The notes beneath the pieces were generated by a model. The model saw only the letters and a list, made by a program, of their open reading frames with translations. It was not told where the DNA came from and made no database searches. Source: Vulcanimicrobiota bacterium (GTDB taxonomy: Bacteria > Vulcanimicrobiota > Vulcanimicrobiia > Vulcanimicrobiales > Vulcanimicrobiaceae). Taken from it: a DNA stretch of 50,895 bases. Positions 1-50,895 of the stretch are shown piece by piece. How positions within the stretch are numbered: the first letter of the stretch is position 1; each line of letters opens with the position of its first letter. The translations under genes were made by a program, and so were the position numbers. Location of the stretch: positions 1 to 50,895 of the forward strand of contig DAIDGX010000011.1 in NCBI GenBank assembly GCA_027452165.1, given 5' to 3'.

Positions 1-1230
1 GTGAGCGTCCAGGTTCTCGACGCGACGCTCATCCAACACGTGCTCAATCTGCGCGAGCCCCCAGTCGAGGTCCTCGCGGCTGATCATCAGCGGCGGTGCA
101 ATGCGAATCACCGTCTCATGCGTCTCCTTGCACAGGACGCCGCGGTCGCGCAGCGCTTCGCAGATTGGTCGCGCCGGCACATTCAACTCAATCGCCAGCC
201 ATAGTCCGCGCCCACGCACCTCCACAACGTTGCTGCTGCTCATTTTTTTGAGTCTTGCCAGGGCATACCCTCCCAACTCCGCAGACCGCTCCGCAAGCTG
301 CTCCTCCACAATCACCCGCAGCGCAGCTCTCGCCACAGCACACGCCAGCGGGGTTCCACCGAACGTGCTGCCGTGATCGCCCGGTTGGAAGAGGTTCATC
401 ACCGGGGCGTTCGCGAGCACGGCGGAGACCGGGTAATAGCCGCCGGCAAGCGCCTTGCCGACGACGATCATATCGGGCTTGATGCCGTCGTAATCGACCG
501 CGAAGAGATCGCCCGTACGGCCGAATCCGGTTTGGATCTCGTCCGCGATGAAGAGCACGTGGTGCTCTTTGCAGATCGCCCACGCACGCTTGAGAAAACC
601 CTCGGGCGGCACGATGACGCCGCCTTCGCCCTGGATCGGTTCGATCAGGATCGCGCAGGTATTCGGCGTAATCGCGCGCTCCAGCGCGTCGGCATCACCG
701 TAGGGCACAAAGACGAATCCCGGCGTGAACGGGCCGAAGTGCTTGCGGTACGCGGGTTCGCTGCTCGCGCTGATGATCGCGGTCGTGCGGCCGTGGAAGT
801 TGTTCGTAAAGACGACGATCTCGGCGCGGTCGTCGGGAATGTGCTTAACTTCGTAGCCGTAGCGTCGCGCGAGTTTGATCGCGGTCTCCACGGCCTCGGC
901 CCCGGTGTTCATCGGCAGCGCCATGTCGTAGCCGGCAAGGGTGGTGAGCTTTTTCAAAAAGCGGCCCATCCGGTCGTTGCGCATCGCGCGCGACGTAAGG
1001 GTGAGGCGGCCGGCCTGCTCGATGAGTGCGCGCAGAATGCGTGGATGACAATGTCCTTGGTTAACGGCAGAGTATGCGCTGATGCAATCGAGGTAGCGCT
1101 TGCCGTCAACATCCCACAGCCACACTCCCTCAGCGCGTTCGACCACGAGGTCGAGGGGGGCGTAGTTGTGGGCTCCGTAGGTGTCGTCGAGCTCGATAAA
1201 AGTCCGCGTCGTATCGGAAGTTACATGCAT
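1..1230 (-). CDS. rocD: Ornithine aminotransferase (3' end off window)
   Basis: Class III PLP-dependent aminotransferase that converts ornithine plus 2-oxoglutarate to glutamate semialdehyde plus glutamate in arginine/ornithine catabolism (cytoplasm). Visible: 410 codons without a stop, so the gene runs off the left edge, but this is already about full family length. The motif IADEIQTGFGRTG (about 228-240) holds the Asp that contacts the PLP ring nitrogen (D230). VVGKALAGGYYP holds the Schiff-base lysine K259. NTGAEAVETAIKLAR (108-122) binds the PLP phosphate. The ATG start at 1230 has GAGG just upstream. The first gene on the other strand starts 173 bp away. Acetylornithine aminotransferase is the main alternative, but the GGYYPVSA and SAYSAVNQGH motifs are those of ornithine aminotransferases. 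Confidence 0.9.
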   Translation of the reverse strand, partial: MHVTSDTTRTFIELDDTYGAHNYAPLDLVVERAEGVWLWDVDGKRYLDCISAYSAVNQGHCHPRILRALIEQAGRLTLTSRAMRNDRMGRFLKKLTTLAGYDMALPMNTGAEAVETAIKLARRYGYEVKHIPDDRAEIVVFTNNFHGRTTAIISASSEPAYRKHFGPFTPGFVFVPYGDADALERAITPNTCAILIEPIQGEGGVIVPPEGFLKRAWAICKEHHVLFIADEIQTGFGRTGDLFAVDYDGIKPDMIVVGKALAGGYYPVSAVLANAPVMNLFQPGDHGSTFGGTPLACAVARAALRVIVEEQLAERSAELGGYALARLKKMSSSNVVEVRGRGLWLAIELNVPARPICEALRDRGVLCKETHETVIRIAPPLMISREDLDWGLAQIEHVLDERRVENLDAH

Positions 1231-1271
1231 GATCCTCAAAAAAGCGCCGCGTGTGTTTACCTCCCCAACCG

Positions 1272-1300
1272 ATAATAACCTTAGAAAAAGTGCACGGTCA
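1272..1300 (-). promoter_or_regulatory. Possible sigma70-type promoter for rocD
   Basis: On the minus strand a TATTAT -10 box (1277-1272) follows TGACCG (1300-1295) with a 17-bp spacer. This would start transcription about 35 nt before the rocD ATG. The -35 match is weak, so this is a suggestion from sequence only. Confidence 0.3.
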
Positions 1301-1316
1301 TTGACGGCGGTGAAAG

Positions 1317-1344
1317 GAACATGGGGGCGCGGGCGCCCATGTTC
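1317..1344. repeat. Inverted repeat in the rocD/hydrolase divergent intergenic region
   Basis: The arms GAACATGGG and CCCATGTTC pair perfectly over 9 bp, then one mismatch and 2 further pairs close a short GC loop. It lies between two divergent genes, where a terminator is not expected, and has no T-run. An operator or a small palindromic repeat is more likely. Confidence 0.45.
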
Positions 1345-1403
1345 TAGGAACACTTGCAGCATCAACTTACCTGCGCCGCGGACGGCCCCCTCCTCGCCTG
1401 CCG

Positions 1404-2276
1404 ATGAGTGCCTTCTCCGAGGAAACCCTGGCGACGGTCGCGCGCCTGCGCGCACGCGACCACGATCGCGTGGGCGAGGCCGGGCGCACGAAGCTGCTCC
1501 TGCACGACGAGGTACGTCCGCTCGCGGTCGTGCTCTTTCACGGCCTTTCAGCCTCGCCTACACAATTCGTGCGGTTTGCTCATGATTTGCACGCGCGCGG
1601 CCATAACGTGGTCGTACCGCGCCTTCCGCGTCATGGGCACCGCGACCGGCTCTCCACGGCGCTCGCGCACCTGACGGCCGACGATTTACGTCACGTCGCG
1701 TGCGAGAGCATCGCGGCCGCGCGGGGCCTCGGCGCGCGTATCGCCGTCGGTGGCTTTTCGCTCGGCGGCTTGCTCGCGACGTGGATAGCGCAGCGTGAGT
1801 CGATCGAACGCGCCGTCGCGATCGCCCCATTTTTCGGTGTTTCATGGATTCCGAACCGATTCATGAAGAGGATCGCGCAGACGATGCTGTGTCTGCCCAA
1901 TCGCTTTGCTTGGTGGGATCCGATCCGGCGCGAACGCCAACAGCCCGAACACGGATATCCGCGTTACGCGACGCACGCGCTCGCGCAATCGTATCTGCTC
2001 GCGCGCGAGGTGATCGAGGCTGCCGATCGAGGTATCGCCGCGCAGCGTTTGATCTTCGTGACCAACGCGCGTGAGGCGGCCGTCAACAATCGAGCGGTGC
2101 GGAGACTCGAGGCTCGTCTGCGTGCAAGCGACCCCGCGCGGCTCGAACACGTGGTGCTGACGGGTATCCCGATCTCGCACGACATCATCGAACCGTTACG
2201 CCATCCGGAGATAGCCGATCGCGTCTATCCCCAGCTCCTCTCGTTGATCGAAGGTGGAACGATGCCGCCAGCATGA
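1404..2276 (+). CDS. Alpha/beta hydrolase (esterase/lysophospholipase-like)
   Basis: A 290-aa single-domain alpha/beta hydrolase. VVLFHGLSASP (about 42-52) is the oxyanion-hole strand, and GGFSLGG (116-122) is the nucleophile elbow with S119. The catalytic His is probably H259 in PISHDII. The expected acid loop reads FVTNAREAAVNN, where the usual Asp is not obvious, so the acid is uncertain. No signal peptide is visible, so it is probably cytoplasmic. The family includes carboxylesterases, monoacylglycerol lipases and lysophospholipases, and the substrate cannot be read from sequence. It is divergent from rocD and about 110 bp upstream of tag. Confidence 0.8.
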   Translation: MSAFSEETLATVARLRARDHDRVGEAGRTKLLLHDEVRPLAVVLFHGLSASPTQFVRFAHDLHARGHNVVVPRLPRHGHRDRLSTALAHLTADDLRHVACESIAAARGLGARIAVGGFSLGGLLATWIAQRESIERAVAIAPFFGVSWIPNRFMKRIAQTMLCLPNRFAWWDPIRRERQQPEHGYPRYATHALAQSYLLAREVIEAADRGIAAQRLIFVTNAREAAVNNRAVRRLEARLRASDPARLEHVVLTGIPISHDIIEPLRHPEIADRVYPQLLSLIEGGTMPPA

Positions 2277-2385
2277 GGGCTCGCAGGCGCGCTTGCGCGG
2301 CCCGAGGTTGCGTTCGGGCGGATAGGTCGACAGTTTACCGGTCGAGGTGCAGGCGCCGGGATGTGACGCGCACGAATCGCAGCCC

Positions 2386-2943
2386 ATGAACGGAAATGCC
2401 GCGCGCTGTTCGTGGGCTACCACGGCGCTTTCGATTTCGTATCACGACGCCGAGTGGGGAAAGCCAGTCCACGACGACCGCACGTTCTTTGAGTTCGTTA
2501 CGCTCGAAGGAGCGCAGGCTGGCTTGAGCTGGGAAACCATCTTGCGCAAACGCGAGCGCTACCGCTCCGTCTTTCATGCGTTCGATCCCGCGCGTGTGGC
2601 GCGGATGACCCCTGCGGCGATCGAGCGCGCTTTGAGCGATCCCGGCATTGTGCGCAATCGCGCCAAAGTGGAATCGACGATCGGAAACGCACGAGCATTT
2701 CTCGCCGTGCAAGGCGAGTTCGGCTCGTTCGATGCCTACGTGTGGCGTTTCGTCGGAGGCGAACCGATCGTCAACGCACCGGAAACGCCGGCCGCTATCC
2801 CGGCCGAGAGCGAGGAGTCCCGTGCGTTGAGCAAAGACTTGAAGCGTCGCGGGTTTCGCTTTGTCGGGCCAACGATCGTGTACGCGTTCATGCAGGCGAC
2901 CGGCCTCGTGAACGATCACGTTCGGGCATGTCGCTTTCGCTAA
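2386..2943 (+). CDS. tag: DNA-3-methyladenine glycosylase I
   Basis: Base-excision enzyme that removes N3-methyladenine from alkylated DNA. From the chosen ATG it is 185 aa, close to the 187 aa of E. coli Tag. It shows the N-terminal Cys (C8 in RCSW), YHDAEWG, LEGAQAGLSWETIL, RKRERYR and the C-terminal NDHVRAC. The Cys/His pairs at both ends match the Tag zinc-binding residues. An upstream in-frame GTG at 2347 would add 13 residues with no family similarity, so ATG 2386 is preferred although no good ribosome site is visible. It appears to stand alone; the partners found in other genomes (ada, alkA) are not here. Confidence 0.93.
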   Translation: MNGNAARCSWATTALSISYHDAEWGKPVHDDRTFFEFVTLEGAQAGLSWETILRKRERYRSVFHAFDPARVARMTPAAIERALSDPGIVRNRAKVESTIGNARAFLAVQGEFGSFDAYVWRFVGGEPIVNAPETPAAIPAESEESRALSKDLKRRGFRFVGPTIVYAFMQATGLVNDHVRACRFR

Positions 2944-3457
2944 TCGCGCAAGCGGCATGCCCGGCTCCGTCGCACAGCGACGGCCTCACGTGCGAGGTTG
3001 CGAAGTCGATGCTTCTGCAGCAGCTACTTATAGACGGGGGCTTGTTGCGTCAGCGCAGGTGACCAGAGAGTAGCCGTTTGGTAACGGCCGAGTTAAAGGC
3101 GCGAAGAGGACGTGCATGCCTGGATCCGCCGAGAAATTCGGTCTTCCCGGACTCTCATCCCATACAATCCAAGCGAGAGCACGGGCTGAGCCGTCTTCCG
3201 CGATCGCCGCGACGGCAACAACGCTGCTAATTCGCGTAACTCCATTTGTTTTCACCGATCCGATCGATGTGCCTAACCGAAGAGGAAATCCGGCACGCAG
3301 ATAACTCTCTTGAGGAACAAAACAACTCCGTTCTTGTACGTTCGTGCAGGCACCGGATGTGCGCGCTGCATGGGCGGCGCGTACGCACTGCGAAGCTTCG
3401 GATGCGTCCATCAAACTACGACGTAAGCTCGATAATCCGCGTCACGGATCGCGGTGT
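2944..3457. other. Lower-GC intergenic patch after tag
   Basis: About 510 bp between tag and aceB. Base and codon composition differ from the neighbours, with more A/T at third positions. It holds only a doubtful minus-strand reading frame (3028-3414). It also holds GTAGCCGTTTGGTA (3070-3083), which matches at 13 of 14 positions a sequence behind tRNA-Glu at 47230-47243. A weak hairpin near 3440 could end aceB transcription but has no T-run. Confidence 0.4.
3028..3414 (-). CDS. Hypothetical protein, doubtful
   Basis: A 128-codon frame with a beta-rich middle (VVAVAAIAEDGSARALAWIVWD) but no recognisable family, no signal peptide and codon use unlike the surrounding genes (AGA, ACT, CCA, CTA). 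It lies 43 bp beyond the end of aceB on the same strand, with no clear ribosome site. It may be a small acquired or decaying gene, or not coding at all. Confidence 0.25.
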   Translation of the reverse strand: MMDASEASQCVRAAHAARTSGACTNVQERSCFVPQESYLRAGFPLRLGTSIGSVKTNGVTRISSVVAVAAIAEDGSARALAWIVWDESPGRPNFSADPGMHVLFAPLTRPLPNGYSLVTCADATSPRL

Positions 3458-4960
3458 TTATACCGGATCGAAGGCTCCTGTGAGAATCATCTGCTCGGAA
3501 AGATCGCGTGCGTGACGGTAGCGGGCGAGTGTTTCATGGGTGGGATCGTGCAACTCGCCGGTGATACGGTTGAGTTCTTCGTCGAACACTTGCGTGAGCG
3601 ACGGTGGCGTGTAGGCACCGGGAAATCGCAGCCGCTGCGCGATCATCAGGCGATAGATGCGATCGGTTGCAAGGTCTTCCATGTAGCCGTCGAGCAGGCT
3701 TGCTCCCTTGCCTTCGAGCACGCCGTTGCGGTACCGGATCACCGTGCGCACGGCCGCGCGTGTGCCCTCGAGGGTCGTCGCTCCAACGCTCGCGGGCGCG
3801 GGGCGTAAATCCGGATGGGTGTCGGCATGCGCCGGGCGTTTGTCGATTTGGTTCGGTGCCGGGAACTGCGCGACCGCAATTGCGTTTTGATCCGGGTGAC
3901 CGGTCCACGCGCCATCCATCAAGCACGCCGCTTCGTTCTTCTTGTCGCGTTCGAGAACGGCGAGCGCGCGCGCATTCAACTCGGCATCGTCGCGGCTCGG
4001 GTAGAGAGCGGTCATGCCGCCGATGGCGAGAGCGCCATGCTTGTGCGTGATCTCGGGAAGCAACGTGCGCAGACGTTGAAAGAACGGCACGTCGAGCGGA
4101 ATCGTGTTGCGGTCGGGCAAGAGCCACGCCGGATCGTGTAAGTTGAAGTGGATGAGGCTCGCCATGTAATCCCAGCGGCCAAGGTTCAAGCCGATGATGT
4201 ACTCGCGTAAGTTGAAGAGGAACTCTTCCATCTGAAAGGCCATCGGGTGCGACTCGACGAGCGCCATCGCGCGCAGCGATCCGGGCTGCCAGCCCTTCGC
4301 AGCAAGCACACGATCGAAGAGCGCCTTCCACCAGAGCGCCTCTTCGGCCGATTCTGACTTTGGTATGTAGATACACAGCGGATGCTTCAAACGCGAGGCA
4401 TCGACGCGATAGACGAGCAGCGCAACGTCGAAAAGCGACGCGCTGACGAGGTCGTCTTCGAGCACGCCGGCCTGTGCAAGATGCAGTCCGCGCACGCGTG
4501 TGAACGTGACCGTGCTACTTGGGGTGATTCCGACGGTCCCGCCACGCTTACGATCCTCGTAGGTGAGGTCGCCATGAAGCGCGGCGATCACGTTATCGTG
4601 ACCGGCCATCAGGTGCTCCCAGGCGTTTACCATGGAGTCTTCAAGATCGAGCATCACGCCGGGCGCGCCGGAGTTGAGCATCTTGACCACGAGTTCCGCG
4701 TCGTCTGCGGGACCGGTCATTTGATTGCGTTGATCGGCCGCCCACTCCGGCAGATCGATGCGCCATGCGGTGGTGGTTGCGACGGAGGGTGGCAGATAGC
4801 CCGGCAGCGTGCCCGCATGGGCGCGCGCGAGCACGTCGGCTCGCGCGAGCGCCAGGCGTTGTTGCCAGGGCGTGAACTCTTCATGCAGCGGGAGAAAGAA
4901 CTCGGCGAATCCCGCCGGGAGATCGCGATGGAGCGTGAAACCCGCTGGGGCAACGTTCAT
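3458..4960 (-). CDS. aceB: Malate synthase A
   Basis: Glyoxylate-shunt enzyme that condenses glyoxylate with acetyl-CoA to malate. It is 500 aa, slightly shorter than E. coli AceB (533). Family landmarks: APGVMLDLEDSMVNAWEH (about 99-116) in the TIM barrel, FNLREYIIGLNLGRWDYM (about 244-261), GGMTALYPS and the late active-site region CLMDGAWTGHPDQ. The ATG start lies 6 bp after the aceA stop, so the two form an operon with isocitrate lyase first. A GGAG lies inside the end of aceA. It is presumably expressed from the promoter upstream of aceA. It looks intact. Confidence 0.96.
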   Translation of the reverse strand: MNVAPAGFTLHRDLPAGFAEFFLPLHEEFTPWQQRLALARADVLARAHAGTLPGYLPPSVATTTAWRIDLPEWAADQRNQMTGPADDAELVVKMLNSGAPGVMLDLEDSMVNAWEHLMAGHDNVIAALHGDLTYEDRKRGGTVGITPSSTVTFTRVRGLHLAQAGVLEDDLVSASLFDVALLVYRVDASRLKHPLCIYIPKSESAEEALWWKALFDRVLAAKGWQPGSLRAMALVESHPMAFQMEEFLFNLREYIIGLNLGRWDYMASLIHFNLHDPAWLLPDRNTIPLDVPFFQRLRTLLPEITHKHGALAIGGMTALYPSRDDAELNARALAVLERDKKNEAACLMDGAWTGHPDQNAIAVAQFPAPNQIDKRPAHADTHPDLRPAPASVGATTLEGTRAAVRTVIRYRNGVLEGKGASLLDGYMEDLATDRIYRLMIAQRLRFPGAYTPPSLTQVFDEELNRITGELHDPTHETLARYRHARDLSEQMILTGAFDPV

Positions 4961-4966
4961 ATCGGC

Positions 4967-6274
4967 TTAGACTCCAACGGCCTCTTTGATGCGCGTCTCG
5001 TAGAATTGTTCTGCTTCGGTCGAACCGTGCAGAGCTGTCGTCGAGGATTGGCCTTCGCTGATGGTCTGTGCAACCTCGTCAAAGTAACCGGTGCCGACTT
5101 CGCGCTGATGCCGCGTCGCGGTGTACCCGAACGCTTCGCTTGCGAACTCCCGTTGCTGGAACTCGGCGTAGGCCGACATCCCGCGCATTTTGAAGTCTCG
5201 TGCCAATTCGAAGAAGCTGAAGTTGAGCGCGTGGAACCCGGCAAGCGTAATGAACTGGAACTTATAGCCCATGGCGTTAAGTTGCTCGCGGAACGTAGCG
5301 ATCGCCGCATCGTCGAGCTTCTTTTTCCAGTTGAACGAAGGCGAGCAGTTGTACGCGAGCAGCTTGCCCGGGAACTTGGCGTGGATCGCTTCGGCGAAGC
5401 GGCGGGCCTCCTCGATGTTCGGCTCCGAGGTTTCGACCCAGAGCAGGTCGGCGTAGGGTGCGTAGGCGAGCCCGCGAGCTATACATGCGTCGAGGCCTTC
5501 ACGCGTGCGGAAGAAGCCTTCGGACGTACGTTCGCCGGTGATGAATTGGCGGTCGATCGGATCGACGTCGCTCGTGATCAACGTCGCGGCATTCGCATCG
5601 GTGCGCGCGATGATCACGGTGGGTACGCCGAGTACGTCGGCCGCGAGGCGCGCCGAGACGAGATGACGCACGGCTTGTTGCGTTGGAATCAACACCTTGC
5701 CGCCCAGATGCCCGCACTTTTTCTCGGAACTCAGCTGATCTTCCAAGTGTACGCCCGCGGTGCCGGCCTCGATCATCGCCTTGACGAGTTCGAAGACGTT
5801 GAGCGGACCGCCGAAGCCGGCTTCGGCATCGGCGACGATCGGTAGATAATTCTGCGTACCGCCACGCCCTTCGACCGTCTCGATTTGATCTAGGCGTTGG
5901 AACGCGTTGTTGATGCGTTTGACGAGTTGCGGGACCGAGTTCACCGGGTACAGACTCTGGTCCGGATAGACGTTGCCCGATACGTTCGCATCGGCAGCCA
6001 CTTGCCAGCCGCTGCAGTAGATCGCCTTGAGGCCAGCCTTCGCGGCTTGGACTGCTTGGCCGCCCGTCATCGTGCCGAGCGCCGCGGTGGCGTCGGCTTC
6101 GTGCAGCAGCGACCAGAGTTTCTCGGCGCCCAATCGCGCGATCGTCTGCTCCACGACAACGCTGCCTTGCAGCTTGACGACGTCGTGTGCGGTGTAGCGT
6201 CGCTCGACGCCCTTCCACCGTGAATCGCTCTTCCAGGTTTGGTCCAGGGCTGCGGCGCGCTCGTTCGTGGTCAC
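4967..6274 (-). CDS. aceA: Isocitrate lyase
   Basis: Splits isocitrate to glyoxylate and succinate, the first glyoxylate-shunt step, needed for growth on acetate or fatty acids. With the GTG start at 6274 it is 435 aa, matching E. coli AceA (434). GGAGGAG sits 7 nt before this GTG; a start farther upstream would add 18 unrelated residues. The catalytic loop KKCGHLGGK is present (Cys is the active-site base), as are [13 protein letters not shown] and [12 protein letters not shown]. It is the first gene of aceA-aceB, and about 100 nt of leader separate it from the predicted transcription start. Confidence 0.97.
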
Positions 6275-6378
6275 GTGGATGCTCCTCCAACTCGGCTGCA
6301 AAAGATTTGGATCGTTCAACTTTCCCATTGGATCGCGTCATTTGGATGGCTTGCGAAAAACCAATGGACTGCTATACC

Positions 6379-6407
6379 CTTATACAAAAGTCGGGCGAAG
6401 CTGTCAA
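6379..6407 (-). promoter_or_regulatory. Sigma70-type promoter of aceA-aceB
   Basis: Reading the minus strand, consensus TTGACA (6407-6402), a 17-bp spacer and TATAAG (6384-6379). This is the best sigma70 match I found in the window. Transcription would start near 6372, about 98 nt before the aceA GTG. Confidence 0.75.
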
Positions 6408-6420
6408 TATCTCCTATTGA
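6404..6420. promoter_or_regulatory. Operator-like palindrome over the aceA -35 box
   Basis: A perfect inverted repeat, TCAATA - 5 bp - TATTGA, overlaps four bases of the -35 element. A protein bound here would block polymerase. The regulator is unknown; no regulator gene of a known aceBA type (IclR, RamB, ScfR) is in the window. Confidence 0.55.
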
Positions 6421-6430
6421 TAAAAATATC
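6419..6430. promoter_or_regulatory. Second AT-rich inverted repeat upstream of aceA
   Basis: GATA-AAAA-TATC lies directly upstream of the -35 palindrome and shares two bases with it. It could be a second half of a regulator site or an UP-like element. It is short and could be chance. Confidence 0.3.
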
Positions 6431-6501
6431 TGTTCGTCGCCTGCGATGCCGTACGCGCTGCTTGCGCAACGCGAAGGCGAGTGGCACACTGGTGATCCGA
6501 T

Positions 6502-7398
6502 ATGGCCGAGACGAGCGCACTTGAAACGCTCCTAGCCGACGCGCAACGCGCGCAGGACCGCGGCGATTATCACGCGTTGCGGACGATCGCGCTCGAAGCG
6601 GCGTCGCTTGCATCCGAGACGGGCAACGAACACGCCCTCGGGCTTGCAAGGTTCTTTCTGGGCTTCTCCGAGATGCACGTGGGGCTCGCTGCGAGCGCCG
6701 AAGCCGCGTTCGATGATGCGCTCGCGCTCTTTACGCGTCTCGGTGCCCGGGTCGAGGCGGCGCGTGTGCAACTCAACCTCGGCCTGCTCGCCTTCGACGC
6801 TCGCGCCGACATCGCAGCGGCGCAACGCATCTACGACGAGGCCATCCTGGAGTTCGAGCAGCTAGGAAGGCCTCTCGGTCTAGCGGTCGCGCTCGCGAAC
6901 TCGACGGAGGTCGCCCGCGCGCGTGGCGATTATGCGACCGCCTTGAAGCGTGGCGCGCGCGCGATCGAACTCTTCGAAGCGAACGGATATTCGTGGCGTT
7001 CCGCATCGCAACGCATCACGAACGCTCACGTGCTCTCCCTCATGCGCCGCTTCGACGAAGCGATCGAGCAGATGGAGTTCACGTACGACGCCGTTTGCGC
7101 GAGTCACAACCGTGCGTTGCTCGCGCTCTATTTTGAAGTCTATGCGCTGATCGCCGCCGCAATCGATCAACCGTCCGTTGCCGCAGAATTATTCGGCTTC
7201 GTCGATGCGCTGCGGCGGCGTGAAGATATTCGCCCCGCGGCACGGCTTATGCCGTGGATCGCGAACGCTCAAGAGCGCGCGCTCACCGATCTTGGAACCG
7301 ATGCCTACGACCTTGCCTACGATATCGGTGCACACGTCGGCATCGAATCCATGCGCGATCGCGTGCGACGACTGGCCGAAACCGTTCGCGCGACGTAG
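6502..7398 (+). CDS. TPR-repeat protein, orphan
   Basis: A 298-aa, all-helical, Ala-rich protein with about six tetratricopeptide-like repeats. Examples are the stretches beginning ALGLARFFLGFSEMHVG, EAARVQLNLGLLAFDA, AVALANSTEVARARGDY and ASQRITNAHVLSLMRRF. It resembles the TPR tail of MalT/LuxR-type ATPase regulators but has no P-loop ATPase part and no HTH. It is probably a cytoplasmic protein-protein interaction module with unknown partner. It is divergent from aceA across 227 bp containing the aceA control region. Its stop abuts the tricorn stop on the opposite strand. Confidence 0.75.
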   Translation: MAETSALETLLADAQRAQDRGDYHALRTIALEAASLASETGNEHALGLARFFLGFSEMHVGLAASAEAAFDDALALFTRLGARVEAARVQLNLGLLAFDARADIAAAQRIYDEAILEFEQLGRPLGLAVALANSTEVARARGDYATALKRGARAIELFEANGYSWRSASQRITNAHVLSLMRRFDEAIEQMEFTYDAVCASHNRALLALYFEVYALIAAAIDQPSVAAELFGFVDALRRREDIRPAARLMPWIANAQERALTDLGTDAYDLAYDIGAHVGIESMRDRVRRLAETVRAT

Positions 7399-10300
7399 CT
7401 ACAAGGTCGGAAGCGGTAGTGACGGCCGCGTCGTCAGATCGGGACGTACGTCGGGAGCGTTTTCGAGTGCGCGATCCATCAAGCGTAGCGCGAAGTCGAG
7501 TTGAGGATCGCGTCCATCGCGGTAGTCGTGCGGCGCGATATCGACGTCGTAATCCGGATCGGTTCCATAATTTTCCACCTTCCAGCCCACGTCCGAGAAC
7601 CAAAACGAGTACTCCGGTTGCGTGGTAAGCGTTCCGTCAACCAGTGAGTGGTAGGGTTCGATCCCGATAACGCCACCCCACGTGCGCTTGCCCACGAGCG
7701 GCCCAAGTTTGTAGAGCTTGAAACAGTGGCTGAAAATGTCTCCGTCAGAGCCGGCAAATTGGTTCGTCAGCGCGACGATCGGTCCAGCGACCGATTCGGG
7801 CGGATAGGGGATCGGGGCGCCGTAGCGCGGCACGTCGTACCCGACGCGTTTGCGCGCAAGCTTCTCGAGTAGCAGCGGCGAGACATGGCCGCCGCGATTG
7901 TAACGCACATCGACGAGCAAGCCACGGCAATCGAACTCACTCAAATATCCCCGATGGAACTCGGCAAATCCCCATGGTCCCATGTCGGGTATGTGCACGT
8001 AGCCCACGCGCCCACCGGTGCGCTCATGCACGTAGCGGCGATTCGCCTCCACCCATGCGCGATAGCGCAGCGCGTTCTCCCGCGCAAGCGCTTTGACGAC
8101 GATCGTGCGTTCTTCGTCCTTGCGCGTGCGCACCGTGATCGCGACGTCTCTGCCCGCGCAGTTGATCAGCAATCGCTCGGGCGTTACCTCTCTGGAAAGC
8201 CGCTTGCCGCCCACGGCGACCAGCAGGTCGTTTTCGTGCACGTCGAGCCCGGGCTCGGCGAGTGGTGAGTCGCTCGCGCGCGTCCACGAATCGCCGCGAT
8301 AGATGCGCGCGATGCGATATCCGCCGCGTGGTTCGTCCCAAGCCAGATCAGCACCGAGAAATCCGCGCTGATACTGCGGCGGCACGCGGTGATCGCCGCC
8401 GTACTCGTAGGCGTGCGAGGTGCCGAGTTCGCCTTGCATCTCCCAGATGACGTCCGAGAGTTCGGTGCGCGTGCGCACGCGCGGCAGCACGGCGTTGTAG
8501 CGGTCGAAGACGCGATCCCAGTCGATGTCGCTCATGTCTTCTACCCAGAAATGTTCGGTTTGCAGGCGCCACGCTTCGCGGAACATCTGCGCCCACTCAT
8601 CGCGCGGCACGATCTCGACGCTCGCGCGATCCAGGTCGATCCAGCCGCTCTTGCGTCCCGGGTCGGGCGCCGGCTTCTCGGGCTCGTCGTCGGAGAGCTC
8701 GCTTGTGGCATCGATCGCGCGCAAGCGTTCGTGCGAGCGATAGAGCAACGTGCGGCCGTCCGCGCCGAGTGCGATCTCACCGACGTCGCTTGCAACGATG
8801 CCCTGGCGCAGTTGATCGAAATCGTACGCAAAGAGCGTGCCGAGCCCGCGAGCGTCGTCCTCGTCGTCGTCATTTCCCGCGGGTTTGATGCCGCTGACCG
8901 GAAAGCGCGTATAGAGTACGCGTCCCTTGACCGCGACGAGTTGATCGTACTCGCCTTCCTCCACCGGAAAGGCGAGCACGCGCCCTTGAATCTCGTCGAA
9001 ATCGATATCGAAGCGCGGCGCATCGTGTTTGCCGCCCTTCTTTGCATCGTCGTCGTGATCTCCATCGTGATCGTGATCGTGATCGCGATGCAGCGGGCGG
9101 GGTTTGGGCACAAACGGCGACGGCACGTCGGTACGCAACGTCACGACGAACGGGCGCTGCGCCTGCGGGAAGCTCAAATCGAACTGCAGCGCGTCGTACA
9201 CCGGATTGAAGTCGCGCGTCGAGATGAAGTACAGATACTTCCCTTCTGGGTCCCATGCAGGCGAGTGATCGACGCGCAGCGGCGAGGTGATGTCGTGCAC
9301 CTTGCCCGATTTCACTTTGACGACCCGCAGGATCGAGGTGCCTTGCGCGGGCCACCAGACGTATGCCACGAAGCGTCCATCGGGCGAGAAGGCGAGGTCG
9401 CTTACACGGCGCGCAGGGCTCGTGTCGACCAACTGCACCTTACCGTCATCGAGATCGAGCAGGCAGAGTTCGTGGCGATGATTCGCAAAGGCGAGAACGT
9501 CGGCGACGGGCGATGCAACCAGTTCCGTGACGCGTCCGATGTCGCCGTGCGTGAGCAGTTTTGGTTCGTCGTTCGTATCGGCGCGGTGCACTGCGAGTTG
9601 CTCGTAGCCGTTTGCATCGGTAACGCAAACGAAGCGTTTCCCATCTTTCAACCACGCGAGCAGGCGTGAGCGCACGCCGCTCGAGCCGCCATGCTGCGTG
9701 ACGGCGCCCTCGAAGAGCGGCATCGTGAAAACCGTTCCGCGCGAGACGAAGGCAAGGTGCGCACCGTCGGGATGCGCCGCGAAGGATTCGAGCGAGGCCG
9801 ATGCGCCTTCGAACCGACGCACGGTTTGCGGTGCGGCCGAGGGTGCGTTGACATCGAGTTCGCGCACCGTGTCGCTTGGGAGGTCGAGCAGCGAGATCGC
9901 GCCACCGGCCGTGTACACGATGCGCGTACCGTCGGTCGAGGGAAAGCGCACGTAATACTCAGCTTCGTGCGTGTGGCGCGTGATGTCGCTGCCGTCAAGT
10001 GCGCACGAATAGATGTTGCCGATCCCTTCGTGATCGCTCAAGAAATAGAGACGCGAACCGACGAGCATCGGCCACACCGGGTTGCCATCGGGCAGCGGGA
10101 TCCGTTCGAACTCGCCGCGCACCGCCGCATCGCACCATACTTCGCCTGCGGTTCCGCCGCGATAGCGCTTCCAGCGCGCCGGATCGACGGCGTTACGTCC
10201 AAGCGCGATCGTGCCCCCGGCGTCAACCCAGAACGTGCGCGCATGCCCCAGGTTGAGGTCGCGCACGGTTCCGCTTTCGAGCGCAACCGCGCGCGCGAAG

Positions 10301-10644
10301 GTCTCGCCTTCGAACCACGCGCCCGCGTTGCTCACGAAGTAGATCTCGCGGCCGTCTGCGCTCCAACCCATCACCTGCGCGGTGGTCGAACCGAGGAAGG
10401 TGAGCCGCTGCGGCTGCCCTCCGCCCGCGGGCATCACGTACACCTCGGGATTGCCTTCGTCGTTGCTCGTGAAGGCGAGGCGCTCGCCATCGGGGGAGAG
10501 TCGCGGCGTGGCGCACGTACCGAAGCTCACGGTGAGGCGGCTCGCCGTCCCCCCGGATGCCGGCACGCTCCACAGGTCGTCCTCGCAGACGAAGACGATG
10601 CGGTCGTGGGCGATGGTGGGATAGCGATAGTAGCCGTTCGTCAT
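7399..10644 (-). CDS. Tricorn protease homologue (S41-like)
   Basis: Large cytosolic peptidase predicted to trim oligopeptides released by other proteases. At 1081 aa it is close to the archaeal tricorn length. Residues about 1-320 form the first beta-propeller, about 320-650 the second, then the C1 domain, a PDZ domain (about 760-850) and the C2 catalytic domain. The catalytic set aligns with archaeal tricorn: S743-H744 in GTSHAYEYGG, the nucleophile S966 in NQFAGSDGDIF and E1024 in VENYGTDPDYD. An unusual His/Asp-rich stretch lies at about 519-541 between propeller blades. No partner aminopeptidases (F1, F2, F3) are adjacent. It is divergent from uppS with a shared 73-bp intergenic region. 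Confidence 0.93.
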   Translation of the reverse strand: MTNGYYRYPTIAHDRIVFVCEDDLWSVPASGGTASRLTVSFGTCATPRLSPDGERLAFTSNDEGNPEVYVMPAGGGQPQRLTFLGSTTAQVMGWSADGREIYFVSNAGAWFEGETFARAVALESGTVRDLNLGHARTFWVDAGGTIALGRNAVDPARWKRYRGGTAGEVWCDAAVRGEFERIPLPDGNPVWPMLVGSRLYFLSDHEGIGNIYSCALDGSDITRHTHEAEYYVRFPSTDGTRIVYTAGGAISLLDLPSDTVRELDVNAPSAAPQTVRRFEGASASLESFAAHPDGAHLAFVSRGTVFTMPLFEGAVTQHGGSSGVRSRLLAWLKDGKRFVCVTDANGYEQLAVHRADTNDEPKLLTHGDIGRVTELVASPVADVLAFANHRHELCLLDLDDGKVQLVDTSPARRVSDLAFSPDGRFVAYVWWPAQGTSILRVVKVKSGKVHDITSPLRVDHSPAWDPEGKYLYFISTRDFNPVYDALQFDLSFPQAQRPFVVTLRTDVPSPFVPKPRPLHRDHDHDHDGDHDDDAKKGGKHDAPRFDIDFDEIQGRVLAFPVEEGEYDQLVAVKGRVLYTRFPVSGIKPAGNDDDEDDARGLGTLFAYDFDQLRQGIVASDVGEIALGADGRTLLYRSHERLRAIDATSELSDDEPEKPAPDPGRKSGWIDLDRASVEIVPRDEWAQMFREAWRLQTEHFWVEDMSDIDWDRVFDRYNAVLPRVRTRTELSDVIWEMQGELGTSHAYEYGGDHRVPPQYQRGFLGADLAWDEPRGGYRIARIYRGDSWTRASDSPLAEPGLDVHENDLLVAVGGKRLSREVTPERLLINCAGRDVAITVRTRKDEERTIVVKALARENALRYRAWVEANRRYVHERTGGRVGYVHIPDMGPWGFAEFHRGYLSEFDCRGLLVDVRYNRGGHVSPLLLEKLARKRVGYDVPRYGAPIPYPPESVAGPIVALTNQFAGSDGDIFSHCFKLYKLGPLVGKRTWGGVIGIEPYHSLVDGTLTTQPEYSFWFSDVGWKVENYGTDPDYDVDIAPHDYRDGRDPQLDFALRLMDRALENAPDVRPDLTTRPSLPLPTL

Positions 10645-10695
10645 GACGGGCTTCCTGTTGGCGAATGGGCCACACCGCTCTTGCGCCTAGCGGTT

Positions 10696-10712
10696 ACTTT
10701 GTGATACAAAGT
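10696..10712. promoter_or_regulatory. Perfect palindrome between tricorn and uppS
   Basis: ACTTTGT-GAT-ACAAAGT: two 7-bp arms around a 3-bp centre, ending 5 bp before the uppS ATG. It covers a possible extended -10 (TG, one base, then GATACA at 10703-10708) that would give uppS an almost leaderless transcript. It is probably an operator for one or both divergent genes; the regulator is unknown. Confidence 0.6.
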
Positions 10713-10717
10713 GAATC

Positions 10718-11434
10718 ATGCTGAACGCCCCCGCGTTAGCCCCCGCGCCCTCGCATGTTGCCGTGATCATGGACGGCAACCGGCGCTGGGCGCGCGAGCG
10801 TGGTCTCCCCATCGCCGAAGGATATCGCCGCGGGGTGGATGCGCTTCGCGCCACGGTGCGCGCGGCCGCCAGGTCCGGCGTCGGTCGGGTGACCGTCTAT
10901 GGCTTTTCTACCGAGAACTGGCGCCGCGAGGCGGGCGAGGTGGGGCTACTGATGGGGCTCTACGCGGCCTGCGCGCAAGCCGAGCGCCCGCAGCTGCTGC
11001 GGCAGGGTGTGCGCGTCGAGATCGTCGGTGACCTCGATGCCTTTCCGTTTCCGGCGCGCGCCGCGCTGCGCGATCTCACCGAGGCGACTCGTCACAACAC
11101 CCGCGTCACCCTCGCGCTCGCGCTCAACTATAGCGGTCGTAGCGAGATCGTCCGCGCGGTGCGTGCCCTCGCGACCGAGGTCCGGAGCGGCCGCCTAGCT
11201 CCCGAAGCGATCGACGAAGCGGCGTTGCGCACGAAGATGTATGCGCCGCACGCACCCGATCCCGATCTGTTGATTCGTACCGGTGCCGAGTACCGCATCT
11301 CGAATTTTTTGCTCTACCAGCTCGCCTATACCGAACTGCTTACGCTCCCGGTGATGTGGCCCGACTTCACCGAGGTGCATTTCGACGATGCGCTCGTCTC
11401 GTATGCCGAACGGCAACGCCGCTACGGCTGTTGA
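10718..11434 (+). CDS. uppS: Isoprenyl transferase (undecaprenyl diphosphate synthase family)
   Basis: cis-Prenyltransferase that builds the C55 (or shorter) polyprenyl diphosphate lipid carrier for wall and glycan synthesis. It is 238 aa, normal for the family. VIMDGNRRWAR carries the Mg-binding D19, GFSTENWRR follows, and LALNYSGRSEI is present. The diphosphate-binding signature, usually RTSGE.R.SNF, reads RTGAEYRISNFLLYQ (from about 187), so SG is replaced by GA while the Arg, Glu and Arg-x-Ser remain. The usual downstream partner cdsA is absent. The end overlaps the convergent GH125 gene by 13 bp. Confidence 0.93.
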   Translation: MLNAPALAPAPSHVAVIMDGNRRWARERGLPIAEGYRRGVDALRATVRAAARSGVGRVTVYGFSTENWRREAGEVGLLMGLYAACAQAERPQLLRQGVRVEIVGDLDAFPFPARAALRDLTEATRHNTRVTLALALNYSGRSEIVRAVRALATEVRSGRLAPEAIDEAALRTKMYAPHAPDPDLLIRTGAEYRISNFLLYQLAYTELLTLPVMWPDFTEVHFDDALVSYAERQRRYGC

Positions 11435-12795
11435 TTGATCGCCGCGTCGCGACCCGCGGAGAGTAATGCTCCGAGGGTCCGCACGAGATCGGCGGTGTTG
11501 TCGAGTTGCACGAGCGTTGGAACGAGCGTCGGCGTCTGCGAGAGCGTCTCGAACGGTACGATCGTGCCGCCGGCGACGAACGGCGTCTCTGGCATGCCGG
11601 CGACGGTGCGGAAGAGCAACTCCGCATAGAGCGCGTTCGCCCATCCAAACTCCGGACGCGTGTAGCGCCAATACCCGTCGGGATAGAAGCTCTCGTGAAT
11701 CAATCCGGTCTCGCTATCGGTCTCGGCGAGGGTAGTGATGCTGTTCTCGATCTCCAGGTCGTCGGTCGAGGTGAGCGCGCGTCCGATGATACCAAGCGGC
11801 CAGACGTTCCCGTAGGGCGTGTGCGGGCTTCCGAGCCCTTGGGCGTAGCGCCCCGAAAAATACCACGGGTTGTCCATGCTCAGCGTGAACGCGCGTGTGT
11901 TGATGTAGATCGGATCAAAGAACGACGACCAGTCGAGATATGGAAGCGTCGTCAGGTTCGGAATGTTCGCATCGTCCATGAGGTTGTCGTGACCGTAACC
12001 ATCGGTCTCGTATGCGTACATCCACACGCCGCGTTCCCGGTTGTAGAAGATGCCGTATCGGAGTATGCCCGTCATTACCCTGGCGGCGACGCGCTGCGCG
12101 CGTTGCGCGAGCGCGCCGTCGTGGTAGCCGCGTATCGCTAGGTCGGCGATCGCCCGTAGCGCGACCACGGCGATCGCGTTTTGAGGAATGTTGAAACGAT
12201 ACTGCACCGGATCGTCGGACGGGCGAAAAGCGCACCAGATCAAACCGGTGTTGGGGTTGTAGCGATCGTCGGTGTACACATGGTACGGGTAACGATAGTG
12301 GCTGCACGTCGCGTGGCGTTCCTCGCACGAGTACGTGTACACCACCTGACGCAAGGCAACGTGCAGTTCCGGTGTGAAGACGCTTGCGTCGTTCGTTTGT
12401 CGCACGTACACCTTGGCGAGCAACACGGGCCACGCAATCGAGTCCACCTCCCACTTGCGTTCCCATACATGGTAGTCGGCTTGGAATGCGTTTGCGTACA
12501 CGTCATGGTTGATCGCGCGCGCGTCGCGTTCGATCACGCCGGCGAATCGCCGTCGCAGTATCGGGAACTCCTGCTGAAAGCGCACGTACGGCACGGTCTG
12601 CGCCGCCGAGTCGCGCAGCCACATCGCCGGGATGTCGCCCGTCTGTACGTACGTCGTTTCGTCGTCTTCGGGGAAAAAATCGTGGAAGAGCGTGTGAAAG
12701 AGCGAAGCGGTCTCGATCGCGCGCGTGCGCTTGCCCGTCAGCGGCAGGATCAGCGTTTGCGCGATCAGCAGCGCCGCGACGATCGGTTTGAGCAT
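11422..12795 (-). CDS. GH125 family exo-alpha-1,6-mannosidase-like glycosidase, exported
   Basis: A 457-aa protein with an N-terminal hydrophobic export segment (about 1-20), then a GH125 (Mug157-like) catalytic domain. Family motifs: TGDIPAMWLRDSAAQ (about 51-65), WERKWEVDS, MDDANIPNLTTLPYL (catalytic acid Asp region), GLGSPHTPYGNVWPLG and GLIHESFYP (general base Glu region). Characterised GH125 enzymes are inverting exo-alpha-1,6-mannosidases, so alpha-mannan or N-glycan scavenging is the likely role. Its ATG follows directly on the stop of the upstream serine hydrolase gene, so the two are probably cotranscribed. There is no CAZyme cluster or transporter next to it. Confidence 0.88.
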   Translation of the reverse strand: MLKPIVAALLIAQTLILPLTGKRTRAIETASLFHTLFHDFFPEDDETTYVQTGDIPAMWLRDSAAQTVPYVRFQQEFPILRRRFAGVIERDARAINHDVYANAFQADYHVWERKWEVDSIAWPVLLAKVYVRQTNDASVFTPELHVALRQVVYTYSCEERHATCSHYRYPYHVYTDDRYNPNTGLIWCAFRPSDDPVQYRFNIPQNAIAVVALRAIADLAIRGYHDGALAQRAQRVAARVMTGILRYGIFYNRERGVWMYAYETDGYGHDNLMDDANIPNLTTLPYLDWSSFFDPIYINTRAFTLSMDNPWYFSGRYAQGLGSPHTPYGNVWPLGIIGRALTSTDDLEIENSITTLAETDSETGLIHESFYPDGYWRYTRPEFGWANALYAELLFRTVAGMPETPFVAGGTIVPFETLSQTPTLVPTLVQLDNTADLVRTLGALLSAGRDAAINQQP

Positions 12796-13983
12796 CTAGG
12801 GCGTTGATTCAATATGTAACGCGTCGATCTTGCCGTTGAGCAAGCGCATCGTCGCATACAGCTGCGCGCGGTCGAAACTCAAGCGGTAGTGTTCCATCCC
12901 GCCCTCGCGGGAGAGAAACTCTTGCGCGCGCAGCGGACCGAGCGGTGCTAAACGCTCGCGGAACGCGCGCAGCTCGTCGCGGTTCAGACGCCGGCGAAAC
13001 GTGGGGGTGAGGAGCCCCGCGTCGATCGTACCGGCGGCAAGCTGCGCGATCGCGAGCGCGAGGATTTTGGTGGCGGCCGGGTTTTCGTTCTCTGCGGGCT
13101 GGTTCAGGCTTGCGACCTGCGTGCGGTCGAGGGGCTCGACGATCGCGAGGATGCTCATCGCGAGCGGGGCGAGGTCGACGCGGTCGGCATTCGTGAGGAT
13201 GACGATCGCGATACCGTTGCCGGTGTCGATGGCGTCGAGCGCGCTGAAGCCGTCGAGATATCCGGGGTGCTCCGCGATCGGCCGGCCATACCAGCGCGTG
13301 ACGAAGAACCCGTAGCCATAATTCGTCGGACGCCCGTCGCGTAGATATCGTGTGGTTGTCATTGCCGTCACGTCGGCTTGCGTTACGACGCGCCCGGCGA
13401 AGAGTGCTTCGAGCCAGCGGAGCAGATCGGGCACGTTGCTGCTCATGGCGGCGGCGCTTCCCGTGAACTGCGGGAAATCGCGCTCTCGCGTCAATGGCGA
13501 AACCGCGACGTTGTACGCACGCGGCAAGGACACGCTCGTCGAGATCAGGTGTAGCGGCTCCAAGATACGCTCGCGTAGCGTATGCGAAAACGGCGAACCC
13601 GTCGCGCGTTCGAGTGCTGCACCGAGCGCGAGATAGTTTGCGTTGTCGTACCGCCACGTTACACCGTCGCTCTGCGCGAGTTCATCGCGGATGCGCGCGT
13701 CGAGTGGAAGCTCGCCGCGCTCCGCTGCATCGAGCACGAGCGCCGCGGTGAACTGCTTGGTGATCGAGCCGATCCGGTAAATCGTGTAGGCGTCCGCGGG
13801 CGCGCCGGTTGCGCGATCGCGCACGCCGTAACCGCGCAATGCGAGCGTATCTCTCCCGCGTGCGACGCCGAGCGAAAGCCCAGCGATCGCATGGGCGCGC
13901 ATCACGTGCCGCACGATGCGATCGATCGCGCTCGCCTGCTTGGCCGAGAGTGCGAACGCGGCAAGAACGAACGCGGGAAGCAT
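12796..13983 (-). CDS. Serine hydrolase, beta-lactamase/DD-peptidase (S12) family, exported
   Basis: From ATG 13983 it is 395 aa with a signal peptide (MLPAFVLAAFALSAKQASA). Penicillin-binding-fold motifs are in order: SITK (S73, K76), Y112-D-N114 in RYDNANY, and H239-P-G in place of KTG. This set is typical of S12 esterases and class-C-like hydrolases rather than dedicated beta-lactamases. A C-terminal lipocalin-like part (from about 310) may help substrate binding. Longer in-frame starts reach 14277 but would overlap the divergent gene and mask the signal peptide. It is the first gene of a pair with GH125. Confidence 0.85.
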   Translation of the reverse strand: MLPAFVLAAFALSAKQASAIDRIVRHVMRAHAIAGLSLGVARGRDTLALRGYGVRDRATGAPADAYTIYRIGSITKQFTAALVLDAAERGELPLDARIRDELAQSDGVTWRYDNANYLALGAALERATGSPFSHTLRERILEPLHLISTSVSLPRAYNVAVSPLTRERDFPQFTGSAAAMSSNVPDLLRWLEALFAGRVVTQADVTAMTTTRYLRDGRPTNYGYGFFVTRWYGRPIAEHPGYLDGFSALDAIDTGNGIAIVILTNADRVDLAPLAMSILAIVEPLDRTQVASLNQPAENENPAATKILALAIAQLAAGTIDAGLLTPTFRRRLNRDELRAFRERLAPLGPLRAQEFLSREGGMEHYRLSFDRAQLYATMRLLNGKIDALHIESTP

Positions 13984-14046
13984 AGTGGGGTGATTCCGGC
14001 GCAGGCGAGCAAAGCCCCGGCCAATTCGCGCCGATATATCTTCAAG

Positions 14047-14484
14047 ATGACGCAGCGATTCGATCCGTTCCCGACGATGACGCTGTCCGTGCCGCACCTG
14101 CAAGAGGTCTTGGCGCGCCTGCGCGATACCACCGCGCGCCGGTCGATTACGGTGCTGCACGCCGATCGTGACGGCGAAGGTGAATGGATCCTCGCCACCA
14201 CCGCGGCGCGCTTGAAGCGCGGTCCGATCCGTTTCGTCGGTCCGGAGCCGATGAGCATTCGGTCGCTCGTCGAGCACGCAGCGCGCCTCTCGGCCGAGGT
14301 CGTTCTCGGCGGGGAGTTGCGCCGCGCCGAGGACGCGCAGGCGCTGCGCTCCGCCGCTTCGATGGGTATGCGCGTAGCCGCCGTGCTCACGACGAGCGAG
14401 CGGCGCGAGGCCGAGAACCTGCTTGGGCTGCTCGGCCCCTGGGAGCAGTACGACCTGCGGGTGATCAGCCGCCAGATGTCCTAA
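14047..14484 (+). CDS. Degenerate PilT/GspE-like secretion ATPase fold, P-loop lost
   Basis: A 145-aa protein that I read as the short core of a PilT/GspE-type ATPase. Residues about 15-30 (VPHLQEVLARLRD) resemble the helix before the P-loop. Residues 33-55 occupy the P-loop place but read HADRDGEGEWILATT, with no GKS/T. Residues 83-122 (AEVVLGGELRRAEDAQALRS and MGMRVAAVLTTSERREA) match the Walker B / His-box stretch of PilT ('D-ILVGE-RD-ETA--A---A-TGH-V--TLHT'). It has an ATG start and ends 53 bp before meaB. If the match is right, it is a non-ATPase paralogue. Its link to the mutase genes is unknown. Confidence 0.55.
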   Translation: MTQRFDPFPTMTLSVPHLQEVLARLRDTTARRSITVLHADRDGEGEWILATTAARLKRGPIRFVGPEPMSIRSLVEHAARLSAEVVLGGELRRAEDAQALRSAASMGMRVAAVLTTSERREAENLLGLLGPWEQYDLRVISRQMS

Positions 14485-14537
14485 CGGGCCGGAAGGGGAG
14501 GCCGCTTCGGCCGCGGCCCCAAAACCAGAGCGGTACT

Positions 14538-15536
14538 TTGGCGAACCTGGCTCTTGACGCGCTGCTGCGCGAATTCGACGATAAGCGACCGCGGGGACTC
14601 GCCCGCGCTATCTCCTGGGCGGAGAGCGGCCGTGGCGCCGACCTGATTGCCCACCTCTATCCGCGCATCGGCCGCGCGATGACGATCGGTCTGACCGGGC
14701 CGCCCGGCGTCGGCAAATCGACACTGTCGTCCGCGCTCGTGAAGAAGGCCCGCTCGCTCGGCAAGACCGTCGGCGTGATCTCGGTCGATCCGAGCTCGCC
14801 CTTCTCGCACGGCGCACTGCTCGGCGACCGCATTCGTCTGACCGAGCACTTCGTCGATCCCGATGTCTTCATTCGCTCGATGGCGAGCCGCGGACATCTG
14901 GGTGGTCTCTCCGGCGCGACCGCCGATGCGGTGATGCTGATGGACGCCTTCGGCCTCGACGTGGTGTTGATCGAAACGGTCGGGGTGGGCCAGAGCGAGA
15001 TCGAGATTGCCGAGCTCGCGCAGACGACCCTCGTCGCGCTCCAGCCGGGCTCGGGCGACTCGATTCAGGTGCTGAAGGCGGGGATCATGGAGATCGCCGA
15101 CATCTTCGTCGTCAACAAAGCCGACCACCCGATGGCGAATCAGTTGCGCCGCGAGATTCGCGCGATGATGGAGATGCTCTCGTTCTCGGGATGGGTTCCC
15201 GAGCTCGCGATGACGCAAGCCGTTACCGGCGACGGCATCGACGACTTGTGGCGGGCGATCGACTCGCACGTCGTGTATCTGAACGAGAGTGGCGAGATCT
15301 CGCGTAAGCGTCGCGAGGCATTCGCGCATCAGGTGCGCCAGCTCGCCCTCGGGCGTCTACAGGCACGTTTGGAGCGCCATCTGTACGACGATACGCGTAT
15401 CGATCTCGACCCCTACGCTGCCGCCGACGAGGTGCTTGCGCACTTCGGTGTGTACGGCGGCGAGGAGCCGGAGCCGGCGCTCGCCGCGGCGCGGCCGCGC
15501 GCGGTCGTGCGGGGCCTCACCGGGCACGACGGTTAG
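14538..15536 (+). CDS. meaB: Methylmalonyl-CoA mutase-associated GTPase MeaB
   Basis: G3E-family GTPase chaperone that gates adenosylcobalamin loading and protects methylmalonyl-CoA mutase. With the TTG start at 14538 it is 332 aa, the usual size. N-terminal helices (LALDALLREF..RGLARAISWAES) are followed by Walker A GPPGVGKS (about 54-61), base-recognition NKAD, and ETVGVGQSE as the switch/Walker B region. Upstream in-frame starts would run through the preceding gene, and no in-frame ATG or GTG lies between 14538 and the P-loop strand (MTIGLTG). The ribosome site is weak. A GC-rich hairpin (GGGG/CCCC with CCGC/GCGG) lies at about 14495-14521. It is first in the mutase cluster. Confidence 0.93.
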   Translation: MANLALDALLREFDDKRPRGLARAISWAESGRGADLIAHLYPRIGRAMTIGLTGPPGVGKSTLSSALVKKARSLGKTVGVISVDPSSPFSHGALLGDRIRLTEHFVDPDVFIRSMASRGHLGGLSGATADAVMLMDAFGLDVVLIETVGVGQSEIEIAELAQTTLVALQPGSGDSIQVLKAGIMEIADIFVVNKADHPMANQLRREIRAMMEMLSFSGWVPELAMTQAVTGDGIDDLWRAIDSHVVYLNESGEISRKRREAFAHQVRQLALGRLQARLERHLYDDTRIDLDPYAAADEVLAHFGVYGGEEPEPALAAARPRAVVRGLTGHDG

Positions 15537-15577
15537 CGGGTAGCGACCTCCTCCCTTGCGGGGCGGGACGCGCTTTG

Positions 15578-15593
15578 GGAGAATAGGTTCTCC
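15578..15593. repeat. Short perfect inverted repeat before mcmA1
   Basis: GGAGAA-TAGG-TTCTCC between meaB and the mutase large subunit, 12 bp before the ribosome site (AGAGGAA). It could be an operator or an RNA hairpin that helps set subunit ratios. It is short, so low certainty. Confidence 0.35.
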
Positions 15594-15621
15594 GATACCC
15601 TTCTAAAGAGGAATTTCCAGC

Positions 15622-17273
<1,652 letters not shown>

Positions 17274-17274
<1 letters not shown>

Positions 17275-17426
17275 TGTTGCGCGTGCGTAGCGAAATCGAA
17301 CGGCATCGGGTGCGCCGAACGCTTGCCGAAGTCAAGAACAAACTCGAAGAAGCACTGCGCTTGAGTCAGGCGCTCGACCAAAAAGGACATTATGGCGAAC
17401 CGACCACTTCGAATCGTCGTCGCTAA
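17274..17426 (+). CDS. 50-aa helical protein between mutase subunits
   Basis: ATG overlaps the mcmA1 stop (TAATG), an arrangement that favours translational coupling. The product is basic and predicted helical, with a heptad-like run (EIERHRVRRTLAEVKNKLEE), and ends in NRRR. The last 35 bp overlap mcmA2 in another frame. I recognise no family. It could be a small accessory peptide of the split mutase or a chance frame that fills the gap between two coupled genes. The clean TAATG junction and the coiled-coil-like pattern are the arguments for it. Confidence 0.5.
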
Positions 17427-17808
17427 GGCTGGCCTCGACGGCCACGATCGCGGCGCGAAGGTGATTGCTCGCGCGCTCCGCGACGCCGGCATGGAAGTCA
17501 TCTACACGGGTCTCTTTCAGACGCCCGAGCAGATCGTGCAGACCGCGATCCAGGAAGATGCCGACGGCATCGGACTCTCGATCCTATCGGGTGCGCATAT
17601 GACGCTCTTTCCGCTCGTGCTCGACCAGCTCAAAGCACAAGACGCAGCCGACATCGTGTTTTTCGGTGGCGGGACGATTCCGCCCGAGGATGCCGACGAA
17701 CTCAAGAAGCGTGGCGTGAAGGCGGTCTTTACGCCCGGCGCGCCATTACAAGAGATTATCGACTTCGTTCAAGCCGAATGCGGCAAACGCCGCGAACTCG
17801 TCGGCTAA
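17392..17808 (+). CDS. mcmA2: Methylmalonyl-CoA mutase, small (cobalamin-binding) subunit
   Basis: A 138-aa Rossmann-like B12-binding domain that completes the split mutase. The signature DxHxxG is DGHDRG (16-21), whose His is the lower axial ligand to cobalt. It is followed by ADGIGLSILSGAHM (Ser-x-Leu) and FFGGGTIPPEDADEL. The length equals that of free-standing archaeal-type subunits. ATG start at 17392 inside the end of the small upstream frame. gltX follows after 10 bp, so housekeeping translation genes may read through from this cluster. Confidence 0.96.
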   Translation: MANRPLRIVVAKAGLDGHDRGAKVIARALRDAGMEVIYTGLFQTPEQIVQTAIQEDADGIGLSILSGAHMTLFPLVLDQLKAQDAADIVFFGGGTIPPEDADELKKRGVKAVFTPGAPLQEIIDFVQAECGKRRELVG

Positions 17809-17818
17809 CGCATCGCCG

Positions 17819-19318
17819 GTGAACGTACGTACTCGGGTCGCGCCGTCTCCGACGGGCGACCCTCATGTTGGAACCGCCTATGTCGCGCTCATCAACTACT
17901 GCTTCGCTAAGCATCACGGCGGAGAGTTTTTGTTGCGCATCGAGGACACCGATCAGGTGCGCAGCACTCGCGAGAGCGAGGCGGCCATTCTCGACTCGCT
18001 GCATTGGCTCGGTCTGAGTTGGGACGAAGGGCCCGATGTCGGCGGCCCGCACGGTCCCTATCGGCAGAGCGAGCGCTCTGCGATCTACCAAACGTACGTG
18101 CAGCAGCTGCTCGACGCCGGGCACGCCTTTAAATGCTTCTGCACGTCCGAACGCTTGGATGCGATGCGCGTGGCGCAACGTGCATCGGGTCAACCCTCGC
18201 GCTACGACGGTCTCTGCCTCACCTATTCGCCTAGCGAGATCGCTTGGCGCGAGACGGCGGGCGAGCCGTTCGTCGTGCGTATGAAGGTGCCGAGCGACGG
18301 CGTCTGCGTCGTCGATGATCTGCGTCGCGGCGCGATAGAGATCGAGTGGAAGAGCGTCGATATGCAGGTGCTGATGAAGTCGGATGGCTTGCCGACGTAT
18401 CATCTGGCGAATGTCGTTGACGATCATTTGATGGAGATCACGCACGTGATGCGGGGCGAAGAGTGGGTGTCGAGCGCGCCCAAACACGTGCTGCTCTATC
18501 GCTACTTCGGCTGGGAGATGCCGAAGCTGATCCATCTGCCGCTGTTGCGCAATCCAGATAAATCGAAGCTCTCGAAGCGCAAGAACCCGACCGGCATCCT
18601 GTTCTACCAAGCGATGGGATATCTGCCGGGCGCGCTGCTGAACTTCTTGGGGCTGCTCGCAAACTCGGCCGGCGAGGGCGAGGACGAGATGATGACGCTC
18701 GCGCAGATGGTCGAGCGTTTTGGTGTGGAGCATATTCCGCTTGGCGGACCGGTCTTCGACGTGGCCAAGCTCGATTGGCTCAACGGCCGCTACCTGCGCG
18801 AAGGGCTCGATCGCGATGGATTCATGGCCGCCGTTCGTGCATGGGCCTTTGCGCCGGAACGGCTGGCGCGTGTGGCCGAACTCGCGCAGCCGCGCATCGA
18901 ACGCCTGAGCGACCTGGGCGGACTCCTCGCGTTCTTCTTTTCGGGGCGCCTGCCGCTGAACGCCGATACGTTGCGCGGCGGCAAGCTAGACGATCTCGCG
19001 ATGCGTCAAGCCTTCGCGCTCGCGCTTGCCGAGCTCGACGCGTTACGCGAGTGGCGCGTTGCCGGCATCGAAGCGGTTCTCAAGCGGATTGCCGACGCGC
19101 TCGGGAAGAAGTTCCGCGATGTCGCGCGACCGTTCTACATCGCGATCACCGGCAGTCCCACCTCGGTGCCGCTGTACGATTCGATGGAACTGCTCGGACG
19201 CGACATCGTGCGCGAGCGGTTACGCGGCGCGCTCGAGCTTCTTGGAGCTCCAAGCAAGCGCGAGCAGGACGAATGGAAGCGGTTGATACCGGCGTCCGCG
19301 GAAGGGGTGACGGAATGA
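17819..19318 (+). CDS. gltX: Glutamyl-tRNA synthetase
   Basis: Class I aminoacyl-tRNA synthetase that charges tRNA-Glu (a tRNA-Glu gene lies at 47.1 kb). It is 499 aa. The HIGH-type motif reads PTGDPHVGTAY (about 11-21), LLRIEDTDQ follows, and the KMSKS-type motif is KLSKRK. The C-terminal anticodon-binding helical domain is present. GTG start, 10 bp after mcmA2. The last 4 bp overlap glmU (ATGA). The discriminating or non-discriminating type cannot be decided from sequence, and no gatCAB is in the window. Confidence 0.97.
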   Translation: MNVRTRVAPSPTGDPHVGTAYVALINYCFAKHHGGEFLLRIEDTDQVRSTRESEAAILDSLHWLGLSWDEGPDVGGPHGPYRQSERSAIYQTYVQQLLDAGHAFKCFCTSERLDAMRVAQRASGQPSRYDGLCLTYSPSEIAWRETAGEPFVVRMKVPSDGVCVVDDLRRGAIEIEWKSVDMQVLMKSDGLPTYHLANVVDDHLMEITHVMRGEEWVSSAPKHVLLYRYFGWEMPKLIHLPLLRNPDKSKLSKRKNPTGILFYQAMGYLPGALLNFLGLLANSAGEGEDEMMTLAQMVERFGVEHIPLGGPVFDVAKLDWLNGRYLREGLDRDGFMAAVRAWAFAPERLARVAELAQPRIERLSDLGGLLAFFFSGRLPLNADTLRGGKLDDLAMRQAFALALAELDALREWRVAGIEAVLKRIADALGKKFRDVARPFYIAITGSPTSVPLYDSMELLGRDIVRERLRGALELLGAPSKREQDEWKRLIPASAEGVTE

Positions 19319-20661
19319 TCGTTCGGGCCGTCGTGCTTGCCGCCGGCAAGGGCACACGCATGAAGAGCGCCACACCGAAGGTGCTGCACGAGATCTGCGG
19401 TCGTCCGATGCTGTGGTTTACGCTGCGGGCCCTTCGCGACGCCGGCATCGACGACGTGATCGTCGTATCGAATGAAGAGCTCGACCCTCAACTGGCGGCC
19501 TTCGACGTACGAAGCGTGGTGCAGCGCGAACAACTCGGCACGGGACATGCGGTGAAGGTGGCGATGGAACAGATCGATCGCATCGAAGGCGGTCGTGTCA
19601 TCGTCGCTTGCGGCGATATGCCGCTCGTCACGCCTGAAATATTCCGCGCGATGGTCGGTTCGCTCGACGGAAACGGCCATGCCGCCTCGGCGATGGCACT
19701 CGTAACCGTCAAGATGCCGCTGCCCTCGAATTTCGGGCGCATCGTGCGCAAGGGGCACGATATCGAACGTATCGTCGAGGTGCGTGACGCCTCTGCCGAC
19801 GAACTCGCAATCGACGAGATGAACGCCGGCATCTATGCCTTCGATGAGGCGGAGCTGCGAGAAGCGGTCACCGCATTGCGAAACGAGAACGCGCAGCGGG
19901 AGTACTATCTGACCGATACCGTCGAACATTTCGTGCGTTCGGGAAAGCGCGTTCGTCCGGTTCCCGTGACCGAACACGAACACGTTCTCGGCATCAACGA
20001 TCGCGTCGAGCTCGCGCTTGCGCGTAGGGAGATGAACGCGAGGCTCTGCGCGCAGCACATGCGTGACGGCGTGACGATCGTGGATCCCACGACCACCTAC
20101 CTCGAGCCGGAGCTCTCGATCGGCCGCGATACGGTGATCTACCCCAACACGACGATCTCGCTCTTGAGCGAGATCGGAGAAGGTTGCACGATCGGCCCAA
20201 ACTCGCGCCTTTCGAACGTGAGGATCGGCGACCGTGTGACGATTCGCGAAAGCGTGGTCACGGAAAGCGAGATCGGTAGCGATACGGCGATCGGGCCATT
20301 TGCGCACGTGCGCGGGCATGCCGTCCTGGACGGGGGAAACCGCGTCGGGAATTTCGTCGAGATCAAGAACAGCCACTACGCGAAGGGTGCGAAGTCGGCC
20401 CACCTTTCGTACCTCGGCGATGCGGAGATCGGCGAGGAGTCGAATATCGGCGCGGGGACGATCACCTGCAATTACGACGGTAAGAACAAGCATCGTACGA
20501 CGATCGGCAAGAACGTCTCGATCGGCTCGAACACCTCGATCGTCGCGCCGCGCTCGATCGGCGACAACGCCCTGACGGGCGCCGGCTCGGTCGTGACGAA
20601 GGACGTCGCGCCGGGCGGACGCGTCGCGGGCAATCCGGCGAAGCCGCTTCCGCAACGATAG
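19315..20661 (+). CDS. glmU: Bifunctional UDP-N-acetylglucosamine pyrophosphorylase / glucosamine-1-P acetyltransferase
   Basis: Makes UDP-GlcNAc for peptidoglycan and other envelope polymers. It is 448 aa from the ATG that overlaps the gltX stop. The N-terminal uridyltransferase domain begins VVLAAGKGTRMKS (about 5-17) and contains QLGTGHAVKVAM and CGDMPLV. From about residue 250 a left-handed beta-helix of hexapeptide repeats (IGRDTVIYPNTTISL and following) carries the acetyltransferase site (FVEIKNSHYAKGAKSAHLSY, NIGAGTITCNYDG). The usual partner prs is in the window but 6 kb away on the other strand. Confidence 0.97.
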   Translation: MIVRAVVLAAGKGTRMKSATPKVLHEICGRPMLWFTLRALRDAGIDDVIVVSNEELDPQLAAFDVRSVVQREQLGTGHAVKVAMEQIDRIEGGRVIVACGDMPLVTPEIFRAMVGSLDGNGHAASAMALVTVKMPLPSNFGRIVRKGHDIERIVEVRDASADELAIDEMNAGIYAFDEAELREAVTALRNENAQREYYLTDTVEHFVRSGKRVRPVPVTEHEHVLGINDRVELALARREMNARLCAQHMRDGVTIVDPTTTYLEPELSIGRDTVIYPNTTISLLSEIGEGCTIGPNSRLSNVRIGDRVTIRESVVTESEIGSDTAIGPFAHVRGHAVLDGGNRVGNFVEIKNSHYAKGAKSAHLSYLGDAEIGEESNIGAGTITCNYDGKNKHRTTIGKNVSIGSNTSIVAPRSIGDNALTGAGSVVTKDVAPGGRVAGNPAKPLPQR

Positions 20662-20711
20662 ATGCAAGCGGGTGTGGTTAGGCCGCGCGGCGCGCGGGTA
20701 GGATCGGAAAC

Positions 20712-21161
20712 ATGACGTTTACATTCATGAAATCGATGGCCGCGGCGGGTGCGATGCTCGCGCTTTGCGCCGCACCCGCGATCGCGCAAGGCAGCATCGG
20801 CGCAGGCGTGTACGCCGGAAGCGGCAACGGGCAGAGTAGCACCGGTGCCGCGATCGTGATCGGCACGAGCGCGAGCATCCCCGTGGTGCCGGTGAGCGTC
20901 GGCGTGACCGGATTCGCGCCGCTCGCACGTGGCGGCGGATACGCGCTTACCGTCGATGGTACGTTTGCCGCGTCGAAAAGCGATGCGTTCGGAGTCGGAT
21001 ACGGCATCGGCCAATTCGGTGAGTCGAAGGCGGGCGGAACGTTTACGCTCTTCTACGATCATCGCTTGGCGCCGCTGACGACGCTCGAAATCCGGGGCTA
21101 TAAAACCGCCGTAGCCGGCGGCGGAACGGCGGGATTCGTCGGACTCAAAGTCTCGCTCTAG
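20712..21161 (+). CDS. Small exported Gly-rich protein, unknown
   Basis: A 149-aa protein with a clear signal peptide (cleavage likely after AAPAIAQ, about residue 26). The mature part is Gly/Ala/Ser-rich with alternating hydrophobic residues and ends in VGLKVSL, a pattern seen in small outer-membrane or surface beta proteins. No named family recognised. It lies 50 bp after glmU and is convergent with the decarboxylase gene, 2 bp away. An outer-membrane role would imply a diderm envelope, which is inference. Confidence 0.65.
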   Translation: MTFTFMKSMAAAGAMLALCAAPAIAQGSIGAGVYAGSGNGQSSTGAAIVIGTSASIPVVPVSVGVTGFAPLARGGGYALTVDGTFAASKSDAFGVGYGIGQFGESKAGGTFTLFYDHRLAPLTTLEIRGYKTAVAGGGTAGFVGLKVSL

Positions 21162-21163
21162 CG

Positions 21164-22603
21164 CTACGGCGCGCTCGCGAGGGCGTTGCCGATACGTTCG
21201 ATCGCGGCGAGCGTGATACGAACATCGTCATCCGTGGTGCGCTGATTTACGATGCAGACGCGGATCGCGCGGCGCGCCCCGACGGTCGTTGAAGAGGTTA
21301 CAGCCTCTCCGCTCTCCTGAAGGCGAATCACGATCTCGTCGTTCAGGCGATCGAGAGGCCCCTCTTCGAGGTGGTCGGGCCGGTAGCGAAAGCAGACCAC
21401 GTTGAGTTGCACCGGCGCGAGTAGTTCGAAGGCGTCGCTTTCGTCGATGAGGTTGCCCATCAGCTTTGCCTGCCGCACGTTCTCTTCCATCGCCGCGCCC
21501 AAGCGCTTTGCGCCGTGCTCCTTGATGGTAAACCACACCTTGAGCGCTTTGAATCCGCGCGAAAGGTCTAAGGTGAAGTCGGTGAACCATGGTTCACCGC
21601 TTGCGAGCCCGCGTGGCATGCGCGTAAGGTAGTTCGGCGTCGAAGCGAACGTGGCGCGATGCAGCGCACCGTCACGTACGAGCAGGATGCCGGCTTCGTA
21701 CGGCACCTGCAGCCATTTGTGGAAATCGAAGGCGATCGAGTCGGCGCGTTCGATCCCGCGTAGCTTTGGTGCGATGCTCGGTGCCATCATGGCGCTTGCG
21801 CCGTAGGCGCCGTCAACGTGGAACCATAGCCCTTCGCGCTCGGCGAGCGATGCGAGTTCGTCGAGGGGATCGATCGCGCCGACATCGACGGTTCCCGCAT
21901 TTCCGACGATTAAGAACGGCCGGTTGCCGACGGCGCGATCCTCTTCGATCGAGCGCGCGACGGTTGCGGGATCGATGCGGTGCAGCGAGTCCGTTGCAAG
22001 GACCCGTAGCGATGCCGAACCCAATCCCGAGACTTCGAAGGCGCGGCGCACGCATCCGTGGGTGGCGCTTGACGCATACGCGATCAGCCGGCCACCCTCG
22101 ATATTGACGCCCGTCTCGCGCACGTGGGAGCCCAGGACCTTGGTGCGCGCGACGAGGACGGCGATCAAGTTCGCCGCCGAGGTGCCGGTGGTGAGCACGC
22201 CACTTGCGCCGTCCGGAAAGCCGAAGAGTTCGCGCGACCATTCGATCACCGCGCGTTCCACATAGACGGCACCGTGGTTGCGACCGCCGACGTTCGGGTT
22301 CATTGTTGCCGCGAGGAGATCGGCAAGCGCCCCGGTCGGTGTGCCCGAGCCTTGCACCCAGCCAAAGAAACGCGGATGGATGTTGCCGCTGTTGTACGGC
22401 TGAATCGACTGCACGAATTCGCGATAGACGTCGGCGAGCGGTGTAGGATCCTGCGGCAAAGGCTCCGCAAGCCGCGCCTGCACGGCGTCGGGTACGGGCT
22501 GCCAGGCCGGCCGGTCGCGAATGCCCGCGAGGTAGTCGAGCGCATCGTCGAGTGCGGCGTGGCTAAGCGCGCGAAACGCCGGCCAATCGGTGGGGTCGAG
22601 CAC
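21164..22603 (-). CDS. PLP-dependent group II (aromatic-L-amino-acid type) decarboxylase
   Basis: A 479-aa fold-type I PLP enzyme. NPNVGGRNHGAVYVERAVIEW (about 102-122) and GVLTTGTSAANLIAVLVAR (about 135-153) are family blocks. THGCVRRAFEVSGLG contains the ring-stacking His, FHVDGAYG the Asp contacting the PLP nitrogen (D264), and FDFHKWLQVP the Schiff-base lysine (K296). The family decarboxylates tyrosine, tryptophan, DOPA or glutamate; the substrate cannot be read here. GTG 22603 with GAGGAG just before it is the best start, only 18 bp from the divergent GGDEF gene. Longer frames would overlap that gene. Confidence 0.88.
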   Translation of the reverse strand: MLDPTDWPAFRALSHAALDDALDYLAGIRDRPAWQPVPDAVQARLAEPLPQDPTPLADVYREFVQSIQPYNSGNIHPRFFGWVQGSGTPTGALADLLAATMNPNVGGRNHGAVYVERAVIEWSRELFGFPDGASGVLTTGTSAANLIAVLVARTKVLGSHVRETGVNIEGGRLIAYASSATHGCVRRAFEVSGLGSASLRVLATDSLHRIDPATVARSIEEDRAVGNRPFLIVGNAGTVDVGAIDPLDELASLAEREGLWFHVDGAYGASAMMAPSIAPKLRGIERADSIAFDFHKWLQVPYEAGILLVRDGALHRATFASTPNYLTRMPRGLASGEPWFTDFTLDLSRGFKALKVWFTIKEHGAKRLGAAMEENVRQAKLMGNLIDESDAFELLAPVQLNVVCFRYRPDHLEEGPLDRLNDEIVIRLQESGEAVTSSTTVGARRAIRVCIVNQRTTDDDVRITLAAIERIGNALASAP

Positions 22604-22621
22604 GCTCTCCTCTTCGCTGCC

Positions 22622-23761
22622 ATGTCCACGAGCTCCGCGCTGCGGGCACTGACCGATGCAATCATGGTGATGCTCCTTTCGGCTGCCGTCGCGCTGCTCG
22701 CGTTGGTGGCGGCGCACGCCTGGAACCTGCGGCGTCGCGCGGACAATGCCGCCTGCCGTGCGGATGCCGCGCACGCGCGCGCCGTGGCGGCCCTTGCGAC
22801 GATGCGCGCGCTGATCGACGCCTCGCGCGACTCGAGCGCCAGCGTGATCGCGACGCTCGCCGAAGCCATTCGCCATCACGAACCGGCGGTCGATGCGGTG
22901 CTGGCGTTCACGCCAAGCGGCGGCGATCTCGCGTGCATCCACACGAGCGGTGAGCGTGTCGAGCACTTTTCTTGCCTACGCGTTCCGCGCGATGCGCCGG
23001 ATGCGCTGCCTGCGCTCGCTGCCGTCGCCGGCCACCGCGTTGCCGGAACGGCGGGTGCGATGATGCCGACCGACCGGCATGCGCTTGCCGTGCCGATGCT
23101 CGATCGCGGCCACCTACGTGCCGTCGTGTACGCGTCGTCGTCGTTCGACCGGCGCGATATCGACGAAGAAGCGATCGTGGAGGCCGTCACCTGCGCCGCT
23201 TCGCCGTTTGCGCTTGCGCTCGAACGTGAAGCCGATCGTGCCGATGCAACCTACGATGGATTGACGGGATTGCTGACGCCGCGCGCGTTTCGCTTGCGAT
23301 TGCGCGAGGCCGTGGAGCGAGCGCGCGGCAGACCTGCACAAGTGCTGTCGCTGTGGTTTGTCGATACCGATCATTTCAAGACCGTCAACGATGCGTACGG
23401 TCACGCGAGCGGCGACCTCGTGCTGCAAACGATGGCTGGGCTCTTGCGGGCGCATATCGTCGGCGAGACGGACGTGGCGGCACGCAACGGCGGTGACGAA
23501 TTCTGTGCGCTCGTCGTCGACGCGCAAAAGACCAGTGCGATCGAACGCGCGCAAGCCTTTTGCGAAGCGGTCCGGCGTCATGCATTCGCGGTTCCGGTGG
23601 CGGTGACGGCGAGCATCGGCGTGGCGAGCTATCCGTACGACGCGGGCGATGCACACGCGCTGCTGGAGGTGGCCGACGCGGCGATGTACCACAGCAAGCG
23701 CTGCGGGCGCGACCGCGTCTCCTTCGCCGTTGACGGAGCATCGTTTTCCACGTTCCGCTAG
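22622..23761 (+). CDS. Membrane-anchored diguanylate cyclase (GGDEF)
   Basis: A 379-aa protein with one N-terminal membrane helix (about 10-33), a short coiled coil, a GAF-like region (about 70-205) and a GGDEF domain (about 213-370). The domain starts DGLTGLLTPRAF, has DTDHFKTVNDAYGHASGD with the metal-binding Asp, and an intact NGGDEF active site, so c-di-GMP synthesis is expected. The inhibitory I-site position (RxxD) reads GETD, so product feedback through the canonical site is lost. A pseudo-M48 protein follows 43 bp downstream on the same strand. Confidence 0.9.
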   Translation: MSTSSALRALTDAIMVMLLSAAVALLALVAAHAWNLRRRADNAACRADAAHARAVAALATMRALIDASRDSSASVIATLAEAIRHHEPAVDAVLAFTPSGGDLACIHTSGERVEHFSCLRVPRDAPDALPALAAVAGHRVAGTAGAMMPTDRHALAVPMLDRGHLRAVVYASSSFDRRDIDEEAIVEAVTCAASPFALALEREADRADATYDGLTGLLTPRAFRLRLREAVERARGRPAQVLSLWFVDTDHFKTVNDAYGHASGDLVLQTMAGLLRAHIVGETDVAARNGGDEFCALVVDAQKTSAIERAQAFCEAVRRHAFAVPVAVTASIGVASYPYDAGDAHALLEVADAAMYHSKRCGRDRVSFAVDGASFSTFR

Positions 23762-23804
23762 CGCGGCAGCGTTCGGGCGCTCCTGGGGCGAAAGGGCCGA
23801 ATCG

Positions 23805-25070
23805 ATGTCCATTCGCCTGTGCATTCGGTCGATCGTCGCGTTCGCCGGAGCCGTCCTCTGCACGCTCGCGGTGCCGCGCCTCGCCGAGGCCGCGCTGCTG
23901 CGTCCGAACCTGCTGGATCGCGCGGTTGATAGCCTCGCGGCTGCCGCCCTGCTCGGAAAGCCGGCGGTGGCGCTCGTCGATCCCGCGCGCCAGGCAGCGG
24001 CGATCCGGCTCGAGCATTGGCTGCTGCCGGGTTTCTTTATCGCGATCCTCGCGCAGGTGGTGGCGCTCGCGTATTACTGGCAGTCTGGTACGGCGGCGCG
24101 CGTTCGCGACCGGTTGCGGCGCGCCGTTCCAAGCGAGTTTGTGGCTCGCTTGCTCTTCGGCGCGTCGCTCGCGCTCGTCGCGCGCGCGGCCGCCTTGCTT
24201 CCGGAGTTCTATCTCTACCGCGTGGAACGCGCCTGGAGTCTGAGCGATCAACTCTTGCGTACGTGGGGCTCGCGGTACGTCGTCAATACGCTCGTCGCGA
24301 TGCTCGCAACCGGCATCGTCATAGCGGTGGTCCTTTGGCTCGTCGATCGCACGCACCACTGGTACCTCTACACCACAGCGGCAATCTTTGCGACGAGCAT
24401 TGGGCTTGTATATCTCAATCCGCTGCTGATCGCTCCGCATATCGAGACATTCGCTCCCCTTCCGGTTTCGGCGCAACGCATCGTCACGTCGCTCGAGACG
24501 CGCGCGCAGGTGCATACACCCATCGTGATGCAGGCGCAGCAAGGCCTGCGCCAGGACAGCGCATACGTCCTTGGCTTCGGACCATCGACCCGTATTGCCG
24601 TGGGTGATACGTTAATTGCGGTCGCCAGCGGCCGCGAACTTGCATTCGATATCGCAAACGAGTTGGGGTACGTGGCGATGCACCTCGCCTGGCGCGTCGC
24701 GCTTGCTAACGCCATCTTTCTCATCGTGGGCGCGGCGATCGCAGTGACCGTCGCCGATCGCGTCGGCTTTCGTCGCGACGACGATCCGGTCTCCCGTCTC
24801 GCACTCGTCGGCGCGCTCCTCGGCCTCGTCTATCTTGTGGTGGTGCCGATCGACAACACCATGCTTCGAGGCATGTCGCTCGACGCGGATCGCTACGCGG
24901 TCGCGCTCACCGGAGATCGTGCGGCAGCCGTGCGTTCGATCGTGCGCGACACCGAACAGAATATGCACGAAGTATGTCCGGATATCATGACGCGACTGTT
25001 CATGGACGATACGGCGTCGCCGGCCGCGCGCATCGCGGCGATCAACGGCGTTCCCGCCGATTGCCCCTAG
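23805..25070 (+). CDS. Ste24/HtpX-like (M48) membrane protein, catalytic motif lost
   Basis: A 421-aa polytopic membrane protein with about six or seven hydrophobic segments. It aligns with CAAX prenyl protease 1: YLNPLLIAPHIETFAPL, then DSAYVLGFGPSTRIAVGDTLI (about 251-271), then the site of the zinc motif. Where Ste24 has HELGH this protein has NELGY (285-289): both zinc-binding His are gone and only the Glu remains. Later LDADRYAVALTGD matches the 'EADRFA' block, but the expected metal-binding Glu is not evident. It is therefore a likely pseudoprotease or membrane scaffold. A signal-like N-terminus ends near residue 29. Confidence 0.75.
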   Translation: MSIRLCIRSIVAFAGAVLCTLAVPRLAEAALLRPNLLDRAVDSLAAAALLGKPAVALVDPARQAAAIRLEHWLLPGFFIAILAQVVALAYYWQSGTAARVRDRLRRAVPSEFVARLLFGASLALVARAAALLPEFYLYRVERAWSLSDQLLRTWGSRYVVNTLVAMLATGIVIAVVLWLVDRTHHWYLYTTAAIFATSIGLVYLNPLLIAPHIETFAPLPVSAQRIVTSLETRAQVHTPIVMQAQQGLRQDSAYVLGFGPSTRIAVGDTLIAVASGRELAFDIANELGYVAMHLAWRVALANAIFLIVGAAIAVTVADRVGFRRDDDPVSRLALVGALLGLVYLVVVPIDNTMLRGMSLDADRYAVALTGDRAAAVRSIVRDTEQNMHEVCPDIMTRLFMDDTASPAARIAAINGVPADCP

Positions 25071-25074
25071 CCGA

Positions 25075-25866
25075 TCAGGCGGCGACGATGAGGCCGCCGG
25101 TCACCTGCGTTCCGCAGTGATGAGCGGTGAGCAGTTCGGCAACCGCCGCATGCGAGCGGCGTCCGTCAACGATCTGCGCGGCCGGGATACCGTTTCGCAC
25201 GCCGCGAGCAGCTGCGCGCATGGCACTTCGTAGGGACTCGTCGGCATTCGTGGTAGCATCGTCGGCGAGCGCAAGCGCCTCGGCCGGGGTCAATTCGTCG
25301 ATCAGCGCTTGCGTGTGCGGATCGAGCACGCCCCCCGCACGATGGAAAAAGATCGCGCGTGCCGCCGAGCATGCGGCGCCGATTGCGCAAGCAACGTCAT
25401 CTGCCGCCACGTCCGCGTCGCTCTCGGCGAAGACGGAAAAGGCAGTCGGTTCGACGACCGGGATATACCCTGCGCCGGTCAGCGTTTCGATCAGCGGCGT
25501 GTGAATGCGCCCGATGCCGTTGGGTGTTTTCGGGAGCAGCGCCGCATCGGAACCGCGCAGCGAGACCGCGACGCTGGAACTGCGATTGATGGTGCGCACC
25601 AGATGCTGCGCGCTCGCGGCATCGGGTGCGATCACGATCGGATGGACGCGATGCTGCGCGAGCAGCGTCAGGTCATCGACGAAGGCTCCTGCGCCGTCGC
25701 GAACCGTGGCCTCGTCGATGCGAAGTACAAAGGCTTTGCCGCTAAACGCGTTCGTAGCGATCCACCTCCCTGCGGATAATCCCGTACCTAGGGTATCGGC
25801 AGCACTTAGGCCGGCTTCCAGTTGTTGACGAACTGCATGCCGCGTTCCAAGCCGTGTTCGAGCCAC
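25075..25866 (-). CDS. Amino-acid-kinase fold protein, degenerate acetylglutamate kinase (ArgB)-like
   Basis: The conserved part (from the GKAFVLRIDEA strand) follows the order of ArgB: first strand, TPLIETLTGAGYIPVVEP, AADDVACAIGAACSAARAIFF, LTPAEALALADD, ANGV-like RGVRNGIPAAQIVDGRRSHA, and a closing HCGTQVTG. The nucleotide/substrate-binding glycines are replaced: K-x-GG reads RIDEA and the HGGGP loop reads IAPDAAS. So it is unlikely to be an active kinase. The start is unclear. GTG 25866 is the nearest canonical codon and overlaps pth by 61 bp. A strong GGGAGGT lies near 25770 but is followed only by ATC and ACG. Confidence 0.6.
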   Translation of the reverse strand: MARTRLGTRHAVRQQLEAGLSAADTLGTGLSAGRWIATNAFSGKAFVLRIDEATVRDGAGAFVDDLTLLAQHRVHPIVIAPDAASAQHLVRTINRSSSVAVSLRGSDAALLPKTPNGIGRIHTPLIETLTGAGYIPVVEPTAFSVFAESDADVAADDVACAIGAACSAARAIFFHRAGGVLDPHTQALIDELTPAEALALADDATTNADESLRSAMRAAARGVRNGIPAAQIVDGRRSHAAVAELLTAHHCGTQVTGGLIVAA

Positions 25867-26381
25867 AACTCGGCGCCGTCGGCTGCCGCGGCGACGATCT
25901 CGGGAAGGCGTGCGGCTTCGTCGTGGGTGAACGGGCTCAGCACGTGATCGATCGTGTCGTATTGCGGACGTCCGACACCGAAACGCAGGCGCGGAAAGCG
26001 ATCGCCGATCGTCGCGATGATCGAGCGCAGGCCGTTGTGTCCGCCGTGTCCGCCAAACGGCCGCATGCGCAGGCTCCCGAAGGGTAGGTCCATCTCGTCC
26101 ACGATCACGAGCACCTCTTCGGGCGGCGTGCGATACCACGACGATATTAGGCGCACCGGCGTGCCGCTCAGATTCATGAACGAGGTCGGTTTGACGAGTA
26201 CCACGCGCCGCGATGCGTCGAGATGCTGCTCCGCGCTATCTTTTTTCTTCCATGACGTGACACCGAAGCGGCGCGCGAGCTCGTCAACAACCATGAACCC
26301 GGCATTATGCCGGGTTCGCTCGTACTCTTTTCCAGGGTTGCCGAGCCCGACGATCAGGCGCGGCGGGGATTGCGATGCGAT
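25806..26381 (-). CDS. pth: Peptidyl-tRNA hydrolase, apparent ATC start
   Basis: Recycles peptidyl-tRNA dropped by ribosomes. The conserved N-terminus RLIVGLGNPGKEYERTRHNA is fully encoded, with catalytic H25 followed by N26, then TSFMNLSG, VDEMDLPFGSLR and GGHGGHNGLRS. No ATG, GTG or TTG exists in this frame upstream of codon 30; the first ATG (26294) would delete the catalytic His. GGAGG, 7 nt, ATC (26381) is the best initiation site and gives 191 aa, the usual length. CTG within the first strand is a weaker alternative. It starts 2 bp after rplY in the classic prs-rplY-pth order. Confidence 0.92.
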   Translation of the reverse strand: MASQSPPRLIVGLGNPGKEYERTRHNAGFMVVDELARRFGVTSWKKKDSAEQHLDASRRVVLVKPTSFMNLSGTPVRLISSWYRTPPEEVLVIVDEMDLPFGSLRMRPFGGHGGHNGLRSIIATIGDRFPRLRFGVGRPQYDTIDHVLSPFTHDEAARLPEIVAAAADGAELWLEHGLERGMQFVNNWKPA

Positions 26382-26383
26382 CG

Positions 26384-27031
26384 TTATGCCTCCGGTTTCG
26401 CGCCGATCACTTCGGGCGTGCCCTGCTCGATCGTGGCGCCGCTAGCGGCCTCTTCGAGATGCTGGGCGGTCTTCGACGCCTCGACGGTCACGACGATCGT
26501 GTCGGGAGCGGTCAGCAGCTTGAATCCTTTGGGAAGAGCGATGTCGGACGCGATCGCGTGCTGATGGATGCCGAGATCGCTTACGTTGATCTCGAGATGC
26601 TCCGGCAATTGATCGACCGGGCCCGAAACCTCGACCTCGTGCACGAGCACGTCCATCACGCCGCCGAACTCTTTTACACCGCGTGCGACGCCGGTGGTGT
26701 GAACGGGGAGTCGTGCATGCACGGCTTCGTGTGCGGTGACGCGTTGCAGATCCACGTGCGCGATCGCATGTGAGAGCGGATCGCGCTCGAGGTCGCGCAC
26801 GAGGGCGGTATCGGCCTTCTTGCCGTCCAGCTTCAACGTGACGACGCCGGTGCGACCGCCGTGATGCAGCAACTCATCGAGCGCGCGGGCATCGACCGCA
26901 ATATGCATCGGAGCATCGCCGTGGCCGTAGAGCACGCCCGGGACCTTGCCGCTCTTGCGTAATGCACGGGCCGCGCTCGTTCCGGTGTGGTCGCGGCGTT
27001 CGATGGAGAGCGAGAGTTCTTTCGTAGCCAT
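26384..27031 (-). CDS. rplY: 50S ribosomal protein bL25 (general stress/CTC type)
   Basis: 5S-rRNA-binding ribosomal protein, long form of 215 aa. The N-terminal L25 domain (about 1-92) contains RKSGKVPGVLYGHGDAP. The C-terminal TL5-like beta domain (about 95-190) contains HAIAHVDLQRVTAHEAVHARLPV and LPEHLEINVSDLGIHQHA. An acidic tail ends EVIGAKPEA. ATG start 36 bp after prs, with GGAGG about 15 nt upstream, farther than usual. The GGAGG that serves pth lies in its last codons. Confidence 0.96.
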   Translation of the reverse strand: MATKELSLSIERRDHTGTSAARALRKSGKVPGVLYGHGDAPMHIAVDARALDELLHHGGRTGVVTLKLDGKKADTALVRDLERDPLSHAIAHVDLQRVTAHEAVHARLPVHTTGVARGVKEFGGVMDVLVHEVEVSGPVDQLPEHLEINVSDLGIHQHAIASDIALPKGFKLLTAPDTIVVTVEASKTAQHLEEAASGATIEQGTPEVIGAKPEA

Positions 27032-27067
27032 AGGGGTTGGAATTGCCTCCGCTCGATGGAAGAAGTG

Positions 27068-28081
<1,014 letters not shown>

Positions 28082-28212
28082 CGGGGTGCTTCTCCGAGGG
28101 CGGCAGGAACGGAAGCATGGGAGTTCGCGGAGCTTGGCACGGCTCCCCGTCCGAGCAGGTCGTCCTTCTCACGGAAACCCGGTATCGGCGCGTGCGTGTT
28201 GAAGGGAGCCCT

Positions 28213-30279
28213 ATGGCCGAGAAGCGCTTCAAGCTCGTCACCCCCTTCGCGCTCGCCGGCGACCAGCCAAAGGCGACCGAGGCTCTCGCGGAGGGTATCC
28301 TGCGAGGCGACCGGGCACAGACGTTGCTCGGCGTGACCGGGAGTGGCAAGACGCTTGCGATGGCGCGCGTGGTGGAACTCGTGCAAAAGCCCACGCTCGT
28401 GCTCTGTCACAACAAAACCCTTGCGGCTCAACTCTGTGCCGAGTTTCGCGAGTTTTTCCCGGATAACGCCGTCGAATATTTCGTCTCGTACTTCGACTAC
28501 TATCAGCCCGAGGCGTATGTGCCTTCGACCGATACCTACATCGAGAAGGACAGTTCGATCAACGACGAGATCGAGCGGCTGCGCCACTCGACCACGCAGT
28601 CGCTCCTGACCCGCCCGGACACCCTGATCGTGGCCTCGGTTTCGTGCATTTACGGCTTGGGATCGCCCTCGGACTACATGGAGATGTCGGCACGCATCGC
28701 GATCGGGCAGGAGATACAGCGCGACGTGCTGCTGCGCAAGCTCGTCGATATGCAGTATCGTCGCAACGATTTGAACTTGGTGCGCGGTACGTTCCGCGTC
28801 CGCGGCGACGTGCTCGAATTCGTCGGCGTCGATGAGGAGCTGGTTCATCGTATCGAGTTTTTTGGCGATGAGATCGATGCGATCAATGTCGTGAACCTGA
28901 TGACGGGCGAGTACGTCGAGAGCAAAGACGAGGTATTGATCTTCCCCGCCAAGCACTTCATCACACCGGACGAGAAACTGCGCCGGGCGATTGCCTCGAT
29001 CGAAGCCGAACTCGAAGTGCGATTGAAATATTTCAAAGAACACGGAAAGCTGCTCGAAGCCCAGCGTCTAGAACAGCGCACGCGTTACGACCTGGATATG
29101 TTACGTGAGGTCGGTTATTGCAACGGTATCGAGAATTATTCGCGCCATCTCACCGGACGCGAACCGGGCTCGACGCCCTGGTGTCTGCTCGACTTCTTTC
29201 CCAAAGATTGTCTGTTCTTCGTGGACGAATCGCACGTGACGCTCCCGCAGTTGCATGGCATGTACGCCGGCGACCGGTCGCGCAAGATGACGCTCGTCGA
29301 GCACGGGTTCCGTCTTCCAAGCGCGCTCGACAACCGGCCGCTGCAATACGACGAATGGGAGCAGCACGTCAATCAGATCGTATACGTGTCGGCGACGCCC
29401 GGAACGTACGAGATCGGCCGCAGCACGCAGGTGGCCGAGATGATCATTCGCCCCACCGGACTCGTGGATCCCGACGTTGAGGTGCGTCCCACACGCAATC
29501 AGGTTGATGATCTGATGGAGGAGATGCGCCTGCGGATCGAGCGCAAGGAGCGCGTCCTCGTCACCACGCTCACGAAGAAGATGGCCGAGGACCTCACCGA
29601 GTTTCTCATCGAGAACGGCCTGAAGGTGCGCTACCTCCACAGCGAGGTGGACACGCTCGAACGCGTGGCGATTCTGCGCGATCTGAGACTGGGCATTTTC
29701 GACGTGCTCGTCGGCATCAATCTTCTGCGCGAAGGGCTCGACCTGCCCGAGGTGTCGCTCGTCGGAATCCTCGACGCCGACAAAGAGGGCTATCTGCGTA
29801 GCGAGACGTCGCTCGTGCAGACGATCGGCCGCGCGGCGCGCAACGTGGACGGCAAGGTGATCATGTATGCTGATGTCGTTACCGAATCGATGGCACGCGC
29901 GATCGGCGAGACCAAACGGCGTCGCGAACGCCAGATCGCCTTCAACCTGGAACACGGCATCGAACCGCGTTCTGTGCGCAAAGAGGTGCGCGACATCTTG
30001 AGCATGATCGGCGCGGACGAGGCGACCACCGAAAAAGTCAAGCTGGAAAAAGTGCCGCGCGACGTGGCGATGCGAATGGCCGCCGAAGTGGAGAAGAAGA
30101 TGCGCGAGTTCGCGGCCAACCTCGAGTTCGAGAAAGCTGCGGCGCTGCGCGACGAGCTGATCGAATTACGCAAGCAGATTGGCGGCAACGAGTCGCTCCT
30201 CTTTCAGGGGAAGGCGCCAAAGATTTTTGAGTCGGCGCTCAAGGAGCTGGTCGGCCCGGTTGGTAAGAACGCGCCATGA
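28213..30279 (+). CDS. uvrB: Excinuclease ABC subunit B
   Basis: Damage-verifying helicase-like subunit of nucleotide excision repair. It is 688 aa from ATG 28213 (GGGAG 5 nt upstream). Walker [15 protein letters not shown] (about 37-50), the damage-probing beta-hairpin [24 protein letters not shown] and helicase motif [10 protein letters not shown] are present. The C-terminal UVR motif ([18 protein letters not shown]) recruits UvrC. It leads a co-directional run that also contains uvrA and ligA. Its stop overlaps the next start by 4 bp (ATGA). Confidence 0.98.
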
Positions 30280-30644
30280 TTCTTACGACAGCTGCCATGG
30301 TGGCGCAGGCGTCACCCAAACCGGCCGCCACGCCGGATGCCGCGGTGCTCGCAAAAGCAAAGGCGTGGTTCCTCTCGTTGCAACAGGGCAAGGTGCTCGA
30401 TGCTTCCGCGTTGACCGACGCGATGCACGCCGCGCTCACGCCGCAGGTGCTCGCGGCATCCTCGCAAGCGCTCGCGCCGCTCGGCGCACCGACCGGCTTC
30501 ACCCAAATCTCGACCGGTACGACCTCCGGCTCGACGTATTTCGTGTACGCGGTGACGTTCAAGACCGGTGAGACGTGGAACTTCATCTATGCGATCGACG
30601 GCAGGGGGAAGGTGAGCGGCCTTCGCGTCGCGCCCGCGCAATAG
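30276..30644 (+). CDS. Small exported protein, unknown (NTF2/DUF3887-like)
   Basis: A 122-aa protein with a short hydrophobic N-terminus ([13 protein letters not shown]). The body has the look of small DUF3887/NTF2-like domains: [29 protein letters not shown], then strands [20 protein letters not shown] and a closing [13 protein letters not shown]. No catalytic motif visible. ATGA overlap with uvrB suggests coupling, but a link to DNA repair is not evident. Confidence 0.6.
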
Positions 30645-30657
30645 CCGCCGGTACTCC

Positions 30658-31374
30658 ATGCGTACGATCGATGTCGTGCTGTTCGACCTGGACGACACCT
30701 TGCACGACGACACGCGCGCGTTTCACGGCGCCGCGGAGGAAGTGGCTCGCGAGATCGCTGCGGCCCGCGGCATCGATGCGCTCTCGCTCAAGCAAGCGTA
30801 CGTTGCCGAGGCCGAAGGCTTTTGGCATCGCCTCGATCGCGAGCAGTTGCGTACGAAGCTATCGGGGGTGCGCGCGCAGTTGTGGGGTGCGGCGCTTCGT
30901 CGCGTGGGGATCGATGACGAAGCGACCGCACGCGAGAGCGCGTACCGCTATAATGAATACCGCAAGCGCTACTTCGAAGTCTTTCCTGGGACGTTCGAGG
31001 TGCTGCGCACGCTGCGATCGCGAGGCATGAAACTTGGCATCCTCACCAACGGCTTCTCGGAGACCCATCGCGAGAAGATCGATCTGCTACGCCTGGCCGA
31101 CAAGGTTGACGCGATCTTCATCGCCGACGAGGTAGGTATGCTCAAGCCCGACCCATTGCTCTTCGTTCATGCGTGTGTGGAACTCGGGAGTTCGCCGCGG
31201 CATGGAGCGATGGTGGGCGACCGCTACGATCGCGATATCCGCGGCGCGCTCGATGCGGGGATGTACGCCGTGTGGTTGAACGTTCGTAAAGAGCGGTTGC
31301 CGCCAGGCGTGCCCCCGCCGCAAGCAACCTGCGAAACGATTCTCGACGTTCCCGCCGCATTGGAGGCTGCATGA
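30658..31374 (+). CDS. HAD-family hydrolase (YjjG-like)
   Basis: A 238-aa haloacid-dehalogenase phosphatase with all four motifs: VLFDLDDTL (nucleophile D10, acid D12), LGILTNGF (Thr), GMLKPDPLLF (Lys) and VGDRYDRDIRGAL (Asp pair). The helical cap lies at about 20-100. The closest families are YjjG nucleotidases and similar house-cleaning phosphatases; the substrate is not readable. It overlaps the next gene by 4 bp (ATGA). Confidence 0.85.
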   Translation: MRTIDVVLFDLDDTLHDDTRAFHGAAEEVAREIAAARGIDALSLKQAYVAEAEGFWHRLDREQLRTKLSGVRAQLWGAALRRVGIDDEATARESAYRYNEYRKRYFEVFPGTFEVLRTLRSRGMKLGILTNGFSETHREKIDLLRLADKVDAIFIADEVGMLKPDPLLFVHACVELGSSPRHGAMVGDRYDRDIRGALDAGMYAVWLNVRKERLPPGVPPPQATCETILDVPAALEAA

Positions 31375-32105
31375 CGCAAAGCGTGCGTGATCTCGAAGGG
31401 ACCTTTGCTCGCTCATGGGTGCTGCTACGCAGCAATTGGATCATCATCGTACCCGGCATCGTGATCGGCGTCATCGGCGCCGCCGCGCAGTACGGGATCG
31501 GTCTATTGATCGGCACCGCGTTCGTCGTGAGCGGCAACGGATCGGGCGACGCGCTCTATGCCGAGCAAGCCGTCACCGCGGTGACGAGCGTCATCGTTGC
31601 GGCGGGTTTCGCACTCGTCCAGCTCTCCTACATCACGGGGATGGCCGGCGCGTGCTGGCAGCAGGGGCGTACCACGCTCGGTGACGGGTGGAGCGCGCTT
31701 GCGCACCGGTTACTGCCGATGATCGGCACGTGGCTCCTGCTCGAGCTCCTCGCCGTCTGTGCCGCGGTCTTTGCACCGGTAACGTTCTACCTCTCGCTCG
31801 CGATCTACGCGATCTTCATCATTTACACGTTCGCCTCGGTGATCATCGGCGAACATGGGCCGGTCGCTGCGATCGCCGAATCGAGCAGCCTCGCGTTCAC
31901 GAACTTTGGACCGACGCTCGGCGTGATCGCCCTGGTGCTCGCAATCGCACTCGTGGGTGCGCTGCTTGGGTCGCTCATTTCACGTGTTTCGCCGATGGCC
32001 GGAGCCCTGGTGGCGGGAGTCCTCGAGCAGGTCATCGTAGCCTACGCCTCCCTCGTCGTCGTGGGTGAGTATCTCAAGCTGACAGATCGCCCGACGGCCT
32101 CGTAG
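31371..32105 (+). CDS. Polytopic membrane protein, unknown
   Basis: A 244-aa protein with about five or six membrane segments: about 23-45 ([20 protein letters not shown]), 67-90, 117-137, 138-158, 180-202 and 210-230. It resembles the glycerophosphodiester-phosphodiesterase membrane-domain/DUF-type integral proteins, with a conserved-looking HRLLPMIG and [16 protein letters not shown]. No catalytic residues visible. Translationally coupled to the HAD gene. uvrA follows after 40 bp. Confidence 0.65.
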
Positions 32106-32145
32106 TGCATCTCGACCCGGTGCGTTCGGGTTGAAGGATATTCGT

Positions 32146-35142
32146 ATGACCACCGGCCTCGATTCCATCGTTATCAAAGGCGCGCGCGAGCACAATCTCA
32201 AGAACGTCGATTTGACATTGCCGCGCAACCAACTGATCGTCGTCACCGGCCTTTCCGGCTCGGGAAAATCGTCGCTTGCCTTCGACACGATCTACGCCGA
32301 GGGGCAGCGGCGCTACGTCGAGTCGCTCTCGTCATACGCGCGGCAGTTCCTCGGGCAGATGGAGAAGCCGGATGTCGATTACATCGAGGGGTTGTCGCCC
32401 GCGATCTCGATCGATCAGAAATCGACCTCGCGCAATCCCCGTTCGACGGTCGGTACGGTGACCGAGGTGTACGATTATCTGCGCCTGCTCTATGCTCGCG
32501 TCGGCACCCCGCACTGCTATAGTTGCGGCCGCGAGATCAGTTCGCAATCGAGCGAGCAGATCGTCGATGCGATCATGGAACTCCCGGAAGGTACGCGCAT
32601 CCAACTGCTCGCGCCGCTCGTGCGCGGACGCAAGGGCGAATACGCGAAGCTTTTTGAGGAGATCGGCCGCGAGGGCTTCGCGCGCGTACGCGTCGATGGT
32701 GAGACGAAGGAACTGCGCGAGAAGATCGTCCTAGACAAGAAGCGCAAGCATACGATCGAGGTGATCGTGGATCGTCTCGTGATCAAGCCCGACGTGCGCA
32801 AGCGTCTCACCGACTCGGTCGAGACCACCCTGCGCCTCTCCACGGGCATCGTGACGGTCCTTGCCACGCGACAGTCTCAAGGTGAAGCGAAGGCTCAAGG
32901 GGATGCAAAGGAGCGCGAGCTGACGTTCAGCGAGGCCTTTGCTTGCGTGTATTGCGGGATCTCGTTCGAGGAATTGGCGCCACGGCTATTTTCGTTCAAC
33001 TCGCCGTACGGCGCATGTCCGGCGTGTAGTGGATTGGGAGAAAAGATCGAGATCGATCCATGGAAGGTGATTCCCGACCGAAGTAGGTCGATCGATGATG
33101 GCGCGATCGTGCCGTGGAGCAAGAGCCTCGGCACCGGGCGCTTCCCCTCGATGAATCCGTATTACATGCAGCAGCTCGAACGTGTGTTGCGCAAGTATCG
33201 CGTGAAAATGTCCACACCGATCGAGAAAATGTCCGAAGAAGTGCTCGATCTCATCCTCTACGGGACGGAGCGCGAGCAAGATTTTGCGTTCACGGCGCGT
33301 TCGGGGAAGACGTGGGAGTACCGCGCGTCCTTTGAGGGGGTGGTGAACAACCTCCAGCGGCGTTACAGCGAGACGTCGAGCGAGTACGTCAAGGAAGATA
33401 TCGAAAAGTACATGTCGGCATCGACGTGCCCTACGTGCAAGGGCGCGCGTTTGAAGCCCGAGGCTCTAGCGGTAACGATCGGTGACGTCAACATCGACGC
33501 GCTCACGCGCATGTCGATCGAGCGCGCGGAGGGTTTTTTCCGCGCGCTCCAACTGACCGAACGGCAAGAGAAGATTGCGCATCAAATCGTCAAGGAGATC
33601 CGCGCGCGCTTGGGTTTTCTTACGAATGTCGGGCTGAACTACCTCACGCTCGGACGATCGGCGACGACGCTCTCTGGCGGCGAGTCGCAGCGCATTCGCC
33701 TTGCCACGCAGATCGGGAGCGCGCTCGTCGGCGTGCTCTATATTCTGGACGAACCCTCGATCGGGCTGCATCAGCGCGACAACGAGCGGCTTCTCGCCAC
33801 ACTCAAAACGCTGCGTGATCTGGGCAACACGCTCGTTGTGATCGAACACGACGAGGATACGATGCGCATGGCCGACGTCATCGTCGATATTGGGCCGGGC
33901 GCCGGTGCCGAAGGCGGCGAGATTCTCACGGTGGGCCCAATCGATCGCGTAATGGAGCATCCCGCATCGGAGACCGGCGCGTACCTGTCGGGGCGCAAGT
34001 TTATCCCTATTCCCAAACGGCGCCGCGAGGCGCGCGGCCATCTGGAAGTCAAGAAGGCTACCGCGAACAACCTGCGCGGCGTCGATGTCAAGTTCCCGAT
34101 CGGTGTCTTTACTGCGGTGACCGGTGTGAGCGGTAGCGGAAAATCGACGCTCGTCAACCAGGTGCTCGTGCGCGCGCTCAATCAGCATCTCCACGGCCAA
34201 CCGGCGGGCGGTACCTACGGCACGGTAAAGGGCGCAAATCAACTCGATAAACTCGTGGTGATCGATCAATCGCCCATCGGGCGCACGCCGCGATCGAACC
34301 CCGCCACCTATACCGGCACCTTCGACCACATTCGCGAGCTCTTTTCGTTGGTTCCCGAGGCCAAGCTGCGCGGCTACACGCCAGGCCGCTTCTCCTTCAA
34401 CGTGAAGGGTGGACGGTGCGAGTCGTGCGAGGGCGACGGCATCATAAAAATCGAGATGCATTTTCTGCCCGACGTGTACGTGCCGTGCGAGGTATGTAAA
34501 GGGAAGCGCTACAACGCGCAGACGCTCGAGGTGCGGTACAAAGGAAAATCGATCGCCGAGGTTCTCGAGATGCGCGTGGATGAGGCGGCCGAACTCTTCG
34601 CGAGCATTCCCCGGATTCACAACAAACTCAAGACGATCTGCGAGGTGGGGCTCGGATACATCAAGATGGGGCAGCCGGCCACGACGCTTTCGGGCGGCGA
34701 GGCACAGCGCGTCAAGCTTGCAACCGAACTCGCGCGACGCTCAACCGGCCGCACATTCTACGTGCTCGATGAGCCGACGACAGGTCTCCACTTTGCCGAT
34801 ATCCACAAACTGCTCGACGTGCTGCAGCGCCTTGTGGAGTTGGGCAATTCCGTCCTCGTGATCGAGCACAATCTCGACGTGATCAAGACCGCCGATCACC
34901 TGATCGATCTCGGCCCTGAGGGCGGCGATCGCGGCGGTACGATCGTCGGCACGGGAACCCCCGAAGAGCTTGCGCGCAACCCGCGCTCGTACACCGGGCA
35001 GTATCTGGTGCCGGTGCTGCGCGACGAGCGCGCAACCGGGCACCATATGCTCGACGCGCAGAAGCTGGAGCGTCTGGAGCAAGAAAACATTCGCGCGCTC
35101 GACGATCTCGCGAAGGGAGAACGCCTCGCCGTCGAAGCCTAA
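32146..35142 (+). CDS. uvrA: Excinuclease ABC subunit A
   Basis: DNA-damage recognition ATPase. It is 998 aa from ATG 32146 (AAGGA 7 nt upstream; a TTG five codons earlier is less likely). Two ABC modules: the first has Walker [21 protein letters not shown] (about 34-53) and signature TLSGGESQR; the second has [12 protein letters not shown] and TLSGGEAQR. Zn modules are C-x2-C...CPTC and the C-terminal CESCEGDG...CEVCKG that contacts DNA. Complete and ordinary, in the same run as uvrB and ligA. Confidence 0.98.
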
Positions 35143-35147
35143 GCCTC

Positions 35148-39044
<3,897 letters not shown>

Positions 39045-39048
<4 letters not shown>

Positions 39049-39407
39049 CGTTCCAAGATGACGACGGCCGCCGCGGTCGTCGCGGTATGGGTGATCGTGA
39101 GCAAAATATTCGTCACGCCGCGCTCGGCGATCAATCGTTCGGCGTTCTCGTAGAGGCGCACGCTCGGCTTCCCGCTGCGCTCGTGCGAGACGCCCACCAG
39201 CCGCCAGGGGATCGCGTGTCCGAACGCTTTGCGCGTCGCTTCCTTTGCGGCGAAGAATCCCGCGAGCCGTTCGGGCCAATTCCGCTTACGTAGCGCGTAT
39301 GTCATCTCTTCGCTCGTGTAGATCTTGCGCGCGAACCATGCGAGGCTGCGCTCGTCGAAGCGATAGCGCTCTACCTCCGCGAGATCGATACCCACGCCGA
39401 TGACCAT
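39045..39407 (-). CDS. acpS: Holo-[acyl-carrier-protein] synthase
   Basis: Transfers 4'-phosphopantetheine from CoA to acyl carrier protein. It is 120 aa, the classic short form. VIGVGIDLAEVERYRF has the Mg-binding D8, ERLAGFFAAKEATRKAFG has the second acidic ligand and CoA contacts, and it closes with LTITHTATTAAAVVILER. First gene of acpS-nnr and divergent from the archaemetzincin gene. Confidence 0.96.
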
Positions 39408-39468
39408 GGTGCGCCCTTCGCCGCCTCAACAAGTTTTCCGGTCGGTTCCGTCGAAGCGCTCGCCCGAG

Positions 39469-40011
39469 ATGGAGTCTCGCATCCGGATCGTTCCGATCAA
39501 CGCCCTGGACGTGGCATTTCTCGATCGCCTCGTCCCGACGCTCGAGGAGCGCTTCCTTTGCACGGTGTCGATGGAGCGCACGCTCGCCGTACCACGCAGC
39601 GCGTTGAACTCGACGCGCCAGCAGCTTTTTCTCTCGACGCTCGTCACCCGCGTTCGGCGCGCCTTCCCGGAGGGCGGCGGCATCTACCTTGCGGTCACCG
39701 AGTACGACCTGTACAAGACGTCGCACCGCTTCATCTACGGAGACGCCGACGAGCAGCAGGGGGTAGCCGCGGTCTCGCTCCATCGTCTACGCTCCGAGTT
39801 TTACGGTGAAGAGGCCGATGGGAACGTGCTCTTTCAGCGCCTGCTCAAGGAGTGCGTGCACGAACTCGGCCATGCCTTCGGGCTGAAGCACTGCTATAAT
39901 GCGCGCTGTGCGATGTACTACTCGAACTCGATCTTCGAGACCGATAATAAGATGTCGCATTTTTGCGACGTGTGCGATCGTCGCATCACGCGCGCTCGTA
40001 ACGAACGCTAA
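39469..40011 (+). CDS. amzA: Archaemetzincin-family zinc metalloprotease
   Basis: A 180-aa protein with the full archaemetzincin signature: HELGHAFGLKHC, then CAM, then CDVC, that is HExxHxxGxxHC-x4-CxM-x17-CxxC. The first part binds the catalytic zinc; the four Cys hold a structural zinc. The N-terminal strand RIRIVPINALD is where family members usually begin, so ATG 39469 is chosen; ATG 39400 would overlap acpS. Cytosolic aminopeptidase-like activity is known for human relatives. The family is common in archaea and scattered in bacteria. Confidence 0.92.
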   Translation: MESRIRIVPINALDVAFLDRLVPTLEERFLCTVSMERTLAVPRSALNSTRQQLFLSTLVTRVRRAFPEGGGIYLAVTEYDLYKTSHRFIYGDADEQQGVAAVSLHRLRSEFYGEEADGNVLFQRLLKECVHELGHAFGLKHCYNARCAMYYSNSIFETDNKMSHFCDVCDRRITRARNER

Positions 40012-40353
40012 ACGTTGCATTAAGCGTCGCATAATGGCGCGTTAGCCCGCCGGCCCGGCGGCGCGACCGGGATCGTAGTGGACGGGCGCTTCGCAGCCAC
40101 GTTCCTCTCGGCCGGTGACGGATTGGAATGCCTGGGGCTCGCGGTGGGCGCGTGGTCGTCATTGAGCGTGAGCTCTCGGCGCGGATGCGCGCCCAAGCCG
40201 GAATTGACCTGGCCGCGCTGCCTGTGGCGGGCCCTTTGGCCTAAAGCCGGGCAGCGTTTTGGCCGTATGTTCGAATAAGAAGAGAGGCGCGCTGCGTGAG
40301 GTGTTCGCTGCGGGCTTGGAATCGTTTGGTGAACTGATCCTGAAGGGAGCGCT
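40012..40353. other. Intergenic region before the chemoreceptor pair
   Basis: About 340 bp with GC-rich short inverted repeats (such as CCGCC/GGCGG near 40050) and no convincing gene. A 66-codon frame (40078-40278) lacks family features. I checked for a c-di-GMP riboswitch and saw no convincing aptamer pattern. A promoter for the chemoreceptor genes must lie here but none stands out. Confidence 0.4.
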
Positions 40354-42036
40354 GTGATCTCCGCCTATTTTGCGGGGCTACGTGCCCGGCTGAGCCTCGT
40401 GGCTCGTGTGCTTCTCGCTGTAGCGGTGGCCGTCGTGGCCTGCTCGATCGCGTGGTTCGGGGCTCCGGCTCCCCTTGAAGCCTTATTGATCGCACTCGTT
40501 GCCCTGGCCGCTGCCGCAACCGGCTTCTCGCTCGGCGCGGGCGTGGCGGTGCTGGTGGCCGTCGCCGACTACCTGGCGCGCGTGCATCATCTCGCGGGCC
40601 ACGCCACGCTCGGTGCCGCTGTCGTTCTGGTGGCGGGCATCGTGACGAGCGCGCTTTTTCACGGTGAGATGGCGCCGGTGGAAGAGCTCGAGAGCTTGCC
40701 GTCGGGTTCGCTCGCGTTTCGCGCAAGTCCGCGGATCGCGTTGCCGCGCGGCGAGACCGGCAACGTGGGTGCCTCGACCGGCATTGCGGCGCTGGCATCG
40801 GGCATTCGCGAAGTCTCGCAGGGTGACTTCACCAAAAACATCGCGGTCAGCGACGCGGCGCTTCAAGATTTGGCGATCGCGCTCAACAAGCTGATCTTCG
40901 GCATGCGCGAATTTCTCGGTCAACTCCATGCCAACGCCGGCAACTTGGGTTCGGCGGGAACGGATCTGCGCTCCACCGCTTCGACAGCGCTTGCCGTGAT
41001 CGAGGGTGCGTCGGTTGCGCAAGGGCAGTTAGACGAAGGCATTCAGGAGCAAACACGCATCGTCGAAGAGGCGACGGCGAAAGTGCTGGCGCTGGCCGAC
41101 GCGATCGCGACGATCGCCGCAGCCGCCGAAGAGCAGACGCGAGGCCTGGACGAGACGGCGCTTGCGGTGTCGAACATGGCAAGTTCGATCGAAGAGGTCG
41201 CTGCGCAGGTGGATTCGCTCTCGTCGATCTCGTCGGAGACCTCGCGCATCGCCGAGCGTGGCGGAACCTCGATCGGAACGATCGTCGATGGCATGCACAC
41301 GATTCGAGATACGATCAACGACCTTGCGGGCGACATCCGTCAATTGGGCAATAACTCCGAGCAGATCGGCGATATCGTCAAAGTAATCGATCGCATCGCC
41401 GAACAAACCAACTTGCTCGCGTTGAACGCCGCAATCGAGGCGGCGCGCGCGGGCGAGCACGGGCGTGGCTTCGCCGTCGTCGCGAGCGAGATTCGAAAAC
41501 TCGCCGACGGCAGCGTACAGGCGACCAAGGAGATCGCGGGGCACATCACCGCGACGCAGCACGTGATCGGCGAAGTGGTCGAAGCGATGGGTCGCCTTAC
41601 GGCGCGCGTGGAGGACAGCACGTCGAGCACGAGTTCTGCGTCGAGCGCGTTGCAAGAGATCGTGACGGCGGTGCTCGCGGCGAACCAGCAGATAAGCGAG
41701 ATCAGTTCGGTGACGCGCGCGATGAGCGCAAATTCGTACCAGGTGATTCGGCAGATCGAGGAGATCACGAAATCGGTTGCGGTGAACCTCAGGGCAACCC
41801 AATCGATGACGCGCCAGTCGGACGAAGTGAACAAAGCATTTTCCGACATCTCGTCGATCTCGCAGCAGAACGCGTCGTCGGTTGAGGTGCTAACGTACGT
41901 CAACAAAGAAGTGACCGACGCTGCGCAACGGATGTTGTCGTCGGTCGATCAGATGAACGATCTCGCAGGTGAGATCGACGGGCGCATCAAGCAGTTCAAA
42001 GTTAGCGACAAGGGCACGGAGGAAGTCAACGCATGA
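40354..42036 (+). CDS. Chemoreceptor signalling protein without a periplasmic ligand domain
   Basis: A 560-aa protein. Residues 14-35, about 42-75 and 85-102 are hydrophobic, giving three or four membrane helices with only short loops, so no external sensor domain. A HAMP-like stretch (about 145-190, [19 protein letters not shown] type) leads into a long methyl-accepting coiled coil. Its tip [18 protein letters not shown] (about 350-367) and following [17 protein letters not shown] are the canonical CheA/CheW-binding hairpin. GTG start with GGGAG upstream. The next gene, a Cache sensor without a signalling domain, overlaps by 4 bp. Confidence 0.92.
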
Positions 42037-43364
42037 GCTTACGCGTTCGCCTTTTGGGCACGATCATCGGCGCAATCGTCCTGTTCTTTATTATCAGCGT
42101 CGCCGCGGCACGATTGGTCTTACAGCACGACCTCTTTGCGCTGGGCGCCACGCAGGTAACCAACGGTTCGAGCGCGTTTGGCGGCTATTGGGACTCACGC
42201 AAGGACCAGATTCGCCTGCTCGTGGCGCAAGACGCGGTGAGCGATACGTTGCGTAAGGCACTGCAGAGCAACAACGTTGCCGCGCTGCAAGATCAACTCG
42301 CGAACATCGCGCGCACGTCGGGACTATCGTTCCTGACGATCACCGATCAAAACGGCAAGGTGATCGCGCGCGCGAACGGACCGCAACCCGGATCGCTCAA
42401 ATCCGACCCACTCATTCAACGCGCGCTCACCGGTGAAACCGTGAGCACCGCAACGCTGCTTGGGCAGTCGCTGCTCTCGGGCGAGGGACTTGGCCCGCAA
42501 GCCGAGGCCGACATCGTGGGCCCCGACGGCAAGACGAAGGTGCGCCACGACGACAAGGGGCTCGCGCTCGTCGCCGCCGCGCCGATCAGCGATCAGAACG
42601 AGCGCACGATTGGCGCGATCTACGGCGGCGTGCTGATGAACCACTATTACGACTTGGTGGATTCCGCCACGCACGCGCTCGGCGGTTCAGCGGCCATTCT
42701 GGAAGGCGACGCGATCGTTGCGAGCACGATCCAAGCGCCCGATGGCACGCGCACCGTCGATGAGTTGGTTCCGCCGGCGAGGGACGTGGTGAAATCGGAC
42801 ACGGCGTTTACCGGAACCGACACCGTCGGCGGGACGAAGTACCTCGTGCACATCGAACCCATCACCAACGACCAAAATCAAGTGATCGGCGCGCGCTGGT
42901 ACGGCACACCGCTCGCGCAGATCAGCGCGATCATCAACCACACCACGCAGACGCTGATCCTCTGGGGCGTGATTGCGGCGATTCTAGCGCTCGCGCTCTC
43001 GATTCCGATCGTGCAGCGCCTTTCGAATACGCTTGCGCAGCGCAGTCAGCAGGTACGTGCCGCGGCAAAAGAACTGGGCGTCGCCATTGTCGGCAGCGAG
43101 GTCTCCGGCGATCACGTGGCAATGACGAGGGCCGCAGTGGAACGCAGCGGTACGTTGATCGCCGAGCTCGGTGCAAGCGGCGTATCGTCGCCAAAGCTCA
43201 CCGAACTGAAGGCGGTGAACGACGAATTGACCGGCGACATGATCGTGATCGACACGCTCTCGCAAGAGATGAGCGGCCGTATGCAGCAGGCCGTGCAACG
43301 CGTCCACGATCTGAACGACGTCGCTGCCGGCTTGACGAAACTCGTGACGGGCGAATCGAGTTAA
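42033..43364 (+). CDS. Cache-domain membrane sensor without an output domain
   Basis: A 443-aa protein. One membrane helix (about 8-27), an extracytoplasmic double-Cache-like sensor (about 35-300) with [16 protein letters not shown] and [24 protein letters not shown] motifs, and a second helix (about 307-325). The cytoplasmic part (326-443) is helical and HAMP/coiled-coil-like, but there is no chemoreceptor hairpin, kinase, GGDEF or other output. ATGA overlap with the preceding chemoreceptor gene suggests the two proteins form one receptor. Confidence 0.85.
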
Positions 43365-43375
43365 GGTGAAACGTC

Positions 43376-43591
43376 ATGGCTGATGTCATTCTGTTCTTCT
43401 CGAGCAACGCCGACACGATGATCGCGACCAAAGCGCTCAAAGACGCCGGCGTTCCCGCGAAGATGATTCCGAAGCCCGCGTCGGTGACGTCGGCGTCGAA
43501 TCTGTGCTTGAGCATCGACGGCGGCGTCGAGGCGCAGGCAAAGACGGCGCTCTCCGGCGCTGGTGTCGCCCTTGGCGGCGTGGTGAAATAG
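43376..43591 (+). CDS. DUF3343 (putative Se/S carrier-like) small protein
   Basis: A 71-aa protein matching the DUF3343 pattern: VILFFSSNADTMIATKALKDAG, then KMIPKPASVTSASNLCLSI with C44 at the position of the conserved Cys. Members are proposed selenium/sulfur carriers or small regulators, usually beside thiol or selenium genes. Here it is 11 bp behind the Cache sensor, so it probably belongs to the same transcript. Function in this setting unknown. Confidence 0.75.
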   Translation: MADVILFFSSNADTMIATKALKDAGVPAKMIPKPASVTSASNLCLSIDGGVEAQAKTALSGAGVALGGVVK

Positions 43592-43600
43592 GCGCCGTCG

Positions 43601-44383
43601 CTAGCGGAGCGCGCGGGCGTCGGCAAGGGGAATGGATTCCTTCTTGCCGTCGTCGTGTTGAACGACGAGGGCGCCCGTGTTGCTGAGGCTTTGGGCGGTG
43701 ACCTCGATCAGGGTCGTCTCGCCGTCTTTGAGGATGCGGTAGCGCTTGGGCAACCGGGCTTGACGTTCCCAGACGCGTGCGATGCGCTGCGGCATGTCGA
43801 GCAGTTCTTGCCAGACCTCGTAGTTCAGCAAGAGATCCTGGAGTAGCTTCGCGCGCTCCACCTGTGCGTTGGCGTCGTCGCAGAAGGCGGGCGGCGGCGC
43901 GATCTCGTTTGCGGCGGCGGTGCGGTGGACGTTGATGCCCACCCCGGCGGCAACCCATGCGCGCTCGCCGACGATGCGCGAGGTGCAAAGGATCCCAGCG
44001 ATTTTCCTATCACCCAAAAGCAGGTCGTTCGGCCAATGCAGGTCGGTTTCGATGCCGCTGAGCCAGAGGGCGCGGCGTACGCAGATGGCTACGCCGAAGG
44101 GCACGATCCATAGGTTGGATGCGGGAATCGAACGTGGCAGGATCGTGGTGAGGAGCAGCGCGGTTCCAGGCTGTGCCAGCCACGCGCGCCCCGCCTTGCG
44201 TCCGACGCCGGCGCTTTGATACTCGGCGACGATGGTGGTGCCGCGGGCGTTGTCGGCGCCGAGCAGGGCGGCCGCGTCCTCGTTGGTGCTTGCGGTGCGC
44301 TCGACGTAGCGGATGTCGGAAAAGGCGGTACCGCGCAGCGCGGCCGCGACGGATGCGTACGGGTGTTCGGCGGCTGTTGCCAT
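43601..44383 (-). CDS. birA: Biotin--[acetyl-CoA-carboxylase] ligase, no HTH
   Basis: Attaches biotin to carboxylase carrier proteins. It is 260 aa from ATG 44383; GTG 44398 would add five residues. Catalytic domain motifs: VERTASTNEDA, the biotinyl-AMP loop SAGVGRKAGRAW, LHWPNDLLLGDRKIAGIL and GVGINVH, then the small C-terminal SH3-like domain (about 215-260). There is no N-terminal DNA-binding domain, so it is a group I enzyme that does not repress biotin genes. It is divergent from ndk with 38 bp between starts and convergent with DUF3343. Confidence 0.93.
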   Translation of the reverse strand: MATAAEHPYASVAAALRGTAFSDIRYVERTASTNEDAAALLGADNARGTTIVAEYQSAGVGRKAGRAWLAQPGTALLLTTILPRSIPASNLWIVPFGVAICVRRALWLSGIETDLHWPNDLLLGDRKIAGILCTSRIVGERAWVAAGVGINVHRTAAANEIAPPPAFCDDANAQVERAKLLQDLLLNYEVWQELLDMPQRIARVWERQARLPKRYRILKDGETTLIEVTAQSLSNTGALVVQHDDGKKESIPLADARALR

Positions 44384-44421
44384 AGGTGGAGCTTGCACGG
44401 GCGACGTATTCGGGGCCTGCT

Positions 44422-46207
<1,786 letters not shown>

Positions 46208-46231
46208 GCGCGCCGCTCGGTACCGCATAAA

Positions 46232-46277
46232 CGGTCCAGGATGACGGGATGAGGCCCAGAATCCCGTCCCTGGACCG
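46232..46277 (+). terminator. Long hairpin between eno and tRNA-CAT
   Basis: The left arm CGGTCCAGG-AT-GACGGGAT pairs with ATCCCGTC-CCTGGACCG: 17 bp broken by a 2-nt bulge, around a 10-nt loop. No T-run follows; the tRNA begins 4 nt later. It may end eno transcription, act as a processing site for the tRNA 5' end, or be a copy of a dispersed palindromic repeat. Confidence 0.5.
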
Positions 46278-46281
46278 CCTG

Positions 46282-46356
46282 GGGCCTGTAGCTCAGCGGT
46301 AGAGCGGCCGGCTCATAACTGGTTGCGCGTAGGTTCGAATCCTACCAGGCCCACCA
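46282..46356 (+). tRNA. tRNA with CAT anticodon, probably tRNA-Ile2 (lysidine) or tRNA-Met
   Basis: Full cloverleaf: acceptor GGGCCTG / CAGGCCC, discriminator A, encoded CCA, D-loop AGCGGTA, anticodon loop CTCATAA, T-loop TTCGAAT. The acceptor stem is that of many bacterial tRNA-Ile(GAT) genes, which favours the minor isoleucine tRNA whose C34 is changed to lysidine by TilS. Elongator Met is the alternative. It is not initiator Met, because the anticodon stem lacks three G-C pairs next to the loop. Confidence 0.9.
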
Positions 46357-46367
46357 TTCCACGCGTC

Positions 46368-46655
46368 CTACGGCGCGTTGATCTCGACGTAGGCTCGGGC
46401 CCCCGTCGCGGGATCGGCCCGTACTTCGATCAGCTTGCCGCTGGTTGGGTCCACGAAGCGCTCGCCCGTCGCTGGCCAGCCGGCTCCGGCTTTGCGTGCC
46501 CGGTAGCGCCGCTCGAAGAGCGTACCCGCCACCACGAGCACCCCGAAGAGGCCGAGCTCGGCCGAGACGGGCCACGCGATCGGCACGATCAGGGCCAGGG
46601 CGATCGCCCCGGCGATGATCAGCGCGCCGATCGTGAGGACCGCTGCGCGCAGCAC
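46368..46655 (-). CDS. Small two-helix membrane protein, unknown
   Basis: A 95-aa protein. Residues about 3-28 and 32-48 are hydrophobic (LTIGALIIAGAIALALIVPIA). The cytoplasmic tail carries WPATGERFVDPTSGKLIEV followed by DPATGARAYV, a pattern seen in small bacterial proteins of unknown function. GTG start right behind the stop of the YbjQ gene with GAGG before it, so cotranscribed. Its 3' end is 12 bp from the tRNA 3' end on the other strand. Confidence 0.7.
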   Translation of the reverse strand: MLRAAVLTIGALIIAGAIALALIVPIAWPVSAELGLFGVLVVAGTLFERRYRARKAGAGWPATGERFVDPTSGKLIEVRADPATGARAYVEINAP

Positions 46656-46976
46656 TTACGCCTCTTCGATGAGCACGGCCGTGCCGTAGGCAACGATCTC
46701 GCTCATCGACTGGCCGAGCTCCGAGGAGTCGAAACGCATCTCAAGCACCGCGTTTGCGCCCATCGCCGTGGCGTTTTGGATCATGCGATCCAGCGCGTGG
46801 CGGCGCGCCTCTTCGAGCATCTGGGTGTATTCGACGATCTCGCCGCCTACGAGCGAGCGAAGCGAGGCCATGATGTTTCCGCCCAGACCCCGGCTGCGCA
46901 CGACGACCCCAAAGGCCTGCCCTAGGGTCGCTTTGACGCGGTGTCCGGCGACGGAATCGGTGGTAGCAACGAGCAC
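46656..46976 (-). CDS. YbjQ/UPF0145 (DUF74) family protein
   Basis: A 106-aa protein of the YbjQ family, which forms pentamers and is described as a heavy-metal-binding domain in databases without firm function. Motifs: VATTDSVAGHRV, SRGLGGNIMASLRSLVGGEI, YTQMLEEARRHALDRMIQNATAMGANAV and AYGTAVLIE. GTG start with AGGAGG 5 nt upstream. First of a two-gene unit with the small membrane protein. Confidence 0.9.
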   Translation of the reverse strand: MLVATTDSVAGHRVKATLGQAFGVVVRSRGLGGNIMASLRSLVGGEIVEYTQMLEEARRHALDRMIQNATAMGANAVLEMRFDSSELGQSMSEIVAYGTAVLIEEA

Positions 46977-47050
46977 AAGTCCCTCCTAACAATCGTATGG
47001 TTGTTCTTGACTGCTGGTACTCTCCCGCCGCGCAGAAGTGTCATGAGGCG

Positions 47051-47080
47051 TTGACAGCCCCGCCATAGGTCGGGTAGCCT
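47051..47080 (+). promoter_or_regulatory. Probable promoter of tRNA-Glu
   Basis: TTGACA (47051-47056), an 18-bp spacer and TAGCCT (47075-47080), with transcription expected about 9 nt before the tRNA. The -35 is perfect and the -10 moderate. Confidence 0.5.
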
Positions 47081-47095
47081 TAGCTTCGTCCACGT

Positions 47096-47170
47096 GGCGC
47101 CATCGTCTATCGGTTAGGACAGCCGCCTTTCACGTGGCAAAGACGGGTTCGATTCCCGTTGGCGCTACCA
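47096..47170 (+). tRNA. tRNA-Glu (TTC)
   Basis: Acceptor GGCGCCA / TGGCGCT (first pair G-U), discriminator A, encoded CCA at 47168-47170, anticodon loop CTTTCAC with TTC, T-loop TTCGATT. An accessory segment with an integrase lies behind its 3' end, so the tRNA 3' half may be the attachment site. Confidence 0.95.
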
Positions 47171-47176
47171 ACACAG

Positions 47177-47209
47177 GCTCTCGATTCGTGCTCGAATCGG
47201 GAGCTTTTT
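47177..47209 (+). terminator. Intrinsic terminator of tRNA-Glu
   Basis: A 12-bp stem (GCTCTCGATTCG / CGAATCGGGAGC, one G-T pair) with a 4-nt loop, followed by TTTTT. The clearest rho-independent terminator in the window. Its left arm is part of a 13-bp repeat found again at 49006-49018. Confidence 0.88.
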
Positions 47210-47228
47210 AGTTTCCCACGCACGTCAC

Positions 47229-47246
47229 GGTAGCCATTTGGTAGCC
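47229..47246 (+). repeat. Two GGTAGCC direct repeats, 11-bp period
   Basis: GGTAGCC at 47229-47235 and 47240-47246, one helical turn apart, just behind the tRNA-Glu terminator. A third copy is at 47073-47079. Such spacing is compatible with arm-type binding sites of a tyrosine integrase, by inference only. Confidence 0.4.
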
Positions 47247-47305
47247 GTGCGGCTTCATGTCGCGACCAAGGATACGGAGAAAGCATCGTCCTAAATACGT
47301 CAACA

Positions 47306-48472
47306 ATGCCTGACGTCAACCCGCAGAATCTGCAATGGGCCAGAGAGAGTGCAGGGTTGACGCTCTCCGAAGCGGCTCGTGCCATCGGTCTTCGTGGCGT
47401 GCGAGCGATCGAGCGGCTGAGCGACCTTGAAGCTGGGCGATGCACACCGACGCGTCCGCAGCTCATTGCCATGGCAAAGGCTTATCGCCGTTCTCTGCTG
47501 GCATTTTACGTTGCGCATCCGCCGCGCTCAGGTGCGCGCAACCACGATTTTCGTGCCCCGCGGGAGCAAGACGCTGGCGCCGAGGCAACTCTCAATGCGC
47601 TTGTCCGCGACGTGCATGTGCGGCAAGCGCTGCTGAGGAGCGCACTTGAGGAGAACGAGGACGCCGAAGTCCTTGATTTTGTCGGTTCGATTCCCGCATC
47701 TGCGTCGGCACAACAGATCGCCGACGCGATGAAGAGATTGCTCGGAATCGAGCTGCAACAGTATCGCGCAGCACGCACGGCAGAGGATGCTTTTGCGGTT
47801 TTAAGGACGGCGGTCGAGCGCGTCGGTATTTATGTCTTGTTGATGGGGAATCTCGGTAGTTTCCATACAGATCTGAGTCCCTACGAAGTATTTCGCGGTC
47901 TTTCAATAGCGGATAACGTTGCGCCGTTTATTGTCGTAAACGAGACGGATGCGAAGTCTTCGTGGGGATTTACCTTGCTTCATGAACTTGGTCACGTTCT
48001 GCTTGGCCAGAGTGACATCAGCGGGTATGGTGGCACTGATCGATTCGAACGGATGTGCGATCAGGCGGCTGCGCTGTATCTCATCCCACCGGCTGACCTA
48101 CGTCAATTGCCAATTGACGACGCGCCTGATTTCGAAGAGCTCGTTTCGGTAATTGGAAATGCCGCAGCGCGATGGAAAGTTAGTCGGCTCATGGTGGCTT
48201 ACAATCTTTTACAGGCGCGGCGAATCGACAACTTGACGTATGCACAGCTGGACAATCGCTTTTCGGCTGAGCGCGCTGCCCAACGTCAACGGCGCGATGA
48301 TGCGTCCGGGCCATCATATTACGTTGTGCGCCGCCACAGGCTTGGTCATTCATTAATGCAAACGGTAGATCGGCTTTTGGATGCTGGGGTGCTGACTACT
48401 TCGAAGGCGGGCCGCATTCTTCGCGTCAAGCCTACTAATATCGAACCCTTACTAGCTGCCCAATCAGCGTGA
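47306..48472 (+). CDS. HTH (XRE) - ImmA/IrrE metallopeptidase, antitoxin-like
   Basis: A 388-aa COG2856-type protein. N-terminal XRE helix-turn-helix (about 7-65), a linker, then an ImmA/IrrE zinc peptidase domain with HELGH (226-230) and a downstream RFERMCDQAAALYLIP carrying the third ligand candidate. Relatives cleave repressors (ImmA, IrrE/PprI) or act as the regulatory partner of DUF4411 PIN-like toxins. The next gene, 9 bp on, is a DUF4411 protein. Lower GC than the core genes. Confidence 0.88.
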   Translation: MPDVNPQNLQWARESAGLTLSEAARAIGLRGVRAIERLSDLEAGRCTPTRPQLIAMAKAYRRSLLAFYVAHPPRSGARNHDFRAPREQDAGAEATLNALVRDVHVRQALLRSALEENEDAEVLDFVGSIPASASAQQIADAMKRLLGIELQQYRAARTAEDAFAVLRTAVERVGIYVLLMGNLGSFHTDLSPYEVFRGLSIADNVAPFIVVNETDAKSSWGFTLLHELGHVLLGQSDISGYGGTDRFERMCDQAAALYLIPPADLRQLPIDDAPDFEELVSVIGNAAARWKVSRLMVAYNLLQARRIDNLTYAQLDNRFSAERAAQRQRRDDASGPSYYVVRRHRLGHSLMQTVDRLLDAGVLTTSKAGRILRVKPTNIEPLLAAQSA

Positions 48473-48481
48473 TAACTGTCG

Positions 48482-48982
48482 GTGCTGTATCTTCTCGACG
48501 CTGACAGCATCATCACCGGCGACAAAAACGCCTATCCTTTCGGTCGTTTCCGAATTTTTTGGGAGTGGCTCGCACACATGGGTTCAATCGGTAGCGTGAA
48601 AATACCGGCGGAACAGTACGAGGAAGTGATATCGGGTCGTGGTGAGATTGTAGATTGGCTCAAGCTGCCGGAAACGCGAACCGCGCTCCTATTGCAAGAA
48701 GAAGCCATTCCGCGAATTGTCGCCGACGTAACGCTCAGGGGCTACGGAGATCTCAACGAAGACGAAATTGAGCAAGTGGGGCGGGACCCATTTCTCATTT
48801 CGTATGCTGTCGTCGACCCTAACGGTCGCACAGTCGTTAGCTTCGAGACGTCTGCGCCTTCCAAGCAGCGGGCAAACCGAAAAATCCCCGATGTATGCCG
48901 TATGTTTGGCGTGGCGTGCGTCACCTTATTCGAAATGGTTAGCGCCCTCGATTTTACGACCGAATGGCGCCCGCCCGACTAA
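48482..48982 (+). CDS. DUF4411 PIN-like protein, toxin candidate
   Basis: A 166-aa protein of the DUF4411 family (PIN-like nuclease fold). LLDADSIITG has the first acidic residues (D6, D8), RDPFLISYAV is the typical mid-domain Asp block, and IPDVCRMFGVACVTLFEMV closes the family pattern. Predicted metal-dependent ribonuclease toxin partnered with the upstream HTH-ImmA/IrrE protein. GTG start. The stop overlaps the convergent integrase stop by 4 bp. Confidence 0.85.
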   Translation: MLYLLDADSIITGDKNAYPFGRFRIFWEWLAHMGSIGSVKIPAEQYEEVISGRGEIVDWLKLPETRTALLLQEEAIPRIVADVTLRGYGDLNEDEIEQVGRDPFLISYAVVDPNGRTVVSFETSAPSKQRANRKIPDVCRMFGVACVTLFEMVSALDFTTEWRPPD

Positions 48983-50160
48983 TTGAGACTACCTTCTGCG
49001 CATAAGCTCTCGATTCGTTCTCCCAGTCGGTCAACGGCGTCGCGCTGGGCCTCTGGCATCAAGTGCGCATAGGTAGAAAGCGTAATCGTTGGCGACGCGT
49101 GTCCGAGTATTCCAGCCGTTGTCCGCACATCGATGCCTGATACGAGGAGCGTGGTCGCAGCGGTATGACGCAGATCATGAAGCCGTGTCGTGGAGATCTT
49201 CGCCTTTCGCGCGAAACGCTCGAATGCGCACGACGCCGCCATCGGCGTTATTCGTCTCCCAACTTCATCCGTAAACAGGGCGTTTTCTATGTTCTGGTAA
49301 GCAGGGCCAACTGCCAAACGTTCGCGGGCCTGAATCGCACTCAATTTGCGAAGTGCATCAGTCGCCATACGTGATAGAGGAATGCTTCGTGATTTCCCAC
49401 TCTTCGTGGTCTTTACGGTGATTTTTCCGCGGACGTCACATAAGGACTTTCGAATGTGCAGAACGCTACGTGCGTGGTCTACATCATCCCAATTAAGGGC
49501 GCACAGTTCTCCACGTCGAGCTCCCGTACAGAGTGCAAGAACGATGAACGCTTCCCAGCGGGTCGCGCGAACCGCCCGGAGCAAAGCGGCAACCTCTGAC
49601 TCGTTGAGCGCCTTCGCTTCGGATCGTACAAGACTTGGCCGTGATACTGCCTCGCAGGGGTTTCTAAAAATAAGCTCCATGCGCAGGGCAAATCTTAGTG
49701 CGCCGTTCAATAAGCTAAATGCGTGAAAGACGCTTTTTGCTGAAAGCGTCTGGCTTGCAAGTGATCCGTCTGCGAGTCTCTTCGCCTTGCCGCCCTGCGC
49801 TAGCAGAATCGCCTGCCACTCAGCGACGTGTGCCGGTCGCAATTTCGCTAGCGCCATCCCTCCCAGATACGGGCGTATGCGTCGATCAGCGCAATCGCGG
49901 TATTCTTGGAGGGTTTTGGCGCCTCTTCCGAGGGCTTGACGATCGTTCAGATATCGATCTAATAGCTCTGAGACGGTGACCGTTTTGGGCGAAAGATCGA
50001 TACCACGATCGCGTGCCTCTAGCGCCTTACGTTCGGCAGATTCGGCTTCTTTGCGGGTGCGATAGGTGCCGATGCTCTTGCGTTGTCGTCGACCATCTGC
50101 CGTTGGTTCAAGGTCGATGAGGACTGCATAGCGTCCACTTTTGCGGCGATAAACACTCAT
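48979..50160 (-). CDS. int: Tyrosine-family site-specific integrase
   Basis: A 393-aa phage/ICE-type integrase. N-terminal arm-binding part (about 1-55, VYRRKSGRYAVLIDLEP), SAM-like core-binding domain (about 62-165) and catalytic domain (about 183-385) with R215 in TGARRGEL, K in VKTTKSGKSR, H328-x-x-R331 in HDLRHTAATTL, H354 in GHAS and nucleophile Y364 in STYAH. All catalytic residues are intact, so it should be active. ATG overlaps the stop of an upstream gene. It lies 1.8 kb from tRNA-Glu. Confidence 0.95.
   Translation of the reverse strand: MSVYRRKSGRYAVLIDLEPTADGRRQRKSIGTYRTRKEAESAERKALEARDRGIDLSPKTVTVSELLDRYLNDRQALGRGAKTLQEYRDCADRRIRPYLGGMALAKLRPAHVAEWQAILLAQGGKAKRLADGSLASQTLSAKSVFHAFSLLNGALRFALRMELIFRNPCEAVSRPSLVRSEAKALNESEVAALLRAVRATRWEAFIVLALCTGARRGELCALNWDDVDHARSVLHIRKSLCDVRGKITVKTTKSGKSRSIPLSRMATDALRKLSAIQARERLAVGPAYQNIENALFTDEVGRRITPMAASCAFERFARKAKISTTRLHDLRHTAATTLLVSGIDVRTTAGILGHASPTITLSTYAHLMPEAQRDAVDRLGERIESLCAEGSLN
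49006..49018 (+). repeat. Second copy of the 13-bp repeat at tRNA-Glu
   Basis: GCTCTCGATTCGT, identical to 47177-47189; extending by four bases gives 16 of 17 matches. It lies in the last codons of the integrase. Together the two copies enclose the HTH-ImmA/IrrE and DUF4411 genes. Confidence 0.45.
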
Positions 50161-50783
50161 GATTTGTGTCTCCTTCGGCTTGGCTCGGTTCGAGCCGCTA
50201 CGGCTTTTGACACCGCGTTAACGCGACGGACCTCGAAGTGCTCCCTAAAAACGTTGAAGATCCGCTTCTCTGCAGCGAGTCGTGCACGAGCCGGCGAGTC
50301 GGGATTGTTTAGGTAGAGCTCTCGTTGCACGACCCAAAGCGCGCGATCCCATGCGCGCATTTCCTCGCCACTGACCGTGAGGAGAACGCCGACGTCGATC
50401 CCATGGTCTTCCATGGTCTCGCAGATTGTCACGAACCCGACTGGCGCAGAAGGGGGCCTAAGTTCAGCGATAAGCATCCGATAGAACGCGCGATTTAGGT
50501 CAATAGCGAACTCGCGCGCAACGCGCTCTCCACCGTCGCGCATATATGCGCTGACGCGATCGCCAAATTCGGGGCGCAAGAGCAGCGTATAACGGCTGAG
50601 CGCCAACAGAACAGCGTGGACCAGGGCGTCAACGTTCATGGACTCGTCAGTTGCCAACGCATCGTGCGACGAGTCCAGCAAGCCGCAAAGAATTGCTTCG
50701 CTGTCGAGGGCGTCTCCAAGTGTAGGGAGCCCAATGAGCTTCTCGACCGCACGGCCCTCCGTTTCAGTTTGACGTGAGACCAC
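50157..50783 (-). CDS. Hypothetical protein cotranscribed with the integrase
   Basis: A 208-aa protein with GTG start whose stop overlaps the integrase ATG by 4 bp. It looks largely helical and acidic in the middle (VHAVLLALSRYTLL, AFYRMLIAELRPP), with a Lys/Arg-rich end (SRRRHKS). No known family recognised. The position suggests an accessory or control factor of the integrase (excisionase or regulator), but no HTH is evident. Confidence 0.6.
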   Translation of the reverse strand: MVSRQTETEGRAVEKLIGLPTLGDALDSEAILCGLLDSSHDALATDESMNVDALVHAVLLALSRYTLLLRPEFGDRVSAYMRDGGERVAREFAIDLNRAFYRMLIAELRPPSAPVGFVTICETMEDHGIDVGVLLTVSGEEMRAWDRALWVVQRELYLNNPDSPARARLAAEKRIFNVFREHFEVRRVNAVSKAVAARTEPSRRRHKS

Positions 50784-50807
50784 TTGCCGGAACTAATTAC
50801 TGAGGGC

Positions 50808-50895
50808 ATGAAAGGTCTCATTCGTGCAATCGAATCCAACCCACCCGGATCCCGAGGTGCCTGCGAAGGCGACCCGCCGTCGTTTCTCGGCCGCC
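50808..50895 (+). CDS. Possible start of a gene running off the right edge
   Basis: An ATG followed by 29 open codons to the window end, divergent from the integrase pair; GAGGG lies just upstream but too close for a good ribosome site. Too short to judge. Confidence 0.2.
   Translation, partial: MKGLIRAIESNPPGSRGACEGDPPSFLGR

Follow-up and report, generated by a model that had tools for sequence, protein, structure and literature searches.

Two adjacent genes in the window, by which we mean the whole 50,895-nucleotide stretch of DNA that was analysed, likely encode a bipartite chemoreceptor in which a membrane-anchored protein (CB) would do the sensing and a separate methyl-accepting protein (MCP) would signal to CheA/CheW (probability of roughly 0.72). 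There is good support for MCP and CB making up a single functional receptor, namely their near-perfect co-occurrence, an invariant 4-nt overlap, a conserved gene order, and the lack of any fusion of the two. Physical assembly through the membrane and HAMP-like helices is a plausible proposal. The source genome is an Eremiobacterota MAG of 2.64 Mb in 27 contigs that is 95% complete. The initial annotation had described a signalling gene and a Cache gene overlapping by ATGA, and both open reading frames lie where it had placed them, as follows.

40354..42036, + strand: MCP, putative signalling subunit without an extracellular sensor (GTG start, 560 aa; PF00015 at 1e-43)
40396..40659, + strand: four-helix membrane head of MCP, aa ~15-102 (hydropathy, orthologues, AlphaFold2)
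40660..40773, + strand: variable linker of MCP, predicted disordered, aa ~103-140 (orthologues, model)
40774..40947, + strand: HAMP-like helix-connector-helix of MCP, aa 141-198 (sequence and low-confidence model)
41227..41772, + strand: PF00015 signalling region with the kinase-control tip (Pfam, orthologues)
42033..42036, + strand: ATGA start/stop overlap, 4 nt (39/39 same-contig genomes; GGAGGAA upstream within the MCP 3' end)
42033..43364, + strand: CB, putative sensing subunit, a membrane-anchored dCache protein without an output domain (ATG start, 443 aa; Pfam, orthologues, PDB dCache fold)
42114..42953, + strand: extracytoplasmic double Cache domain of CB, aa ~28-307, between TM1 and TM2 (Pfam, hydropathy, model, Foldseek)
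43017..43361, + strand: cytoplasmic tail of CB, aa 329-443, predicted helical hairpin (model, orthologues; no Pfam family)
43376..43591, + strand: PF11823 Se_S_carrier (DUF3343), small gene downstream of CB (Pfam, gene order)

Conservation and context of the gene pair

The overlap between MCP and CB is exactly 4 nt in each of the 39 genomes that have the two genes measurable on one contig, all from one GTDB family, and its retention is far beyond chance. A 40th value in the same output (G075a) belongs to cacheA, a second sensor gene discussed below, and was left out of the 39. An SD-like sequence fitting the pattern used lies upstream of the CB start, inside the last MCP codons, in 36 of these genomes; the remaining three read AAAGGGG or AAAAGGGGG at that position. 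Given the overlap and the SD-like sequence, the arrangement appears to be a stop-restart coupling of two proteins rather than a frameshift.

We surveyed orthologues of both proteins with CB and MCP profiles over 149 genomes of the phylum. Strong CB orthologues were present in 45 genomes, all in one GTDB family, and the weaker CB-profile matches were other proteins. The MCP orthologue was found once per genome in 46, namely the 45 genomes with CB and one more (G062), whose contig ends 64 bases past MCP; both genes were absent from the rest. The pairs span about 20 genera. The adjacent pair was sought in other genomes at the suggestion of the initial annotation, and the two findings that it had named as speaking against a split receptor were looked for and did not appear: no MCP-CB fusion was found among the relatives in the 149 genomes, and CB orthologues never stood apart from MCP on contigs that permit a judgement. 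Outside family f1, the CB-like matches were ordinary Cache proteins of one chain; judged by sequence, L092 is a histidine kinase and L093 probably a nucleotide cyclase. We also considered a split receptor in the sister family f3 and rejected it, given that these genomes each have one MCP, located inside a che cluster and carrying its own two-helix extracytoplasmic region. A scan of 84,980 species, sensitive to close relatives only, returned nine loci, all from MAGs named Eremiobacterota or Eremiobacteria apart from one named only "bacterium."

Wherever the contig reaches, the genes are ordered as M54 peptidase, an optional cacheA, MCP, CB, and the PF11823 gene, usually followed by NDK and enolase (ENO). 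Since the frozen order extends well past the pair and takes in housekeeping genes (NDK, ENO), the adjacency of MCP and CB by itself is partly a matter of inheritance. The PF11823 gene stands close behind CB and is a possible third member of the operon. One locus (L055, contig C110 of G057) carries a tandem CB-PF11823-CB-PF11823 arrangement, which could reflect either a genuine duplication or a fault of the assembly. No structured RNA was found in the region, and a promoter scan gave nothing above chance.

CheA, CheW, a CheC-type phosphatase, and a CheY-like receiver adjoin FlhA in the source genome, and CheR and CheB are also present, both on one contig with the CheA/CheW group. Given this set of partners, an output from MCP to the flagella is plausible. 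Genus g5 has neither an MCP nor CheW and lacks the MCP-CB pair; several CheW-bearing genomes (e.g., G035, G077, and G117) also lack it, so the pair is not essential to the pathway. Each of the other MCP-domain proteins examined in the source genome consists of one chain, in which the MCP domain is combined with HAMP, CHASE3, a membrane head of six segments, or a DctP domain. At L102:12648-15440 (minus strand, contig C8), the same genome encodes a 931-aa open reading frame without clear membrane anchors, in which a DctP/TRAP solute-binding domain (348-625) lies between two MCP signalling tips, making it a double-headed MCP.

Architecture of the two proteins

The domains of MCP and CB complement each other, as seen by Pfam, hydropathy, and structure models; the AlphaFold2 models are single-chain and of low confidence, with a mean pLDDT of 55 for MCP and 58 for CB. 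The first gene had been described as a full methyl-accepting domain without an external sensor, which agrees with our results: MCP matches PF00015 at residues 292-473 (1e-43, above cut-off), matches no sensory Pfam domain, and has no periplasmic domain according to hydropathy and the AlphaFold2 model. The tip that controls CheA is complete, and this kinase-control region (aa 331-395) is 0.96 identical among orthologues. Hydropathy places four closely spaced membrane segments at the N terminus, the third of them weak, and the model has helices at 15-35, 42-56, 58-78, and 84-100, followed by an unstructured stretch to 140 and a HAMP-like helix-loop-helix at 141-198. This multi-helix head is kept in nearly all of the orthologues examined but is poorly conserved in sequence (mean pairwise identity of 0.32 over aa 1-105), and conservation is lowest of all in the linker of about 40 residues (0.24 over aa 106-146). 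Identity is 0.60 over aa 147-200, the HAMP-like region. As for the HAMP-like helices that had been proposed, the label comes from the MCP sequence (GDFTKN...DLAIALNKL) and the weak model; the Pfam HAMP model matches neither MCP nor CB. One MCP orthologue (L085, G120) is shorter, at 468 aa, and largely lacks the HAMP-like stretch in the alignment.

The second gene had been read as a double-Cache-like sensor with two membrane helices and no output, and this description held. CB matches sCache_3_2 (78-144), sCache_3_3 (202-303), and dCache_3 (54-286) above cut-off, has membrane helices at 7-25 (TM1) and 309-327 (TM2) by hydropathy, and matches no Pfam output domain at E<=1. No PAS family matched CB, and its convincing Pfam matches are to extracytoplasmic families of the Cache type only. 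Among its solved-structure matches by Foldseek are the dCache domains of several chemoreceptors and kinases, CtaA and DctB being examples, and by sequence it matches 8py0 and 8py1, both ligand-binding domains of chemoreceptors. The cytoplasmic tail, of about 115 aa, is predicted to consist of two conserved helices joined by a variable loop, whose length differs by up to about 20 residues between orthologues, and AlphaFold2 models it with low confidence as a hairpin with one helix to about residue 381 and a return helix at 387-439. We found no Pfam family or known domain in this tail. We asked whether it could be homologous to the MCP helices and rejected this, given that the profile comparison was not significant (probability below 7%). 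Conservation reaches 0.81 in the tail over aa 341-360 and is about 0.7 over 401-440, with 0.64 for TM1 and 0.54 for the sensor domain. Better conservation of TM1 and the tail helices than of the sensing domain, together with a loop of varying length, is the pattern that a fixed protein partner of the tail would produce, and it points to control in trans.

The second sensor gene cacheA

A second, diverged Cache gene, cacheA, lies upstream of MCP in five genomes. It is intact in four of them (G097, G033, G089, and G075), where it is 30-37% identical to CB, and internally deleted in the fifth (G098), which has lost the whole Cache domain but still has membrane helix 1 and the final part of the tail. 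The intact copies in the L008 and L012 records carry Cache domains, and their tail is related to that of CB. In the window, the gene survives as a relic ahead of MCP.

40042..40204, + strand: cacheA relic, fragments in different frames (GGATGIVVDGRFAATF, VVVIER..ELSARMR..RPSRN), from tblastn of the L008 cacheA and blastn

Residues 188-222 of the L008 cacheA align by tblastn at 40042-40146 with 63% identity over 35 aa (1.5e-11); blastn gives 1.5e-10, and C-terminal scraps extend to about 40204. G034 has no room for the gene (gap of 76 nt), whereas its sister G033 keeps it. The simplest account is that one ancestral second sensor existed in this part of the tree and has disappeared or been damaged on three or more occasions, with MCP and CB staying together throughout. 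The earlier suggestion that a split receptor would allow its sensor to be swapped is supported only indirectly, as the gain or loss of a second sensor: a gene of about 30% identity beside the same MCP was kept in some genomes and lost, truncated, or decayed in others, the window among them, but CB itself was never exchanged. We tentatively consider, at somewhat less than even odds, that one sensor-less MCP could be the common output for two distinct dCache sensors anchored in the membrane, CacheA and CacheB, whose related hairpin tails would dock on its uncoupled HAMP-like part and signal to it in trans.

Proposed signalling, alternative readings, and known systems

The last membrane helix of an ordinary MCP continues straight into HAMP. 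Here, a variable linker of some 40 residues intervenes between the membrane helices of MCP and its HAMP-like helices, an arrangement that speaks for control in trans. We propose that translational coupling would cause both proteins to be made together as neighbours in the membrane. CB would be the ligand-binding part, probably as a dimer, with TM2 running into the short cytoplasmic helical hairpin, and MCP, comprising a four-helix anchor, a flexible linker, HAMP-like helices, and a kinase-control hairpin, would couple to CheA/CheW. Ligand could then move TM2 of CB, and this movement may pass through the CB hairpin to the HAMP-like or adaptation part of the neighbouring MCP, where the change would alter CheA activity and, with it, flagellar rotation. 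The architecture, co-occurrence, overlap, gene order, lack of fusion, che genes, and second sensor gene with its relic are observed; in this model, the binding of the subunits to each other, the surface at which they meet, the ligand, and the influence on CheA are inferred. Coevolution, which the initial annotation had wanted checked in the membrane-helix residues, was analysed as rate covariation. Partial correlations of pairwise distances over 28 genomes, controlled for NDK, M54, and PF11823, ranged from 0.14 to 0.47 between the two proteins, the same size as the values within each protein. The CB tail and the signalling part of MCP gave 0.47; as evidence for contact between MCP and CB, this rate covariation is weak, being underpowered and carrying no significance test.

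We considered that MCP might sense alone through its four-helix head, for example, the state of the membrane or of cellular energy, with CB providing a second, modulatory input. Transducers are able to read energy state through their membrane heads, and the near-universal retention of the head among the orthologues examined would fit with such a role. We nevertheless regard this as unlikely, given that the head ranks with the most poorly conserved parts of MCP, that it is joined to the rest by a variable linker, predicted disordered, and not by a continuous helix, and that MCP is always accompanied by CB on contigs that permit a judgement. Another reading, in which CB is an independent sensor for some other partner, such as the PF11823 protein or an unlinked kinase, and is merely co-transcribed with MCP, is somewhat less probable still. 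Co-transcription is no proof of contact, and the PF11823 gene does follow CB wherever the contig reaches, but the start/stop overlap of CB is with MCP and not with PF11823, and cacheA, with its related tail, flanks this MCP on the opposite side, so that MCP is the neighbour common to both sensor genes.

Since the sensing and signalling parts of a chemoreceptor are ordinarily found in a single chain, the split could also be taken for a sequencing error, a frameshift, or a pseudogene of an ordinary receptor. This is extremely improbable, given that CB has its own ATG or GTG start, SD-like site, and membrane anchor and that it begins at the C terminus of MCP, a position at which ordinary MCPs never carry a sensor. 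The two reading frames are open with the 4-nt overlap in 39 genomes (39/39), which, together with the lack of any fused relative, led us to reject a frameshift or a fusion.

Bipartite receptors are known from Aer-type receptors divided into an MCP and a PAS protein, namely CetA/CetB of Campylobacter jejuni, which serves energy taxis (PMC2628428), and CetBA2 of Magnetospirillum gryphiswaldense, whose genes overlap (PMC12442639). As in CetA/CetB, the genes described here are adjacent and encode a sensor-less membrane transducer and a separate sensor without output. However, CetB is a cytoplasmic or peripheral PAS-FAD redox sensor, whereas CB is integral to the membrane and combines an extracytoplasmic dCache domain with a predicted hairpin tail; given that the PAS domain, the defining part of CetB, is absent from CB, the pair is not a CetAB system. 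In the SRII/HtrII complex of haloarchaea, a membrane sensor is likewise separate from an MCP-type transducer, with a modelled contact between the receptor and the HAMP region (PMC5292967). That sensor is a seven-helix retinal protein for light, unlike CB with its two membrane helices and Cache domain, and we claim no sequence relation. MCP and CB would nevertheless work in a manner like that of both these systems. CB shares its type of extracytoplasmic ligand-binding domain with single-chain dCache/sCache_3 chemoreceptors and kinases (CtaA, DctB, 8py0/8py1), which differ in carrying Cache and output in one chain. A survey of Cache proteins assigned known output domains to nearly all of them (PMC4822843). 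Among open-licence papers, the only split receptors we found were of the PAS type, and a membrane-anchored extracytoplasmic Cache sensor without output that serves a separate MCP was not found there among known bipartite receptors.

In summary, if MCP and CB do work as one receptor, extracytoplasmic sensing and kinase control in chemoreceptors would be possible without one continuous chain. This would bear on transmembrane signalling, which is usually described as a helix movement that continues into HAMP. The family would also be a natural example of a receptor that can gain or lose a sensor subunit with no change to its signalling subunit, and the paired genes in about 20 genera provide natural material on the contact surface.
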